Positions 1-55,066 of a stretch of DNA of 55,066 nucleotides are shown here, piece after piece; position 1 is the first letter of the stretch; each line of letters starts with the position of its first letter. Made by a program: the position numbers and the translations under genes. Source of the stretch: an uncultured Oscillospiraceae bacterium (GTDB lineage Bacteria; Bacillota; Clostridia; Oscillospirales; Oscillospiraceae); the NCBI GenBank assembly GCA_944386975.1, contig CALXDC010000013.1:1-55066 (forward strand), given 5' to 3'. The notes below the pieces were generated by a model. The model saw only the letters and a program-made list of their open reading frames with translations. It had not been told where the DNA came from and searched no databases.

Positions 1-178
1 GGTTCTAAGCTGATTTTTGCCTACTTTTGTTCAGCGACAAAAGTAGGCCGCCGGAGGCAAAGAAGGTAACGAGGCTCGTCGGGCACCGACAAAAAGGGAC
101 ACCCCCCGCCGGAGGTAAAACACCTGCCGACGTGCGTCGGCCACCGACAAAAGGAAATCACCTCGTCAGGGGGAAAAA
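1..178. repeat. Dispersed intergenic repeat, copy A, with hairpin core
   Basis: The 256 bases before the first gene hold no convincing coding region. Positions 18-59 are identical over 42 bases to 31848-31889. The core folds as a perfect 11-bp stem (CCTACTTTTGT / ACAAAAGTAGG, 20-47) with a 6-base loop. The flanking part at 130-168 resembles a third locus near 48780-48826, where the shared block is around GACAAAAGGAAA and CGTCAG. The function is unknown; it looks like a dispersed intergenic repeat family. Confidence 0.7.
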
Positions 179-256
179 GAAACCGGGTATAGGGACATCC
201 CGGTTCAACATATCCTTTTCCCGGGAAAACTTCCCGAGAAAAGGAGGTGGCCCGCC

Positions 257-952
257 TTGCGCCGCCGCCGGTATCCCCGTCCTCCCATGGCCGCCCGCCA
301 CCGGGTTGCCCTTCTCTGCCTCCTGCTGGCTGTCCTCCTGCTGACCCTCTTCCTGGTGGCCGCCTTCCACCTGAAGAGCGTCCTCTCCAGCCTGGCGGTG
401 ACTCGTGTCTCCAACACCGTCAACCGTGTGGTCACTGCCGCCGTTACCGACACCATCAACAACGGCGGCATCCGCTACAACGACCTCATTACCTTTGAAA
501 AGGACGGCCAGGGCCAGATCACCGCTCTTCAGACCAACATGGCGGAATTCAACCGCATCCAGTCCGCCATCGTGGACGACGTTCTTTCCCGCATGTCGGA
601 GGTGTCCACCACCGACCTGGCCATCCCCCTGGGTACCCTCACCGGCTCCGCCCTTCTGGCAGGCCGTGGGCCCGTCTTCCGGGTGCGGATGCAGTTTGTG
701 GGCAGCTCCACCGCCCGCTTCGAAAACGAGTTCACCGAGGCGGGCATCAATCAGACCAAGCACCGCATCATCCTCAGCGTAGATGTGTCGGTGTCCATCC
801 TGCTGCCGGGGTTTTCCACCTACACCAAGGTCTCCAACGACTTCACCGTGGCGGAGACTGTCATCGTGGGCACGGTACCGGGCAGCTATGTCTATTTCAA
901 CGGCAACTACGAGGAAGCCGAGGACTACATCATGAACAACGCCGGTCCCTGA
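257..952 (+). CDS. yunB: Sporulation protein YunB
   Basis: This is a 231-residue protein with a basic N-terminus and one membrane segment at about residues 15-38, followed by an extracytoplasmic domain. The pattern of a conserved TINNGG segment, an IPLGTLTG segment and a C-terminal TVIVGTVPGSYV segment matches the YunB family, which in Bacillus is made in the mother cell under SigE and is needed for normal spore formation. Its biochemical role is not known. I chose the TTG at 257 because AAGGAGG sits at 241-247, nine bases upstream; no ATG is better placed. It ends 29 bases before ligA and is probably co-transcribed with it. This gene is one of the clearest signs that the host makes spores. 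Confidence 0.85.
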   Translation: MRRRRYPRPPMAARHRVALLCLLLAVLLLTLFLVAAFHLKSVLSSLAVTRVSNTVNRVVTAAVTDTINNGGIRYNDLITFEKDGQGQITALQTNMAEFNRIQSAIVDDVLSRMSEVSTTDLAIPLGTLTGSALLAGRGPVFRVRMQFVGSSTARFENEFTEAGINQTKHRIILSVDVSVSILLPGFSTYTKVSNDFTVAETVIVGTVPGSYVYFNGNYEEAEDYIMNNAGP

Positions 953-981
953 CCGGCCTTTTACCAAGGAGGAACCCCTGT

Positions 982-2958
982 ATGGACTACCGCCAGGAGA
1001 TGGAGCAACTGCGCCAAGAGCTCAACCAGCACGGCTATCGCTACTATGTGCTGGACGATCCTATTATCTCAGACTACGAATACGACCACATGCTCCGCCG
1101 CCTGGAGGACCTGGAGCGGGAGCACCCGGAGGAGATCACCCCCGATTCCCCCACCCAGCGGGTGGGGGGCGCTCCCGTTACCGATTTTCCCTCCTACGCC
1201 CACCCGGTGCCCCTGGAGAGTCTCCAGGATGTCTTCGACGGGGGGGAGGTCGCCGACTTCCTGGAGCGTACCGCCCAGGCGGTGCCGGGCGCCGCCTATA
1301 GCGTGGAGCCCAAGGTGGACGGTCTCTCCGTGGCGCTGGAGTACCGGGACGGCGTCTTTGTCCGGGGGGCCACCCGGGGGGACGGCCGCACTGGGGAGGA
1401 CGTGACGGAGAACCTCCGCACCATCCGCTCCATCCCCATGACCCTGCCGGAAAAGCTCCCCCGGCTCATTGTCCGGGGAGAGGTCTATATGTCCAAAACC
1501 GTCTTCGCGGAGCTCAACCGCCAGCGGGAGCTCCGGGGGGAGGCACTGATGGCCAACCCCCGCAACGCCGCCGCCGGGTCTCTCCGGCAGCTGGACCCCA
1601 AGATCTGCGCCCAGCGGAAGCTGGATATCGCCGTCTTTAACCTCCAGCTGGCGGAGGGGAAGACCTTTGCCACCCACACCGAGACCCTGGACTACCTCCG
1701 CAGCCAGCGCTTCAAGGTGATCCCCGCCAAGCGCCTCTCTGTGCCGGAGGAGATTTTGGCGGAGATCGAGCGGCTCAACGACACCCGGGAAACTCTGCCC
1801 TTTGATATGGATGGCGCGGTTGTAAAGCTTGACAGCTTGTCAGAGCGGGATATTCTTGGCTCCACGGCCAAATGCCCCCGGTGGGCGGTGGCCTTCAAGT
1901 ACCCGCCGGAGCAGAAGCCCACGGTGGTGAAGGAGATTGTGGTCCAGGTGGGCCGCACCGGGGTGCTGACCCCCAAGGTGGTGGTGGAGCCGGTGCGTCT
2001 GGCGGGCACCACCGTCACCAACGCCACCCTTCACAACCAGGATTTCATCGACGAGAAGGACATCCGGGTGGGGGACACGGTGATCGTCCAGAAGGCAGGG
2101 GAGATCATTCCCGAGGTGGTGGCCGTGGTGAAAGAGAAGCGGCCGGAGGGCACGGTGCCTTACCACCTGCCCAGCACCTGCCCCGTCTGCGGCGCTGTCG
2201 TGGAGCGGGACGAGGACGGGGCGGCATGGCGGTGCACCGGGGCGGAGTGCCCGGCCCAGCTGCTGCGCAATCTCGTCCACTTTGGAAGCCGCAACGCCAT
2301 GGACATCGACGGCGTGGGCCCGGCGGTGATGGAGCAGCTCATCAGCCGGGGACTGGTGAAAAACGCCGCCGACCTCTACTTCCTCACGGCGGAGCAGCTG
2401 GAGGAGCTGGACCGGATGGGGAAGAAGTCCGCCGCCAACGCGGTGAAGGCCATTGACGACTCCCGGAGCCGGGGCCTGGAGCGGCTGCTATACGCGCTCG
2501 GCATCCGGCAGGTGGGGGAGAAGGCGGGTAAGATCCTGGGGGCCCACTTCGGCACCTTCGACGCCCTGGCTGCCGCCGGGGAGGAGGAGCTCACCGCCAT
2601 CGACGACGTGGGGGCTATCACCGCAGGTTATATCCGCCGGTGGATCGACAGTCCCCAGGGCAAGCACCTCATCGGCCGTCTGAAGGAGGCGGGGGTGTCC
2701 ATGGACAGCGCCGCCGTGAAGGTGGACGACCGCTTTGCCGGGATGACCTTCGTCCTCACCGGGGCCCTGGAGCGATTCAGCCGCACCGAGGCTGCCGCCC
2801 TCATCGAGGAGCGGGGGGGCAAGGCCAGCGGCAGCGTCAGCAAGAAGACCACCTATGTGGTGGCCGGAGCGGACGCGGGCAGCAAGCTCCGCAAGGCCCA
2901 GGAGCTGGGCATCCCCGTCCTCACCGAGGAGGAATTTGCGGAGATGGCAGGGCTATAA
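982..2958 (+). CDS. ligA: NAD-dependent DNA ligase LigA
   Basis: This 658-residue protein seals nicks in duplex DNA during replication and repair using NAD+. The domain order is complete: an N-terminal Ia/adenylation domain with the nucleotidyl-lysine motif KVDG near residue 111, an OB fold, a four-cysteine zinc finger (CPVC at about 400, then CTGAEC), helix-hairpin-helix repeats, and a C-terminal BRCT domain from about residue 583 (FVLTGALE, TYVVAGADAGSK). The length is normal for the family. The ATG at 982 is preceded by AAGGAGGA at about 966-973. It lies just downstream of yunB in the same direction and is followed by a terminator hairpin shared with the opposing dapH gene. Confidence 0.97.
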   Translation: MDYRQEMEQLRQELNQHGYRYYVLDDPIISDYEYDHMLRRLEDLEREHPEEITPDSPTQRVGGAPVTDFPSYAHPVPLESLQDVFDGGEVADFLERTAQAVPGAAYSVEPKVDGLSVALEYRDGVFVRGATRGDGRTGEDVTENLRTIRSIPMTLPEKLPRLIVRGEVYMSKTVFAELNRQRELRGEALMANPRNAAAGSLRQLDPKICAQRKLDIAVFNLQLAEGKTFATHTETLDYLRSQRFKVIPAKRLSVPEEILAEIERLNDTRETLPFDMDGAVVKLDSLSERDILGSTAKCPRWAVAFKYPPEQKPTVVKEIVVQVGRTGVLTPKVVVEPVRLAGTTVTNATLHNQDFIDEKDIRVGDTVIVQKAGEIIPEVVAVVKEKRPEGTVPYHLPSTCPVCGAVVERDEDGAAWRCTGAECPAQLLRNLVHFGSRNAMDIDGVGPAVMEQLISRGLVKNAADLYFLTAEQLEELDRMGKKSAANAVKAIDDSRSRGLERLLYALGIRQVGEKAGKILGAHFGTFDALAAAGEEELTAIDDVGAITAGYIRRWIDSPQGKHLIGRLKEAGVSMDSAAVKVDDRFAGMTFVLTGALERFSRTEAAALIEERGGKASGSVSKKTTYVVAGADAGSKLRKAQELGIPVLTEEEFAEMAGL

Positions 2959-2983
2959 AGGGAGTTTCTTTTACAAAATGAAA

Positions 2984-3019
2984 ACAAAAAAAGCACCCCC
3001 GGACCCGTCCGGGGGTGCT
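2984..3019 (-). terminator. Rho-independent terminator of the dap operon (bidirectional)
   Basis: A 12-bp perfect stem (AGCACCCCCGGA / TCCGGGGGTGCT) with a 4-base loop lies at 2992-3019. On the minus strand it is followed by a T-rich run (complement of 2985-2991), so it mainly serves the leftward dapA-dapB-dapH transcript. It lies between the ends of ligA and dapH and may also stop ligA reading. Confidence 0.88.
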
Positions 3020-3032
3020 CTGCGTCTGGTTG

Positions 3033-3731
3033 TCACAGCTGCCGGAGGGTGTCCTCCAGAGCAGTTTTCAGAGTGGTCTTTTCATCCTTCATTTTGATGA
3101 TCCGGGCGGGGCAGCCCGCCACCACGGCATTGGCGGGGACATCCTCAATAACCACGGCTCCGGCGGCCACCACGGCCCCCTTGCCGATGTGGACGCCCTC
3201 GATGACCACCGCGTTGGCCCCGATAAGCACATCGTCCTCCACGATGACGGGGGTGGCGCTGGCGGGCTCGATGACCCCGGCCAGCACGGCCCCGGCCCCG
3301 ATGTGGCAGTGGTCGCCCACGGTGGCCCGGCCGCCTAAGATGGCCCCCATGTCGATCATGGTGCCCTTGCCGATGACGGCGCCGATGTTGATGACGGCCC
3401 CCATCATGATCACCGCTGCGTCCCCGATGGAGACCTGCTCCCGGATGAGAGCGCCGGGCTCGATGCGGGCGTTGATCCCCTTCAGGTCCAGAAGGGGAAT
3501 GGCGCTGTTGCGCCGGTCGTTCTCCACCACCATGTCGGCGATGCTGCCGGCGTTGGCCTCCAGAATGGGGCCCAGCTCCCGCCAGTCCCCGAAGACCACC
3601 TTGCTGCGGCCCTCGCCGAAGACGGAGGCGCTGCCGTAGTCGATGGGGGCGGTCTCGTTGACATAGACCTTCACCGGGGTCTTCTTTTCGGCGCTTCCAA
3701 TGTAGGAGATAATCTCCTGGGCTGTCATCAT
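3033..3731 (-). CDS. dapH: 2,3,4,5-tetrahydrodipicolinate N-acetyltransferase DapH
   Basis: This 232-residue protein transfers an acetyl group from acetyl-CoA to tetrahydrodipicolinate, the first committed step of the acetylase branch of lysine and diaminopimelate synthesis. Residues 90-220 show a left-handed beta-helix made of hexapeptide repeats (such as [36 protein letters not shown]), and the N-terminal domain is that of the DapH family. The start is ATG at 3731, which overlaps the dapB stop by four bases (ATGA), with GGAGG upstream. It is the last gene of dapA-dapB-dapH. Having DapH rather than DapL-aminotransferase or Ddh implies that the cell also needs an N-acetyl-diaminopimelate deacetylase; the M20 gene at 5777 is a candidate. 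Confidence 0.95.
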
Positions 3732-4456
3732 GCGTTGCTTCCTCCAAACAAAATATCCTGGAGCTCATACCGGCCCTTGGGCATACGGACGAGCTTGCGG
3801 GCCACCATCAGGGCCCCGTTGACGAAGATCTGCCGGGAACCGGCCTTGTGGACAACCTCCAGCACCTCGTCCACGCCGAAGTAGCTCACGGTGTGCTCCC
3901 CGGCCACGGTGCCGCCCCGGATGGCATGGACGCCGATCTCATTTTTTGTCCGAGCCCCGCAGATGCCCTCCCGGCCATATACCGGGCGCATCTCGTGGTT
4001 GGGGTCGGCGGCGTCAAGGAGCAGCTTGGCCGTGCCGCTGGGGGCGTCCACCTTCTTGTTGTGGTGGGTCTCCACGATCTCGATGTCGAAGTCCCCCTTC
4101 AGAATGGGGGTGATCTCCGCCACCACCCGGCGCATCACCGCCACGCCTACGGAGTAGTTGGCGCTGTGGATCACCGGGGCGTACTGGCCAAGGCGGTCGA
4201 AAACCTTCAGGTCCGTCTCGCTCATGCCGGTGGTGCCGCTGAGAAGGGGGGTGCCGGTGCGCCGGACGTAGTCCGCCACCCGGGAGAGGGAGGCGGGGTT
4301 GGAGAAGTCGATGACCACGTCGGCACAGGGACCCATGGTCTCCAGGTCGGTAAAGTTGTCGATGTCCACCACGGCGGCAATCTCGTCGCCGGCGGCTAAG
4401 GCGGTCTGCTCAATGAGCTGGCCCATGCGGCCGTGGCCGACTAACAGAATCCTCAT
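3728..4456 (-). CDS. dapB: 4-hydroxy-tetrahydrodipicolinate reductase DapB
   Basis: The 242-residue protein reduces the DapA product to tetrahydrodipicolinate using NAD(P)H. It has an N-terminal Rossmann nucleotide site (LLVGHGRMG, residues 4-12), the family segment HSANYSVGV, and the catalytic [13 protein letters not shown] stretch that binds substrate. The open frame extends far upstream, but that part is out-of-frame dapA sequence; ATG 4456 fits because it overlaps the dapA stop by four bases and gives the expected family N-terminus. Both junctions in dapA-dapB-dapH are ATGA overlaps, which points to translational coupling. Confidence 0.95.
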
Positions 4457-5346
4457 GCCAGCAGCCCTGCCTCTCTCAGCATGCCCCGCAGGGACTCCTG
4501 GTGCTCCGCCGTCATCTCGCACAGGGGGAGACGGAAGGTGCCGGCGTGCATGCCCATCATGTTCATGGCGGTCTTCACGGGGATGGGGTTCACTTCCATG
4601 AAGAGGCCGTTCATCAGCTTCAGGTACTTCACGGCGGTGGCCACGGCGGCCTCCCGGTTGCCATTGAGGTAATCCATCACCATGTCGTGGCACTGGCGGG
4701 GCATAATGTTGGCCCACACGGAGATAACGCCGCTGCCGCCGATGCTCAGGAGGGGGATGGTGATGTCGTCGTTGCCGCACCAGAGAGCGAAGGTATCGCT
4801 GATGCAGTGGGCGATCTTCATGGCATAGGACATGTCGCCGCTGGCCTCCTTGATGCCCGCCACGTTGGGGTGGACGCTGAGACGCTCCACCACCTGGGGC
4901 GCGATGGAGCACCCGGTGCGGCCGGGGACGTTGTAGAGGATGGCGGGGATGTCCACCTGATCCACCACGGTGGCGAAGTGGCGGTACATGCCCTCGGTGT
5001 TGGCCTTGTTGTAGTAGGGGGAGATGAGGAGCAGTCCGTCGGCCCCCAGATCCTGGGCCCGCTGGCTCTTCTCCAGCATGGTCTGGGTGCTGTTGGAGCC
5101 GGTGCCGGCGATGACGGGCATCCGGCCTGCCGCCGTCTCCACCACGCAGCGGAGGGTCTCGTCATCCTCCTCATGGCTCATGGTAGAGGACTCGCCGGTG
5201 GTGCCGAGAGTCAAAATGGCGTCGGTTTTGTTCTCGATATGCCACTCCACCCACTGCCGCAGCTGTTCAAAATTGACGCTGCCGTCCTCGCGGAAGGGGG
5301 TTACCAGGGCCACGATGGAGCCCTTCAGTCCTTGCAGCTTGTTCAT
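4453..5346 (-). CDS. dapA: 4-hydroxy-tetrahydrodipicolinate synthase DapA
   Basis: The 297-residue TIM-barrel aldolase condenses pyruvate with aspartate semialdehyde, the entry step of lysine/diaminopimelate synthesis. Seen in the sequence are the N-terminal GSIVALVTPF, the GTTGES substrate loop, the NVPGRTG segment containing the active tyrosine region, and the Schiff-base lysine in VAGIKEASGD. An upstream in-frame extension is open, but ATG 5346 has an AGGAGG site 8 bases away and gives the normal length. It is the first gene of the dap operon, directly downstream of a lysine riboswitch and terminator, so transcription is expected to fall when lysine is plentiful. Confidence 0.96.
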   Translation of the reverse strand: MNKLQGLKGSIVALVTPFREDGSVNFEQLRQWVEWHIENKTDAILTLGTTGESSTMSHEEDDETLRCVVETAAGRMPVIAGTGSNSTQTMLEKSQRAQDLGADGLLLISPYYNKANTEGMYRHFATVVDQVDIPAILYNVPGRTGCSIAPQVVERLSVHPNVAGIKEASGDMSYAMKIAHCISDTFALWCGNDDITIPLLSIGGSGVISVWANIMPRQCHDMVMDYLNGNREAAVATAVKYLKLMNGLFMEVNPIPVKTAMNMMGMHAGTFRLPLCEMTAEHQESLRGMLREAGLLA

Positions 5347-5370
5347 ACCTTGTTTTCCTCCTATTTTTGT

Positions 5371-5597
5371 TTTGAAAAACAAGAAAGCCGGTAGGCTCTC
5401 TACCGACTTACACAAATATCCCTGTGACAGTTAGTAGATAGCGCAACTGCGGCATACGCCGCAGACAGTGACGGAGATGTTCTCCCCGCCCCCATCCCAC
5501 CGCCACGCCTGACGATGGAATTCGGCGGACTTGCTTCCTCTGCGTTCCCAGCCTGCCGGCTCCCGCAGCATCGTCGCATCCGCGCCTCTATCTTGTT
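5371..5597 (-). promoter_or_regulatory. Lysine riboswitch with intrinsic terminator upstream of dapA
   Basis: On the minus strand an aptamer begins around 5594 with GATAGAGGCGC, closes its P1 stem with GCGCTATC at about 5436-5444, and contains the family-like AAGTCCGCCGAA and CTGTCAC segments between. It is followed by an expression platform: a 10-bp hairpin at 5385-5409 (one G-U pair) and a U-rich tail at 5371-5384. The position just ahead of dapA supports a lysine aptamer. The individual junction helices were not modelled, so the exact limits are approximate. Confidence 0.8.
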
Positions 5598-5610
5598 TTT
5601 ATCGATATTC

Positions 5611-5639
5611 ACCATAACACAACTGCTGCGCCTTTGCAA
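5611..5639 (-). promoter_or_regulatory. Promoter of the dapA-dapB-dapH operon
   Basis: On the minus strand TTGCAA (-35) is separated by 17 bases from TATGGT (-10), placing the transcript start just ahead of the lysine riboswitch. Confidence 0.65.
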
Positions 5640-5693
5640 GAGGGAAAATCAAATATTTTCAGAAAACCGGAGGCCTCCTCCTGCGTCACGGGG

Positions 5694-5722
5694 TGTACAA
5701 GGGGGCGGGGATGTGGTATGAT
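5694..5722 (+). promoter_or_regulatory. Candidate promoter of the M20 deacylase gene
   Basis: TGTACA (4 of 6 bases match -35) and TATGAT (5 of 6 match -10) are separated by 17 bases. It sits about 55 bases before the start codon and faces away from the dap promoter. Confidence 0.5.
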
Positions 5723-5776
5723 ACGGAAAAAATCGGCCTGCCGCCTGGGGCGGCGGACCGGGAGGAGGACTGTCCC

Positions 5777-6883
5777 ATGACTGCATCCGTTGTCGCCCAC
5801 CGCCGGGCGCTCCACCGGATTCCCGAGCTGGACCGGGATTTGCCGGAGACCTTGGCGTATGTAAAAAAAGTGCTGGAACCCCTTGGCTGTGAAGTGTTTT
5901 CCCCTGTCGCCGGTTCCCTCTGCGCCTGGTTTGACCGGGGGCGGGAGCACACCGTGGCCTTCCGGGCGGATCTGGACGCCCTGCCGGTGGAGGAGGCGGG
6001 GGACCCCCCCTACCGCTCCTGCCACCCGGGCAAAATGCACGCCTGCGGCCACGACGGTCACACCGCCATGGTGCTGGCATTGGGGGAGCTGGCAGCGGGG
6101 CTCACCGACCTTCCCCGGAACGTGCTCCTCATCTTTCAGCCCGCCGAGGAGACCCAGGGGGGCGCCAAGGGCATCTGCGAGACGGGGCTTTTAGAGCGGT
6201 ACCGTGTGGACCGGGTCTTCGGCTTCCATCTGTGGCCGGGGCTGCCCAAGGGCACCGTCTGGACCCGCCCCGGGGCTATGATGGCGAAGAACAGCGAGAT
6301 CAATGTGATCATTGAAGGCAAGAGCGCCCACATCACCCGGAGCGGGCAGGGGATTGACGCCCTCTGGATCGGCTGCGAGGCCCTGCGGCGCATCCGGACT
6401 CTGGAGGAGACGGAGCTTCCCGCCGGGGAGCCGGGGCTGGTGAAGTTCGGCAAAATGGTCAGCGGTACCGTCCGCAACGCCGTCAGCAGCCACACGGAGC
6501 TCCAGGGCACCGTCCGGGTGTTCTCCATGGATACCTTCCACCGCATCGTCCGCCGCTGTGGGGAGATCATGGAGGAGCTGGAGCGGGAGTACGGCTGCAA
6601 AGCCCGGGTGGAGTTCAGCGAGGGGTATCTGCCGGTGATGAACGATCCACAGCTGGTGGAGACGGTGTGCCGGGAGTTGGGGGCGGAGGCCCCGGGGATC
6701 CTGCCGCAGCCGGACATGACGGCGGAGGACTTCTCCTTCTACCAGGACCGGGCGCCGGGGATGTTCTGCTTTTTGGGGGTGGGGGAGACCCCCGCCCTTC
6801 ACGCCGCCGACTTCGACTTTGACGACGAGGCGGTGCTGCCCCGGGGGACGGCCTTCTTCCAGAAGCTGCTGCTGCTCCCCTGA
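5777..6883 (+). CDS. M20D family amidohydrolase, possible N-acetyl-diaminopimelate deacetylase
   Basis: This 368-residue zinc-dependent amidohydrolase removes acyl groups from N-acyl amino acids. The family signatures are present in order: FRADLDALPV, the metal-site MHACGHDGHTAM, FQPAEE with the catalytic glutamates, the dimerisation-domain HITRSG region, and a C-terminal AEDFSFY. The start is ATG 5777 with GGAGGAGG nearby; an upstream in-frame extension would run into the promoter. Members include hippurate and N-acetylcysteine deacetylases, so the substrate cannot be read from sequence. Because it is divergent from dapA-dapB-dapH and the DapH route requires an N-acetyl-diaminopimelate deacetylase (DapL/YkuR is in this same family), I infer that as the most likely role. 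Confidence 0.85.
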   Translation: MTASVVAHRRALHRIPELDRDLPETLAYVKKVLEPLGCEVFSPVAGSLCAWFDRGREHTVAFRADLDALPVEEAGDPPYRSCHPGKMHACGHDGHTAMVLALGELAAGLTDLPRNVLLIFQPAEETQGGAKGICETGLLERYRVDRVFGFHLWPGLPKGTVWTRPGAMMAKNSEINVIIEGKSAHITRSGQGIDALWIGCEALRRIRTLEETELPAGEPGLVKFGKMVSGTVRNAVSSHTELQGTVRVFSMDTFHRIVRRCGEIMEELEREYGCKARVEFSEGYLPVMNDPQLVETVCRELGAEAPGILPQPDMTAEDFSFYQDRAPGMFCFLGVGETPALHAADFDFDDEAVLPRGTAFFQKLLLLP

Positions 6884-6926
6884 AGCACCTGGAGAAATAG
6901 ATTGACAAGCAGTTCTGCTTTACAAT

Positions 6927-6965
6927 AAACGGGCCGTCTCCCGGTAAGGGGCGGCCCGTTTGTTC
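6927..6965 (+). terminator. Rho-independent terminator after the M20 gene
   Basis: The stem AAACGGGCCG / CGGCCCGTTT with a GC-rich apex ends in TTTGTT, just downstream of the M20 gene. Confidence 0.8.
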
Positions 6966-6966
6966 A

Positions 6967-7422
6967 ACAAAATGACCGGGGAGCCGGACAAGGCTCCCCG
7001 GTCGGGGTAGGATCAAAAAATGGGGTAGGATAAAAGGTCGGGATAAAAATCAGGACAAAAGAAAGTTCAAAACGTCGGAGTGGTTCTGATCCCCGAAGGG
7101 ATCTACGATCGGGTTTGGAAGGTTGGGTTTCCGGTATTGCGTTGGTGTCATGCCTGGTTGAAATCTCATGGTGAATGGCTGCTATTTCAAACCGGTCAAT
7201 CAGGTTGGCGTCGGCCAACATCCAGCGCTCCTCGCCTTTCCCTGTGTCATGGCGTTTGCCCTGTGGTCCGAGCGCTGGAGAAGCTCCAACGGTGGGACGG
7301 GGCAGCTCCCGCCGCTCCAGGCGGGGAGGGGGGACCTCCCGAGAGCGGGAACCGTTTGCCGGGTATTACAGGGGGAACGGGACCATTCCGGTCTTGTATG
7401 TGTCAATCGCTCCACGCGTTCC
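6967..7422. other. Gene-poor gap with a strong hairpin and a possible gene remnant
   Basis: A 12-bp perfect stem (GACCGGGGAGCC / GGCTCCCCGGTC, 6974-7003) looks like a leftward terminator because its minus-strand tail is ATTTTG. Between it and the HD gene there is only an 85-codon leftward frame (6964-7221) whose first 20 residues look protein-like (ANLIDRFEIAAIHHEIS) while the rest is low in quality and runs through the hairpin. This may be a fragment of a decayed gene. I see nothing else I can name here. Confidence 0.45.
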
Positions 7423-7950
7423 TCAGCAGGCCGTAGAGACCCAGTCGCGGCGAAACAGCCTGCGCAGCTGCCAGCCTACCGTGGCGGACATCTCACGGGT
7501 AGCCACGATTTTGTCGGCCAGCGTCACGATCCAGGCCTCGCTGTTGCGGGGCATGGGGGCCAGCGGGAACATGTGCGTCTTGATGGCGGCATACTGGCGG
7601 TAATCCAATGCGAAGTAACGAGATGCCCGGTCCGCCGCCACTGTGCCGTGGAGAAAGGCATGCATATGGGTAACCCGTTTCCATCCGGTGTACTGATGGA
7701 CCATCTGCTTGTGGGATTCGTCCCGCCAGTTGTACCCGAAAAAGTCGTGGAGCATGGCGGCCCGGGTCACGGCCCGCACCCGCTCGTCACTGAGACCGAA
7801 AAAGCCGGCCAACCGGTAGGCTTCCTTGGCGGAGTCCAGCAGATGGTTGAACAGAGAGTTTTCTCCTCCGTGATGACAGTGCCCCCGCAGCGCCTGGAAC
7901 TGCGGGTGGCAAAGAATGTCTTCTGTCATCTCTTCAAATTCCTGGCCCAT
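7423..7950 (-). CDS. HD-domain protein, putative phosphohydrolase
   Basis: The 175-residue protein has the HD-superfamily metal-binding pattern: an early histidine cluster (GHCHHGG, then FNHLLD), the central AMLHDFFGYNW with the HD pair, and a later TLADKIVATRE segment with the last aspartate. Such small, free-standing HD proteins hydrolyse phosphate esters or nucleotides, but the substrate is unknown. I chose ATG 7950 because GGAGGTGA lies five bases upstream; the earlier in-frame ATG would overlap that site. It has its own promoter and is divergent from niaR. The family is widespread in Clostridia as a one-gene unit. Confidence 0.8.
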   Translation of the reverse strand: MGQEFEEMTEDILCHPQFQALRGHCHHGGENSLFNHLLDSAKEAYRLAGFFGLSDERVRAVTRAAMLHDFFGYNWRDESHKQMVHQYTGWKRVTHMHAFLHGTVAADRASRYFALDYRQYAAIKTHMFPLAPMPRNSEAWIVTLADKIVATREMSATVGWQLRRLFRRDWVSTAC

Positions 7951-7983
7951 GGGACTCACCTCCATCTGTTCTTTGGTACCTTT

Positions 7984-8012
7984 ATTATACTATGGCGGGG
8001 TCACAAATGCAA
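7984..8012 (-). promoter_or_regulatory. Promoter of the HD-domain gene
   Basis: On the minus strand TTGCAT (-35), 17 bases, and a perfect TATAAT (-10) stand about 35 bases ahead of the start codon. Confidence 0.75.
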
Positions 8013-8052
8013 GAAATAGTTATTTGGAATTTTTCGTCATACGGCCGGATTC

Positions 8053-8081
8053 TTGCCGTTTATTGACGGCTGTGGTACAAT
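8053..8081 (+). promoter_or_regulatory. Promoter of the NiaR-like gene
   Basis: TTGCCG and TACAAT are 17 bases apart. The -10 box abuts the ATG at 8082, so that ATG cannot be on the transcript, which supports the later start at 8121. Confidence 0.7.
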
Positions 8082-8120
8082 ATGAAAAACAATTTCTCAA
8101 GGGAAGGGAGCGGGGCCGGC

Positions 8121-8627
8121 ATGGACGGAAAGGAGCGGCGGAAGGCCATTTTGGAGGAGCTGAAGGGCGGCGGCCGGCCGGTGAGCGCCTCGGCCCTGGC
8201 CCGGCGGCTGGGGGTGAGCCGGCAGATCATCGTGGGGGACGTGGCACTGCTCCGTTCCGCCGGAGCGGCGATCGCCGCCACTCCCCGGGGCTATATGCTT
8301 CAGGAGGGGGAGACGGGGCTGCGGCGGCAGGTGGCCTGCCGACACACCGCCGGGGAGATGACGGCGGAGCTGTACGCCATGGTGGACAACGGCTGCACCG
8401 TGGTGGATGTGATCGTGGAGCACCCGGTGTACGGCCAGCTCACCGGTGGCCTTCAGCTCAAAAGCCGGTATGACGTGGACCGGTTTGTAGAGCGCTCCCG
8501 GGGGGTGTCGCCTCTGTCCCTTCTCACCGAGGGGGTCCACCTCCACACCCTCCTCTGTCCCGACGAGGCCGCTCTGGAGCGGGTGCGGGAGGCCTTGCGG
8601 GAGCTGGGCATTCTGTTTGCCCCCTGA
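8121..8627 (+). CDS. niaR: NiaR-type niacin-responsive transcription repressor
   Basis: The 168-residue protein has an N-terminal winged helix-turn-helix (RRKAILEELKGGGRPVSASA through SRQIIVGDVALLRSAG, residues 5-50) and a C-terminal 3H domain, named for conserved histidines seen here near HTAGEM, EHPVYG and EGVHLHTL. In Firmicutes this architecture is NiaR (YrxA), which binds nicotinic acid and represses NAD synthesis and niacin uptake genes. No such target gene is adjacent, so regulation would be in trans. The start at 8121 is preceded by a GGGAG site with somewhat long spacing; the ATG at 8082 lies at the promoter. It is a one-gene unit. Confidence 0.85.
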   Translation: MDGKERRKAILEELKGGGRPVSASALARRLGVSRQIIVGDVALLRSAGAAIAATPRGYMLQEGETGLRRQVACRHTAGEMTAELYAMVDNGCTVVDVIVEHPVYGQLTGGLQLKSRYDVDRFVERSRGVSPLSLLTEGVHLHTLLCPDEAALERVREALRELGILFAP

Positions 8628-8644
8628 GCACCGGAAAACCCGTC

Positions 8645-8711
8645 GCAACCACCGGTTGCGGAAAGTTCCAGCCACGGATGGTTGCGCGCAACCGCCTCCG
8701 CTTGGTAGGAT
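8645..8711 (+). promoter_or_regulatory. Promoter with two inverted repeats ahead of the XRE gene
   Basis: Two inverted repeats share the half-site GGTTGC: GCAACC-acc-GGTTGC at 8645-8659 and GGTTGC-gc-GCAACC at 8680-8693. The second overlaps a candidate -35 (TTGCGC, 8682-8687), with TAGGAT (-10) at 8706-8711 after 18 bases. This arrangement suits a repressor operator, probably for the XRE protein encoded downstream. Confidence 0.55.
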
Positions 8712-8750
8712 ACGAGCAGAACAAAACCAGATGAAAGGAGGCGTTTTCCC

Positions 8751-9440
8751 GTGACATTAGGGGAAAAGATCTACTATTATCGAAAGAAAAACAAGATGAG
8801 CCAGGAGGAGCTGGCCGCTGCGGTGGGGGTGAGCCGGCAGGCGGTGAGCAAGTGGGAGCTGGGGGAGGCCACCCCGGAGGTGGAGAAGCTGCTGGGCCTG
8901 GCCCGGGCCTTCTCCGTCACCACTGACCAGCTCCTCAGCCCGGAGCCCCCGGAGGAGCCGCAGGCGGAGGACCCCCTCCGCTATCACATTCCGAGAGAAG
9001 AGGAGCGGCAGTCCCGGCGGCCGGAGGGGAGCGGCTACCCCGAAGAGGAGCTGCGCCGGTACGGCAAGCGCCTGGGTGGCCTCATCCGCCGGAAGGGCTA
9101 CATGGCGGGGTACATCCTGTCCCTCTACGGCCTGGGGCCTTTTATCGTGGGCCTGCTCTTCACCGTGGTGGCCGGGCAGATGGGCCGGACGGCCAGCGCC
9201 ATGATGACCGGCCCGTGGAGCACGGGGGGCTTTGATTTTTCCTCGAGCGAAGTGAACGGGTACATCTGGACCTCCGGGGCCATCGACGGCTTTTCCGCCG
9301 TGACCGGCCTGGCCCGGACCATCGGCATCCTTATCATGGTGGTGGGACTTGTCATGATGGTGGGGGGCGTGGTGCTGGCCCAGGTGCTGAAGCGGAAGAG
9401 CGTCCGGCAGGAGGCGGAAAAAAGGGAAAACGGGGATTGA
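8751..9440 (+). CDS. XRE-family regulator with C-terminal membrane segments
   Basis: The 229-residue protein starts with a helix-turn-helix of the XRE/Cro type (IYYYRKKNKMSQEELAAA then VSRQAVSKWE, residues 7-40). A charged, proline-rich linker follows to about residue 115. Two hydrophobic spans come next (about 118-145 and 183-212), with a glycine- and serine-rich loop between them. The C-terminus is highly charged. Membrane-linked XRE proteins of this kind are common in Clostridia, but their signals are unknown. The start is GTG 8751 with AAAGGAGG about 9 bases upstream. Inverted repeats in its promoter suggest autoregulation. Confidence 0.75.
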   Translation: MTLGEKIYYYRKKNKMSQEELAAAVGVSRQAVSKWELGEATPEVEKLLGLARAFSVTTDQLLSPEPPEEPQAEDPLRYHIPREEERQSRRPEGSGYPEEELRRYGKRLGGLIRRKGYMAGYILSLYGLGPFIVGLLFTVVAGQMGRTASAMMTGPWSTGGFDFSSSEVNGYIWTSGAIDGFSAVTGLARTIGILIMVVGLVMMVGGVVLAQVLKRKSVRQEAEKRENGD

Positions 9441-9509
9441 CTTTCCCGGAATCTGGTGTACAATGATTCGGACAGGTGTCTTGACACCTGCCCGAATGCT
9501 TTGTATGAG
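9437..9509 (+). promoter_or_regulatory. Promoter(s) and palindrome ahead of the PTS IIC-like gene
   Basis: TTGACT and TACAAT, 16 bases apart (9437-9464), form a good promoter that begins at the XRE stop codon. Just downstream is a perfect inverted repeat, CAGGTGTC-TT-GACACCTG (9473-9490), which could be an operator at the start of transcription. A second TTGACA-17-TATGAG pair (9481-9509) lies within and after the palindrome but would leave almost no leader. Confidence 0.6.
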
Positions 9510-9520
9510 AGGTACCTGAC

Positions 9521-10627
9521 ATGTCGAACGCATCTGCACAAGGGGGCTTCCGGGCCTTTCTGCGCCGCAAGAACATCATCATTTCCGCCAAGCGCTACGG
9601 CATCGACGCCCTGGGGGCTATGGCCCAGGGCCTGTTCTGCTCGCTGCTCATCGGCACCATTCTGGACACCCTGGGGGACCAGCTGGGGCTGGAGGCTCTG
9701 GTGACGGTGGGGGGCTACGCCTCGGCCATGAGCGGAGCGGCCATGGCGGTGGCCATCGGCTACGCCCTCCAGGCGCCGCCGCTGGTGCTGTTCTCCCTGG
9801 CCACGGTGGGCTATGCCGCCAACGCTCTGGGCAGTACCACCCTGGCGGGAAAGCCGGGAGCCGGAGGGCCTCTGGCAGTGCTGTTCATCGCGGTGATCGC
9901 CGCAGAGCTGGGGAAGGCGGTGAGCAAGGAAACCAAGGTGGACATCCTGGTGACGCCCCTGGTGACCATTCTGGTGGGCGTGGGCCTGTCCGCCTGGTGG
10001 GCGCCTGCCATCGGAACGGCGGCCTCGGCGGTGGGAGACTTCGTGAAGTGGGCCACGGTGCTCCAGCCCTTCTGGATGGGGATTCTGGTGTCGGTGGTCA
10101 TCGGCGTGGCCCTGACGCTGCCCATCTCCTCGGCGGCCATCTGCGCCGCCATCGGCCTCACCGGACTTGCCGGCGGGGCGGCGGTGGCGGGGTGCTGCGC
10201 CAACATGGTGGGGTTTGCCGTTTTGTCCTTCCGGGAGAACCGGTGGGGGGGCCTTGTCAGCCAGGGCCTCGGCACCTCCATGCTGCAGATGGGGAACATT
10301 GTGAAGAATCCCCGGATCTGGCTTCCGGCGATTCTGACCTCCGCCATCACCGGGCCTCTGGCCACCTGCGTGTTCCATCTGGAGATGAACGACCCGGCCT
10401 CCGGGGTGGCCTCCGGCATGGGCACCTGCGGCATGGTGGGGCCCATCGGGGTGTATACCGGCTGGGTCAACGACGTGGCCATGGGGGTGAAGGAGGCCGT
10501 CACTGCCTTCGATTGGGCGGGGATGATTCTCATCTGCTTTGTGCTGCCCGCCGTTTTGACCTGGCTGTTTGGACTGTTTTTCCGGAAGATCGGCTGGATC
10601 AAGGAGGGGGATCTCACCCTCAGCTGA
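9521..10627 (+). CDS. PTS system IIC-like membrane protein (PfoR family)
   Basis: The 368-residue protein is almost wholly hydrophobic, with about nine or ten predicted membrane segments, and resembles the PTS_EIIC_2 family whose best-known member is PfoR of Clostridium perfringens. Typical features are the N-terminal KRYGIDALGAMAQGLF, glycine-rich segments such as GLTGLAGGAAVAGCCANMVGF and a late GMGTCGMVGPIG. No IIA or IIB partner genes are adjacent, so it may be a stand-alone transporter or membrane regulator; the substrate is unknown. The ATG has a modest GAGAGGT site 7 bases upstream. A palindromic candidate operator lies in its leader. Confidence 0.8.
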   Translation: MSNASAQGGFRAFLRRKNIIISAKRYGIDALGAMAQGLFCSLLIGTILDTLGDQLGLEALVTVGGYASAMSGAAMAVAIGYALQAPPLVLFSLATVGYAANALGSTTLAGKPGAGGPLAVLFIAVIAAELGKAVSKETKVDILVTPLVTILVGVGLSAWWAPAIGTAASAVGDFVKWATVLQPFWMGILVSVVIGVALTLPISSAAICAAIGLTGLAGGAAVAGCCANMVGFAVLSFRENRWGGLVSQGLGTSMLQMGNIVKNPRIWLPAILTSAITGPLATCVFHLEMNDPASGVASGMGTCGMVGPIGVYTGWVNDVAMGVKEAVTAFDWAGMILICFVLPAVLTWLFGLFFRKIGWIKEGDLTLS

Positions 10628-10716
10628 GGGAGGCCATGCCGTCGGAACCGGCAGCATTTGACCGACCCTGCTATGGAACGAGCAAAAAATATCCCATCTC
10701 CGTCGGAAGAAAAAAA

Positions 10717-10746
10717 CGCCCGGACAATTTGTCCGGGCGCTTTTTT
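10717..10746. terminator. Bidirectional terminator between convergent genes
   Basis: A perfect 11-bp stem (CGCCCGGACAA / TTGTCCGGGCG) is flanked by A6 on the left and T6 on the right, so it can stop the PTS IIC-like transcript and the leftward ygeY transcript. Confidence 0.9.
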
Positions 10747-10863
10747 CTGGCGAAGGGCTGGGTAGAGACGGCGGCACCGTGGCTGCCGCCCTCTTTTGAA
10801 TTGCCCGCCGCCGTTCTCTTTTCCTGGAAAAACGCACATCTCTCATGACGTATTATTGGACGC

Positions 10864-12039
10864 TCACCGGCACAGGTTGCGCAGGATGCCCTCAAAGCCC
10901 CGGCAGGCTCGGGTGAGCTGGTCGATCTCAATGTACTCGTCCACCACATGGGCCAGACTCTCCAGAGAGGGGCCGAAGCCCACCGTGGGGATGCCCGCCT
11001 CTCCGCAGAAGGAGCTGCCGTTGGTACAGAAGGAGAAGTGGGAGAGGGGCGCGTCGATGCCCGCCTCCCGGAGACCCGCCAGGGCCTTCACCACCAGCTC
11101 GTCGTCCTCCTTCAGCGCCCAGGCGGGGAAGAACCGCTTGGCCGCAATGGTGTCGCCGGTCCAGCACTTCTCGCTGCCCTCCGCCAGATAGACCCGGGCC
11201 TTCAGCTCCGGAATCCGCTCCTTCACCCGGTCGATGGCCGCCTGGACGGGAGCCAGCACAGAGGCCTCCGTCTCGCCCACCAGGGTGCGGCGGTCGAAGG
11301 TGGCCCGGCACAGGCCCGGCACCACGGAGGCACCGGGGTAGGGGGAGGAGACAATGTCCGTCAGCTCCAGAATGCCCCTGCCCAGCATGGGGTGGGTGGG
11401 AGGTTGGATGTTCCGGATCTCGTCAATGACGGCGCACATGTGGTAGACGGCGTTGACCCCCTTCTCCGGGTTGGAGGAGTGGCAGGTGACGCCCTCGGTC
11501 TCCACCACCACCTCCGCACGGCCCCGCTGGCCGATCTTCAGAGTGGTGGAGGTGGCCTCGCCGATGATGACAAAGTCGGGGTGAGTGTTTTTCACAACCT
11601 CCCGGGCGGAGATGCCCTCGAAGCACTCCTCGTGGACGGTGCAGCTGACACAGACCTTTCCGGCGAAATCCTTGCCGGTATCCTCGGCGAAGTGGGCGGC
11701 GGCGGAGATCATGGCGGACACGCTGCCCTTCATGTCGGAGGCGCCCCGGCCATAGATCTTCCCGTCCGCCACCTCGGCGCCGTAGGGGTCGTGGGTCCAC
11801 TGGGAGGGGTCGGAGATGGGAACGGTGTCGATGTGGCCGTCCATCACCACCGTCCTGCCGGGCCGCTTGCCCTGGATGGTGCCCACAATGCTGCCGTAGC
11901 GGTCGATCTCCACCTGGTCGAAGCCGTAGGACTGCATGGTCCGCTCAATGCAGCGGACCACCTGCTCCTCCTGGCCGGAGAGGCTGGGCAGCTGCAGCAA
12001 CTCCCGGCAGAACGCCACCAGGCGCTCGTCTCTGTTCAT
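10864..12039 (-). CDS. ygeY: YgeY-type M20 hydrolase (selenium metabolism-linked family)
   Basis: The 391-residue protein is a peptidase-M20-fold hydrolase with the metal-site order DGHIDTVP, GRGASDMKGS, HEECFEG and a late TNGSSFCGEAG. Together these match the YgeY family, which in Escherichia coli sits with diaminopropionate ammonia-lyase, hydantoinase and selenium-linked purine genes. Its exact substrate is unproven. I chose ATG 12039 with AAGGAGGT 10 bases upstream; the longer GTG frame overlaps that site. The gene follows the hydantoinase by 32 bases, and the same pair is adjacent in E. coli (ygeY-hyuA). The two may degrade a cyclic ureide through its N-carbamoyl product, which is an inference. 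Confidence 0.85.
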   Translation of the reverse strand: MNRDERLVAFCRELLQLPSLSGQEEQVVRCIERTMQSYGFDQVEIDRYGSIVGTIQGKRPGRTVVMDGHIDTVPISDPSQWTHDPYGAEVADGKIYGRGASDMKGSVSAMISAAAHFAEDTGKDFAGKVCVSCTVHEECFEGISAREVVKNTHPDFVIIGEATSTTLKIGQRGRAEVVVETEGVTCHSSNPEKGVNAVYHMCAVIDEIRNIQPPTHPMLGRGILELTDIVSSPYPGASVVPGLCRATFDRRTLVGETEASVLAPVQAAIDRVKERIPELKARVYLAEGSEKCWTGDTIAAKRFFPAWALKEDDELVVKALAGLREAGIDAPLSHFSFCTNGSSFCGEAGIPTVGFGPSLESLAHVVDEYIEIDQLTRACRGFEGILRNLCR

Positions 12040-12071
12040 AATAGAGGTGACCTCCTTCACACACAGTGGGA

Positions 12072-13439
12072 TCAGAGCTGGTTCTTCCCGCGGGGGATGA
12101 ACTGTCCGGCGTTCTCCAGGACCACCGCGCCGTTCTCCACCGCAAGGGCGCCCCGGAGAAAGACCTTCTCCACCCGTCCGGCGCAGCGGAGACCCTCGTA
12201 GGGGCAGTAGTCCACGTTCATCAGTTGGTCGGCGGCGGTGAGGAGGGTCTCGCCCTCGGGGTCATAGACCACGATGTCGGCGTCGCTGCCGGGAGCGATG
12301 ACCCCCTTCCGGGGCCAGCAGCCGTAGAGTTTGGCGGGGTTCTCGCTGAGGACGCGACACATGTCCCCCAGGGTAATGCGGCCCCCCGCCACCCCGGCGG
12401 AGTAGAGGAGGATGCCCCGGGACTCCACGCCGGGCAGTCCGCCGGGAATTTTGGTGAAGTCCTCCCGGCCCATCTCCTTCTGCTGGAGGGTGAAGGAGCA
12501 GTGGTCGGTGGAGACGGTCTGGATCTCGCCGTTCCGGAGGGCCTCCCACAGGGCCTCCTGGTCCGCCTTCTTCCGGATGGGAGGGGCGCAGACAAACTGG
12601 GCGGCGTCCAGGTAGTCGGGGGCGTCGTAGACGCTGTCCTCCAAAAGGAGGTAGTGGGGGCAGGTCTCCACATAGACGGTCTGGCCCCGCTTCCGGGCGG
12701 CGCGGACCTCCTCCATGGCCTCCTTGGTGGAGAGATGGACGATGATCACCGGGCAGTCGGCTACCTGGGCCATGCGGAGGAGGTGGCTCACCGCCTCAGC
12801 CTCCAGGGGATTGGGCCGGGTGCGGGGATGGGAGGAGGGACCCATGGCCCCCTTGGTCTTGGCGTCGGCAATGAGGGCGCCGATAACGCCGTGGTTCTCG
12901 CAGTGGACCCCGGCGATACCGCCCACTTCCTTCAGACGGAGGAGGGCCTCATACATCTGGTCCTCGGGAATCATCATGGCGGGGTAGGTCATGTACATCT
13001 TGAAGGAGGAGACGCCCTCCTCTATCATCTCGCCCACCTCCCGGCGGATGGTGTCGTTCCAGTCGTCGATGGTCATGTGGAAGCCGTAGTCACAGGAGGT
13101 CTTGCCGTCGGCCTTTTTGTGCCAGCGGGCAAGGCCGTCGTGGAGGGTGTCCCCCTTGTCGGGAGCGGAGAAGTCCACCACCATGGTGGTGCCGCCCCGG
13201 AGGGCCGCCCGGCTGCCGGTGGCAAAGTCGTCGGCGGTGATGGTATTGGCCACCTCCAGGTCGAAGTGGGTGTGGGCGTCGATGAAGCCGGGGAAGAGGA
13301 GCTTGCCGGTGCAGTCCACCACCCGGTCCCCCTCCAGGCCGTTGCCCACGGCCAGGATTTTCTCGCCGTTGAGGAGAACGTCGGCCTGAATGGCCCCATA
13401 GCCGGAAACCACCCGGCCGCCTTTGAGCAATGTTTTCAT
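12072..13439 (-). CDS. D-hydantoinase / dihydropyrimidinase family cyclic amidohydrolase
   Basis: This 455-residue cyclic amidohydrolase of the urease superfamily opens hydantoin or dihydropyrimidine rings. It has the first metal motif DAHTHFD, the carboxylated-lysine segment SSFKMYMTYP, the later histidines in VIIVHLS and CPHYLLLE, and the metal aspartate in VSTDHCSF. The ATG at 13439 has AAGGAGG just upstream; an upstream in-frame extension lacks family similarity. It is the first gene of a two-gene unit with ygeY and has its own promoter. In E. coli the matching gene is hyuA (ygeZ), a phenylhydantoinase; the natural substrate here is unknown. Confidence 0.9.
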   Translation of the reverse strand: MKTLLKGGRVVSGYGAIQADVLLNGEKILAVGNGLEGDRVVDCTGKLLFPGFIDAHTHFDLEVANTITADDFATGSRAALRGGTTMVVDFSAPDKGDTLHDGLARWHKKADGKTSCDYGFHMTIDDWNDTIRREVGEMIEEGVSSFKMYMTYPAMMIPEDQMYEALLRLKEVGGIAGVHCENHGVIGALIADAKTKGAMGPSSHPRTRPNPLEAEAVSHLLRMAQVADCPVIIVHLSTKEAMEEVRAARKRGQTVYVETCPHYLLLEDSVYDAPDYLDAAQFVCAPPIRKKADQEALWEALRNGEIQTVSTDHCSFTLQQKEMGREDFTKIPGGLPGVESRGILLYSAGVAGGRITLGDMCRVLSENPAKLYGCWPRKGVIAPGSDADIVVYDPEGETLLTAADQLMNVDYCPYEGLRCAGRVEKVFLRGALAVENGAVVLENAGQFIPRGKNQL

Positions 13440-13518
13440 GGTGTTCCTCCTTGATCGAGTCGGTAGGGCGTGAGATGCGGGGCGAAGGCCCTGCTCCATC
13501 CCCTTGTTTGATGAGTTG

Positions 13519-13547
13519 ATTATAGCATAGCCTTTGGGAGATGGCTA
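13519..13547 (-). promoter_or_regulatory. Promoter of the hydantoinase-ygeY operon
   Basis: On the minus strand a perfect TATAAT (-10) lies 17 bases from TAGCCA, a weak -35 (4 of 6). Confidence 0.6.
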
Positions 13548-13631
13548 TGGTTTTTGTTCTCCCGGGTCCGGAGATACACACTTTTTTTCACCAGCGGGGA
13601 AGGGCGCTCCAAGTGGGAAGCGCAGGGGTGA

Positions 13632-13670
13632 AAAATAACAGCGCGCGGAGGAAAAAGTCCTCCGCGCGCT
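13632..13670 (-). terminator. Terminator of the pheS-pheT operon
   Basis: A 13-bp stem (AGCGCGCGGAGGA with its complement, loop AAAAG) at 13640-13670 is followed on the minus strand by GTTATTTTTC. It lies about 80 bases after the pheT stop. The rest of this 313-base gap holds only the hydantoinase leader and promoter. Confidence 0.85.
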
Positions 13671-13752
13671 CAGTTTGCCGAAAAAGAGGTGGTATCCACT
13701 TTGCGGCAGGAATCCAGTCCGCTGCCGGCAGGATCTGACTTGCGGGGCGGCG

Positions 13753-16443
13753 TTACCGCAGAACGGCCCCCAGCTCCTTCTCGAGAGTCTCCAGAATACT
13801 CTTCACATCAGCATCCGCTTCTTCGCTGGTGAGGGAGCGGTCGTCGGAGCGGAGCACCAGGTTGAAGGCCACGGACTTCTTCCCCTCGTCGATGCCCTTG
13901 CCTCGATAGATGTCGAAGAGTTTGACCTCCTTGAGAAGGCCCTTGGCCCCCTTGCGGATGGCGTCCTCCAGGGCCCCCACAGTGACCTTCTCCTCACACA
14001 CCACGGCGATGTCCCGGGTGACGGCGGGGAACTTGGGCAGGGGCACATACTCGGGGTCGGGGCCCTGGCTGCAGAAGAGCTGGCCGAAGTCCAGCTCGGC
14101 GCAGTAGAAGGCGGCGTCCACGCCGTAATTCTGGGCCACCAGGGGATGGATCTGGCCCAGCACGCCGATGCGGCGGCTGCCGGCGTACACGTCGGCCACC
14201 CGGCCGGGGTGGTAGGAGGGATTGGGCAGGCAGGGGATCTCAAAGTGGACGTCCTCCGCCCGGATATCCTTCAAGATGGCCTCCACGGCCCCCTTCAGGG
14301 CATAGAAATCCATATCCTCGCCGTAGGCCCCCATGGAGAGAACTTTGTTTTCCACAGCCAGACCGTCCTCACCGCCGGGGAGGTAGATGCGGCCCACTTC
14401 GTAGAGCTTCACGTTCTGGTTGCGGTAGTTGTAGTTCCGGGTCAGAATCTCCAGCATGGAGGGGAGGACGGTGGTGCGCATGATAGAGGTGTCCTCGCCC
14501 AGGGGGTTCAAAATCTTGAAGGACTGGCGGCGGACGTCGCCGGCGTCCCAGCGGATCTTGTCGTAGCAGGTGGGGGAGATGAAGGAGTAGGTGATGATCT
14601 CATCGTAGCCCATGGCGCGGCACACGGCCCCCAGCTTCCGCTCCAGCTTCTCCTCCTCAGAGAAGCCGCCCAGAGTGGTCTGACCCCGCATGAGGGTGGT
14701 GGGGATGTTGTTGTAGCCGAAGAACCGGGCCACCTCCTCGGCCAGGTCCGCCATGCCGACCACGTCGCCCCGCCAGGAGGGCACGGTAACAGCGTCGCCC
14801 TCCACCAGGAAGCCCAGCTTCCGGAGGATGACCACCATCTCACTCTCGGGGATCTCGGTGCCGAGGAGGTCGTTGATGCGCTGGGGTTCCAGCTTCAGCA
14901 CACGGGGCTGGGGCACGCAGTTGAGGACGTCAATGACGCCGTCCAGCACCTCGCCGGCCCCCAGCAGCTCCACCAGCTCGCAGGCCCGGTTGACGGCGGG
15001 GAGGGTGTTGAGAGGATCGAGGCCCTTCTCAAATTTGGCGCTGGCCTCGGTGCGCATGCCGAGGGCCAGGGCGCCCTTCCGGATGCAGGTGCCGTCGAAG
15101 CAGGCGGACTCGAAGACCACATCCACGGTGTCGTCCACGATCTCGCTGTTGAGACCGCCCATGATGCCGGCGAGGCCCACGGCCCGGGTGTCGTCGGCGA
15201 TGACCAGGTGATTGGCGGTGAGGACATGCTCCTTGCCGTCCAGGGTGGTGAGCTTCTCGCCCTCCTCGGCCCGGCGGACCACGATCTTGCCGCCCTTCAC
15301 ATAACGATAGTCAAAGGCGTGCATGGGCTGGCCGTACTCGAGCATGACGTAGTTGGTGATATCCACGATGTTGTTGATGGGGCGGACGCCGCTGGAGCGG
15401 AGCCGCTCCCGCATCCACTTGGGAGAGGGGGCGATCTTCACGTTGCGAACCATGCGGGCGGTGTACCGGGGGCAGAGGTCCTCGGCAGGGGTCTCCACAT
15501 CCAGAAGCTCCGTCAGTACGCCGTCGCCGCCGCCCTGCACTACGGGCTCGTGGAGAGAGAGGGGGGCGTCGAAGGTGGCGGCCACCTCCCGGGCCAGACC
15601 GATGACGGAGAGGCAGTCGGGGCGGTTGGGGGTGATCTCGAACTCCACCACGTGGTCATCGGCGCCGATGACGGGCTTGATGTCGTCGCCGGGCTTGCAG
15701 TCCTCGCGGAGAACGAAGATGCCGTCGGGGATGCAGTGGGGGAACTCGGCCTGCTGGGCGTGGAGGTCCTCCAGCGTGCAGACGATGCCCGCCTTGGTGT
15801 TGAAGGCCACCATGTCGCCTTCATGGATGTTCTGGCAGGGGGTATCCGCCTCCGCACTGCCGCCGCCCAGGTCCAGGGCGACATGGAAGGTCCCGTCGGC
15901 CAGGGCCTCACAGGCCGTCACCTTGGCGGCCAGAACGGGCCCGTAGATCTTGTGGCCGGGCTGGACATCGGCGGGGATAGAGGGCTTGTCCTTCTCCAGG
16001 GGGTGGTAGTCGTTGAGGAGGGCGGCGGGGGTGATGACGGCGTAGGGGAAGTCCCGCTCGTCCAGGCTCAGCTCCTTGAGGGAGCAGAGCATGCCGTTGG
16101 AGAGGACGCCCCGGAGCTTGCCTTTTTCGATCTTCTTGCCGCCGGGGAGGGTGGACTTGTGGAGGGCCACAGGTACCAGGTCGCCGGTGTGGATGTTCCA
16201 GGCGCCGGTGACGATCTGGACGGGCTCCGGCTGGCCTACATCCAGCTGGCAGACCCACATATGGTCGGAGTCGGGGTGGCGCTCCATGGAGGCGATGCGG
16301 CCTACGACTACGTTGGAAATCTCTTCGCCCAGGTCATGGGTCAGCTCCACCTTGGAGCCGGAGAGGGTCATGGCCTCGGCAAAATCCTTATCGTTGGCAT
16401 CAACGGACACAAACTCGCTGAGCCACTTGCGAGATAAATTCAT
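13753..16443 (-). CDS. pheT: Phenylalanine--tRNA ligase beta subunit, enlarged
   Basis: The beta subunit pairs with PheS to charge tRNA-Phe and edits mischarged tyrosine. Domains seen are the N-terminal tRNA-binding OB fold (about 40-135), the B3/B4 editing domain (FEITPNRPDCLSVIGLAR onward), B5, the catalytic-like core (NPLGEDTSIMRTT) and the C-terminal ferredoxin-fold anticodon domain (LPKFPAVTRDIAVV). At 896 residues it is roughly 90-100 longer than the usual bacterial 795-810. The extra length is at about 135-238 and repeats the OB fold: NIHTGDLV/NIHEGDMV and GMLCSLKEL/GIVCTLEDL can be aligned in order. The start is ATG 16443 with AAGGAG upstream. It is the second gene of the T-box controlled operon. 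Confidence 0.95.
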   Translation of the reverse strand: MNLSRKWLSEFVSVDANDKDFAEAMTLSGSKVELTHDLGEEISNVVVGRIASMERHPDSDHMWVCQLDVGQPEPVQIVTGAWNIHTGDLVPVALHKSTLPGGKKIEKGKLRGVLSNGMLCSLKELSLDERDFPYAVITPAALLNDYHPLEKDKPSIPADVQPGHKIYGPVLAAKVTACEALADGTFHVALDLGGGSAEADTPCQNIHEGDMVAFNTKAGIVCTLEDLHAQQAEFPHCIPDGIFVLREDCKPGDDIKPVIGADDHVVEFEITPNRPDCLSVIGLAREVAATFDAPLSLHEPVVQGGGDGVLTELLDVETPAEDLCPRYTARMVRNVKIAPSPKWMRERLRSSGVRPINNIVDITNYVMLEYGQPMHAFDYRYVKGGKIVVRRAEEGEKLTTLDGKEHVLTANHLVIADDTRAVGLAGIMGGLNSEIVDDTVDVVFESACFDGTCIRKGALALGMRTEASAKFEKGLDPLNTLPAVNRACELVELLGAGEVLDGVIDVLNCVPQPRVLKLEPQRINDLLGTEIPESEMVVILRKLGFLVEGDAVTVPSWRGDVVGMADLAEEVARFFGYNNIPTTLMRGQTTLGGFSEEEKLERKLGAVCRAMGYDEIITYSFISPTCYDKIRWDAGDVRRQSFKILNPLGEDTSIMRTTVLPSMLEILTRNYNYRNQNVKLYEVGRIYLPGGEDGLAVENKVLSMGAYGEDMDFYALKGAVEAILKDIRAEDVHFEIPCLPNPSYHPGRVADVYAGSRRIGVLGQIHPLVAQNYGVDAAFYCAELDFGQLFCSQGPDPEYVPLPKFPAVTRDIAVVCEEKVTVGALEDAIRKGAKGLLKEVKLFDIYRGKGIDEGKKSVAFNLVLRSDDRSLTSEEADADVKSILETLEKELGAVLR

Positions 16444-16781
16444 CGTTCAAAACTCCTTGTTTTGTATAGTGGAGAGGTAAAACCCCACCGGGGGCCAGGG
16501 GGCCGCAGCCCCCGGTTCTTTTGCCCAAAGGCAAAAGAAGGAATTTCAATCATTTTTCCAAGGACATGTGCCTTGGAAAAATACGTTGACCCCAGCCGCC
16601 TTGGGCGGCGACGCCAGTCCGCAGACTGGCGGTGGGGGGCCTCCGGGGGGAGCCTGCTCCCCCCGGACTTAGGGACATGCGCCTTGGAAAAATACATAGA
16701 CCCGCGCGCCGGGGGCGCGCGCACCAGTGACCGATGTCACTGGTGGTGGGGGTCTCTGGGGGGAGCCTGCTCCCCCCGGAC
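16444..16781. repeat. Structured tandem repeat in the pheS-pheT intercistronic gap
   Basis: This 341-base gap is non-coding and structured. Two tandem units of about 107-109 bases (16562-16668 and 16673-16781) share the ends GGACATGYGCCTTGGAAAAA and GGGGGGAGCCTGCTCCCCCC. Their two middle hairpins differ in sequence but keep pairing: GCCGCC/GGCGGC against GCGCGCC/GGCGCGC, and CCAGTC/GACTGG against CCAGTGAC/GTCACTGG. Ahead of them (16480-16535) are two more stem-loops: a CCGGGGG/CCCCCGG stem and CTTTTGCC/GGCAAAAG. A further 11-bp stem pairs 16551-16561 with 16569-16579. The gap is transcribed from pheS into pheT. Confidence 0.8.
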
Positions 16782-16784
16782 GTC

Positions 16785-17810
16785 TCAGAATTGCTCGAGG
16801 AACCGGATATCGTTCTCAAAGATGAGGCGCAGGTCGGCGATCTTGAAGCGGCGCATGGCGGTGCGCTCCAGACCGATGCCGAAGGCCCAGCCGGAATACA
16901 CATTGGGGTCGATGCCGCTCATCTCCAGCACCCGGGGATGGATCATCCCGGCGCCCAAAAGTTCGATCCAGCCCTCGCCCTTGCAGGTGGGGCAGCCCAC
17001 GCCGCCGCACTTGTGGCACTGGACGTCCATCTCACAGGAGGGCTCGGTGAAGGGGAAGTGGTGGGGGCGGAAGCGGGTCTTGGTGCCCTTGCCGTAGAGC
17101 TGCTCCACCACGGTATTGAGGGTGCCCTTCAAATCCGCCATGGTGACGTGCTTGTCGATGACCATGCCCTCCACCTGATGGAACATGGGGGAGTGGGTGG
17201 CGTCCACCTCGTCCTTCCGGTACACCCGGCCGGGGGCAATGATGCGGATGGGCAGCTCCATGGTGTCCATGGCCCGGACCTGCATGGGGCTGGTCTGGCT
17301 GCGGAGCATCACCCGGCTGTCCTCGTCAAAGTAGAAGGTGTCGCTCCAGTCCCGGGAGGGGTGGCCCTCGTCGGCGTTGAGGCGGTCGAAGTTCAGCTCC
17401 GCCAGCTCCACCTCCGGGCCGTCCAGCACGGTGAAGCCCATACCGATGAAAATCTCCTTGATCTCGTCCAGGGCGATATACATGGGGTGGCGATGTCCGG
17501 CCTTCACCTCGGTGCCGGGGACGGTGACGTCCACGGCCTCGGCCCGGAGCCGGCCCTCCAGGGCCTTGGCCTCCAGCTCCCTGCCCTTGGCCTCCAGGGC
17601 CTCCTCCAGAGCGGCGCGGACGTCGTTGGCCAGCTGGCCCATGACGGGGCGCTCCTCAGGGGAGAGCTTGCCCATCTGCTTGAGGACGGCGGTGAGCTCG
17701 CCCTTTTTGCCCAGGTACTGGACCCGGAGGGCATCCAGCCCGGCACTATCCTCCGCCGCGGCGAAGGCGGCCAGGGCCTGGGCGCGAATGGTTGCTAACT
17801 GTTCCTTCAT
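16785..17810 (-). CDS. pheS: Phenylalanine--tRNA ligase alpha subunit
   Basis: The 341-residue catalytic subunit activates phenylalanine and transfers it to tRNA-Phe in the alpha2-beta2 enzyme. It has an N-terminal coiled-coil (1-90) that contacts tRNA, the class II motif 2 region (TSPMQVRAM, then PGRVYRKDEVDATHSPMFHQ), and motif 3 near the end (GWAFGIGLERTAMRRF). The length is normal. It is the first gene of pheS-pheT, behind a T-box leader. The distance to pheT, 341 bases filled with structured repeats, is unusual, as these genes commonly abut. Confidence 0.97.
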   Translation of the reverse strand: MKEQLATIRAQALAAFAAAEDSAGLDALRVQYLGKKGELTAVLKQMGKLSPEERPVMGQLANDVRAALEEALEAKGRELEAKALEGRLRAEAVDVTVPGTEVKAGHRHPMYIALDEIKEIFIGMGFTVLDGPEVELAELNFDRLNADEGHPSRDWSDTFYFDEDSRVMLRSQTSPMQVRAMDTMELPIRIIAPGRVYRKDEVDATHSPMFHQVEGMVIDKHVTMADLKGTLNTVVEQLYGKGTKTRFRPHHFPFTEPSCEMDVQCHKCGGVGCPTCKGEGWIELLGAGMIHPRVLEMSGIDPNVYSGWAFGIGLERTAMRRFKIADLRLIFENDIRFLEQF

Positions 17811-17865
17811 GATGAAAACTCCTTTATTGGATGATCAGACTGAGAATCGGCGGGCGGCGGGCAAA

Positions 17866-18099
17866 CAAAAAAGCCCTCCGTCCCACAGCTTTGGGACGAA
17901 AGGCAATCCTTCCGCGGTACCACCCGCATTCGTATCCGAAGATACGCACTTGTGACCGGATAACGGCGGTCAGCCGTCCTGCTCTCACAGGCCGCTCCCG
18001 GGCGAACCAAGCGACACGCGCCGGGACGGCTTTCAGCCGGTGACCGCCCTTCTCTGAGACGCGCAAGCACGCTATTTTCCCGTTCAACACTTTTGACTA
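17866..18099 (-). promoter_or_regulatory. T-box riboswitch upstream of pheS
   Basis: On the minus strand the leader carries the T-box core GGGTGGTACCGCG (17913-17925), which pairs with the free 3' end of uncharged tRNA. It is followed by a terminator stem (CGTCCCA / TGGGACG, 17879-17898) and a T-run at 17866-17871. Stem I lies upstream; a TTC triplet in GGTTCGCC, followed by a purine, could be the phenylalanine specifier. It should raise pheS-pheT expression when charged tRNA-Phe is low. Confidence 0.93.
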
Positions 18100-18105
18100 C
18101 CGTCC

Positions 18106-18134
18106 TTTATACCATAAAACCGGTTGAATTGCAA
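18106..18134 (-). promoter_or_regulatory. Promoter of the pheS-pheT operon
   Basis: On the minus strand TTGCAA, 17 bases, TATAAA. Its -35 region overlaps that of the rightward nnr promoter. Confidence 0.8.
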
Positions 18135-18152
18135 GAGGAACATTGCTATAAT
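18124..18152 (+). promoter_or_regulatory. Promoter of the nnrE/D operon
   Basis: TTGAAT (-35), 17 bases, and a perfect TATAAT (-10). It is back to back with the pheS promoter; the two share bases 18124-18134, so polymerase binding at one may exclude the other. Confidence 0.8.
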
Positions 18153-18227
18153 CAAGAATCATAGAAAGCGGCGGAGGGAATCCTTCCCATCTCCTCACGC
18201 CGCACGGAAACAAGGGGGTGCCGGCGG

Positions 18228-19748
18228 ATGCTGCTGAGCAGCGGGGCGCAGATGAAGGAGCTGGACCGGGTCGCTATCGAGGAGCGGGGGATCCCATCCC
18301 TGACGCTGATGGAGCGGGCGGCCCAGGGGATCGTCCAGGAGGCGGTCCGGGATTTTTCCCAGCCGGGACAGGCGGCGGTGTTTGCCGGCAGCGGCAACAA
18401 CGGCGGCGACGGTGTAGCAGCCGCCTGCCTGCTGCGGCAGGCAGGGTGGACCGTCCGGGTCTTCCTCACCGGCAGCCGGGAGCGGATGAGCCGGGACTGT
18501 CGGGAGATGGCGGCATGGCTCACCCGGATGGGCGGGGAGCTGGAGGACTTCGACCCGGAGGACGGGGACCAGCGGGCCTTTACTTTTGCCGCGGATCTGC
18601 TGATCGACGCCATCTTCGGCGTGGGCCTCAGCCGTCCGGTGGAGGGAAGGGCCGCCCAGGCGGTGGCCCTCCTCAACGAGGCTCCGGGCCTCACCGTCTC
18701 CGCCGACCTACCCTCGGGGCTGGACGGGGACTCCGGCGCGGTATTAGGCTGCGCCGTAAGAGCTGACAAGACGATTACCTTTACCATGAAAAAACCGGGC
18801 CACCTCCTGGGGGAGGCCCGGTGCGGGGCGGTGACGGTGTGGGACATCGGCATCCCCCGGGACCTTCTGGCGGATTGGGAGGGCCCCGCCCAGGGCATCG
18901 ACCCGGCCATGATCCGAAAGCTGCTGCCCCGGCGGCCCGCCGACGGCCACAAGGGCACCTTCGGCAAAGCCTACCTCCTCTGCGGCAGCGCCGCCTACAC
19001 CGGCGCGCCGGTGCTGGCCTCCCGGGCCGCGGGCCGTGGGGGCTGCGGATTGGTGACGGTGGGGGTCCCCGCCGCCGCCTGGGGACCGGTGGCCGCCCGG
19101 TGTCTGGAGGAGATGCCCCAGGCCCTGCCGGACAAGGATGGGATGGTAAGTAAGAACGCTTTACCTATCTTGCAGGAGAAGCTCTTCACCGCAGACGCGG
19201 TCCTCATCGGCCCGGGCCTCGGCCGGGGCCGGGAGGTGGAGAAGGTGATCCGAAAGCTGGTAGAAACCTGTCCCGGCCCTCTGGTGCTGGACGCCGATGG
19301 CATAAACGCCCTGGAGGGGCATATAGATTCCTTAGACGCCCGCCGGGGCCGGGTGACGGTGGTGACCCCCCACGACGGGGAGTTTGCCCGGCTGGGGGGC
19401 TGCGCCGGGGAGCGGAGCCTGGACACCGCCCGGACCTTCGCCGCCCATCACGGCTGCGTGCTGGTGTGGAAGGGCCATCGGACCATCGTAGCGGCCCCGG
19501 ATGGACGATGTTATGTCAACACCACCGGCAACAGCGGCATGGCTAAGGGGGGCAGCGGCGACGTGCTGGCGGGGCTCCTCACGTCTCTGCTGGCCCAGGG
19601 CATGGAGGCCGGGGAGGCGGCGGCCTGCGCGGTGTGGCTCCACGGAACTGCCGGGGATCTGGCAGCAGCGGAGCGGACAGCCTACGCCATGACGGCGGGG
19701 GACCTGATCGCGTATCTGCCGGCGGCCTTCCGGCAGGTGACGGAATGA
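18228..19748 (+). CDS. nnr: Bifunctional NAD(P)H-hydrate epimerase/dehydratase
   Basis: The 506-residue fusion repairs hydrated NADH and NADPH. The N-terminal half (about 1-210, NnrE/YjeF_N) interconverts the R and S forms and has the motif GSGNNGGDG. The C-terminal half (about 225-500, NnrD) dehydrates the S form with ADP or ATP; its signatures are GTFGKAYLLCGS, DADGINAL, TPHDGEFARL and GSGDVLAGLL. The length is standard for the fused form. The start is ATG 18228 with a GGGGGTG site upstream. It leads a rightward group with the GerS-like gene, alr and mazF, an order related to the acpS-yjeF-gerS-alr neighbourhood seen in other Firmicutes, but acpS is absent here. Confidence 0.95.
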   Translation: MLLSSGAQMKELDRVAIEERGIPSLTLMERAAQGIVQEAVRDFSQPGQAAVFAGSGNNGGDGVAAACLLRQAGWTVRVFLTGSRERMSRDCREMAAWLTRMGGELEDFDPEDGDQRAFTFAADLLIDAIFGVGLSRPVEGRAAQAVALLNEAPGLTVSADLPSGLDGDSGAVLGCAVRADKTITFTMKKPGHLLGEARCGAVTVWDIGIPRDLLADWEGPAQGIDPAMIRKLLPRRPADGHKGTFGKAYLLCGSAAYTGAPVLASRAAGRGGCGLVTVGVPAAAWGPVAARCLEEMPQALPDKDGMVSKNALPILQEKLFTADAVLIGPGLGRGREVEKVIRKLVETCPGPLVLDADGINALEGHIDSLDARRGRVTVVTPHDGEFARLGGCAGERSLDTARTFAAHHGCVLVWKGHRTIVAAPDGRCYVNTTGNSGMAKGGSGDVLAGLLTSLLAQGMEAGEAAACAVWLHGTAGDLAAAERTAYAMTAGDLIAYLPAAFRQVTE

Positions 19749-19777
19749 ACATTTCGGAAGCATAAGGAGTGGAATGT

Positions 19778-20404
19778 GTGAGAAGAGCGGCTCTTCTTGC
19801 ACCAATGATAACCCTTCTCCTGCTGTGCGCCTGCGGCGGCGGGGGAGAGGGAGAGGATCCCTTCCTGACCATACAGGAGCAGTTTCAGCAGGCACAGGCC
19901 ATTGAGGCGGAGGTCACCCTCACCTGCGATTACCAGGATGAGGTGCGGACCTACGGTCTTGTGTGCAGCTGCACCCCGGAGCAGTCCCGGGTGGAGGTCG
20001 CCGCGCCGGAGTCTGTGGCGGGGGTGGCGGCCACCTGGGACGCGGAGACGCTGACACTGTCCTACGACGGCGTGATGCTGGACGCGGGTCCCTACGCCGA
20101 CACGGACATGTCCCCTCTGTGGGCGGTGCCCGCCCTGCTGAGGGCGGCGGCGGAGGGCTACCCCCTGGAGACGGGTCGGGAGGACCTGGGGGACACGGCC
20201 TGCCTTCGAGTGACCTTTGAGACCGGGCGGAGGGAAGCACAGATTTTATACCACACCCTCTGGCTTACCGAGGACGGCACGCCCCTCCGGGGAGAGATCG
20301 CTGGAGAGGACGGTCTCATATACACCGTGGAATTCCAAAGTTTTACAATAGAGGAGAGAGAAAACAATGGAACAGATGCTGAGACGGACCTGGGCGGAAA
20401 TTGA
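19778..20404 (+). CDS. GerS-like lipoprotein
   Basis: The 208-residue protein has a lipoprotein-type signal peptide (MRRAALLAPMITLLLLCAC, lipid-modified Cys near 17-19) and then a mainly beta domain of LolA-like character (EAEVTLTCDYQDEVRTYGL, YDGVMLDAG). It lies directly upstream of alr. In Clostridioides difficile the lipoprotein before alr2 is GerS, a partner of the amidase CwlD in making muramic lactam of the spore cortex. I infer a GerS-type role from position, size and signal peptide rather than from a strong motif. GTG 19778 has AAGGAG 8 bases upstream. Its last 38 bases overlap the start of alr, so the two are tightly coupled. Confidence 0.7.
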   Translation: MRRAALLAPMITLLLLCACGGGGEGEDPFLTIQEQFQQAQAIEAEVTLTCDYQDEVRTYGLVCSCTPEQSRVEVAAPESVAGVAATWDAETLTLSYDGVMLDAGPYADTDMSPLWAVPALLRAAAEGYPLETGREDLGDTACLRVTFETGRREAQILYHTLWLTEDGTPLRGEIAGEDGLIYTVEFQSFTIEERENNGTDAETDLGGN

Positions 20405-21539
20405 TCTGGACGCGCTGACCCATAACTTCAAGACCCTGCAAAGCCGGGTGGGGGAGAAGACCAAGCTGGTGGGCGTGGTGAAGGCCGACGCCTACGGCCA
20501 CGGCGCCCTCTCTGTGTCCCGAACCCTGGAGGAGCTGGGGGCCGGATACCTGGCGGTATCCAATCTGGATGAGGCCCGGGAGCTGCGGACGGCGGGCATC
20601 TCCATGCCCATCCTCATTCTGGGCCATACCCCGGAGCAGTACGTGCCCCAGCTGCTGGAGTACGACATTACCCAGGCAGTGACCTGTGAAGCGAAAGCCC
20701 TTGCCTACAACGAGATGGCAAAGGCCTGCGGCGGCAAGCTCCGCATCCACATCAAGGCGGACACGGGCATGTCCCGGCTGGGCTTCCTCTGCGCCGGGAA
20801 GCACTTCCAGTCCGGGGTGGAGGGGATTCTCCGCTCCTGCGATCTGCCCTGGCTGGAGGCGGAGGGCATCTTCACCCACTTCGCCGTGTCCGACGAGCCG
20901 GAAAGGGCGGAGAGCGTGGCCTACACCCGGCAGCAGTTCACCCTCTTCATGGACCTGATCCGCGCGCTGGAGGCCCGGGGCCGCACCTTCCCCCTGCGCC
21001 ACTGCGCCAACAGCGGGGCGGTGGTGAACTACCCGGAGGAGATGGCCCTCGATATGGTGCGGCCGGGGATCATCCTCTACGGCTGTGGGGCCGGAGCGGA
21101 GGAGCTGGGTCTGAAGCCGGTGATGTCCCTGAAGACCACGGTGAGCACCATTAAGATTCTGGACCAGGGGTGGACGGTGAGCTACGGGCGGATGTATGAG
21201 ATGCCCCGGGACACCCGGATGGGGGTGCTGCCTATCGGCTATGCCGACGGCCTTTTCCGCATTCTCTCCAACCGGTGTAGCTTTTACGCCGGGGGGGTGC
21301 TGCTGCCCCAGCGGGGCCGGATCTGCATGGATATGTGCATGCTGGATCTCACCGATGCCTCCTGGGTGGACGTGGGGGACGAGGTGGAGATCTTCGGGCC
21401 CCACAACCGGGTGGACAAGCTGGCGGACCTGGCGGGCACCATCTCCTACGAGCTGACCTGCGCGGTGAGCAAGCGGGTGCCCCGGGTGTTTTTGAAGAAG
21501 AAGAAGGTGGTGGGCCGGGAGCTGCGGATGTATCTGTAA
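20367..21539 (+). CDS. alr: Alanine racemase
   Basis: The 390-residue PLP enzyme interconverts L- and D-alanine for peptidoglycan. The PLP-binding lysine lies in VGVVKADAYGHGA, the phosphate-binding and barrel segments follow (IKADTGMSRLGF, HCANSGA), and the C-terminal domain contributes the catalytic tyrosine in PIGYADGLFR. ATG 20367 has GAGGAGAG upstream and lies inside the 3' end of the GerS-like gene in another frame. In spore formers such alr genes may also tune alanine as a germinant; that role cannot be separated from wall synthesis here. Confidence 0.97.
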   Translation: MEQMLRRTWAEIDLDALTHNFKTLQSRVGEKTKLVGVVKADAYGHGALSVSRTLEELGAGYLAVSNLDEARELRTAGISMPILILGHTPEQYVPQLLEYDITQAVTCEAKALAYNEMAKACGGKLRIHIKADTGMSRLGFLCAGKHFQSGVEGILRSCDLPWLEAEGIFTHFAVSDEPERAESVAYTRQQFTLFMDLIRALEARGRTFPLRHCANSGAVVNYPEEMALDMVRPGIILYGCGAGAEELGLKPVMSLKTTVSTIKILDQGWTVSYGRMYEMPRDTRMGVLPIGYADGLFRILSNRCSFYAGGVLLPQRGRICMDMCMLDLTDASWVDVGDEVEIFGPHNRVDKLADLAGTISYELTCAVSKRVPRVFLKKKKVVGRELRMYL

Positions 21540-21701
21540 CCTCCTGCCGCCGGGGGCATAGGATACTGCGGGGCGAACGGCGCGCCCGGGCGTCCCGTGC
21601 CCATTGGGCCGGGATAGGCGTGTATAAATTGGCTGGCTGCGTGGGAGAATGATAGTGGTCACCCTCTGGTGGCACTTTCTTCCGGCGGAGCGTGAATTAC
21701 A

Positions 21702-22073
21702 GTGGATACAAGCGTCAAGCGAGGCGACATTTATTACGCAGATCTCAGCCCGGTGGTGGGCAGCGAGCAGGGGGGCGTGCGGCCGGTGCTGATCATCCAG
21801 AACGACACCGGCAACCGCTATAGCCCCACGGTCATCGCGGCGGCCATCACCTCCCAGACCGGGAAGGCCCGGCTGCCTACCCACATCGAGCTGTCGGCCC
21901 AGACACAAAACTATGGACTGACGAAGGATTCTGTGGTACTATTGGAGCAGATCCGCACGCTGGATAAGCGGCGGCTGCGGGAGAAGATGGGGCGGGTGGA
22001 CCCGGCGCTGATGGAGCGCATCGACGCCGCCATCGCCGTCAGCTTCGGCCTGCACACGGACCGGCTGGTGTGA
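21702..22073 (+). CDS. mazF: MazF/PemK-type endoribonuclease toxin (NdoA-like)
   Basis: The 123-residue protein has the MazF/PemK fold signatures: [28 protein letters not shown], a central [10 protein letters not shown] and [16 protein letters not shown]. It is expected to cleave single-stranded mRNA at short sites. In Bacillus the order is alr-ndoAI-ndoA; here the toxin follows alr but no antitoxin reading frame exists in the 162-base gap, so either an unlinked antitoxin acts or the toxin is free-standing. The start is GTG 21702 with only a weak CGGAG site. The gap has an imperfect AGTG..CACC / GGTG..CACT stem at about 21653-21678. Confidence 0.9.
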
Positions 22074-22154
22074 GAGCATCTGTGTTCGGGGGGTCCCCGT
22101 CCCCGGCGGGAGGGGACCTCTCCCTATTTTACGGCTACATAAGAGGAGGAACCC

Positions 22155-22688
22155 ATGCGCGTGAATCGACTTCTTCGGGCCCTGGCGGCCCTGTCCGCTC
22201 TGGCGGCGGCGGTGACGGTGGCGGCGATGGCCGCCGGGTCCGCCGGCTCCCAGTCTGACCCCCTGGTGTCTCTGAGCTATCTGGAGAGCACCTACACCGA
22301 CACCCTGCTGAAAAAGGCGGACAGCGTTCTCCAGTCCCGCAACGAGGAGTTGGAGAAGGCCCTGACGGAGAAGGTGGCGGAGCTGAAGGAGTCCGCGTCC
22401 TCCGGCGGGGTGGACACCGGCAGCGCGTCCTCCTACACGGCGGTGACCCTGGCCAAGGGCCAGACCCTCACCGGCGGCGTGGGGACGGAGGTGCTGCTGC
22501 GGCAGGGAACTGCCTCCTGTGCTGCCGCCTCGGCGCCGGGGCTGGTGGATGTCACCGGCGGCGGGGAGCTCCAGAACGGCGGGGCCCTCACGGCCAACCA
22601 CCTCTACCTCATGACGGCGGAGGGCCGGGGCGTCACCGCCTCCTCCGACGTCACCCTCCTGGTCCGGGGGACCTACACCCTGAGCTGA
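22155..22688 (+). CDS. Secreted protein of unknown function
   Basis: I do not recognise this 177-residue protein. It starts with a clear signal peptide or single membrane anchor (about residues 5-30), then a charged helix likely to form a coiled coil (about 38-82, rich in Leu, Lys and Glu), then a small serine- and glycine-rich linker, and a C-terminal beta-like domain (about 92-177) with a TGGVGTEVLLRQG segment. ATG 22155 has AGAGGAGG about 7 bases upstream. It follows mazF by 81 bases in the same direction and ends at a strong terminator, so it is probably the last gene of the nnr-alr group. Confidence 0.65.
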   Translation: MRVNRLLRALAALSALAAAVTVAAMAAGSAGSQSDPLVSLSYLESTYTDTLLKKADSVLQSRNEELEKALTEKVAELKESASSGGVDTGSASSYTAVTLAKGQTLTGGVGTEVLLRQGTASCAAASAPGLVDVTGGGELQNGGALTANHLYLMTAEGRGVTASSDVTLLVRGTYTLS

Positions 22689-22746
22689 GGCATATAGCCC
22701 TTCCCGGGGACATACAATGATAGAAACGCCGGTCATGGCAGAGAGA

Positions 22747-22792
22747 GACCCCCTGGCGGGATGGACCGCCGGGGGGTCTTTGCCGTTTTTTG
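22747..22792 (+). terminator. Rho-independent terminator
   Basis: The stem GACCCCC-TGGCGG / CCGCC-GGGGGGTC (22747-22778) is followed by a T-rich stretch ending in T6. It closes the nnr-alr-mazF group, or could act as an attenuator for the gene at 22809. Confidence 0.8.
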
Positions 22793-22808
22793 GTACAGGA
22801 GGGATGGT

Positions 22809-23351
22809 ATGGAGTATCCGGTACTGTTGGAAGGGGAGCGGGTGGGCGCCGCGGCGGTGGAGGAGGAGGGGGAGCGGCTGGCGGTGACCCTCCGGTGCCG
22901 GGAGGATGGCCGGGGCCTCTTCCGTGGCTACCTGGTCTGCCCCGGCGGGGAGGTGCCTCTGGGCCTTCTGGAGCCGAGAGGCCGGGAGCTGTGGCTCCAG
23001 CGCCGCCTGCTTCGGGAGGAGCTGCGGCCCCTGGGGCGGCCGGTTGGGGTGCGGCTGGGGATGAGCTATGCCTTCGCCGGGGAGTGGCAGGCCCTCCGGG
23101 ATCCCGCCCTCTTCGCCGCGGCGGCGGGGGAGGAGCTGTCCGGAGATCTTCTCTGGCGGCAGGCGGGGAGCCTCCGCCAGCTGGCCCTGCCCTACGATCC
23201 CACCCGGCCCTTTCCCCTGGTGCGGCTCTTCTGCTTCGCCCGGATCCTGACCATCCGGGGCAGGCGCTACGCGGTATACGCCTTCGACGGAGAGAACCGC
23301 CCCCGGATGCAGCCTACAACCCCTGATCCTTCAGCTGGGAGACCAGGGTGA
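22809..23351 (+). CDS. Protein of unknown function
   Basis: I do not recognise this 180-residue protein. It has no membrane segment or signal peptide. It is rich in Arg, Glu, Gly and Leu, with short beta-like stretches (YPVLLEGERVG, RLAVTLRCRE, GYLVCPGGEVPLG), followed by a more helical half and a final RRYAVYAFDGENRPR. The start at ATG 22809 has AGGAGGG about 7 bases upstream. Its 3' end overlaps the convergent lipase-like gene by 38 bases, an arrangement that can produce antisense effects. Codon use is like its neighbours, so recent transfer is not indicated. Confidence 0.55.
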   Translation: MEYPVLLEGERVGAAAVEEEGERLAVTLRCREDGRGLFRGYLVCPGGEVPLGLLEPRGRELWLQRRLLREELRPLGRPVGVRLGMSYAFAGEWQALRDPALFAAAAGEELSGDLLWRQAGSLRQLALPYDPTRPFPLVRLFCFARILTIRGRRYAVYAFDGENRPRMQPTTPDPSAGRPG

Positions 23352-24648
23352 CATAAAACTCCCGCACGTCGAAGTCCGGCAGATTCTCCCGGTTGAGGTC
23401 CACCACGTCCCCGTGGGAGATGCCTCTGGCTCCGCCGCTCTGGAGATAGGTGAACCGCTCCCCGAAGGGGAAGGCGTCCCGGGAGACCAGGCCGTCGTTC
23501 TCCCCATCGAAGAACTTCACCAGACGGTAGGTGAGGTTCAGGGGGAAGCGGCCGTCGCCGCCCCGGCGCAGGCAGGACCCCACGCTCTGGCACAAAATGC
23601 CCTCCGTGTTGGGGTGGTCCTCCAGTCCCTTGTTCCGCTGGGCGCAGCGGGAGGCGGTGAGGTCCCGCACCGCCGCCATGAAGTCCGGGTTGGGGTCCCC
23701 CAGCCGCCGCATGGCGGCATTATAGGTGGTTTCGATCTTCCGCTGGGCTTTCTCCGGGATGGCGGTGAGAAGGTAGTCGGCAAAGCCGCAGCCCTGATGG
23801 GGGGAGTTGATGGTGGTAAGGGAGGCCACGTAGGGGGCCGCGCCGCAGAAGCTGAGGGCGTAGCGGCAGTCGAGGCCGCCCTTGGAGTGGGCGATGATGT
23901 TCACCTTTTCGCAGCCCGTCTCCGCCACAATGGCCTTGATACGGTCCGTCAGCTCCCGGGCGCTGTCGGCCACGGCGGCGGCGGACTGGTGGTTGCCGTA
24001 GAAAATCCGGGCTCCATTGCGCTCCAGGGCGGCGGGGATGCGGCCCCAGTAGTTGACATAGCGGTAGTCCCGGAAGAAGACGCCGTGGACCAGCAGAAGG
24101 GGGTAGCGGGTGGCGCAGATCTGCCGGTCGTGCCGTTGCCGGTCCAGCCGGTCCTTCTCCGACTCAAAGCGAATTTCGTCGGACACCACCCGGAGGATCC
24201 GGGATAGGGCGAAAAGGTTCACAATGGGAATCATGCCGCAGAGAATGCCCAGGGCGCGGCGGCGGATGCCCAGCTGCACCGAGGCGGCGTAGACGGTGAG
24301 GACGCCGTTCCAGAAGTGGATGATGAGAGCCGCAGCCGCCAGAGCGGCGCTCCAGAGGAGGACGGGCCACCGGTCCGGCAGCAGCAGGGGAGCGGCCAGA
24401 CCGTGGAGCAGGAGGGTGAGGGGCAGAGCCAGACAGAAGCTCTGGAGACGTACCAGCCCGTGGAGGCAGACCCGCAGCCGGTTGGAAAGGTCCCGAGGAT
24501 AGGGGGTGTAGACCTCCGAGAGCAGGAAGGCCAGGACCGCCGGGATGGGCAGCCAGCGCCAGCCGGTGACCTCCGTCAGCCACAGGGCGTTGGCTGCCAG
24601 GGTCAGAAGAGGGCCGAAGAAGAGAAAGATCCAGCGTCGGGAGATCAT
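23314..24648 (-). CDS. Membrane-anchored alpha/beta-hydrolase (lipase-like)
   Basis: The 444-residue protein has an N-terminal membrane region with about four hydrophobic spans (residues 5-150) and then an alpha/beta-hydrolase domain. That domain starts with YPLLLVHGVFF, the oxyanion-hole region of lipases, and has the nucleophile elbow AHSKGG, then TINSPHQGCGFAD, and late DGLVSRDAFP that can supply the acid. The pattern is like triacylglycerol lipases and phospholipases of the GHSxGG class. The substrate is unknown. ATG 24648 has GGAGGTGGCGGT upstream; the longer frame runs into the promoter. It has its own promoter and converges on the unknown gene at 22809. Confidence 0.75.
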   Translation of the reverse strand: MISRRWIFLFFGPLLTLAANALWLTEVTGWRWLPIPAVLAFLLSEVYTPYPRDLSNRLRVCLHGLVRLQSFCLALPLTLLLHGLAAPLLLPDRWPVLLWSAALAAAALIIHFWNGVLTVYAASVQLGIRRRALGILCGMIPIVNLFALSRILRVVSDEIRFESEKDRLDRQRHDRQICATRYPLLLVHGVFFRDYRYVNYWGRIPAALERNGARIFYGNHQSAAAVADSARELTDRIKAIVAETGCEKVNIIAHSKGGLDCRYALSFCGAAPYVASLTTINSPHQGCGFADYLLTAIPEKAQRKIETTYNAAMRRLGDPNPDFMAAVRDLTASRCAQRNKGLEDHPNTEGILCQSVGSCLRRGGDGRFPLNLTYRLVKFFDGENDGLVSRDAFPFGERFTYLQSGGARGISHGDVVDLNRENLPDFDVREFYVTLVSQLKDQGL

Positions 24649-24687
24649 ACCGCCACCTCCAGAAAACCATTTTGGTACACTGCCCTC

Positions 24688-24716
24688 AGTATACCACCCT
24701 TCCTCCGGCGGCACAA
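24688..24716 (-). promoter_or_regulatory. Promoter of the lipase-like gene
   Basis: On the minus strand TTGTGC, 17 bases, TATACT. Confidence 0.7.
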
Positions 24717-24836
24717 GGCGGAAGGGGGACGGATTTTTGTAGGGGAGAGGAAAAAAATCTACCAAATGGCGGAAAGCTGTGGTATACTACCCACAAGATA
24801 TAGTCCGGCGGCCGCCGGGGAAAGGGAGGAAGGGCC

Positions 24837-25292
24837 ATGAAATGTCCCTACTGCGGGTTTAAAGAGAGCAAGGTGGTGGATTCCCGCCCTGCCGACGAGG
24901 GCAGCAGCATCCGGCGGCGGCGGGAGTGTCTCAGCTGCGAGCGGCGGTTCACCACCTACGAAACCATGGAGTCCCTCCCCATGGTGGTCATCAAGAAGGA
25001 CGGCAGCCGCCAGACCTTTGACCGGCGGAAGGTGCTCAACGGCATGATCCGGGCCTGTGAGAAGCGTCCGGTGCCTCTGGCGGAGCTGGAGCGCCTGGCC
25101 GACGAGATCGAGCAGACCCTCCAGAACTCCCTGGAGCGGGAGGTGAGCACCGAGGCCATCGGCGAGCTGGTGATGGAAAAGCTGAAGAGCGTGGACGAGG
25201 TGGCCTATGTGCGCTTCGCCTCGGTGTACCGCCAGTTCAAGGACATCAACACCTTCATGGCGGAGCTGAACAAGCTGCTGGCGGAAAAATAG
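24837..25292 (+). CDS. nrdR: Transcriptional repressor NrdR
   Basis: This 151-residue protein represses ribonucleotide reductase genes according to the ATP/dATP state. It has the four-cysteine zinc ribbon (CPYC at 3-6, then CLSC at about 31-34) in the typical form with [17 protein letters not shown], followed by an ATP-cone domain ([21 protein letters not shown]). The length is exactly that of the family. ATG 24837 is preceded by AGGGAGGAAGG. No reductase gene or clear pair of NrdR boxes is nearby, so its targets are elsewhere. A TATACT box near 24782 probably belongs to its promoter. A strong terminator follows. Confidence 0.97.
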
Positions 25293-25328
25293 GCGGGGGC
25301 CGGTCTCCCGCCGGAGAAGAGCGGACAA

Positions 25329-25370
25329 GGGCGCGGGATCCCGGCGGAAAAGCGGGACCCCGCGCCCTTT
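25329..25370 (+). terminator. Terminator after nrdR
   Basis: A long GC-rich stem (GGGCGCGGGATCCCG with CGGGACCCCGCGCCC, one mismatch) is followed by TTTG. Confidence 0.75.
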
Positions 25371-25454
25371 GCGCCGGGGAGAGGGAGAAGAGGTTTGGCT
25401 TGATTTGCCTGGAGAAACTATGCTATACTGAACATGCGGCAGGGCGGTTCCCTG

Positions 25455-25835
25455 TTACAAAATGTTCTTGATGCTGATGCGCTGGGTCTCCGCCAGAAGG
25501 CGCAGCTGGGTATACAGCTGGGCCAGGGTGGTGTGGAAATCCGGCACGTCCCGCTGGTCGCAGGCGGCAAAGGCGGCGGCGAAGAGGTTCTCCGACTCGT
25601 CCAGCTCCTCATGCTCCAGGATGGTGTGGAAGAAGGTCTGGCTCTCCTGCCAGTCCCGGTAGGTCCTTTGGATCTGGTCCTCGGCGTCCTCCCACCGCTC
25701 CTCCACCGCCAGGTGGTCCGACAGCTCCAGCATGGCGATCCAGTGGTCCGTCCGCTGCTGAACGAAGCGGCCCGTCCACAGGGCGAAGGCCAGCATGGCG
25801 CTCAGCAGCAGCAGGGGCAGATAGAGGGCCTTCAT
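25455..25835 (-). CDS. DUF4363 family protein
   Basis: The 126-residue protein has one N-terminal membrane span (about 3-22) and an extracytoplasmic helical domain with repeated Trp/Glu-rich helices (WIAMLELSDHLAVEERWEDAE, YRDWQESQ, then LYTQLRLLAETQRISIKNIL). This matches the DUF4363 family, which is commonly paired with DUF421 (YetF-type) proteins in spore-forming Firmicutes. Its function is unknown. ATG 25835 has AAGGAGG 7 bases upstream and overlaps the stop of the DUF421 gene, so the two are translated together. Confidence 0.75.
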   Translation of the reverse strand: MKALYLPLLLLSAMLAFALWTGRFVQQRTDHWIAMLELSDHLAVEERWEDAEDQIQRTYRDWQESQTFFHTILEHEELDESENLFAAAFAACDQRDVPDFHTTLAQLYTQLRLLAETQRISIKNIL

Positions 25836-26515
25836 ACACATTCCTCCTTCGGCACGCATACCACGGTCCCGCTGTCGTCCACCGTGAGGAGAAAGACCTG
25901 GGCGGTGGAGGTGAGGCCCCGGCTGCGCAGCTGGGCCTCCAGCCACTTGGTATCCCGGCCGGCGGCCCGGAGGTTGCGCTCCATGAGCCGTCCGTCGTTG
26001 ATGAGGAGGATGGGCAGCACCACGTCGTCGGGGACCTCCAGGCCCGCGGCGGCGGGGGTGAGAGGGGCCTCCCTGGCATAGGGGAACACAGACACCTTGC
26101 CACTGGTTTCCAGAATGGCGTACTTCACGGCGGCCAGATCGGAGATTCCCTGGCCCCGCAGCTGCTCCAGCAGCTCGTCCACCGTCAGGCGGTTTTTCGC
26201 CATCTCCTTTTGCAGCAGCTTTCCCTCCCGGATAATGGCGGTGGGGCGGCCGCACAGCAGGGAGCGCAGGCGGACGGACTTGAGGTTGAGGAAGCTGAGG
26301 AGAAGGGAGAGGCACAGCAGGGTGACGATGGGCAGAAGGCCGTTGACCAGGGGGATGCCGAAATCCTGCATGGGCACCGCCGCCAGGTCGGAGATGATGA
26401 GGGTGAGCACCAGCTCGCTGGGCTCCAGCTCGCCGATCTGCCGCTTGCCCAGAAGCCGCAGGCCCACCATCAGCGCCAGGTAGAGAATGACAGTGCGAAT
26501 GAGCGCGGTGGTCAT
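25832..26515 (-). CDS. DUF421 / YetF family membrane protein
   Basis: The 227-residue protein has three N-terminal membrane helices (about 4-22, 34-52 and 58-76) with the family segments KRQIGELEPSELV and ISDLAAVPMQD. The cytoplasmic domain that follows contains RPTAIIREGKLL and the long RLTVDELLEQLRGQGI helix. YetF proteins in Bacillus are linked to spore membranes and general stress; the biochemical role is not settled. ATG 26515 follows an AAGGAAG site; the much longer open frame upstream covers the divergent glmS leader and is not expected to be read. It is the first gene of a pair with DUF4363. Confidence 0.85.
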   Translation of the reverse strand: MTTALIRTVILYLALMVGLRLLGKRQIGELEPSELVLTLIISDLAAVPMQDFGIPLVNGLLPIVTLLCLSLLLSFLNLKSVRLRSLLCGRPTAIIREGKLLQKEMAKNRLTVDELLEQLRGQGISDLAAVKYAILETSGKVSVFPYAREAPLTPAAAGLEVPDDVVLPILLINDGRLMERNLRAAGRDTKWLEAQLRSRGLTSTAQVFLLTVDDSGTVVCVPKEECV

Positions 26516-26638
26516 AGGACACTTCCTTTCCCCCATAGTATGGACCAAAGGGGGCGGAGTATCCGGGGAAATGCGAAACCATTCCCAAAAAACAGCATCG
26601 CAGAAGGAAAGGAGGACCATGGGCAGGGACCCATCAGG

Positions 26639-26815
26639 AGCGCCAGCACCCGCCCCCGGGCGGGATGACGAGGAGAGGGGAGTATCGAAAATTCGGCGGA
26701 TGCCCCTCCGTCCCTCCGGGGGCGTACCCGGCTGACAAAGACACGGGCGACCGTGCAACAAAGGGGCCGGGACCGGAGATGAGCGACAAATGGCTGCGAG
26801 TTTGTCCTCCTGAGA
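26639..26815 (+). ncRNA. glmS self-cleaving ribozyme
   Basis: The leader of glmS contains the conserved ribozyme blocks in order: AGCGCCAG at 26639 (cleavage expected between 26639 and 26640), GACGAGGAG, TATCGAAAATTCGGCGGATG, GGCTGACAAAGACACGG and a CAACAAAGG segment. The RNA cleaves itself when glucosamine-6-phosphate binds, which lowers glmS expression. The 3' limit is approximate. The rest of the 375-base gap from 26516 holds the divergent DUF421 leader and no gene. Confidence 0.92.
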
Positions 26816-26890
26816 CATCCATGAAGAGCCTGCCGGGGGTAGTGCGCCCATTTGGCAGGCGTGTGCGAGATCATAGGAGGATCCATTTCT

Positions 26891-28726
26891 ATGTGCGGAA
26901 TCGTTGGTTATGTGGGGCAGGAGCAGGCGGCGCCTATTCTGCTGGAGGGATTAAGCAAGCTGGAGTACCGGGGCTATGACTCCGCCGGCGTGGCGGTGTA
27001 CGCCGACCAGAAGGGAACCCTGGAGGTCCACAAGGCCAAGGGACGGCTGCAGGTGCTGTCGGATATGCTCCAGGGGGGCGCGTCGGTCCACGGCTGCGTG
27101 GGCATCGGCCACACCCGGTGGGCCACCCACGGCGCACCCTCAGACGTCAACTCCCACCCCCAGGTCAGCCGCAGCGGCAGAATCGCTGTGGTCCACAACG
27201 GCATCATTGAAAACTACGCGGAGCTGAAGGCCTTCCTCATGGAGCAGGGGGTGCCCTTCACCTCTGAGACGGACACCGAGGTGGTGGCCCAGCTCATTGA
27301 GCACTTCTACGACGGGGATATTCTCCAGGCGGTGGGCCGGGTGCTCCGCCGCATTGAGGGGGCATACGCCTTAGGCATTCTCTGCGCCGAAGCCCCGGAT
27401 CAGATCATCGCCGTCCGCAAGGACAGCCCTCTCATCCTGGGCTACGGCAAGGACTGCAGCTTCCTGGCCAGCGACGTCACTGCCATCATCCGCCACACCC
27501 GGGACGTGGTGTACATGGACGACGGCGAGGTGGCGGTACTGCGGCGGGACGGCGTCCAGTGCTACAACCACCTGATGCAGCCCATTGAGAAGGAGATCGC
27601 CCACGTGGACTGGGAGATCGACGCGGCGGAGAAGGGCGGCTATGAGCACTTCATGTTCAAGGAGATCATGGAGCAGCCCGAGGCCCTGCGCCGGTGCATC
27701 TTTCCCCGGATCCGGGACGGAGAGGTATATCTGGAGGACTTTGCCCTCTCCGGGGACGACATCCGGAACATGGAGAAAATTTACATTGTGGCCTGCGGCT
27801 CCTCCTACCACGTGGGCATGGTGGGGAAATACAACCTGGAACGGCTGACCAGAAAGCCGGTGGAGGTGGCCCTGGCCTCGGAGTTCCGGTATATGGATCC
27901 CATCGTCACTGCCAATACCCTGGTCATCGTCATCAGCCAGTCCGGCGAGACCCTGGACACCATGGCGGCGCTCCGGGAGGCCAAGCGGCTGGGGGCCACC
28001 ATCCTCTCCATTGTCAACGTGGTGGGCAGCTCCATTGCCCGGGAGTCGGACATGGTGCTCTACACCTGGGCGGGGCCGGAGATCGCCGTGGCCACCACCA
28101 AGGCCTACTCCACTCAGATGGCGGTGATGGATCTGCTGGCCCTCTACTTTGCCAAGGTGCTGGGCACGGTGGAGGAGGAGGAGTATCAGGCGGCCATCCG
28201 TGAGCTGCTGCTGCTGCCGGCCAAGATGGAGTCTATCCTGGCGGACAGGGACGACATCCAGTATTATGCCAGCCAGTATTTCAACCACAACAGCGTCTTC
28301 TTCATCGGCCGCAACGTGGACTACGCCATGGGCCTGGAGGGCTCTTTGAAGCTGAAGGAGATCTCCTACATCCACTCCGAGGCCTACGCCTCCGGGGAGC
28401 TGAAGCACGGCACCATCAGCCTCATCGAGAGCGGCACCCTGGTGGTGGCCCTGGCCAGCTATCAGAAGCTCTTTGAGAAGAGCATGAACAATGTGGTGGA
28501 GGTGAAATCCCGGGGGGCCGACGTGCTGGCCCTTACCACCGAGAGCCGCCGGGAGGAGATGGAGAAGGTGGCCAACGCGGTCATCCCCATCCCGGACACC
28601 CACGATCTGCTGCTGCCCAGTCTCGGCGTGGTGCCCCTGCAGCTGTTCGCCTACTATGTGGCCCTCATGAGAGGGTGCGATATCGATAAGCCCCGGAATC
28701 TGGCAAAGAGCGTCACAGTGGAGTAA
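26891..28726 (+). CDS. glmS: Glutamine--fructose-6-phosphate aminotransferase
   Basis: The 611-residue enzyme makes glucosamine-6-phosphate for cell-wall precursors. It has an N-terminal glutaminase domain with the catalytic Cys2 (MCGIVGYVG), GYDSAGVAV, RWATHG and HNGIIENY, followed by two sugar-isomerase (SIS) domains (CGSSYH, SQSGETLDT, STQMAV) and the C-terminal KPRNLAKSVTVE. The length is standard. ATG 26891 has AGGAGG about 9 bases upstream, and the first Met is removed to expose Cys. It lies directly behind a glmS ribozyme, so feedback control by the product is expected. Confidence 0.98.
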   Translation: MCGIVGYVGQEQAAPILLEGLSKLEYRGYDSAGVAVYADQKGTLEVHKAKGRLQVLSDMLQGGASVHGCVGIGHTRWATHGAPSDVNSHPQVSRSGRIAVVHNGIIENYAELKAFLMEQGVPFTSETDTEVVAQLIEHFYDGDILQAVGRVLRRIEGAYALGILCAEAPDQIIAVRKDSPLILGYGKDCSFLASDVTAIIRHTRDVVYMDDGEVAVLRRDGVQCYNHLMQPIEKEIAHVDWEIDAAEKGGYEHFMFKEIMEQPEALRRCIFPRIRDGEVYLEDFALSGDDIRNMEKIYIVACGSSYHVGMVGKYNLERLTRKPVEVALASEFRYMDPIVTANTLVIVISQSGETLDTMAALREAKRLGATILSIVNVVGSSIARESDMVLYTWAGPEIAVATTKAYSTQMAVMDLLALYFAKVLGTVEEEEYQAAIRELLLLPAKMESILADRDDIQYYASQYFNHNSVFFIGRNVDYAMGLEGSLKLKEISYIHSEAYASGELKHGTISLIESGTLVVALASYQKLFEKSMNNVVEVKSRGADVLALTTESRREEMEKVANAVIPIPDTHDLLLPSLGVVPLQLFAYYVALMRGCDIDKPRNLAKSVTVE

Positions 28727-28828
28727 GAGGCCCGTCCGGAGCTGCCGTGTTCCGCGGCGGCTCCGGACGCCACAAGCTATGTACAGGAGAGAGACTTTAC
28801 AGAAATGCGAAAGGGAGGGGAGGGACCC

Positions 28829-30352
28829 ATGGGACACGCAGTGATGGAGGCCATCGCCGCCGGTGTGGCGGAGCACAGAGAGGAGATCATCGGGGGGATT
28901 CTGGAGGAATTTCTGCCCCTGTGCGGCATCCCCCACCAGAGCGGCCATGAGGAGGCCGTCAGCGCCTACCTCCGGCAGCGGCTGGAGGACATGGGCTATG
29001 AGAGCCGCCAGGACGAGAACCTCAACGTGATCGCGGAGATTCCCGCCACCCCCGGGCTGGAGAGCTGCCCCCTGGTGATTCTTCAGGCCCACATGGATAT
29101 GGTGGTAGCGTCGGAGCCGGGAGAGTTCGACCCACTGCGGGACACGGTGCAGACGGTGATCGAGGGGGACATCCTCCGCACCGACGGCCGCTCCTCCCTG
29201 GGAGCGGACAACGGTATCGGCGTAGCGGCCATTTTGTACGCCGTGGCCCGGCCCCGGCTGCCCCATGGCCCAATCCGGGTACTTTTCACCGTCTGTGAGG
29301 AGGTGGGGCTGAAGGGGGCGCGGCTGCTGGACCCGGCGGTGCTGCGGGACGCCCGCTACCTCATCAATCTGGACGGCTTCCACGCCGACCGGGCGGTGGT
29401 GGGCTGCATGAGCGGCAAGCGGGAGACCTTCTTTCACCCCCTCACCACGATCCAGGCCATGCCGGGCAGCGTGGGGCTGGAGGTGGAGCTCTCCGGCTTC
29501 CGGGGCGGCCACTCCGGGGAGGACATCGGGGCCCACCGCTGCAACGCTATCCGCCTGATGGCGGAAATGCTCTCCTGTGTAAAGGAAAAAAACTTTCCAG
29601 TTGAAATTGCCGCCATCGACGGCGGAACCGGGGCCAACGTGATCCCACGGACCTGCACGGTGCGGCTGGCGGTGACGGCGGACGAGCGAAAGGCGGTGGA
29701 GCGGCGGATCCAGGAGGAGTTCTGCTGGGTCACCGCCGCCTATCAGACGGAGGAGCACACCCCCCATCTCACCTTCCGGGAGGGGGAGGCCCCCCGCCGG
29801 GTGTGGAGCGAAAGCGTGACCCGGGATGTGCTGGAGGCCATCCGCCTGGAGAATAACGGGGTTTACGCCATGAGCAGCCAGTTCCGTGGGACGGTGGGCG
29901 GCTCCAGCAATCTGGGGCGGATTTTCAGCGACGAGCAGAAGGTGGAGATCCAGATCATGACCCGCTGCGAGTCGGACGCGCTGGAGAAAAAGATTCTCCT
30001 CCAGCACGCCCACGTGGCCCAGCGGTACGGCTTTACCATGGGCATCGTGGGGTACGACGCCTGGCATCAGGAGGCCATGAATCCGCTGACGGAGGCGGTG
30101 GACGAGACCTATGAGGAGCGCTTCCACCGGCACATCAAGGTGATGGCCGCCCAGGTGGGGCTGGAACCCGCCTATTTCCACGCCAAGGCTCCCTGGCTGA
30201 CCATGGTCACGCTGGGAGCGGATATTGAGGACGCCCACTCCACTTTGGAGCGGGTGCGTCTGAGCAGTTTGGAGACCATGTTCCGCCTGATGGTGGGGGT
30301 GCTGCTGCGGATTGCCCACCATCTGCGGATTGAAAAAACAGAGGGGAGATAA
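28829..30352 (+). CDS. pepD: Aminoacyl-histidine dipeptidase (PepD, M20 family)
   Basis: The 507-residue metallopeptidase cleaves dipeptides such as carnosine and other Xaa-His peptides. The M20C signatures are visible: LQAHMDMVV (first zinc histidine and Asp), LGADNGIGVAA, the catalytic CEEVGLKGA, and HSGEDIG in the lid domain; the GGTGANVIPRTC segment is also typical. ATG 28829 is preceded by GGGAGGGGAGGG. It is downstream of glmS by about 100 bases that include a strong GC stem (28735-28769) without a T-run, so partial read-through from glmS is possible. It ends 5 bases before galM, so the two are an operon. Confidence 0.93.
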   Translation: MGHAVMEAIAAGVAEHREEIIGGILEEFLPLCGIPHQSGHEEAVSAYLRQRLEDMGYESRQDENLNVIAEIPATPGLESCPLVILQAHMDMVVASEPGEFDPLRDTVQTVIEGDILRTDGRSSLGADNGIGVAAILYAVARPRLPHGPIRVLFTVCEEVGLKGARLLDPAVLRDARYLINLDGFHADRAVVGCMSGKRETFFHPLTTIQAMPGSVGLEVELSGFRGGHSGEDIGAHRCNAIRLMAEMLSCVKEKNFPVEIAAIDGGTGANVIPRTCTVRLAVTADERKAVERRIQEEFCWVTAAYQTEEHTPHLTFREGEAPRRVWSESVTRDVLEAIRLENNGVYAMSSQFRGTVGGSSNLGRIFSDEQKVEIQIMTRCESDALEKKILLQHAHVAQRYGFTMGIVGYDAWHQEAMNPLTEAVDETYEERFHRHIKVMAAQVGLEPAYFHAKAPWLTMVTLGADIEDAHSTLERVRLSSLETMFRLMVGVLLRIAHHLRIEKTEGR

Positions 30353-30357
30353 CGAAC

Positions 30358-31392
30358 ATGTCGGTAGAGCGGATGGCCTTCGGGGCCACAAAAGACGGAC
30401 GGGCAGTAGAAAAATTTGTGCTGAAGGCGGGGAAGCTGGAGGCGGAGGTGATTACCTACGGGGCGGCGCTGGCGGCGCTGCGGGTGCCGGACAAAAACGG
30501 GCAGATGGTGGATGTGGTGCTGGGTTACCGCAGCGTGGCGGGCTATGAAGAGAACGGCGGCCACCTGGGGGCCACCATCGGCCGGTACGCCAACCGTATC
30601 GCCGGGGCCTCCTTTGCCATTGACGGCGTCACCTATCCTCTGGTGGCCAACGAGGGGACCAAGCAGCTCCACGGCGGCCCGGGGGGCTATACCCGCCAGC
30701 TGTTCCGAGGGGAGCCGACGGGGGAGAGCCAGGTGACCTTTTCCTTCCATGACCCGGACGGGGCCAACGGCTATCCCGGCACGGTGGACATGTCGGTGAC
30801 CTACACGCTGACGGAGGCGGGGCTGCGTCTCAGCTACCGGGCGGAGACAGACAAGCCCACCTACTGCAACTTCACCAACCACAGCTATTTCAATCTCAAC
30901 GGCGGCGGCACCGCTATGGACCACCTTTTGTGGATCAAGGCAGACGCCATTACACCCGTTGACGCCCAAAGCATTCCGGTGGCCCAGGCCATGCCGGTGG
31001 CGGGGACGGCCTTTGATTTCCGGGAGGAGAAGCCGGTGGGTCGGGACATTGAGGCCGATGAGGAGCAGCTCCACATGACCGGCGGCTACGACCACAACTT
31101 CATCCTTGGTCCGGCGGAGGAGCCCCGTCTGGTGGCCCGGCTGACGGGGGACAAGAGCGGCATTGTCATGGAGACCTACACCTGCCAGCCGGGGGTGCAG
31201 CTCTACACGGCCAACGGTCTCAAGGGCAACGCGGAGACCAAGAGCGGCGTGCCCTACGCCAAGCGGGAGGCGGTGTGTCTGGAGACCCAGCTGCCGCCGG
31301 ATAGCCCCAACCACCCGGAGTGGGGGGATGTTGTGCTCCGTCCCGGAGCGGTGTATGAAGCGGTGACGGAGTACCGCTTCTCGGTGAAATAA
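30358..31392 (+). CDS. galM: Aldose 1-epimerase (mutarotase)
   Basis: The 344-residue enzyme interconverts alpha and beta anomers of aldoses such as glucose or galactose. It shows the family pattern: GRYANRIAGASFAIDG, NEGTKQLHGGPGG with the active histidine, TNHSYFNLNG with the second histidine, GYDHNFIL, and the C-terminal LETQLPPDSPNHP segment with the catalytic glutamate. The length is normal. ATG 30358 follows GGGGAG and lies only 5 bases after pepD. No galactose operon is nearby. A terminator follows the stop. Confidence 0.93.
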   Translation: MSVERMAFGATKDGRAVEKFVLKAGKLEAEVITYGAALAALRVPDKNGQMVDVVLGYRSVAGYEENGGHLGATIGRYANRIAGASFAIDGVTYPLVANEGTKQLHGGPGGYTRQLFRGEPTGESQVTFSFHDPDGANGYPGTVDMSVTYTLTEAGLRLSYRAETDKPTYCNFTNHSYFNLNGGGTAMDHLLWIKADAITPVDAQSIPVAQAMPVAGTAFDFREEKPVGRDIEADEEQLHMTGGYDHNFILGPAEEPRLVARLTGDKSGIVMETYTCQPGVQLYTANGLKGNAETKSGVPYAKREAVCLETQLPPDSPNHPEWGDVVLRPGAVYEAVTEYRFSVK

Positions 31393-31399
31393 GAGGATC

Positions 31400-31439
31400 G
31401 GAGACGCGTCCCCCGGGAGGGAGGGCGCGTCTCCTTTTG
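31400..31439 (+). terminator. Terminator after galM
   Basis: The stem GGAGACGCG / CGCGTCTCC (31400-31434) is followed by TTTTGT. Confidence 0.82.
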
Positions 31440-31469
31440 TATCTGCAGCCGGGGCCGGGCTGTCCACCA

Positions 31470-31612
31470 AGCCTTCCCCTGGGGGAAGGTGCCTCCGAAG
31501 GAGGCGGATGAGGGACCGCGCGGTGCTGGGGATCGAAAGAAGAAAGTCTTTGCCCTTGGGTTCCCCTCATCCGTCACGGCTTCGCCGCGCCACCTTCCCC
31601 CAGGGGAAGGCT
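31470..31612. repeat. MITE-like inverted-repeat element
   Basis: This 143-base non-coding element has perfect 21-bp terminal inverted repeats (31470-31490 and 31592-31612, beginning AGCCTTCCCC) and a second internal inverted pair around CGGATGAGGG (31505-31515 with 31562-31573). Each end is itself a small hairpin. It encodes no protein. The form suggests a miniature mobile or REP-type repeat; no clear target duplication is visible. Confidence 0.7.
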
Positions 31613-31719
31613 AAAGGTGCAGAGGCTCTCAATAACCACCAGGGCAGCGCACTGAAGCGCGGAAGGAGGGGAACGCCGACCCCCCTTGCATCTGTCAGCT
31701 GAAAAAATCTCCAAATCTA

Positions 31720-31967
31720 ACGGTATAGATTTTCCATAATAGGCCAAGGGGAGTCCTTAGAACCGTAGGTTCTAAGCGGACTTTCACCGAGCCACAGCGA
31801 GGTGTTTCGGAGGGCAACCGAGCGTAGCGAGGCTCTTAGCGCGGAGATGCCTACTTTTGTTCAGCGACAAAAGTAGGCCGCCGGAGGCATAGCACCAGAC
31901 AGTACACCGTCGGGTGCCGACAGGAGAAAAGACTCCGTCAGCAGGCGGCCCGCCCCGCCGAAGGGCA
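31720..31967. repeat. Dispersed intergenic repeat, copy B
   Basis: The bases 31848-31889 are identical to 18-59, and GGTTCTAAGC at 31768-31777 also matches the first ten bases of the window. The part at 31906-31941 (ACAGTACACCGTC, then a CTCCGTCAG end) resembles the copy near 48780. Nothing here looks coding. With the MITE-like unit, it fills the 619-base gap after galM. Confidence 0.7.
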
Positions 31968-32004
31968 AAAAAATCCCGCCGCGCAGCCAGGTGCGCGGCG
32001 GGAT
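31968..32004 (-). terminator. Terminator of the DUF4330 gene
   Basis: A perfect 12-bp stem (ATCCCGCCGCGC / GCGCGGCGGGAT) is followed on the minus strand by T7. Confidence 0.9.
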
Positions 32005-32011
32005 TCCTTAT

Positions 32012-32488
32012 TCAGCCGATGGAGGAGGGGTACTCCACGGAGGTGACAATGGCCTCCTCAAACTCGATGTACTCCGTCTTGAGGATGATCTCCTTACCGG
32101 CCCGGATCTCCTGGGTACCGGCGGTAGCCACCAGTACATCCCCCTTCTCTACCTGTCCCTCCACAGTGAAGGTGAGATCCACATGGTTGGGGTCCTTCAC
32201 CCACTGCCCGTCGGGGCCCAAGACCAGGGAGGGCGTGGACTGGACGTCCACCACCTGGATATCGTACCGAGTGCCGGAGGCCATCAGGTTGCCGGGAATG
32301 TAGGCCTTCACCGATTCCGCCAGGGCGGCAGGTTGGTTCTCCGCCAGCACGGTGTATCGGATGGGGACTATCTGGGTTTCACCGGATACTTTGCCGCCGA
32401 TCTTGGTGGCGAGAAAGACGCCCACCGCCACGATCAGCACAACGGCGATGATGTCAATGACATTGAATTTCCACTTTTTCTGGGACAT
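32012..32488 (-). CDS. DUF4330 family protein
   Basis: The 158-residue protein has one N-terminal membrane helix (about 8-28, FNVIDIIAVVLIVAVGVFLA) and an extracytoplasmic beta-rich domain (VPIRYTVLAEN, YDIQVVDVQSTPSLVLG, VDLTFTVEGQVEKGDVLVA). The N-terminal FNVID segment and overall pattern are those of DUF4330, a family of unknown function that is often found near cell-surface polysaccharide genes. ATG 32488 has AGGAGGAAAGG upstream. It is divergent from the glycosyltransferase-CsaB gene; a joint role in surface glycan export or assembly is only an inference. Confidence 0.8.
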   Translation of the reverse strand: MSQKKWKFNVIDIIAVVLIVAVGVFLATKIGGKVSGETQIVPIRYTVLAENQPAALAESVKAYIPGNLMASGTRYDIQVVDVQSTPSLVLGPDGQWVKDPNHVDLTFTVEGQVEKGDVLVATAGTQEIRAGKEIILKTEYIEFEEAIVTSVEYPSSIG

Positions 32489-32648
32489 TTCCTTTCCTCC
32501 GCTTGACCAGCCTGCCATATTGGGGCTATAATACAAATTTGATAGGCCTGTCCCACCGGGGGACATGCCCATGATCCTGTTTATTATAGCGTATTTTCCC
32601 CTGCTCGACAAGAGGGAATTTACCGCCCGATAAAGGAGCGTTTCGATT

Positions 32649-34862
32649 ATGAAGGTGATCCATCTCATCAGCGGCGGCGATACCGGCGGCGCCAAAACCC
32701 ACGTGCTGTCCCTGCTGCGGGATCTGAACAAGACCATCTTTGCCCAGCTGGTCTGCTTCCGGGAGGGGGAGTTTGCCCAGGAGGCCCGGGAGATGGGCAT
32801 TCCCACGGAGATCTTCGGCGGCAACAACATCCGCCGCATCGTCCGGGATCTGACGGACTACATTCGGAGAGGCGGCTTTCAGGTGATCCACTGCCACGGC
32901 GCCCGGGCCAACATGACAGGCGTCCTTCTCCGGAAGGCCACGGGCCTTCCTGTGGTCACCACCGTCCACAGTGACCCCAGGCTCGACTACATGGGCCGCC
33001 CCCTGGGCCGCCTCACCTACGGCAACATCAACGCAGTGGCCCTCAAAAAATTCGACTACTACATCGGTGTGTCCGACGCCATGGTGGACCTTCTCATCAG
33101 CCGGGGCTTTCCTCCGGAGAAGTTCTACGCCATCTACAACGGCCTCACCTTCGACGCCGTCCCCACCATGACCGACCGCCTCGCCTACCTCCGGGGCCTT
33201 GGGGCCGACGTGGAGGAGGACTCGGTGGTGGTGGGCATCGCCGCCCGCCTCAACCCGGTGAAGGACATCGCCACCCTCATCCGGGGCTTCGCCCGGGCGG
33301 CCCAGCACTGTGAGAAGCTGCGGCTGATCATCGCCGGGGACGGCCAGGACCGGGAGATGCTGGGCCGTCTCGCCCAGGAGCTCCACGTGGAGGACAAGGT
33401 CTGCTTTGCCGGGTGGCTCAGCGGCATGGACGACTTCTACCAGGCCCTGGATATCAACACCCTCACCTCCCTCAGCGAGACCTTCCCCTACGCGCTCACC
33501 GAGGGGGCCCGGTATGCCCTGCCCACGGTGAGCTCCCGGGTGGGGGGCGTGCCCTACCTCATTGACCACGCCGTCAACGGCTTTCTCTTTGAGGCCGGAA
33601 AGGACCAGGAGCTGGGGGACTATCTCCTGCGGCTGGCGGAGGACCCGGATCTGCGCCGGGACATGGGGCAGAAGCTCCACGACAAGGCAGCGGAGAAATA
33701 CTCCCTCCAGAAGACGGTGGAAACCCAGCTCAGCATCTACGAGGACATCCTCCGCCGCCACAGCCGCCCCAAGACCAGCCGGGACGGGGTGCTCATCTGT
33801 GGGGCCTACGGCCGGGAGAACGCCGGGGACGACGCCATTTTGCGCTCCATCATCCAGGAGATGCGGGAGATCGACCCCTATATGCCCATCACCGTCCTGT
33901 CCCGGCGGCCTATGCGGACCAAGCTGACCTACCGGGTGGATGCGGTCCACACCTTCCACTATCTCCGCTGGGCGGGGAAGATGCGCCGCACCCGGCTATA
34001 CATCAGCGGCGGCGGCAGTCTGGTTCAGGACGTCACCAGCCGCCGGTCCCTGTGGTACTATCTCTACAACATGAAGTCCGCCAAGAAGCGGGGCAACAAG
34101 GTGATGATGTATGGCTGCGGCATCGGGCCGGTGATCCGGAAGGGACACAGGGAGCTGTCCGCCAAGACTATGAACCGGTATGTGGACGCCGTCACCCTCC
34201 GGGAGCCGGACTCCCTGCGGGAGCTGGAGAGCATGGGGGTGAAGGGGCCGGTGGTGCGCCTGTCCGCCGATCCGGCGTTGACCCTGGCCCCGGCGAAGCC
34301 GGAGCAGGTGGACAGTCTGATGCTGTCCCACGGCGTGCCCACCGAGGGGAAATACATCTGCTTCGCCCTGCGCAGCTGGCCCGGCTTCGAGAGCCGTATG
34401 GAGGCGGTGCGGCAGGCGGCGGTGTGGGCCTATGAGCGGCTGGGGCTGACGCCGGTGTTCCTGGCGGTGGAGAAGTTCCACGACCCGGAGGTGATCGAGG
34501 GAGCGGCACGGAACCTGCCGGTGCCCCACTACCTCATCACCAAGCCCGAGGACCCGGCGGCCATTGCCGGCTTTCTCCGGCGGATGGAGGTGGTGGTGTC
34601 CATGCGCCTCCACGCTCTCATCTTTGCGGCCGGACAGGGGGTGCCTATGGTGGGCCTGGTGTACGACCCCAAGGTCAGCGCCTTTTTGAAGTATATCGGC
34701 CAGGACCTGTATGTGGATCTCCAGAACCTGACGGCGGAGGGGCTGTGGAGTCTTATCGAGAAGGCCGCCGCGCGGCAGCGGGACCCCCAGGCGGTGGAGG
34801 CTCTTCTGGAGAAGGAGCGGGTGAACCGGGAGACGGCCCGGCAGCTCTACCTGGGGGAATAA
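32649..34862 (+). CDS. Fusion of GT4 glycosyltransferase and CsaB-type polysaccharide pyruvyl transferase
   Basis: The 737-residue protein joins two enzymes. Residues 1-375 are a GT-B glycosyltransferase of family 4 (ISGGDTGGAKTHV, HCHGARAN, GIAARLNPVKDI, and the donor-site SLSETFPYALTEGARYALP). Residues 383-737 are a polysaccharide pyruvyl transferase of the CsaB type (CGAYGRENAGDDAI, SGGGSLVQDVTSR, GCGIGPV, VSMRLHALIFAAGQGVPMVG). CsaB adds pyruvate ketals to secondary cell-wall polymers that anchor S-layer proteins, and is usually a separate protein. The fusion suggests a sugar is added and then pyruvylated in one unit. ATG 32649 has AAGGAGCG upstream. No S-layer gene is in the window. Confidence 0.88.
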   Translation: MKVIHLISGGDTGGAKTHVLSLLRDLNKTIFAQLVCFREGEFAQEAREMGIPTEIFGGNNIRRIVRDLTDYIRRGGFQVIHCHGARANMTGVLLRKATGLPVVTTVHSDPRLDYMGRPLGRLTYGNINAVALKKFDYYIGVSDAMVDLLISRGFPPEKFYAIYNGLTFDAVPTMTDRLAYLRGLGADVEEDSVVVGIAARLNPVKDIATLIRGFARAAQHCEKLRLIIAGDGQDREMLGRLAQELHVEDKVCFAGWLSGMDDFYQALDINTLTSLSETFPYALTEGARYALPTVSSRVGGVPYLIDHAVNGFLFEAGKDQELGDYLLRLAEDPDLRRDMGQKLHDKAAEKYSLQKTVETQLSIYEDILRRHSRPKTSRDGVLICGAYGRENAGDDAILRSIIQEMREIDPYMPITVLSRRPMRTKLTYRVDAVHTFHYLRWAGKMRRTRLYISGGGSLVQDVTSRRSLWYYLYNMKSAKKRGNKVMMYGCGIGPVIRKGHRELSAKTMNRYVDAVTLREPDSLRELESMGVKGPVVRLSADPALTLAPAKPEQVDSLMLSHGVPTEGKYICFALRSWPGFESRMEAVRQAAVWAYERLGLTPVFLAVEKFHDPEVIEGAARNLPVPHYLITKPEDPAAIAGFLRRMEVVVSMRLHALIFAAGQGVPMVGLVYDPKVSAFLKYIGQDLYVDLQNLTAEGLWSLIEKAAARQRDPQAVEALLEKERVNRETARQLYLGE

Positions 34863-34909
34863 GAGAGAGCAAGAGAGAGCAAGAGAGAGCAAGAGAGAGC
34901 AAGAGAGAG
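34861..34909 (+). repeat. 10-bp tandem repeat at the stop codon of the GT-CsaB gene
   Basis: The unit AAGAGAGAGC is repeated almost five times without interruption and begins inside the TAA stop codon. It is followed by a GC stem (GGCCTGCCCC / GGGGCGGGCC, about 34911-34937), a possible weak terminator. It is not a CRISPR: there are no spacers. Confidence 0.9.
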
Positions 34910-34958
34910 GGGCCTGCCCCGGGCATGGGGCGGGCCTCCTTCTGTAAGGAGAGGACCT

Positions 34959-36779
34959 ATGGGACAACTGGAGACGATTTTGCAGCGGACCTTCGGCTAC
35001 ACCCGGCTGCGGGAGGGCCAGCGGCCGGTGATGGAGCAGCTGATGGCGGGGCGGGACGTGCTTTCCGTGATGCCCACCGGGGCGGGAAAATCCCTGTGCT
35101 ACCAGCTGCCCGCCCTGGCTATGCCGGGGATCACCCTGGTGGTGTCGCCCCTTATCTCCCTGATGAAGGACCAGGTGGAGAGTCTCATCCACTGCGGCGT
35201 GGCGGCGGCCTACCTCAACAGCAGCCTCACCGAGCGACAGTATGCCCTGGCCCTCCGGTATGCCGGGGAGGGGCGGTACAAGCTGATCTACGTGGCCCCG
35301 GAGCGGCTGGACACCCCTGGTTTCCTCCGTTTCGCCGCCACCGCCCCCATCTCCATGGTGGCGGTGGACGAGGCCCACTGCGTGTCCCAGTGGGGCCAGG
35401 ACTTCCGTCCCAGCTATCTGAAGATTCCGGAATTTCTGCAGAAGCTGCCCCGCCGCCCGGTGGTGGGGGCCTTTACCGCCACCGCCACGCCGGAGGTCCG
35501 GCGGGACATCGCCCGGGGCCTTGGGCTCCGGGACCCCTTTGAGATCGTCAGTGGCTTTGACCGGAAGAATCTGTTTTTCGCTGTGGAGGAGCCCAAGGAC
35601 AAGCGGACGGCCCTGCTGAAATTTCTCCGGCAGCACAAGGGGGAGAGCGGCATCGTCTATTGCAACACCCGGCGCACCGTGGACGAGGTGGCGGAGCTGC
35701 TCTGCCGGGACGGCTGGCCCGCCGCCCGCTACCACGCGGGGCTGGAGCCGGAGGAGCGGCGGCGGAACCAGGAGGCCTTCGTCTACGGCAATTGCACCAT
35801 TATGGTGGCCACCAACGCCTTTGGCATGGGCATCGACAAGCCGGACGTCCGCTTCGTGGTCCACTACAACATGCCCAAGGACATGGAGAGCTACTACCAG
35901 GAGGCGGGCCGGGCGGGCCGGGACGGGGAGGACGCGGTGTGTCTCCTCCTCTACGGCGGCAAGGACGTGGTGACGAGCCGCTTCCTCATCGAGCTCCGGG
36001 AGGAGAACGAGGAGGTCAGCGACGAGGTCTACGAGGCTCGGGTACGCCGGGACCTGGAGCGCCTTCGGCAGATGACCTTCTACTGCCACACCCAGGAGTG
36101 CCTCCGGGCCACCATTCTCCGGTATTTCGGGGAGAAGGCCCCGGGGAACTGCGGCAAGTGCGGCAACTGTGTGGGCAGCGACATGGAGGACGTGACGGCG
36201 GAGGCCCGGGTACTCCTCCAGACGGTGGACCAGTCGGGCCAGCGGTTCGGCATGGGGCGGATCATCGAGATCGCCGCCGGAGGCGACACCGGGGCGGTGG
36301 CGGCCTGGGGTCTTGACCGCCTGGCGGTGTACGGCCGCCTTGCCTCGGTGCCCCGGGACCAGCTGCGGGCCATCCTGCGGCTGCTGGTGGCCCAGGACTG
36401 CCTCACCCAGACCGAGGGCCAGTACCCCATTTTGGAGCTGGGGCCGAAGGCGGGGGAGGTACTACAAGGGAGGCAGAAGCTATATCTCCGGCGGAAGCGG
36501 CCTCCCAAGGGGCAGAAGGCGGAGCCGGTCCAGGAGGAGAGAACGGCGGACGAGGCCCTGCTGGAGCGGCTGAAGGCGGTGCGGAGCCGTCTGGCCCGGA
36601 TGCGGGGGGTGCCCGCCTACGTGATCTTCTCCGACAAGACCCTCCGGGAGATGAGCGCGCTGAAGCCCACCGCCGTGGAGCAGCTGCGGCAGGTCGGCGG
36701 CGTGGGGGAGTACAAGCAGGCCCAGTACGGCAGGGACTTTGTGGCCTGCGTGCGAAACTATCTTCAGGAGAAGGAATGA
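34959..36779 (+). CDS. recQ: ATP-dependent DNA helicase RecQ
   Basis: The 606-residue 3'-5' helicase acts in recombination and repair of stalled forks. It has helicase motif 0 (GYTRLREGQ), Walker A (MPTGAGKSLCYQLPA), the DEAH box (AVDEAHCVSQWGQDFRPSY), motifs IV-VI (VYCNTRRTV, NAFGMGIDKPDVRFVVHYN, QEAGRAGRDG), a RecQ zinc site (CGKCGNC region), the winged-helix RQC domain and a C-terminal HRDC domain (about 530-600). The length is normal. ATG 34959 has AAGGAGAGG upstream. It follows the GT-CsaB gene and ends in a terminator. Confidence 0.96.
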   Translation: MGQLETILQRTFGYTRLREGQRPVMEQLMAGRDVLSVMPTGAGKSLCYQLPALAMPGITLVVSPLISLMKDQVESLIHCGVAAAYLNSSLTERQYALALRYAGEGRYKLIYVAPERLDTPGFLRFAATAPISMVAVDEAHCVSQWGQDFRPSYLKIPEFLQKLPRRPVVGAFTATATPEVRRDIARGLGLRDPFEIVSGFDRKNLFFAVEEPKDKRTALLKFLRQHKGESGIVYCNTRRTVDEVAELLCRDGWPAARYHAGLEPEERRRNQEAFVYGNCTIMVATNAFGMGIDKPDVRFVVHYNMPKDMESYYQEAGRAGRDGEDAVCLLLYGGKDVVTSRFLIELREENEEVSDEVYEARVRRDLERLRQMTFYCHTQECLRATILRYFGEKAPGNCGKCGNCVGSDMEDVTAEARVLLQTVDQSGQRFGMGRIIEIAAGGDTGAVAAWGLDRLAVYGRLASVPRDQLRAILRLLVAQDCLTQTEGQYPILELGPKAGEVLQGRQKLYLRRKRPPKGQKAEPVQEERTADEALLERLKAVRSRLARMRGVPAYVIFSDKTLREMSALKPTAVEQLRQVGGVGEYKQAQYGRDFVACVRNYLQEKE

Positions 36780-36784
36780 CAACA

Positions 36785-36817
36785 GGCGGAGCGGGACCGG
36801 TCCTCGCTCCGCCTTTT
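36785..36817 (+). terminator. Terminator after recQ
   Basis: The stem GGCGGAGCG / CGCTCCGCC is followed by TTTTCC. Confidence 0.82.
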
Positions 36818-36922
36818 CCGTTATCGGGCGGGCAAACAGAAAAAAACGGCCCGGTTCCTCTGTCAACAGCGCTTCCTGCGGCATACAGTGGGAAGGAGAA
36901 CAAACAAGACGGAGGGTCGGCT

Positions 36923-37195
36923 ATGGTCACGAATTTCTTTTTGGGAGCCAACAGCGGCGGAGGCTTTCAGAGCCTCTATGACGGCTTCACAGACCCCGGG
37001 GGCCTGCGGGACCTGATGGTGCTGAAGGGGGGGCCGGGAGTGGGGAAATCTACCTTCATGAAGTACATCGGCCGCCGGGCGGAGGAGGCGGGGGAGGATG
37101 TGGAGTACATCTGGTGCAGCGGGGACCCGGACTCCCTGGATGGAGTTCTGCTGCCCCGGCTGGGCATCGCCGCGGTGGACGGCACCGCCCCCCAT
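36923..37195 (+). pseudogene. 5' fragment of a split P-loop ATPase gene (PRK06851-like)
   Basis: These 91 codons encode the start of a P-loop ATPase: FFLGANSGGGFQSLYDGF, then Walker A GGPGVGKSTFMKYIG, ending ...VDGTAPH. The reading frame continues into the element as unrelated residues and stops at 37327. The rest of the gene is at 46273-47064 in the matching frame, so joining ...DGTAPH to VVEPRFPAAADRY restores a protein of about 354 residues. The family is of unknown function. ATG 36923 has GGAGGG upstream. A truncated 134-residue product with an intact Walker A could still be made. Confidence 0.9.
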
Positions 37196-37217
37196 GACAC
37201 AGCATCATTAGGACACC
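37191..37217 (+). other. attL: left junction of the integrated element
   Basis: The core CCCATG (37191-37196) is shared with 46268-46273. Eleven bases inside the element is TTAGGACACC (37208-37217), the inverted complement of GGTGTCCTAA at 46248-46257 near the other end. The symmetric arms are what is expected of attP halves of a large serine recombinase. Confidence 0.85.
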
Positions 37218-37339
37218 CTGCGAAAAAAGTCAGTATTTGCAAGGGGTTGCGGGATCGGCTTTTGGACGGCACCAGCACCTGGCACGGTTACTTGGGACAC
37301 TTTTATGGGACAGGCATTCAAAAATAGGCGTAGCTGCTC

Positions 37340-37382
37340 AAAAAAATCAACTCGCTACCGATCATAACGAGTTGATTTATCA
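37340..37382. terminator. Hairpin inside the left end of the element
   Basis: AAATCAACTCG pairs with CGAGTTGATTT (37345-37378) around a 13-base loop, with A-rich bases on the left and TTTATC on the right. It looks like a bidirectional terminator that separates the ATPase fragment from the integrase. The rest of 37197-37412 contains no gene. Confidence 0.6.
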
Positions 37383-37412
37383 GATTAAGCCTCTGCCATA
37401 GGCACGTTCCAT

Positions 37413-37490
37413 CGGCGGCGGGATTCGAACTCACACAGTAATGCACGTAACGGATTTTGAGTCCGCTGCGTCTGACATTTCCATATGGGG
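37413..37490 (-). pseudogene. tRNA-Leu(CAA) remnant
   Basis: On the minus strand the sequence runs GGAAATGTCAGACGCA, GCGGACTCAAAATCCG (anticodon stem-loop, anticodon CAA), a long variable region, and GAGTTCGAATCCCGC (T-arm, one mismatch), as in tRNA-Leu. The 5' acceptor strand does not pair with the 3' side, so it is probably not functional. Such a 3' tRNA portion next to a tyrosine integrase commonly marks an old attachment site. Confidence 0.7.
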
Positions 37491-37575
37491 CAGCTTAAAA
37501 GTGAATATACACGGATTGTAAAGGGGAGTGCGCCTGGCCGTGCTCCCTTGACTTTATCTATTGGGAGGAGAAAAG

Positions 37576-38691
37576 ATGGTTGCAGGACACTTACAGCAGA
37601 AGAAAGGCTATTGGTACATGGTACTTAATTTGCATGACCAGGCCGGGAGACGAAAGACGAAGTGGATCGCCACCCATCTCCCGGTACCGGGCAATCGAAA
37701 GCGGGCGGAGGAACTGCTCTTTCAGACCCGGCATCAATACGCGGATTCCAAGGGGGAAAGTGGGCTGCTGTTTGCGGACTATATGCTCCAGTGGCTGGGG
37801 ACCATGAAAGCAAAAGTATCCCCCACGACCTATACCGGCTATCGGAATCTGGTGGAAAACGGCATCTGCCCTTACTTTCGAGAGAGGCGTATCACGCTGG
37901 CCGGGCTACGCGCGTCAGATGTACAGAGATATTACGACGATCTCCTTGCGTCCGGGGTATCAGGCAATACGATTCTCCACCATCACGCCAATATCCACAA
38001 GGCACTGAAAGACGCAGTGCGGCTGGACCTGGTGGATCGAAATGTAGCCGACATCGTGGAGCGGCCGAAGAAAACACCCTATATCCCGCGGTATTACTCA
38101 CTGGAGGAGGCAAATGAACTGCTGGACAAGCTCCGGGGCCACTGGCTTTGGCTGCCCGTGATGCTGTGCCTGTTCTACGGCCTGCGCCGCAGCGAGGTGC
38201 TGGGGATTCAATGGCGGAGCATTGATTTCTCCGTGGGCACCATCCAGATCCAGCATACCAGGGTCTATCAGGAGGTGGACGGCCGAAAGGTCTCCATGGG
38301 GAGGGACACCATGAAACAGAAAGCCAGCTGCCGCACGCTCCCCATGCCGGAGGAGATCGCCGCCGTTTTACAGGAAGAAAAACAAAGCCGCTATGGAAAG
38401 GAAACTCCGCCGCTAGAGAACTACCTCTGCCTGAATTCGGAGGGAGAGCCCATCGCATCCAACTACCTCAGTCAAAGCTTCAAAGAGTTTCTCCGGGATC
38501 ACGGTCTGCGGGAGATCCGCCTGCATGACCTCCGGCACACCTGTGCCTCCCTCCTGATCCAGAAGCGGACGCCCCTGATTGAGGTGCAGCAATGGCTGGG
38601 ACACAGTACGCTGTCCACAACGGCAGACCTATATGCCCACCTGGAATATGAAACAAAACTGGCCAGCGCACAGACGCTGAAAAAAATTTAA
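37576..38691 (+). CDS. Tyrosine recombinase / phage-type integrase
   Basis: The 371-residue protein is a site-specific recombinase. It has an N-terminal arm-binding region (about 1-60), a core-binding SAM-like domain (about 65-155), and a catalytic domain with the active arginine in YGLRRSEVLG (about 201-210), the HDLRHTCASLL box, and WLGHSTLSTTADLYAH with the last histidine and the nucleophilic tyrosine. The catalytic set looks complete. ATG 37576 has GGGAGGAG just upstream. It lies next to a tRNA-Leu remnant, which is the usual target of such enzymes, but the element that now occupies the site appears to have been moved by the serine recombinase at the other end. Confidence 0.93.
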   Translation: MVAGHLQQKKGYWYMVLNLHDQAGRRKTKWIATHLPVPGNRKRAEELLFQTRHQYADSKGESGLLFADYMLQWLGTMKAKVSPTTYTGYRNLVENGICPYFRERRITLAGLRASDVQRYYDDLLASGVSGNTILHHHANIHKALKDAVRLDLVDRNVADIVERPKKTPYIPRYYSLEEANELLDKLRGHWLWLPVMLCLFYGLRRSEVLGIQWRSIDFSVGTIQIQHTRVYQEVDGRKVSMGRDTMKQKASCRTLPMPEEIAAVLQEEKQSRYGKETPPLENYLCLNSEGEPIASNYLSQSFKEFLRDHGLREIRLHDLRHTCASLLIQKRTPLIEVQQWLGHSTLSTTADLYAHLEYETKLASAQTLKKI

Positions 38692-38706
38692 CTGGAGGAA
38701 TATTCC

Positions 38707-39021
38707 ATGACGATTCATGGGAATTTGAAAAGCCTGTCGGTGGAGGATCTGGCACTCACCAAACGGTATTACGAGAGCATCCAGCCCTTTGAAGTCCAGC
38801 CCAGCGATACCTATGAGTTTGACGCGGAGTTCCCCGCCGAAGACGGAGAGCGCATCATCGCGGAGATCACATTGAACGAAAACGCAGAGATAGAGGATCT
38901 GTACTGCACCTGCCGCGCCGGCGGTTTCTGCGTTCATTTGGCGGCGATGATGTACAATATGGAGGAGCGTAAGACGGTGCTCTTTTTAAATGGTCTTGCT
39001 CGACAGAATATTCGCGTTTGA
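38707..39021 (+). CDS. Small protein with SWIM-type zinc finger motif
   Basis: The 104-residue protein has a CxC..CxH motif, YCTCRAGGFCVHLAAMMY (Cys-x-Cys, five residues, Cys-x-His), which is the core of the SWIM zinc finger. The preceding part has the typical beta strands of that fold (YEFDAEFPAEDGERIIAEITL). SWIM domains bind DNA or protein and are found in MuDR-type transposases and Swi2/Snf2 helicases. Here the domain is almost alone. ATG 38707 has GGAGG upstream and follows the integrase by 15 bases, so it is probably co-transcribed and may assist it; no helicase partner is present. Function is otherwise unknown. Confidence 0.7.
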   Translation: MTIHGNLKSLSVEDLALTKRYYESIQPFEVQPSDTYEFDAEFPAEDGERIIAEITLNENAEIEDLYCTCRAGGFCVHLAAMMYNMEERKTVLFLNGLARQNIRV

Positions 39022-39104
39022 GGCTTGGCTTGTAATGAAAACTATGACAAGCAATCTTTTGAAATCATGTATCAAAACGACAATAAACTCCTATTTCTTA
39101 TGGC

Positions 39105-39848
39105 TTATTCTGGCTGTGTGATGTCATTGCTGTCGGCGTAGACGTGGGGCCGTTCCTGATAATTGGAAACCTGGTAATTGCCGAGAGCAGAATAATCCTT
39201 GGCTTTTGATGGATTGGTTTCCAGTTCATCATCCAACAGACCAGCGGCATCAAAGTAGATGTTTTCCAGATACTCATATTTGGAGTACATTCCCTGTGTG
39301 CACCAGACCAGTGCATTTCTTACATAGGCTGCGTGTTCGGCAAACAGGTCGTAGTCCAGTTCGATACCTATCTTTGCGGAAAGCAAAACGGAGAATGCGA
39401 TCACCGCACGGGTGTTACCCTCACGGAAGGGATGCGTCTGCCAAATCGCCGCAGTGATACGGACGATTTTGAACAGCAGAATCTTGGGATCTTCTGAATA
39501 TTTGAGCTTCGAAATCTCCTTAGATGCCATATCCAACTGCTTTTTGATGTCTTCCGGCTGAGCATAGCGTACTGTGTCGCCGCCTAGAACATCCTCACGT
39601 TTCATGATATTGATGGTGCGGAATTCACCTGCCCATTCATAAATACCGCCGAAAATCGTACGGTGGATCTGACGCAGCGTATCGGTATTGAATTTGAAAT
39701 ATTCCTGGGCGTAGACGATTCCCATGGTCATTCTGGTCAGATCGCCCTCAATGCGTTTTAACTCCTCGCTGTTTTTGACCCCCGGAGTATTTTTCAGAAC
39801 TGGAACATCGTCATAGAGGTACGGATCTTTGTGCCAGCTGTTTTTCAT
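39105..39848 (-). CDS. fic: Fic-domain toxin (probable AMP transferase)
   Basis: The 247-residue protein has the Fic fold with the active motif HPFREGNTR (about 139-147), the standard lead-in IHRTIFGGIYEWAGEFRTINI (positions 61-81, given here in parts: IHRTIFGGIY and EWAGEFR), and the post-motif helix FSVLLSAKIGIELDYD. The catalytic histidine and the anion-binding GN-R are present, so it should transfer AMP or another nucleotide group to a protein target. It has no internal inhibitory helix at the N-terminus, which fits a class I enzyme with a separate antitoxin. ATG 39848 has GGAGGT upstream and overlaps the antitoxin stop by four bases. A C-terminal tail of about 45 residues is unassigned. 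Confidence 0.9.
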   Translation of the reverse strand: MKNSWHKDPYLYDDVPVLKNTPGVKNSEELKRIEGDLTRMTMGIVYAQEYFKFNTDTLRQIHRTIFGGIYEWAGEFRTINIMKREDVLGGDTVRYAQPEDIKKQLDMASKEISKLKYSEDPKILLFKIVRITAAIWQTHPFREGNTRAVIAFSVLLSAKIGIELDYDLFAEHAAYVRNALVWCTQGMYSKYEYLENIYFDAAGLLDDELETNPSKAKDYSALGNYQVSNYQERPHVYADSNDITQPE

Positions 39849-40375
39849 CGGAATACCTCCATTGCACCATAGTTCTGCAAAGCCGGAAGATAGAAATCGG
39901 CAAAGGCCTTCTCACCCTTAGCCCAAAGTTGAAGGTTTTCTTCGGTAGTTTCTTTGGCAGGGAGGCCTTCCAAAGAAGTCATTGCTCTTGCAAAAGAAAG
40001 CGCTTTGGTTCGTTTGGAGATAGGCAGAGCATCCATGTCAGCGCACTGCCGTAAATAGAAGAAGATGTGGCTAAGTTGCTCATCTAATATCTTGACTGCT
40101 TTCTCCAAGCGATCAAGGTTAGCATTATTGGCATCGAGTTCTTTTTGAAGAGATTCTCTAATAGTTAACTTATCGCGAACAGATTGAACTTCAGTTTCTC
40201 GGAGATATTCACTTTTCTTTTTCCCTAAATAGGTGTATTGCAAATAATAGTACTCTTTTCCAGAGATTTTCTTGGTTGTGATGTATCCTCTAGGAATAGC
40301 GTTTAAGCGCTGCTTCAACTTCGTCTGAGAATATAGGAGCACAGAATACTCATTATAGAGTTCTTGATACTTCAT
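39845..40375 (-). CDS. Putative Fic antitoxin (VbhA-like C-terminus)
   Basis: The 176-residue protein precedes fic and overlaps it by four bases. Its N-terminal half is a charged helical region with a short beta segment (GKEYYYLQYTYLGKKKSEYL) that resembles DNA- or nucleic-acid-binding proteins of mobile elements. Its C-terminal part, SFARAMTSLEGLPAKETTEE followed by GEKAFADFYLPALQNYG, is arranged like the VbhA-type inhibitory helix with a (S/T)..EG core, although the serine is not at the exact class position. I infer that it blocks the Fic ATP site and may repress the operon. ATG 40375 has GGAGGGG upstream. Confidence 0.65.
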   Translation of the reverse strand: MKYQELYNEYSVLLYSQTKLKQRLNAIPRGYITTKKISGKEYYYLQYTYLGKKKSEYLRETEVQSVRDKLTIRESLQKELDANNANLDRLEKAVKILDEQLSHIFFYLRQCADMDALPISKRTKALSFARAMTSLEGLPAKETTEENLQLWAKGEKAFADFYLPALQNYGAMEVFR

Positions 40376-40399
40376 GATTGCCCCTCCTTAATTGTAGAT

Positions 40400-40429
40400 A
40401 TAATATCACAAATTAACCCCTTAAATCAA
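40400..40429 (-). promoter_or_regulatory. Promoter of the antitoxin-fic operon
   Basis: On the minus strand TTGATT, 18 bases, TATTAT. It lies just ahead of the antitoxin start and is AT-rich like the surrounding cargo. Confidence 0.6.
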
Positions 40430-40501
40430 TAAAAACTTTAATAGGGAGGTTAAAACGACCTGTAATACGCATACTGAGCATTACATTATAAGAATTTCTG
40501 C

Positions 40502-40542
40502 AAAAAATAAGACAAGGACATCGGAGTAGATGTCCTTGTCTT
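40502..40542 (-). terminator. Terminator of the TPR-PIN gene
   Basis: A perfect 14-bp stem (AAGACAAGGACATC / GATGTCCTTGTCTT) is followed on the minus strand by ATTTTTTG. The TPR-PIN gene is therefore transcribed separately from the Fic operon. Confidence 0.92.
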
Positions 40543-40549
40543 ACCAAAT

Positions 40550-43500
40550 TTATTTAATCCTGCCATAGAGATTATTTTTGCTTTGCAGTCTTTCTTTTAT
40601 TCCCCCTAGAACAATACTTTTCAACGCAGTATATTGTTGCCATTTCTCTGCATCATTCGGAAAGATTTCTTTAATGCCCACCAAAACTGTACGTACATAG
40701 TGAAGTATCATGGCTGCTTTCTCTAGCGCTTTTGAATCATCATAAGTCTTCGCGGTTTCTCGATAATATGTTCCTCTGCGCCAAACGCGGAAAGTATCAT
40801 CGAGTATAATTTTAGCAAGCGAAACAGCTGCATCTTCATGAGCGTTGTTTAGAGTGTTGATTGCTTGTAAATATACAATAGCAAAGCTTTCCATGTCATA
40901 ATCCGACTTACAGATTAAAAATGGGCTTAAGAAATCTGTGGAGACATTGAACTCATGAGTTGCAATCTGTTCAAGTATAGTGCTAGCATTGAAGCTAATA
41001 AATGTACAACCCTTTAGAAGGCGGTAAAGCATCTGATTCTTTTGACCTTGTTGGCTTTCTTCCAAGCAATTACACAACGCAGGAATACTGATGAAATCTA
41101 TACCAGAAAGCGGGCTGTCTTTAGAAATCATCTGGAATGTAATCACTAAAGCATCTGAGTATAGGACTGGAATCTTTTTCTTTCGGGCCACATTGCATCC
41201 GGCGATAAAATCTTTCGAGAAGAGTTCTACCATTTTATCTTCAGCAATGAATCCGTCTGCCTCATAAACAATGTTATTCGATGACTGGAGCCAATCCATC
41301 AGTGACTGAATCTGCGGATCATTCCAAGCAAGATGTTGGCATTGCAATGTGACCACAGAACTAAATGTGATATGCAGGTGTTTAACACATTGCAGCGCAG
41401 CTAAACAATCATAATGTGCCAAAATGATCAATGTTTGAGCATCTACAACCAAATGATCGCCTATGAGTTCTTGCTCAAGATTAAGTTGTTTTATATTTCC
41501 GTGTGAAACTTTAAGCTTGTTTTCTGCTGCAAATTGAAAAATTCTCCACCAATCATTGTTATAGTATTTAAGTAAAACATTGATAGGTATAATGCCCTGC
41601 TTATATTGTGATGCAATTTGGCGTTCTAACTCTTGGCGATTTTTTTGATTTGGGAAGTGTTTGTCTAGCTGCTGGCTGATAGATTCTAAGGGATTTCCCG
41701 TTTCGCTTATGCTAACCTCCTGTATCCAATTGATAACAACAGGGTGTGTATGCTTGTATTCCAATACCGTTGCAAAACCTTCGTGATGCCCACTACGAAA
41801 AGAACGCCCCCAAAATGCAGGGTGACTTTGATCATAAGGATTTTTTGACTTTAAATCATGGGCTTTTTTTGCCCAATCGTAGCTTTCATCCGGTTCCTTT
41901 TTCAGAAGATGAAGATCACTTATGAGCCAATAAATTTTTGCTCTTTCATCTTCAGTAGGATTATTATCCAACAGTATCTGGCATTCTTTTAAAGACTCAT
42001 CATAATTCAGAAGCCACCGATGACAAAGTGCTTTATTAAAACCATCCTGAAAAGAATGTGTTATTTTATACAGGTGGTTTAAGCTATCCAATAGCTGAGG
42101 AACATCATTAGTTGCGCAAGATAATGATGCTTTGATGTGGTAGTAGCATTCTTCTGAAAGAGACGACTTCTCTATCCTGTTGAAAAAATCTTCAGCGATT
42201 AACCGTTGGTTTCCAACGAAAAAGCTTATAGCGCCTTGATAGAATTGCTCTAGGTTATCGATTACGATGGCCTTTTCTTCATGAAGTTGTTGAACTCTTA
42301 GATATAGGATTTCGCATTCAGTCAAAAATTTATTTCGTTTATAAAAACGAATTGTGTTTTCCAGGGTGGAATAATCTTTAGATGTGGTGGCCACATTATC
42401 AAATAGTACCTTAGCCCGAGTGATGTCTCCGCTCAATTCGTATGCACACGCATCAAACGCATCAAATGGGAAATCGCTTACATCGGATGAAAGTGCAATA
42501 TCCTTATATTTCCAATAATCTTCAGGCATTTTGAGGATCAAACAGACTTGCAGCAAGATAAGTAGTAATGGTGAAGATACGGTTTCTTTTTCTTCGTTTA
42601 ACAGCTTTTCGAGTTCTGTTTTGCATTCTAAGAACTTTTCGCACTCTAACAGATTCCTTATTTGAAAATACTTTCGATCTTGGTCTTTAAGCTGAGAAAC
42701 CGTTTCTGTTGCTAAATCTCCACGATACCCCAATATAAGTGCTCGCTTCGTTTCATAATCACGAGCAAAGGAAAGATATTTTTCTACTGGAGACAATTCG
42801 TGCTGTGACCCTAACAGCGTACATGCAGAGATATACAAAGATAATGCAGCTTCTTTTACCTGGAGAAGAGATGGTCTTTCAAATATTCCTGCCTCAAAGC
42901 ATTGCTTCAACTCCGATTTGACATAGAGCATTTTTTTAATGTCAATTTGAGGAAACAAAACACGTTGGTCGCGAGGAAGATTTATCGTGGCTTGACCATA
43001 TTTCGCGGCCAACAGATTAAATTTAACAACAGAGGAATTGCGTGTATACGCGAGAGCACTTTCAAAATCTTGCTCAGCAGAAAACGGATCTCCGCTAACT
43101 TGGTATATTAACCCGCGCTGTACATAGAAGTCAGCAATTAACTCACGATCATTGCTTTCTCCTAACAGGGAAGAAAAATGTTCATCTAATTTTTTAATAA
43201 TGTCAGTGTGGGCTACTTTGGATGTGAGTGCGTAAAGGTACTGTCTAAGTAAAAATGCACGATGATATGCATCATCGATTTCTAACGCCCGATCCAAGTG
43301 CTGTTCTGCGGTGTCGTATTTGGATGAAATGGCATGCTGAATAACGATAGAAGCATAGACAAAGTGATATGTTTTGCTATCTTCAGCAACTGGTTCAGAA
43401 ATAGTATCCAGACTTCTGAATGCCTTTTCTGTATCTCCTAAATTCGACTGACAAAGTGCAATATTACAGTACAAAGAGCAGATAAGCGCGTCGATTTGAT

Positions 43501-44224
43501 CTTCTGGTTGATTTCGTAATTTGGTAGCAATAGATTGAAGCAATTCGTAATATCTCAATAATGCCTCATCCATAAGATCCTTTTGCTGGTACTCTGTTTC
43601 AATTTTCTTGATTTCTTCTGTAAATGCGGTGACTTCCTTAGAGCAGTCAACAAGTTCTTGCTTGGTGGTATCGGCGACGCTCTGTTGAGAAGATAGTTGT
43701 TGACATATGAGATCTAGCTTTTTTGTATTTTCCATCGAAATCGCATAATTTCGATTATCACGAAATTCACTTTCGTTCTCGAATTGAGTTAGGGTACTTT
43801 GTAATTTTCCTATGTCAGAGTGAGGATTAAGAGTGTTAATTTTTAGGGATACAGCATCAAAAATTTTCTCAAATATTCTGCATACTTGAGAATGTTGAAC
43901 AGGTTTTTGCCTATATTTTGGGTATTGCGATAAAAAGTATTTTTCATTTTCTCGAACAAATCTGGTTCTAGAATTGGGTTGCAGACAGCCGGTTCCCCTG
44001 ACCGATGCTATTACGTTTTTAATAACGTTATTTTTTGTAATATATCCATCAAAATCATTATAAAATGGTTCAGTTCCATAGGTTTCTAAAAGCTCTGTTA
44101 CAATGCTTTCTTCAAGACTTTTGTCAACGAAATTACTATCAATAAAGGCTGCAGTAGCATTCTCTGCTTTGGAAGTTAAGATTCTATCTGTAACTACACC
44201 AACAAATTTTTCAATGATGGACAT
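40550..44224 (-). CDS. 1,224-residue TPR-repeat protein with C-terminal PIN-like domain
   Basis: This very long protein is AT-rich (well below the host GC). Residues 1-150 form an unassigned helical N-terminal domain. Residues about 220-870 are a long alpha-solenoid with TPR-like units (examples: LYCNIALCQSNLGDTEKAFRS, AEQHLDRALEIDDAYHRAF). Residues about 922-1060 look like a PIN nuclease domain: strand LVVDAQTLIIL with Asp near 928, acidic residues around 970-1000, and IPVLYSDALV with Asp near 1024. The architecture resembles the TPR-GreAB-C-PIN conflict proteins described by Aravind and colleagues, though I cannot confirm the middle domain. An RNase effector controlled by a TPR sensor is an inference. 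ATG 44224 has GAGGT upstream; no partner gene is in the transcript. Confidence 0.75.
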   Translation of the reverse strand: MSIIEKFVGVVTDRILTSKAENATAAFIDSNFVDKSLEESIVTELLETYGTEPFYNDFDGYITKNNVIKNVIASVRGTGCLQPNSRTRFVRENEKYFLSQYPKYRQKPVQHSQVCRIFEKIFDAVSLKINTLNPHSDIGKLQSTLTQFENESEFRDNRNYAISMENTKKLDLICQQLSSQQSVADTTKQELVDCSKEVTAFTEEIKKIETEYQQKDLMDEALLRYYELLQSIATKLRNQPEDQIDALICSLYCNIALCQSNLGDTEKAFRSLDTISEPVAEDSKTYHFVYASIVIQHAISSKYDTAEQHLDRALEIDDAYHRAFLLRQYLYALTSKVAHTDIIKKLDEHFSSLLGESNDRELIADFYVQRGLIYQVSGDPFSAEQDFESALAYTRNSSVVKFNLLAAKYGQATINLPRDQRVLFPQIDIKKMLYVKSELKQCFEAGIFERPSLLQVKEAALSLYISACTLLGSQHELSPVEKYLSFARDYETKRALILGYRGDLATETVSQLKDQDRKYFQIRNLLECEKFLECKTELEKLLNEEKETVSSPLLLILLQVCLILKMPEDYWKYKDIALSSDVSDFPFDAFDACAYELSGDITRAKVLFDNVATTSKDYSTLENTIRFYKRNKFLTECEILYLRVQQLHEEKAIVIDNLEQFYQGAISFFVGNQRLIAEDFFNRIEKSSLSEECYYHIKASLSCATNDVPQLLDSLNHLYKITHSFQDGFNKALCHRWLLNYDESLKECQILLDNNPTEDERAKIYWLISDLHLLKKEPDESYDWAKKAHDLKSKNPYDQSHPAFWGRSFRSGHHEGFATVLEYKHTHPVVINWIQEVSISETGNPLESISQQLDKHFPNQKNRQELERQIASQYKQGIIPINVLLKYYNNDWWRIFQFAAENKLKVSHGNIKQLNLEQELIGDHLVVDAQTLIILAHYDCLAALQCVKHLHITFSSVVTLQCQHLAWNDPQIQSLMDWLQSSNNIVYEADGFIAEDKMVELFSKDFIAGCNVARKKKIPVLYSDALVITFQMISKDSPLSGIDFISIPALCNCLEESQQGQKNQMLYRLLKGCTFISFNASTILEQIATHEFNVSTDFLSPFLICKSDYDMESFAIVYLQAINTLNNAHEDAAVSLAKIILDDTFRVWRRGTYYRETAKTYDDSKALEKAAMILHYVRTVLVGIKEIFPNDAEKWQQYTALKSIVLGGIKERLQSKNNLYGRIK

Positions 44225-44292
44225 ACGGGTACCTCGCTTTTTGCAAATAAATGAATCCCCATTAACCCCAAATTTAGTGGATTTTTGTATTT

Positions 44293-44321
44293 AGTATACC
44301 ATATATAGGATATGAAGACAA
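44293..44321 (-). promoter_or_regulatory. Promoter of the TPR-PIN gene
   Basis: On the minus strand TTGTCT, 17 bases, TATACT, about 65 bases before the start codon. Confidence 0.65.
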
Positions 44322-44434
44322 CAAACATATTTGCGTTAGATGGTAGGTATAATCATAAACTGAGCAGATGCATCGGCATCTGTTTTTTCATATCCAAAAT
44401 CGTACATTCATAAAATTTCTTGGAGGTGTTTCTT

Positions 44435-44551
44435 GTGAAAGAATCAATATTTATCCTAGCAGAGCAACGGCAGTCAAATCCCGAGGATTTAACTATCGCC
44501 ATTATCCAACAAACCATCACTGCCTGGCTCACAAAAGAACTCACCAAATGA
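44435..44551 (+). CDS. 38-residue protein upstream of the serine recombinase
   Basis: A short frame starts at GTG 44435, with TGGAGGTG 6-9 bases upstream, and encodes 38 residues that begin VKESIFILAEQRQSNPE and end WLTKELTK. It is too short for usual gene calling. A good ribosome binding site, a protein-like amphipathic composition and its place immediately before the recombinase make it probably real. Function is unknown; a recombination directionality factor or a leader peptide are both possible. A stem-loop directly overlaps its stop codon. Confidence 0.5.
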   Translation: MKESIFILAEQRQSNPEDLTIAIIQQTITAWLTKELTK

Positions 44552-44583
44552 TCCCTACGTTACGTTTTTTGCGGCGTAGGGAT
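44551..44583 (+). terminator. Stem-loop between the 38-residue gene and the recombinase
   Basis: ATCCCTACG pairs with CGTAGGGAT around a 15-base loop that contains T6. The bases after it are TTTCAAATAATTTC. It could be a weak terminator or an RNA structure that controls recombinase expression. Confidence 0.4.
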
Positions 44584-44663
44584 TTCAAATAATTTCTTGC
44601 CGCATAGCTGCTCTCAGTGTTAAGATGTAACTGAGCAGTTACGCCTTTTAGGAGGTGTGACAT

Positions 44664-46217
44664 ATTCTTTGTGCGATCTATACACGACTGAGTAAGGAGG
44701 ACGAAGACAAGCAGCAAAAGGAATCCGAGAGTATCCAGAACCAGAAGTCCCTGCTGATCCACTACGCCGTGGATCGGGGATGGGACATCTACCACATCTA
44801 TTGCGATGAGGACTACTCCGGCGCCGACAGCCTGCGGCCTGACTTCAACCGGATGATCCGGGCGGCCCAGGAAAAGAAGTTTCAGATCCTCCTCTGCAAG
44901 AGCCAGTCCCGGTTTACCCGGGACATGGAACTGGTGGAAAAGTACATCCACGGCCTGTTTCCCATCTGGGGAATCCGCTTCATCGCCGTGGCAGACAACG
45001 CTGACACGGAGATCAAGGGCAACAAAAAAGCCCGCCAGATCAATGGACTCATCAACGAGTGGTATTTGGAGGACCTGTCGGAGAACATCCGCATGGTCTT
45101 TGACATGAAGCGGCGGCAGGGGCAGTACATCGGCGGCTTTCCCATCTACGGCTACCGGAAGGACCCGGACAACAAGGGTCATCTCCTGGTGGACCCGGAG
45201 GCGGCGGAGGTGGTGCGGCAGATCTTCCGCTGGTCCCTGGAGGGCCACGGCAAGCAGAGTATCGCCCACATGCTCAACGATCTGGGGGTGGTCAATCCCA
45301 CCCGGTACAAGGCGGAGCGGGGCTGGGACAGCAATCACTTCTGCAAGCAGGATTTCGGACTCTGGAACAAGAATACCGTATGGCGGATCCTCCGCAATGA
45401 GATCTACACCGGCGTCATGGTGCAGGGCCGGACCAAAAAGGCCAGTTACAAATCCAAGGCCATCATTGTCATGCCCCGGGACCGCTGGTTCCGGGTGGAG
45501 GGCACCCACGAGGCCATCATCGACCGGGAGACCTTTGAGACCGTCCAGCGGAATCTGGACATCCGCTCTCGGGAGGACGGTACCGGCATGGTGCACCCTC
45601 TGGCAGGCCTTGTGAAGTGCATGGACTGCGGCAGCACCATGAGCAAGACTTCCAACGGGAAAAAGGGGAAAGGACGGGTGTATTATCTGCGCTGCAAGCT
45701 CTACGCCGACAGCGGGACGCAGAAGCTGTGTACCCGCCACTCCATCCGGCTGGACCGACTGATGGAGCTGGTCTCCCAACGCATCCGGGACTACATCGGG
45801 GCGTACTACCATTTAGAGGATCTGGAACTCCCGCCGCCAAAGGACGACCACCGGGAGGCCCTGCTGCTGGAACAGCGCACCCTGAGCGCCCAGTTGGAGA
45901 AGCGGAGCACGGCCCTGAAAAACCTGTACCTGGATAAGATTTCCGGCGTGCTCAGTGAAGGACAGTTCGTGGAGCTGAACCAGGATTTTCTGGCGGAAAA
46001 AAGCCGCCTGGAGCGGCGGCTGGCCCAGATTGATCAGGAACTCTCCGGGCAGGAGCAGCCCCGCAATCAAGAAGAGGTCATGGCCAAGGCTCGGGAGTTG
46101 CTGGAGCTGAAGACCCTTCCCCGGGAGCTGGCGGTGATGCTGATCGAGAAAATCGAGATTGGTGAGCAGGACCCAGAAACAGGCCGGCAAGAGGTCAAAA
46201 TACACTGGAAATTCTAA
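44664..46217 (+). CDS. Large serine recombinase (site-specific integrase), apparent ATT start
   Basis: The enzyme has the resolvase catalytic domain (CAIYTRLSKEDED with the nucleophilic Ser near residue 10, then RMIRAAQEKKFQILLCKSQSR), the recombinase domain (GHGKQSIAHMLNDLGVVNP, NEIYTGV), a zinc ribbon (CMDCGSTMSK, then C..C downstream) and a C-terminal coiled coil. The first in-frame ATG is 44769, but starting there would lose the catalytic serine. The frame is open back to 44661; the only plausible start is ATT 44664, which has AGGAGG at 44650-44655, eight bases upstream. This gives 517 residues, normal for the family. It ends 50 bases from attR, as expected for the enzyme that inserted the element. 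Confidence 0.88.
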   Translation: MLCAIYTRLSKEDEDKQQKESESIQNQKSLLIHYAVDRGWDIYHIYCDEDYSGADSLRPDFNRMIRAAQEKKFQILLCKSQSRFTRDMELVEKYIHGLFPIWGIRFIAVADNADTEIKGNKKARQINGLINEWYLEDLSENIRMVFDMKRRQGQYIGGFPIYGYRKDPDNKGHLLVDPEAAEVVRQIFRWSLEGHGKQSIAHMLNDLGVVNPTRYKAERGWDSNHFCKQDFGLWNKNTVWRILRNEIYTGVMVQGRTKKASYKSKAIIVMPRDRWFRVEGTHEAIIDRETFETVQRNLDIRSREDGTGMVHPLAGLVKCMDCGSTMSKTSNGKKGKGRVYYLRCKLYADSGTQKLCTRHSIRLDRLMELVSQRIRDYIGAYYHLEDLELPPPKDDHREALLLEQRTLSAQLEKRSTALKNLYLDKISGVLSEGQFVELNQDFLAEKSRLERRLAQIDQELSGQEQPRNQEEVMAKARELLELKTLPRELAVMLIEKIEIGEQDPETGRQEVKIHWKF

Positions 46218-46247
46218 GAAATGTGGGGCCCCGCCGAAGCCCTGTGA

Positions 46248-46273
46248 GGTGTCCTAAAGGGACAATACCCATG
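46248..46273 (+). other. attR: right junction of the integrated element
   Basis: GGTGTCCTAA (46248-46257), ten spacer bases and the core CCCATG (46268-46273). It mirrors attL. After excision the ends would join as GGTGTCCTAA-N10-CCCATG-N11-TTAGGACACC, a symmetric attP. Confidence 0.85.
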
Positions 46274-47064
46274 TGGTGGAGCCCAGGTTCCCGGCGGCGG
46301 CGGACCGGTATGTGGACCTGGGACGGTTTTACGACGTAGACGCGCTGAAAACCAGGCGGGGAGAGGTGGAGGAGCATACCGCCGCCTGTTCCGCCGCCTA
46401 CCGCCGGGCCTACCGGGCGTTCCGGGCGGCGGAGGAGGTGGCGGAGGAGCTGCGGGAGCAGGTCCTCCCCGGCTGGGACCGGGAGAAGCTCCTCAAGCGG
46501 ACCGACGGCATCCTCCGGCGGGAGCTGCGGAAACAGGGAGGCGGCACAGGGACCTGCCGGGAGCGGTTTTTGGGAGGAAAGACCTGTAAGGGTGCGCTCT
46601 GCCGCTACGACGCCGCCCTGGCCCTGGCTCCTCGGGCCTATCTGCTGCTGGACACCTGGGGGCTGGGGGATATGATGCTGCAGCGCATTGCCGAGGAGGC
46701 GGCAATACGGGGCTATGACGCCATCCGCTGCCCGGACCCGGAGCATCCCCGGCGGCTGCGCCATCTGATTCTCCCGGAGGCGGGACTTTGCTTTCTCACA
46801 GAGGAGGGGTCCTTCCCGGAAACGCCCTACCGCCGTCTCCATCTGGACGCCCTGCTGGCTCCCCAGCGCCAGAGCCGGGCGCGCATCCGTTTCGGCCGCC
46901 GGATGAGCCGGGCTCTCACGGAGGAGGGCATGGAGGCTCTGGCCCAGGCCAAGGCCAGCCACGATCTGCTGGAGGCAGTATACCACCCCTATGTGGACTT
47001 CGACGGAGTGGAGGCCCTGGCCCGCCGGGAGTGGGCGCGGATTGAGGCCCAGCTGGACCGTTGA
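46273..47064 (+). pseudogene. 3' fragment of the split P-loop ATPase gene (PRK06851-like)
   Basis: This is the rest of the ATPase that begins at 36923. It starts after the core with VVEPRFPAAADRYVDLGRFYD and runs to a normal stop, with a long helical coiled region (TAACSAAYRRAYRAFRAAEE), LLLDTWGLGDMML, CPDPEHPRRLRHLILPEAGL and a C-terminal helix. It shows no internal stop codon or frameshift, so the disruption is probably recent and excision would restore the gene. On its own it has no ribosome binding site at the junction and is unlikely to be translated. Confidence 0.9.
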
Positions 47065-47088
47065 CTTTTTTCGCCCCTGTGGTACAAT
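47061..47088 (+). promoter_or_regulatory. Promoter of the D-aminoacylase gene
   Basis: TTGACT, 16 bases, TACAAT. The -35 begins at the stop codon of the ATPase fragment. Confidence 0.8.
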
Positions 47089-47109
47089 CGGGCCAAAGGG
47101 GTGAGGACC

Positions 47110-48699
47110 ATGTTTGATTTGCTGATCCGAAATGGCCGTGTGATCGACGGCACCGGCGCTCCCGCCTACGAGGCGGATGTAGGAATTGCGGACGGGAGGA
47201 TTGCCGCCGTGGGGCGGAACCTCTCCGACGCGGCCAAGGTCATCGACGCGGCGGGCAGGGCGGTGACGCCGGGATTCATCGACATCCACCGCCACGCCGA
47301 CTACGCCGTCTTCCGGCAGGACTTCGGCCGCCTGGAGCTGAAGCAGGGGCTGACCACCATCGTAAGCGGCAACTGCGGCCTCTCTGCTGCGCCCATCGCC
47401 GGGCCCTTCCAGGGGGAGATTCAGGACTATCTCCGTCCCATCACCGGTCCCGCCGGGGAGGAGGTTCCCGCAGACAGCCTGGGGGCCTATCTTGACGCGG
47501 CGGAGAGGATTGCTCTGCCTATCCACATCGGCATGCTGGCGGGCGCCGGGACCATCCGGGCCGCGGCGGCAGGGTATAGCAAGGAACAGATAGACGACAA
47601 CGAATATGAGCGCATCCACCGGCTGCTGCTGCAGTCCGTGGAGGAGGGGGCCTTCGGGGTGTCCCTGGGGCTCGGCTACGCGCCGGAGTGTTTCTATACC
47701 ACAGACCAGCTGGTGCGGGCGCTGGAACCGCTGAGGGGCAGCGGCCTTCCCATCACCGTCCACATGCGGGAGGAGGGGGATCAGGTGCTGGCGGCTCTGG
47801 AGGAGATGCTGGAGGTGGGCCGCCGTCTGGAGACGCCGGTCCACATCAGCCACCTGAAGGCCATGGGCCGGCGCAACTGGGACCGGCTGATTCCCCGTGC
47901 TCTGGAGCGGATGGAGGAGGCCCGGGCGGCGGGAGTGGACGTGAGCTGCGACGTGTATCCCTATACGGCGGGGTCCACCCAGCTGATTCACATTCTGCCC
48001 CACGACTTTCTCACCGGCGGCACCGAGGCGGTGACAAATCGGCTGCGGGATCCCCGGCAGCGAGAGATTCTGACAGAGCGGATCCGGCACGGCACGGACT
48101 TTGACAACATCGCCGGGATGGTGGGGTGGGAGAACATCCTCTGCTCCACCCTCAGCCGCCCGGAGAACCGTCCCTATGAGGGCATGAGCATCGCCGCCAT
48201 TGCCGAGGCCCAGGGGAAGGATCCCTTCACCTGCGCCTACGATCTGCTGGTCAGCGAGCACTGCGCCATCACCATGATCGACTTCATTACCGCCGACAGC
48301 GACATCGGCCGGATTCTCCGGGACGGCCACGCTGCGGTGATCTCCGACAGTACCTATCCCACCGAGGGCAAGCGCCATCCCCGGGTCTGCGGTACCTTTG
48401 CCCGGATGATTGAGAAGTTCGTGGAGCAGGACGGAGTGCTGACGCTGGAGGAGGCGGTGGCGAAGATGACCTCTGTTCCCGCGGCGGCCCTGGGCCTCCG
48501 TGGGAAGGGTACCATTGCTTTGGGGATGGACGCCGATCTCTGCGTCTTCGATCCCAGGGCCGTCCATGAGGGCGGGGACTACCGGAATCCGGACCGGTAC
48601 GCCGAGGGCATGGACTATGTGCTGGTAAGCGGTATCCCCGCTGTGGAGGCGGGAGAATTTGCCGCCATGGACCAGGGCAAAGTTTTGCGGAGAAAGTGA
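47110..48699 (+). CDS. N-acyl-D-amino-acid deacylase family amidohydrolase
   Basis: The 529-residue protein is a metal-dependent amidohydrolase that removes acyl groups from D-amino acids or acts on related ureido compounds. It shows the metal motif GFIDIHRHADYA, SGNCGLSAAP, GVSLGLGYAPECF, HMREEGDQ, VHISHLKAMGRRNW and a late STYPTEGKRHPRVCGTF, which is the order seen in D-aminoacylases. The substrate is unknown. ATG 47110 follows a GGGGTGAGG stretch and a strong promoter. It is a one-gene unit, ending in a terminator, and lies just after the split ATPase. Confidence 0.87.
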   Translation: MFDLLIRNGRVIDGTGAPAYEADVGIADGRIAAVGRNLSDAAKVIDAAGRAVTPGFIDIHRHADYAVFRQDFGRLELKQGLTTIVSGNCGLSAAPIAGPFQGEIQDYLRPITGPAGEEVPADSLGAYLDAAERIALPIHIGMLAGAGTIRAAAAGYSKEQIDDNEYERIHRLLLQSVEEGAFGVSLGLGYAPECFYTTDQLVRALEPLRGSGLPITVHMREEGDQVLAALEEMLEVGRRLETPVHISHLKAMGRRNWDRLIPRALERMEEARAAGVDVSCDVYPYTAGSTQLIHILPHDFLTGGTEAVTNRLRDPRQREILTERIRHGTDFDNIAGMVGWENILCSTLSRPENRPYEGMSIAAIAEAQGKDPFTCAYDLLVSEHCAITMIDFITADSDIGRILRDGHAAVISDSTYPTEGKRHPRVCGTFARMIEKFVEQDGVLTLEEAVAKMTSVPAAALGLRGKGTIALGMDADLCVFDPRAVHEGGDYRNPDRYAEGMDYVLVSGIPAVEAGEFAAMDQGKVLRRK

Positions 48700-48704
48700 G
48701 AAAA

Positions 48705-48752
48705 GGGGCCGCTGCGGCGCAGGACACGCGCCGCGGTGGCCCCCTTTTTTTC
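48705..48752 (+). terminator. Terminator after the D-aminoacylase gene
   Basis: A long GC-rich stem (GGGGCC..TGCGGCGC / GCGCCGC..TGGCCCC) is followed by T8. Confidence 0.92.
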
Positions 48753-48779
48753 TCTGCTGACAAAGAGATTTTCCTTTCT

Positions 48780-48826
48780 GACAGTACACCGTCAGCCACA
48801 GACAAAAGGAAAGCATCTTCGTCAGA
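48780..48826. repeat. Dispersed intergenic repeat, copy C (partial)
   Basis: ACAGTACACCGTC matches copy B, and AGACAAAAGGAAAGCATCT..CGTCAG resembles copy A at 146-168. The hairpin core of copies A and B is absent. Confidence 0.55.
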
Positions 48827-48830
48827 GAGC

Positions 48831-48871
48831 AAAAAAAGAGCCGATGCAGAGGACATCTGCATCGGTTTTTT
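48831..48871 (-). terminator. Bidirectional terminator
   Basis: A perfect 10-bp stem (CCGATGCAGA / TCTGCATCGG) has A7 on its left and T6 on its right. It ends the leftward small membrane protein gene and backs up the terminator of the opposite gene. Confidence 0.9.
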
Positions 48872-49152
48872 CAACTCTCCTGGCTATGTGCCCGGGCCCG
48901 GCGATTCTTCCGGTTGATGGAGAAGCCCTTGCCCCACAAAAGCAGCAGCACCACCATAGCCAGAAGAGGCAGGCGGAGGGTCTCAAAGGAGAGGGGAAGG
49001 CTCCGGTAGCGGCACACAGCCAGGGTACCGGCGGCGAAGAGCAGCGGGACCACGCTGCCCAGATACCAGCGCTCCGTCCGGCGGGGACAGCTCAGCCGCA
49101 TGTGCAGCGGCGCCACCACCAGAGCGGCCAGAACGATCAGAGCGATTTTCAT
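48871..49152 (-). CDS. Small membrane protein of unknown function
   Basis: The 93-residue protein has three hydrophobic spans (about 3-16, 31-47 and 59-76) with short basic loops and a basic C-terminus (KNRRARAHSQES). No known motif is visible. ATG 49152 has AAGGAA 9 bases upstream and is about 100 bases downstream of a near-consensus promoter, which argues that it is expressed. It lies downstream of rpoD on the same strand but is separated from it by the rpoD terminator. Confidence 0.6.
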   Translation of the reverse strand: MKIALIVLAALVVAPLHMRLSCPRRTERWYLGSVVPLLFAAGTLAVCRYRSLPLSFETLRLPLLAMVVLLLLWGKGFSINRKNRRARAHSQES

Positions 49153-49251
49153 AGAGAATTCCTTTCTTCTCGGGGTGGCGGAGCGGACTTTGGGAGAGAA
49201 CGCCCCGTGCAGACGGCGAAAAGACCGTGGGATCTCAGCCAATACAAAATT

Positions 49252-49281
49252 AGTATAGCAAAAGTTCTTGGGATTTGTCAA
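49252..49281 (-). promoter_or_regulatory. Strong promoter of the small membrane protein gene
   Basis: On the minus strand a perfect TTGACA, 18 bases, TATACT. Confidence 0.85.
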
Positions 49282-49323
49282 TCCCGGGGGCGGGCTGTTG
49301 GGGTAGGGCCGGACCGTCCGGGA

Positions 49324-49359
49324 AAAAGCCGCGCCGGGGGCGGCAGCCTCCGGCGCGGT
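49324..49359 (-). terminator. Terminator of the dnaG-rpoD operon
   Basis: The stem CCGCGCCGG / CCGGCGCGG (49329-49358) is followed on the minus strand by CTTTTTCC. Confidence 0.85.
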
Positions 49360-49365
49360 AAGATC

Positions 49366-50751
49366 TCAGTTGAGGAAGTCCTTCAGCTTCTTGGAGCGGG
49401 AGGGGTGGCGCAGCTTCCGCAGGGCCTTGGCCTCGATCTGACGGATGCGCTCACGGGTGACGTTGAACTCCTTGCCCACCTCTTCCAGGGTGCGGCTGCG
49501 GCCGTCCTCAATGCCGAAGCGCAGCTTCAGCACCTTCTCCTCACGGGGGGTGAGGGTGGAGAGCACATCCACCAGCTGCTCCTTCAAAAGGGTGAAGCTG
49601 GCGGCCTCGCTGGGCTCGCTGGCCCCCTCGTCGGGGATGAAGTCGCCCAGATGGCTGTCCTCCTCCTCGCCGATGGGAGTCTCCAGACTGACAGGCTCCT
49701 GGGCAATCTTCAAAATCTCCCGGACCTTCTCCACCGGCATGCCCATCTCCGCGGAGATCTCCTCCGGGGAGGGGTCGTGGCCCAGCTCCTGGAGGAGCTG
49801 GCGGCTGACCCGGATCACCTTGTTGATGGTTTCCACCATGTGCACCGGGATGCGGATGGTCCGGGCCTGGTCGGCGATGGCTCGGGTGATGGCCTGACGA
49901 ATCCACCAGGTGGCGTAGGTGGAGAACTTGTATCCCTTGGTATAGTCGAACTTCTCCACGGCCTTGATGAGACCCAGGTTGCCCTCCTGAATCAGATCCA
50001 AAAACAGCATGCCCCGGCCTACGTACCGCTTGGCGATGGACACCACCAGACGGAGGTTGGCCTCCGCCAGCTTCTGCTTGGCCCGCTCGCCGGAACGGAC
50101 CTTGGCATTCAGCTCCTTTTTCGTCTCCTCCGGCAGCTCCATGCCGTCCTGCTCCGCCATCTTCAGCGTCTCGGCGGCGTTGTTGCCGTCGGTCATGGCG
50201 GTGGCCAGCTTGATCTCCTCATCGGGGGCCAGCAGGGGCACCTTGCCGATTTCCTTAAGGTACATGCGGACGGGGTCGTCGATGGAGAAGCTGTCCACCA
50301 GGGTGTTGGGGTCTACCAGCTCCTCCTCCTCGATGCCGCTGATCTCCTCCATGGGGGGCTCCAGATCGTCGGGCAGCTCCGGCAGCAGGTCCTCCTCGGC
50401 GCCGATCTCGATGCCGAGAGCCTCCAGGGAGTCGTAGATGTGCTCCATCTGGTCGCTGTCCAGATCCAGCTCATCCAGCACCTCCATCATCTCTGTGGAG
50501 TCCACCTTTCCCCGCTTCTTGCCCCGGGCGAAGAGGTCCATCACCTTCTCGTTGGCGTTGAGGATCGCAGCCGCGGACAGGGGGGCCACCAGCTTCTCGT
50601 CCAGCTTCTGCAGGACCCGCTTCTCGCCGCCCTCGCTCTTATCCCGCTTGGAACCACGCTTGACGGGCTTGAGATCCACCTCGGGCAGCTCCTCGAGAGG
50701 GGTGTCCTGCACCAGATCGTTGACGTCAACGTGTTCGAAATCTTTACTCAT
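49366..50751 (-). CDS. rpoD: RNA polymerase primary sigma factor RpoD (SigA)
   Basis: The 461-residue protein directs polymerase to housekeeping promoters. Region 1.1 and an acidic linker take up the first ~180 residues. Region 1.2 is seen at [12 protein letters not shown], region 2 at [29 protein letters not shown] and [13 protein letters not shown] (the -10 contact), region 3 at [11 protein letters not shown], and region 4 at [14 protein letters not shown] and [19 protein letters not shown] (the -35 contact). ATG 50751 overlaps the dnaG stop by four bases and has GGAGGAAAG upstream. The many TTGACA/TATAAT-type boxes in this window are its likely targets. Confidence 0.98.
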
Positions 50752-52535
50752 TGTTGCTTTCCTCCGTAACCCTTTTTTGCTTTGTATTTCTCCTGGGCCG
50801 CCAACAGGGGGTCGCACTCCTGCGCCCCGGACCGCGCCCGGCAGGAATCTTGTATGATGCGTATGTAGTCGGCCAGGGCCTGACGGCTGTTGGCCATGGA
50901 CTCCGGCTTCTGGAGAAGGCCGGTGAAGTGGTCCATCTCCTCCCGCTCCAGCTCCTGGGACAAGAGGGCCGGACTGGGCTGGCTCCCCTCCTGATGGCAG
51001 CGCAGCAGGATGGAGTAGATTTTACCCAGCAGGGAGGAGGAAAATTCCTCCGGCTGCAGCTGGGGGCAGAGGGCAAAGAGACTGTCGTCCCGGGTGAGCA
51101 GCCGCAGCACCCCCTCCTCGGCCATGGCCGAGCGGACGTCGGTGTACCGGCTGGAGCGGTCCTTGGGCTGCAGCTGGGCGGCAGGGTTCAGACTGGCCCG
51201 CTCCTGCTGCCGCCGCTCCTGGCCCGCCCTTTTCTTGAAGGCCCGCTTCACCTCCAGCTCCATGGCCTCCTTGGACAGCCCCGCCCGCTCCGCCGCCCTC
51301 CCGGCGTAGACCTCCCGCTCCACGGCACTGGAGAGAGAGGCAATGACGCTGCTGATCTCTTCGGCGTAGGCCACCCGCTGGCGGTCGTCGGTGAGGTCGT
51401 ATTTGGCGGCCACCGCGTCCATGCGGAACTCAATGTGGTTCTCACTGCCGGTGAGAAGGGCCTCAAAGGCCTCCCGGCCCTGGAACTTGATGAAGTCGTC
51501 CACGTCCTGCTTCACATACTGCCCGTCCACCAGACGCCGGGGCAGCTGCAGCACCTTCACGGAAAACTCCGAGTTGTTCAGAAGGTCGATGGCCTTCTGG
51601 GTGGCGGCCTTGCCCGCATCGTCGTTGTCGTAGCAGAGCACCAGTTCCTTGGTGTACCGGCTGAGCAGGCGGATCTGTTCGGTGGTGAGGGCGGTGCCCA
51701 TGGAGGCCACCGCGTTGTCGAACCCCGCCTGATGGAGGGTGATGACGTCGATGTTGCCCTCGCAGAGAATGATGTTGCTCCGCTTGGTCTTTTTGGCCAG
51801 ATTCATGCCGTAGAGGACCCGCCGCTTGCTATACACCATGGTCTCCGAGGTGTTCATATATTTGGGTTCGCTCTTGTCCAACACCCGGCCGCCGAAGGCC
51901 ACCACGTCCCCCCGCACGTCGATGACGGGGAACATGAGGCGGTTGCGGAACTTGTCGTAGAGCCGGCCCTGCCGGTTCTGGACCACCAGCCCCGCCGCCA
52001 GCAGCTCCGCCTTGGTAAAGCCCTTTTGCAGCATGGCGGTGAGGAGGCTGTCCCAGCTGTCGACAGAGGCGCCGAGACCGAAGTTGGTGGCGGTGCGCCG
52101 GGAAATCTTTCGGCGCTGGAGGTATTCCGCCACCGCAGCTCCCTGGGGGGAGTGGAGGGTCTCGTAGTAAAACTGGGCCGCCGACCGGTTGAGATCCAGA
52201 AGCCGCTGCCGCCTTCGCCCGGCCTCCTTGTCCCCGTCCTCCTCCTCAGGCAGCTCCAGATTGGCCCGCTTGGCCAGAAAGGCCACCGCGTCCCGGAAGG
52301 ACAGGTTCTCCTCCTCCATGATGAAGTTGATGACGCCGCCGCCCTTCTTGCAGCCGAAGCAGTAATAGATCTGCTTGTCCGGCGAGACGGAGAAGGAGCC
52401 GGTCTTCTCGCTGTGGAAGGGGCAGAGGCCGAAGTAGTTGCTGCCCTTGCGGGTAAGCTGGACGTAGGTGGACACCACGTCCACGATGTCGCTGCGTGCG
52501 GTGAGCTCGTCCAGAAACTGCTGGGAAAAGGCCAT
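50748..52535 (-). CDS. dnaG: DNA primase DnaG
   Basis: The 595-residue enzyme makes RNA primers for replication. The N-terminal zinc domain ([18 protein letters not shown] and [16 protein letters not shown]2 type), the catalytic core with [12 protein letters not shown], the TOPRIM domain ([17 protein letters not shown], then [12 protein letters not shown]) and a C-terminal helicase-binding region are present. The length is normal. ATG 52535 follows AAAGGAGGCGG. It is the first gene of the dnaG-rpoD operon; rpsU is not in front of it. The 331-base divergent gap upstream has a TATACT box near 52590 on the minus strand and no gene. Confidence 0.97.
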
Positions 52536-52775
52536 GGCCGCCTCCTTTCCAAGTGATCCGTGGGCCGCTTCGAAAATACGGCTATTAGTATATACGCCGC
52601 CGTTTTCAAAATCCCTCTTTTTTTACAAAATAATTTTGAAACTTCCAGAAAAGACAGGGGAAGGCCCTCCGGCGGCAGGAAAGGGAGGGGGCGGATACCT
52701 TTATATAATGTCCTCTTGCCAAATTTGCATAAAAGGACCGGAAGAGAAAGGAAGATTTTTGAAAAAAACAAAGGC

Positions 52776-52804
52776 TTGACGGCGAAGAGGAGGTATGCTA
52801 TAAT
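52776..52804 (+). promoter_or_regulatory. Strong promoter of the str operon
   Basis: TTGACG, 17 bases, and a perfect TATAAT, just ahead of the L7Ae-like gene, rpsL, rpsG and fusA. The preceding 52536-52775 is an AT-rich gap with the divergent dnaG leader and nothing else I can name. Confidence 0.88.
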
Positions 52805-52866
52805 CTCAAATTGCGTGGATATGTGTATTCTGCGAATTTTGGTGCGCCAAAACGGAGGGAGTCCCT

Positions 52867-53112
52867 GTGCTGCGAGAGCTTTTGAACCAACCGAAGGTGG
52901 TGGGCGTCAAGCAGTCCCGCAGGGCCATCCGGGAGGGAAGGGCCGTCCGGGTTCTTCTGGCCGCCGACGCCGACCCCGCTTTGACCCGGCCCCTGATGGA
53001 GCTGTGCGGTCAGCAGGGGATCGAGACGGAGGAGGGCTTCACCATGGAGGAGCTGGGGAAAGCCGCCGGCATCCAGGTAGGCGCCGCTGTGGTGGCCGTT
53101 CTGCGCCAATAA
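52867..53112 (+). CDS. L7Ae-family ribosomal/RNA-binding protein (YbxF-like)
   Basis: The 81-residue protein has the L7Ae/L30e fold: VVGVKQSRRAIREGRAVRVLLAADADPAL (the kink-turn binding face, in parts VVGVKQSRRA and VLLAADADPA), then ELGKAAGIQVGAAVVAVL. In Bacillus the equivalent YbxF binds kink-turn RNA and lies upstream of rpsL. It is here in the same position as the first gene of the str operon. GTG 52867 has GGAGGGAG upstream. In the gap to rpsL is a small hairpin (GGGAGCGATTGCTCCC), which may attenuate transcription or protect the message. Confidence 0.88.
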   Translation: MLRELLNQPKVVGVKQSRRAIREGRAVRVLLAADADPALTRPLMELCGQQGIETEEGFTMEELGKAAGIQVGAAVVAVLRQ

Positions 53113-53207
53113 ATTTCTGCGGTTTTTGCCGGGATATTTTTTCGGTATCCTGTCAAAAATAAAGGGAGCGATTGCTCCCGCAACTATTTTTCAGAAAGGA
53201 GAAAACT

Positions 53208-53624
53208 ATGCCTACTTTTAACCAGTTGGTTCGCAAGGGTAGAGATCAGGTGACCTACAAGTCCAACAGCCCTGCCATGCAGCACGGCCTGAACACCCTG
53301 AAGAACAAGGAGACCGACCTGCCTTCTCCTCAGAAGCGCGGCGTGTGCACCGCTGTTCGTACCTCCACCCCCAAGAAGCCCAACTCCGCACTGCGTAAGA
53401 TCGCTCGTGTGCGCCTGACCAACGGCTACGAGGTCACCGCCTACATTCCCGGCGTGGGCCACAGCCTGCAGGAGCACTCCGTGGTCATGATCCGCGGCGG
53501 CCGTGTGAAGGACCTGCCTGGTGTGCGTTACCACATCATCCGCGGCACTCTGGACACCCAGGGCGTCAACGGCCGGATGCAGGCCCGCTCCAAGTACGGC
53601 GCCAAGCGTCCCAAGGCCAAGTAA
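53208..53624 (+). CDS. rpsL: 30S ribosomal protein S12
   Basis: The 138-residue protein is part of the decoding centre. The family pattern is full: [31 protein letters not shown] (with the lysine changed in streptomycin resistance), [16 protein letters not shown] and [12 protein letters not shown]. The usual lysine is intact (TPKKPNSA), so no resistance mutation is seen. ATG 53208 has AGAAAGGAG upstream; an earlier in-frame start is not used. Second gene of the str operon. Confidence 0.98.
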
Positions 53625-53770
53625 GAGCGCATCGAACCCCGCTTTGCCGAATAGGTTGACATAGTTTTTTACCATATAAAACTGTGGTTGCCTCTTTGGC
53701 AGGCAATACGCTGCGCACTGCGCAGAGAGTACCTATGAATTCATAAATTTTAATGAAGGAGGGAAGCAAA

Positions 53771-54241
53771 GTGCCCAGAAGAGGTAACGTTCCCAAGAGA
53801 GAAATTTTGCCGGATCCTATGTACAATAGCGTTCTGGTGACCAAGCTTGTCAACAGCATCATGCTGGACGGCAAGAAGGGCGTGGCGCAGAAGGTCGTGT
53901 ACGGCGCCTTTGACATTGTCAAGGAGAAGACCGGCAACGATCCCCTGGAGGTGTTCACCACCGCCATGGAGAACATCATGCCCAGCCTGGAGGTCAAGGC
54001 CCGCCGTGTGGGCGGCGCCACCTATCAGGTGCCTATGGATGTGCGTCCCGTTCGCCGGCAGACCCTGGGTCTGCGTTGGCTGACCACCTATTCCCGCGCC
54101 CGCAGCGAGCGCACCATGGCTGAGCGCCTGGCCGCTGAGATCATGGACGCCGCCAACAACACCGGCTCCGCCGTGAAGAAGCGCGAGGATACCCACAAGA
54201 TGGCCGAGTCCAACAAGGCGTTCGCCCACTTCCGTTGGTAA
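53771..54241 (+). CDS. rpsG: 30S ribosomal protein S7
   Basis: The 156-residue primary 16S rRNA-binding protein has the usual [16 protein letters not shown] start, the [20 protein letters not shown] segment (seen as [11 protein letters not shown]), [15 protein letters not shown] and [11 protein letters not shown] chose GTG 53771: AAGGAGG is eight bases upstream and the earlier ATG overlaps that site. In other bacteria S7 represses translation of this operon by binding the S12-S7 intercistronic RNA. The 146-base gap from rpsL could serve that purpose, but I did not find a clear rRNA mimic. Confidence 0.98.
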
Positions 54242-54271
54242 CTGTCTGAATTTAAGCAAGGAGAAACGACT

Positions 54272-55066
54272 ATGCCGAGAAAGGTATCTCTGGAAAACAC
54301 AAGAAACATCGGCATTATGGCTCACATCGATGCAGGAAAGACCACCACGACGGAGCGAATCCTGTATTATACCGGCGTGAACTACAAGATCGGTGAGACC
54401 CATGATGGTACTGCCACCATGGACTGGATGGAGCAGGAGCAGGAGCGTGGTATCACCATCACCTCCGCCGCTACCACCTGCTACTGGGCCGGTACCAAGA
54501 AGCAGTTCCCCCAGACCCGAATCAACATCATTGATACCCCGGGTCACGTGGACTTCACCGTGGAGGTGGAGCGCTCCCTGCGCGTGCTGGACGGCTCTGT
54601 GACCGTCATGTGTGCCAAGGGCGGCGTGGAGCCCCAGTCTGAGACCGTGTGGCGTCAGGCGGACCACTATCACGTGCCCCGCATGATCTACGTCAACAAG
54701 ATGGACATCATGGGCGCGGACTTCTACAACGTCCTGCGCATGATTGACGAGCGTCTCAAGTGCAACGCCGTTCCCATCCAGCTGCCCATCGGCAAGGAGG
54801 CCGATTTCCGCGGCATCATCGACCTGGTGGAGATGAACGCGGACATCTACTACGACGAGCTGGGCAAGGACATGCGGGTGGAGCCGATTCCCGATGACAT
54901 GATGGAGCTGGCAGAGGAGTACCGCGAAAAGCTTTTGGACGCAGTCTCTATGTTCGACGATGAGATCATGGAGATGTACCTGGAAGGCAAGGAGATCCCC
55001 ACCGACAAGATCCGCAAGGCCATCCGCCAGGCCACCGTGGCCGTGGAGATGATCCCTGTGGTCTGC
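54272..55066 (+). CDS. fusA: Translation elongation factor G (5' part, cut by the window end)
   Basis: The first 265 codons of EF-G are present and open to the last base. They show the G1 loop [16 protein letters not shown], the switch I region [13 protein letters not shown]3 [13 protein letters not shown], and G4 VNKMD, so the GTPase domain is intact. EF-G drives translocation and ribosome recycling. ATG 54272 has AAGGAG upstream and follows rpsG by 30 bases. tufA probably follows outside the window. Confidence 0.97.

Follow-up and report, generated by a model that had tools for sequence, protein, structure and literature searches.

Is the giant TPR protein encoded in a mobile element of an uncultured Oscillospiraceae bacterium a one-gene defence system, and if so, which of its parts would sense and which would act? 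We addressed this question in a 55,066-nucleotide stretch of contig CALXDC010000013.1 (the window), for which an earlier note, made from the sequence alone, had proposed a one-gene sensor-effector with an unassigned N-terminus, a TPR solenoid and a PIN-like, RNA-cutting C-terminal end.

The gene and the element that carries it

The protein, here termed P0001, is encoded by a 1,224-residue open frame that exactly fills positions 40550..44224 of the minus strand. Over the blocks common with one relative, from which residues 321-740 of P0001 are absent, dN/dS is 0.11-0.23, and the gene is under purifying selection over these blocks; it is a genuine gene. It is AT-rich, as had been remarked, with a GC content of 37.6% against 64.0% in the window outside 36.9-47.06 kb. 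Its own terminator was likewise recovered: an intrinsic terminator read from the sequence at 40503..40545 (minus strand), with a 17-bp hairpin and a U tract starting at most 5 nt from the stop, has a stability of -26.8 kcal/mol (z = -6.06), equalled by none of 200 shuffles in the hairpin test. This terminator is absent from the list produced by a simple terminator scan. The proposed promoter did not hold up: a promoter scan places a TTGTCT-17-TATACT site before the gene at 44321-44293, but such sites are no commoner in the region than expected (15 found versus 16.3). The description of the gene as lying alone applies to it as a separate transcript, but not to its surroundings, where a Fic/antitoxin pair runs in the same direction 174 bp beyond, past the terminator.

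The mobile setting is well defined. The gene lies in a 9,077-bp element (37196..46272) that interrupts a PRK06851-family gene; CATG marks each junction, and a short inverted repeat, TTAGGACACC, lies close to both ends. The left half of the interrupted gene (36923..37192, plus strand) matches positions 5-91 of the family profile (E = 1.3e-22, 80.6 bits) and the right half (46273..47064, plus strand) positions 94-356 of the same profile (E = 3.2e-17), the family cut-off of 689 bits being for the whole protein. On its plus strand the element codes for a tyrosine integrase (37561..38691; Pfam Phage_integrase, E = 3.5e-25), a 104-residue ORF (38707..39021) with a weak SWIM zinc-finger match (E = 2e-4, 21.3 bits, cut-off 19.6) and a large serine recombinase (44664..46217; Pfam Recombinase, E = 4.4e-28). 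The latter also matches XisF (6.6e-29) and CcrB (3.2e-27), both far below their cut-offs, and probably uses an ATT start, read by eye, the listed ORF beginning at 44769. The TPR gene and the Fic/antitoxin pair are cargo of this element. In a Dysosmobacter MAG the same PRK06851-family site is filled, the conserved gene being split at the same codon in the two genomes; there the TPR gene is broken and has decayed, and the Fic pair is intact. Homologues of P0001 are not confined to core genes: of the two relatives found, one is in an element of the same kind at the same site and the other beside a hipA-like gene. The element, splitting a conserved gene, offers a defined place to seek more such cargo.

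P0001 is rare among the genomes sampled. Searches with the whole protein in overlapping genome sets recovered its own genome alone in two sets (1/60 and 1/299), its own genome and G644 in a third (2/394) and G1087 in a fourth (1/300); within its own genome P0001 is the sole match, and a profile of the N-terminal region matched 1 of 391 genomes, again its own. Neither P0001 nor its pieces found a homologue in plasmids and phages, or in viral contigs, where the scans require exact 7-8-residue patterns. The whole protein matches no defence family in PADLOC, NCBIfam or PHROGs, making it a rare single-gene candidate not flagged by the PADLOC defence library.

The TPR solenoid and the C-terminal end

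The proposed TPR solenoid was confirmed by Pfam TPR_2 (E = 4.1e-9) and TPR_1 (E = 3.1e-7), both above cut-off; TPR_12 (E = 1.8e-6) falls slightly below its own. The best stretches are residues 251-269, 302-317, 364-396 and 730-792, and the positions of the outermost matches set the limits of the solenoid at residues ~245-795 (41840..43492, minus strand). A TPR motif scan, with four matches, one of them at 1027, against a shuffle mean of 0.78 and maximum of 5, adds little to the Pfam matches.

The case for a PIN-like end rests on a putative stretch at residues 920-1040 (41105..41467, minus strand), recognized by motif only, in which D928, D1005 and D1024 supply three of the four acids in PIN order, with the usual second acid absent, and hydrophobic strands precede D928 and D1024. 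No PIN family was found in P0001 with Pfam, PADLOC, NCBIfam or PHROGs. Pfam-A, which includes the GreA/GreB C-terminal family, returned neither a PIN nor a GreA/B-C match for the whole protein (E <= 1) or for residues 860-1224 or 785-1224 (E <= 10). For profile alignment with hhalign we used 21 of 30 fetched PF01850 loci, leaving out L050, which is identical to L049, and L043, L044, L046, L047, L048, L051, L052 and L054, which we take to resemble PIN/TRAM proteins. Against these 21 sequences the alignment of residues 785-1224 falls elsewhere, and that of residues 915-1045 is equalled by 25 of 100 shuffles and exceeded by another window of P0001; against four of the six DUF3368 loci (L056, L057, L060 and L061), 89 of 200 shuffles were equally good. 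With no family match, shuffle-like profile scores and the second acid missing, neither the PIN-like end nor its RNA-cutting activity is upheld. We regarded as chance the weak Pfam matches of the relative's C-terminal piece (Endo_dU 0.063, ADP_PFK_GK 0.067, DUF4298 0.19). A search of PDB by sequence gave no usable match, its seven GCN4-type fusions (E = 0.18-1.6) and 50 distinct sequences (E = 0.15-3), of which 49 were prion entries, being likewise taken as chance. In the reading that we prefer, the C-terminal ~430 residues form another conserved region with a function of its own. This may be a divergent PIN-like domain, perhaps of weak catalysis, whose nuclease activity would be a prediction.

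These results bear on the suggestion that P0001 is of the TPR-GreAB-C-PIN type, in which a variable N-terminal effector and a TPR solenoid would be joined to a PIN RNase at the C-terminus, with the RNA of infected cells as its substrate. Both the TPR solenoid and a swappable N-terminal domain, common with an otherwise unrelated STAND protein, agree with it. Nevertheless, PF20698, the C-terminal PIN family of the class, was not detected in P0001 by hmmscan, and a six-frame search for this family was negative in the window's genome, in 199 genomes of the phylum, 226 of the class and 11 plasmids, the controls matching in 1 of 14 genomes (M. jannaschii only, below cut-off). Judged by sequence families, the N-terminal domain matches none of the domains named in the parts of PMC8195603 available to us. 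As neither PF20698 in this genome nor a GreA/B-C match was found, the proposed membership was not borne out; a divergent GreA/B-C domain may be present, and we consider this reading possible but doubtful. In the open-access literature neither 'TPR-GreAB-C-PIN' nor 'PIN-TPR-GreAB' is found in print, and no paper there unites TPR, a PIN domain, anti-phage defense, NACHT and the N-terminal domain.

The N-terminal domain and its STAND relative

The N-terminus had been described as unassigned. It indeed belongs to no Pfam family, and PADLOC, NCBIfam and PHROGs, searched with it as part of the whole protein, gave none, but a homologue could be found for it. A genome search with whole P0001 recovered a 974-residue NACHT-like STAND protein from a bacterium of the same order (E = 4.6e-11). 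Residues ~34-137 of P0001 (43814..44125, minus strand) are 33/103 identical to its N-terminus (E = 1e-12). Their Smith-Waterman score is 164, whereas 2000 shuffles average 35.5 and reach at most 69; the remaining parts of the two proteins score 49 with each other, as high as or lower than 112 of 300 shuffles. On this evidence we consider the two N-terminal domains homologous and the other parts of the two proteins not. We found only three carriers of the domain, whose invariant columns define a core at Y49-I72, YGxExxYNDxDxxxTxNNVIxNxI, with the conserved polar residues E52, N56, D57, D59, N65 and N66. Chance-level matches of the first 220 residues (PADLOC PDC-S47 0.011, Pfam AIPR_N 0.032), the resemblance of the N-terminal domains to PqqD (E = 0.06 and 0.19) and an oligonucleotide-cyclase model match of the STAND relative (0.0079), all too weak for use, were set aside, as was a membrane helix suggested by a moderate hydrophobic moment, chiefly in that relative.

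The STAND protein displays the motifs GEAGFGKT, LILDGIDDI and FFTTR. On its own it falls below the Pfam NACHT cut-off (13.4 versus 26.7 bits), and over residues 224-973 it aligns (E = 9e-28) with a protein of Lysinibacillus that carries a NACHT annotation. In plasmids one homologue was found for its whole sequence and none for its N-terminus; searches of phages and viral contigs gave none. At the position of the N-terminal domain the Lysinibacillus homologue has a trypsin domain (Pfam 1.3e-6, above cut-off); this protein matches Avs1b over 6-231 (8.2e-20), and the MBL gene before it matches Avs1a (1.4e-90). The accessible part of PMC12799240 attributes activation of the MBL nuclease to the trypsin-like protease with which such defence proteins are fused. 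Because an Avs1-type trypsin stands at the same position, the N-terminal domain occupies an effector slot, and by homology it is present on two scaffolds.

Its position at the N-terminus of a STAND protein could also suit a homotypic adaptor of the EAD/Death-like kind, which would recruit a STAND NTPase bearing the same domain, the TPR protein then being the sensor in a system of two parts. This would follow the 'EAD principle' of small N-terminal domains common to different conflict proteins, as described in the part of PMC8195603 available. However, when the window's genome was searched with a domain profile, no second carrier appeared at E <= 0.001. An effector is thus more likely than an adaptor that pairs with some other protein of this genome, although with 90.5% completeness a partner may have been missed. 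A search of the STAND protein's genome with whole P0001 gave, besides the STAND protein, one match at E = 9.35, outside the domain, and the conserved polar residues could equally form an active site. We therefore hold the adaptor improbable.

A candidate defence protein, its neighbours and known systems

The adjoining genes encode a 247-residue Fic protein with an HPFREGNTR motif (39105..39848, minus strand; Pfam Fic, E = 3.9e-13) and a 176-residue probable antitoxin (39845..40375, minus strand) with a weak Pfam VbhA match (E = 6.9e-5; 23.2 bits, below the cut-off of 25.9). The TPR gene, adjoining this pair, could serve element stability or regulation rather than defence. A role of P0001 as accessory to the neighbouring Fic/antitoxin module, or to the element itself (stability, transfer, regulation), would fit the shared strand and short spacing, their joint presence in two genomes at ~85% nucleotide identity (39088-42004, a single aligned block) and an element that carries little else, but we give it little credence in view of the strong terminator between them and an N-terminal domain that, being common with STAND proteins, points away from Fic systems. 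Moreover, the Fic pair does not need the TPR gene: beside the broken TPR gene of Dysosmobacter, the Fic frame (247 residues) and the antitoxin frame (176 residues) have both kept their full length.

We give an even chance to the reading of P0001 as a one-protein defence (conflict) system among the cargo of a small integrative element. The occurrence of its N-terminal domain on an immune-type ATPase from a different bacterium makes a one-gene defence protein probable. In this reading, with defence presumed to be against phage, the TPR solenoid would most likely serve to sense or dock a partner, which is probably either a protein of the invader or a host complex that has been disturbed; this would release or cluster the N-terminal domain, which would then act as an effector or recruit one. 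Since this reading overlaps with the TPR-GreAB-C-PIN and adaptor explanations, the likelihoods assigned to them do not sum to one. What is upheld of the one-gene sensor-effector originally envisaged is a rare, selected and mobile single large protein with TPRs and a separable N-terminal domain that takes the effector position in a NACHT-like STAND protein, as would be expected of a conflict protein; the RNA-cutting PIN end is not supported. More tentatively, the YGxExxYNDxDxxxTxNNVIxNxI domain might be an undescribed effector, carried by a NACHT-like STAND protein and an NTPase-free TPR solenoid, with P0001 founding a one-gene defence system whose divergent C-terminus is possibly PIN-derived. 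Should P0001 prove to defend, TPR-only sensors would be shown to work with effector domains known from STAND proteins. The domain itself is small and testable, and it is known in two settings, the immune-effector slot of a STAND protein and an unrelated scaffold.

Among known systems, VapC-type PF01850 and DUF3368 PF11848 proteins resemble P0001 in the order and spacing of three acids and in the hydrophobic strands, with no statistical similarity, and VapBC, a small PIN toxin paired with its own antitoxin gene, differs from a 1,224-residue protein with its own terminator and Fic and probable antitoxin genes adjoining. DefensePredictor DS-3 and DS-5, one- or two-protein phage defences with PIN and no classical antitoxin in the portion of PMC13092281 available, would be comparable if the end of P0001 is PIN; as described there, the PIN of DS-3 is split between N- and C-terminus, unlike P0001. 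With the TPR-GreAB-C-PIN proteins (PF20698), as far as PMC8195603 was accessible, P0001 has in common a large single-gene architecture, mostly without fixed neighbours, with a swappable N-terminus, a TPR solenoid and a conserved C-terminal part; it differs in that PF20698 and GreA/B-C are undetected, the second PIN acid is absent and the N-terminus has no Pfam family. Unlike the P-loop NTPases of Avs/AVAST and NACHT STAND systems, P0001 displays no Walker A motif or NTPase family match, and its TPRs follow the N-terminal domain with no NTPase in between; the likeness to Avs1 (MBL nuclease plus trypsin-STAND) lies in that domain, whose place in the STAND relative is that of the trypsin in the Lysinibacillus homologue.

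The TPR gene and its mobile element

A 1,224-residue frame occupies positions 40550-44224, as the earlier note had it; it lies on the minus strand and starts with ATG, and its product is the sole match to this protein in its own genome (2.66 Mb, 90.5% complete). The gene is indeed AT-rich, with a GC content of 37.6% against 64.0% in the window outside 36.9-47.06 kb. Pfam searches recovered TPR_2 (4.1e-9) and TPR_1 (3.1e-7) above their cut-offs and TPR_12 (1.8e-6) slightly below, in agreement with the proposed TPR solenoid, and no non-TPR family above cut-off. Of the transcription signals ascribed to the gene the terminator held up: a 17-bp hairpin, accompanied by a U tract and starting at most 5 bases from the stop, has a stability (z -6.06) equaled by none of 200 shuffles; this hairpin is missing from the output of a simple terminator scan. 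The promoter did not, as promoter-like sites around the gene, including a well-placed one at 44321-44293, are not above chance in number.

The left flank (36923-37192) encodes positions 5-91 of a PRK06851-family NTPase (a family named in PMC10949312) and the right flank (46273-47064) positions 94-356. Thus, the flanks code for one protein, and the 9,077 bp between them (37196-46272) constitute a mobile element, as had been claimed, inserted into a single gene. Both junctions carry CATG, with a short inverted repeat close to both ends. The element codes for a tyrosine integrase, a 104-residue ORF, Fic with its probable antitoxin, the TPR protein and a large serine recombinase, which in NCBIfam scores best against XisF, the excision recombinase of the fdxN element. 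An amidohydrolase gene and genes with domains of the primary sigma factor and of DnaG lie outside it, indicating that the insertion is chromosomal.

The serine recombinase (44664-46217) lacks ATG, GTG and TTG upstream of its conserved YTRLSKED start region. The codons between the in-frame stop and this region are CAT ATT CTT TGT GCG ATC TAT, with ATC in place of ATT in the Dysosmobacter counterpart; read by eye, ATT/ATC is the likely start codon. Beside the tyrosine integrase (37409-37490, minus strand) we noticed by eye a lookalike of the 3'-part of tRNA-Leu, with an anticodon-like loop and a GTTCGAATCC arm, reported by neither ARAGORN nor Rfam.

Rarity, selection and decay in a relative

Searches of overlapping genome sets with the full-length protein recovered only its own genome among 60 relatives and among 299 genomes of the phylum, its own and a second genome, G644, among 394 of the order, and G1087, a Dysosmobacter MAG, among 300 of the latter's family. 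No homologues were found in the plasmids, phages and viral contigs searched. One scan of genome contigs returned a single locus, from Dysosmobacter isolate Lapin-012, which is G1087.

The G1087 copy is broken, with about 420 residues gone, a frame change and a stop. Residues 1-103 lie at the end of one contig (64% identity), and residues 101-324, 741-787 and 785-1224 on a second (81-84%), the former being the more divergent. On these two contigs the element is flanked, by eye, by both halves of the PRK06851-family gene at the same codon; hence, the two pieces are likely parts of one copy. Full-length frames of Fic and its probable antitoxin are present in both genomes, and of the TPR gene in one of the two. 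Across the blocks common to both copies (residues 1-103, 101-320 and 785-1213) dN/dS is 0.11-0.23, which shows purifying selection in these blocks, residues 321-740 being absent from G1087. In the broken gene both contig ends share, by eye, a TTTTTCAAGGGTTT stretch adjoining non-homologous DNA and absent from the window, as if a repeated element lay at residue ~103.

An N-terminal domain shared with a STAND protein

In G644 the search hit the N-terminus of a 974-residue protein (L004:9875-12799), which aligns with residues 35-137 of the TPR protein (33/103 identical, E 1e-12). The N-termini give a Smith-Waterman score of 164 (2000 shuffles: mean 35.5, sd 6.0, maximum 69) and the remainders 49, a score reached by 112 of 300 shuffles; thus, one domain is common to two otherwise unrelated proteins. 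Residues invariant in three N-terminal sequences include Y49, G50, E52, Y55, N56, D57, D59, T63, N65, N66, V67 and I68. When the window's genome was searched with a profile of the domain, no further copy turned up at E <= 0.001.

The G644 protein contains the motifs GEAGFGKT, LILDGIDDI and FFTTR, which we take to be the Walker A, Walker B and sensor motifs of a STAND NTPase. By itself it falls below the Pfam cut-offs for NACHT (13.4/26.7 bits) and nSTAND3 (16.6/27.2 bits). Over residues 224-973 it aligns with a NACHT-annotated protein from a Lysinibacillus plasmid (E 9e-28, 24% identity), which exceeds the cut-offs for NACHT, nSTAND3 and Trypsin. The trypsin domain is N-terminal and matches Avs1b (8.2e-20), and the preceding gene matches Avs1a (1.4e-90). 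In Avs and Hachiman, according to PMC12799240, proteases of this kind switch on the MBL nuclease that belongs with them. The shared N-terminal domain thus lies at the position that an effector, the trypsin domain, takes in this homologue.

The Lysinibacillus genes, on Lysinibacillus fusiformis plasmid pG5.M11b_1 (L055:1986-6319), form an Avs1-like pair of MBL and trypsin-NACHT genes, annotated simply as MBL hydrolase and NACHT protein. The G644 gene is flanked by HipA-like and pRiA4b ORF-3-like genes (L004:7674-13423), the former accompanied by a small HTH-like ORF; polysaccharide-like genes come next (both by eye).

A putative conflict system and a known class of similar layout

The evidence best fits a conflict system made of one protein, with a TPR sensor, a modular N-terminal effector and a C-terminal part. 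What the data show directly is the gene with its TPRs, the sharing of the N-terminal domain and the effector position in a homologue, purifying selection across the common blocks, mobility, rarity among the genomes sampled and decay in a relative; from these it is inferred that the TPRs would constitute the sensor and that the modular N-terminal domain may act as the effector, in a putative defence role. The earlier note had tentatively suggested kinship to the TPR-GreAB-C-PIN class, which has the PF20698 PIN domain. Neither a match to PF20698 nor a GreA/B-C domain was found in the TPR protein; accordingly, we do not assign it to that class, and what stands is a layout similar to that of the class as described in an excerpt of PMC8195603.
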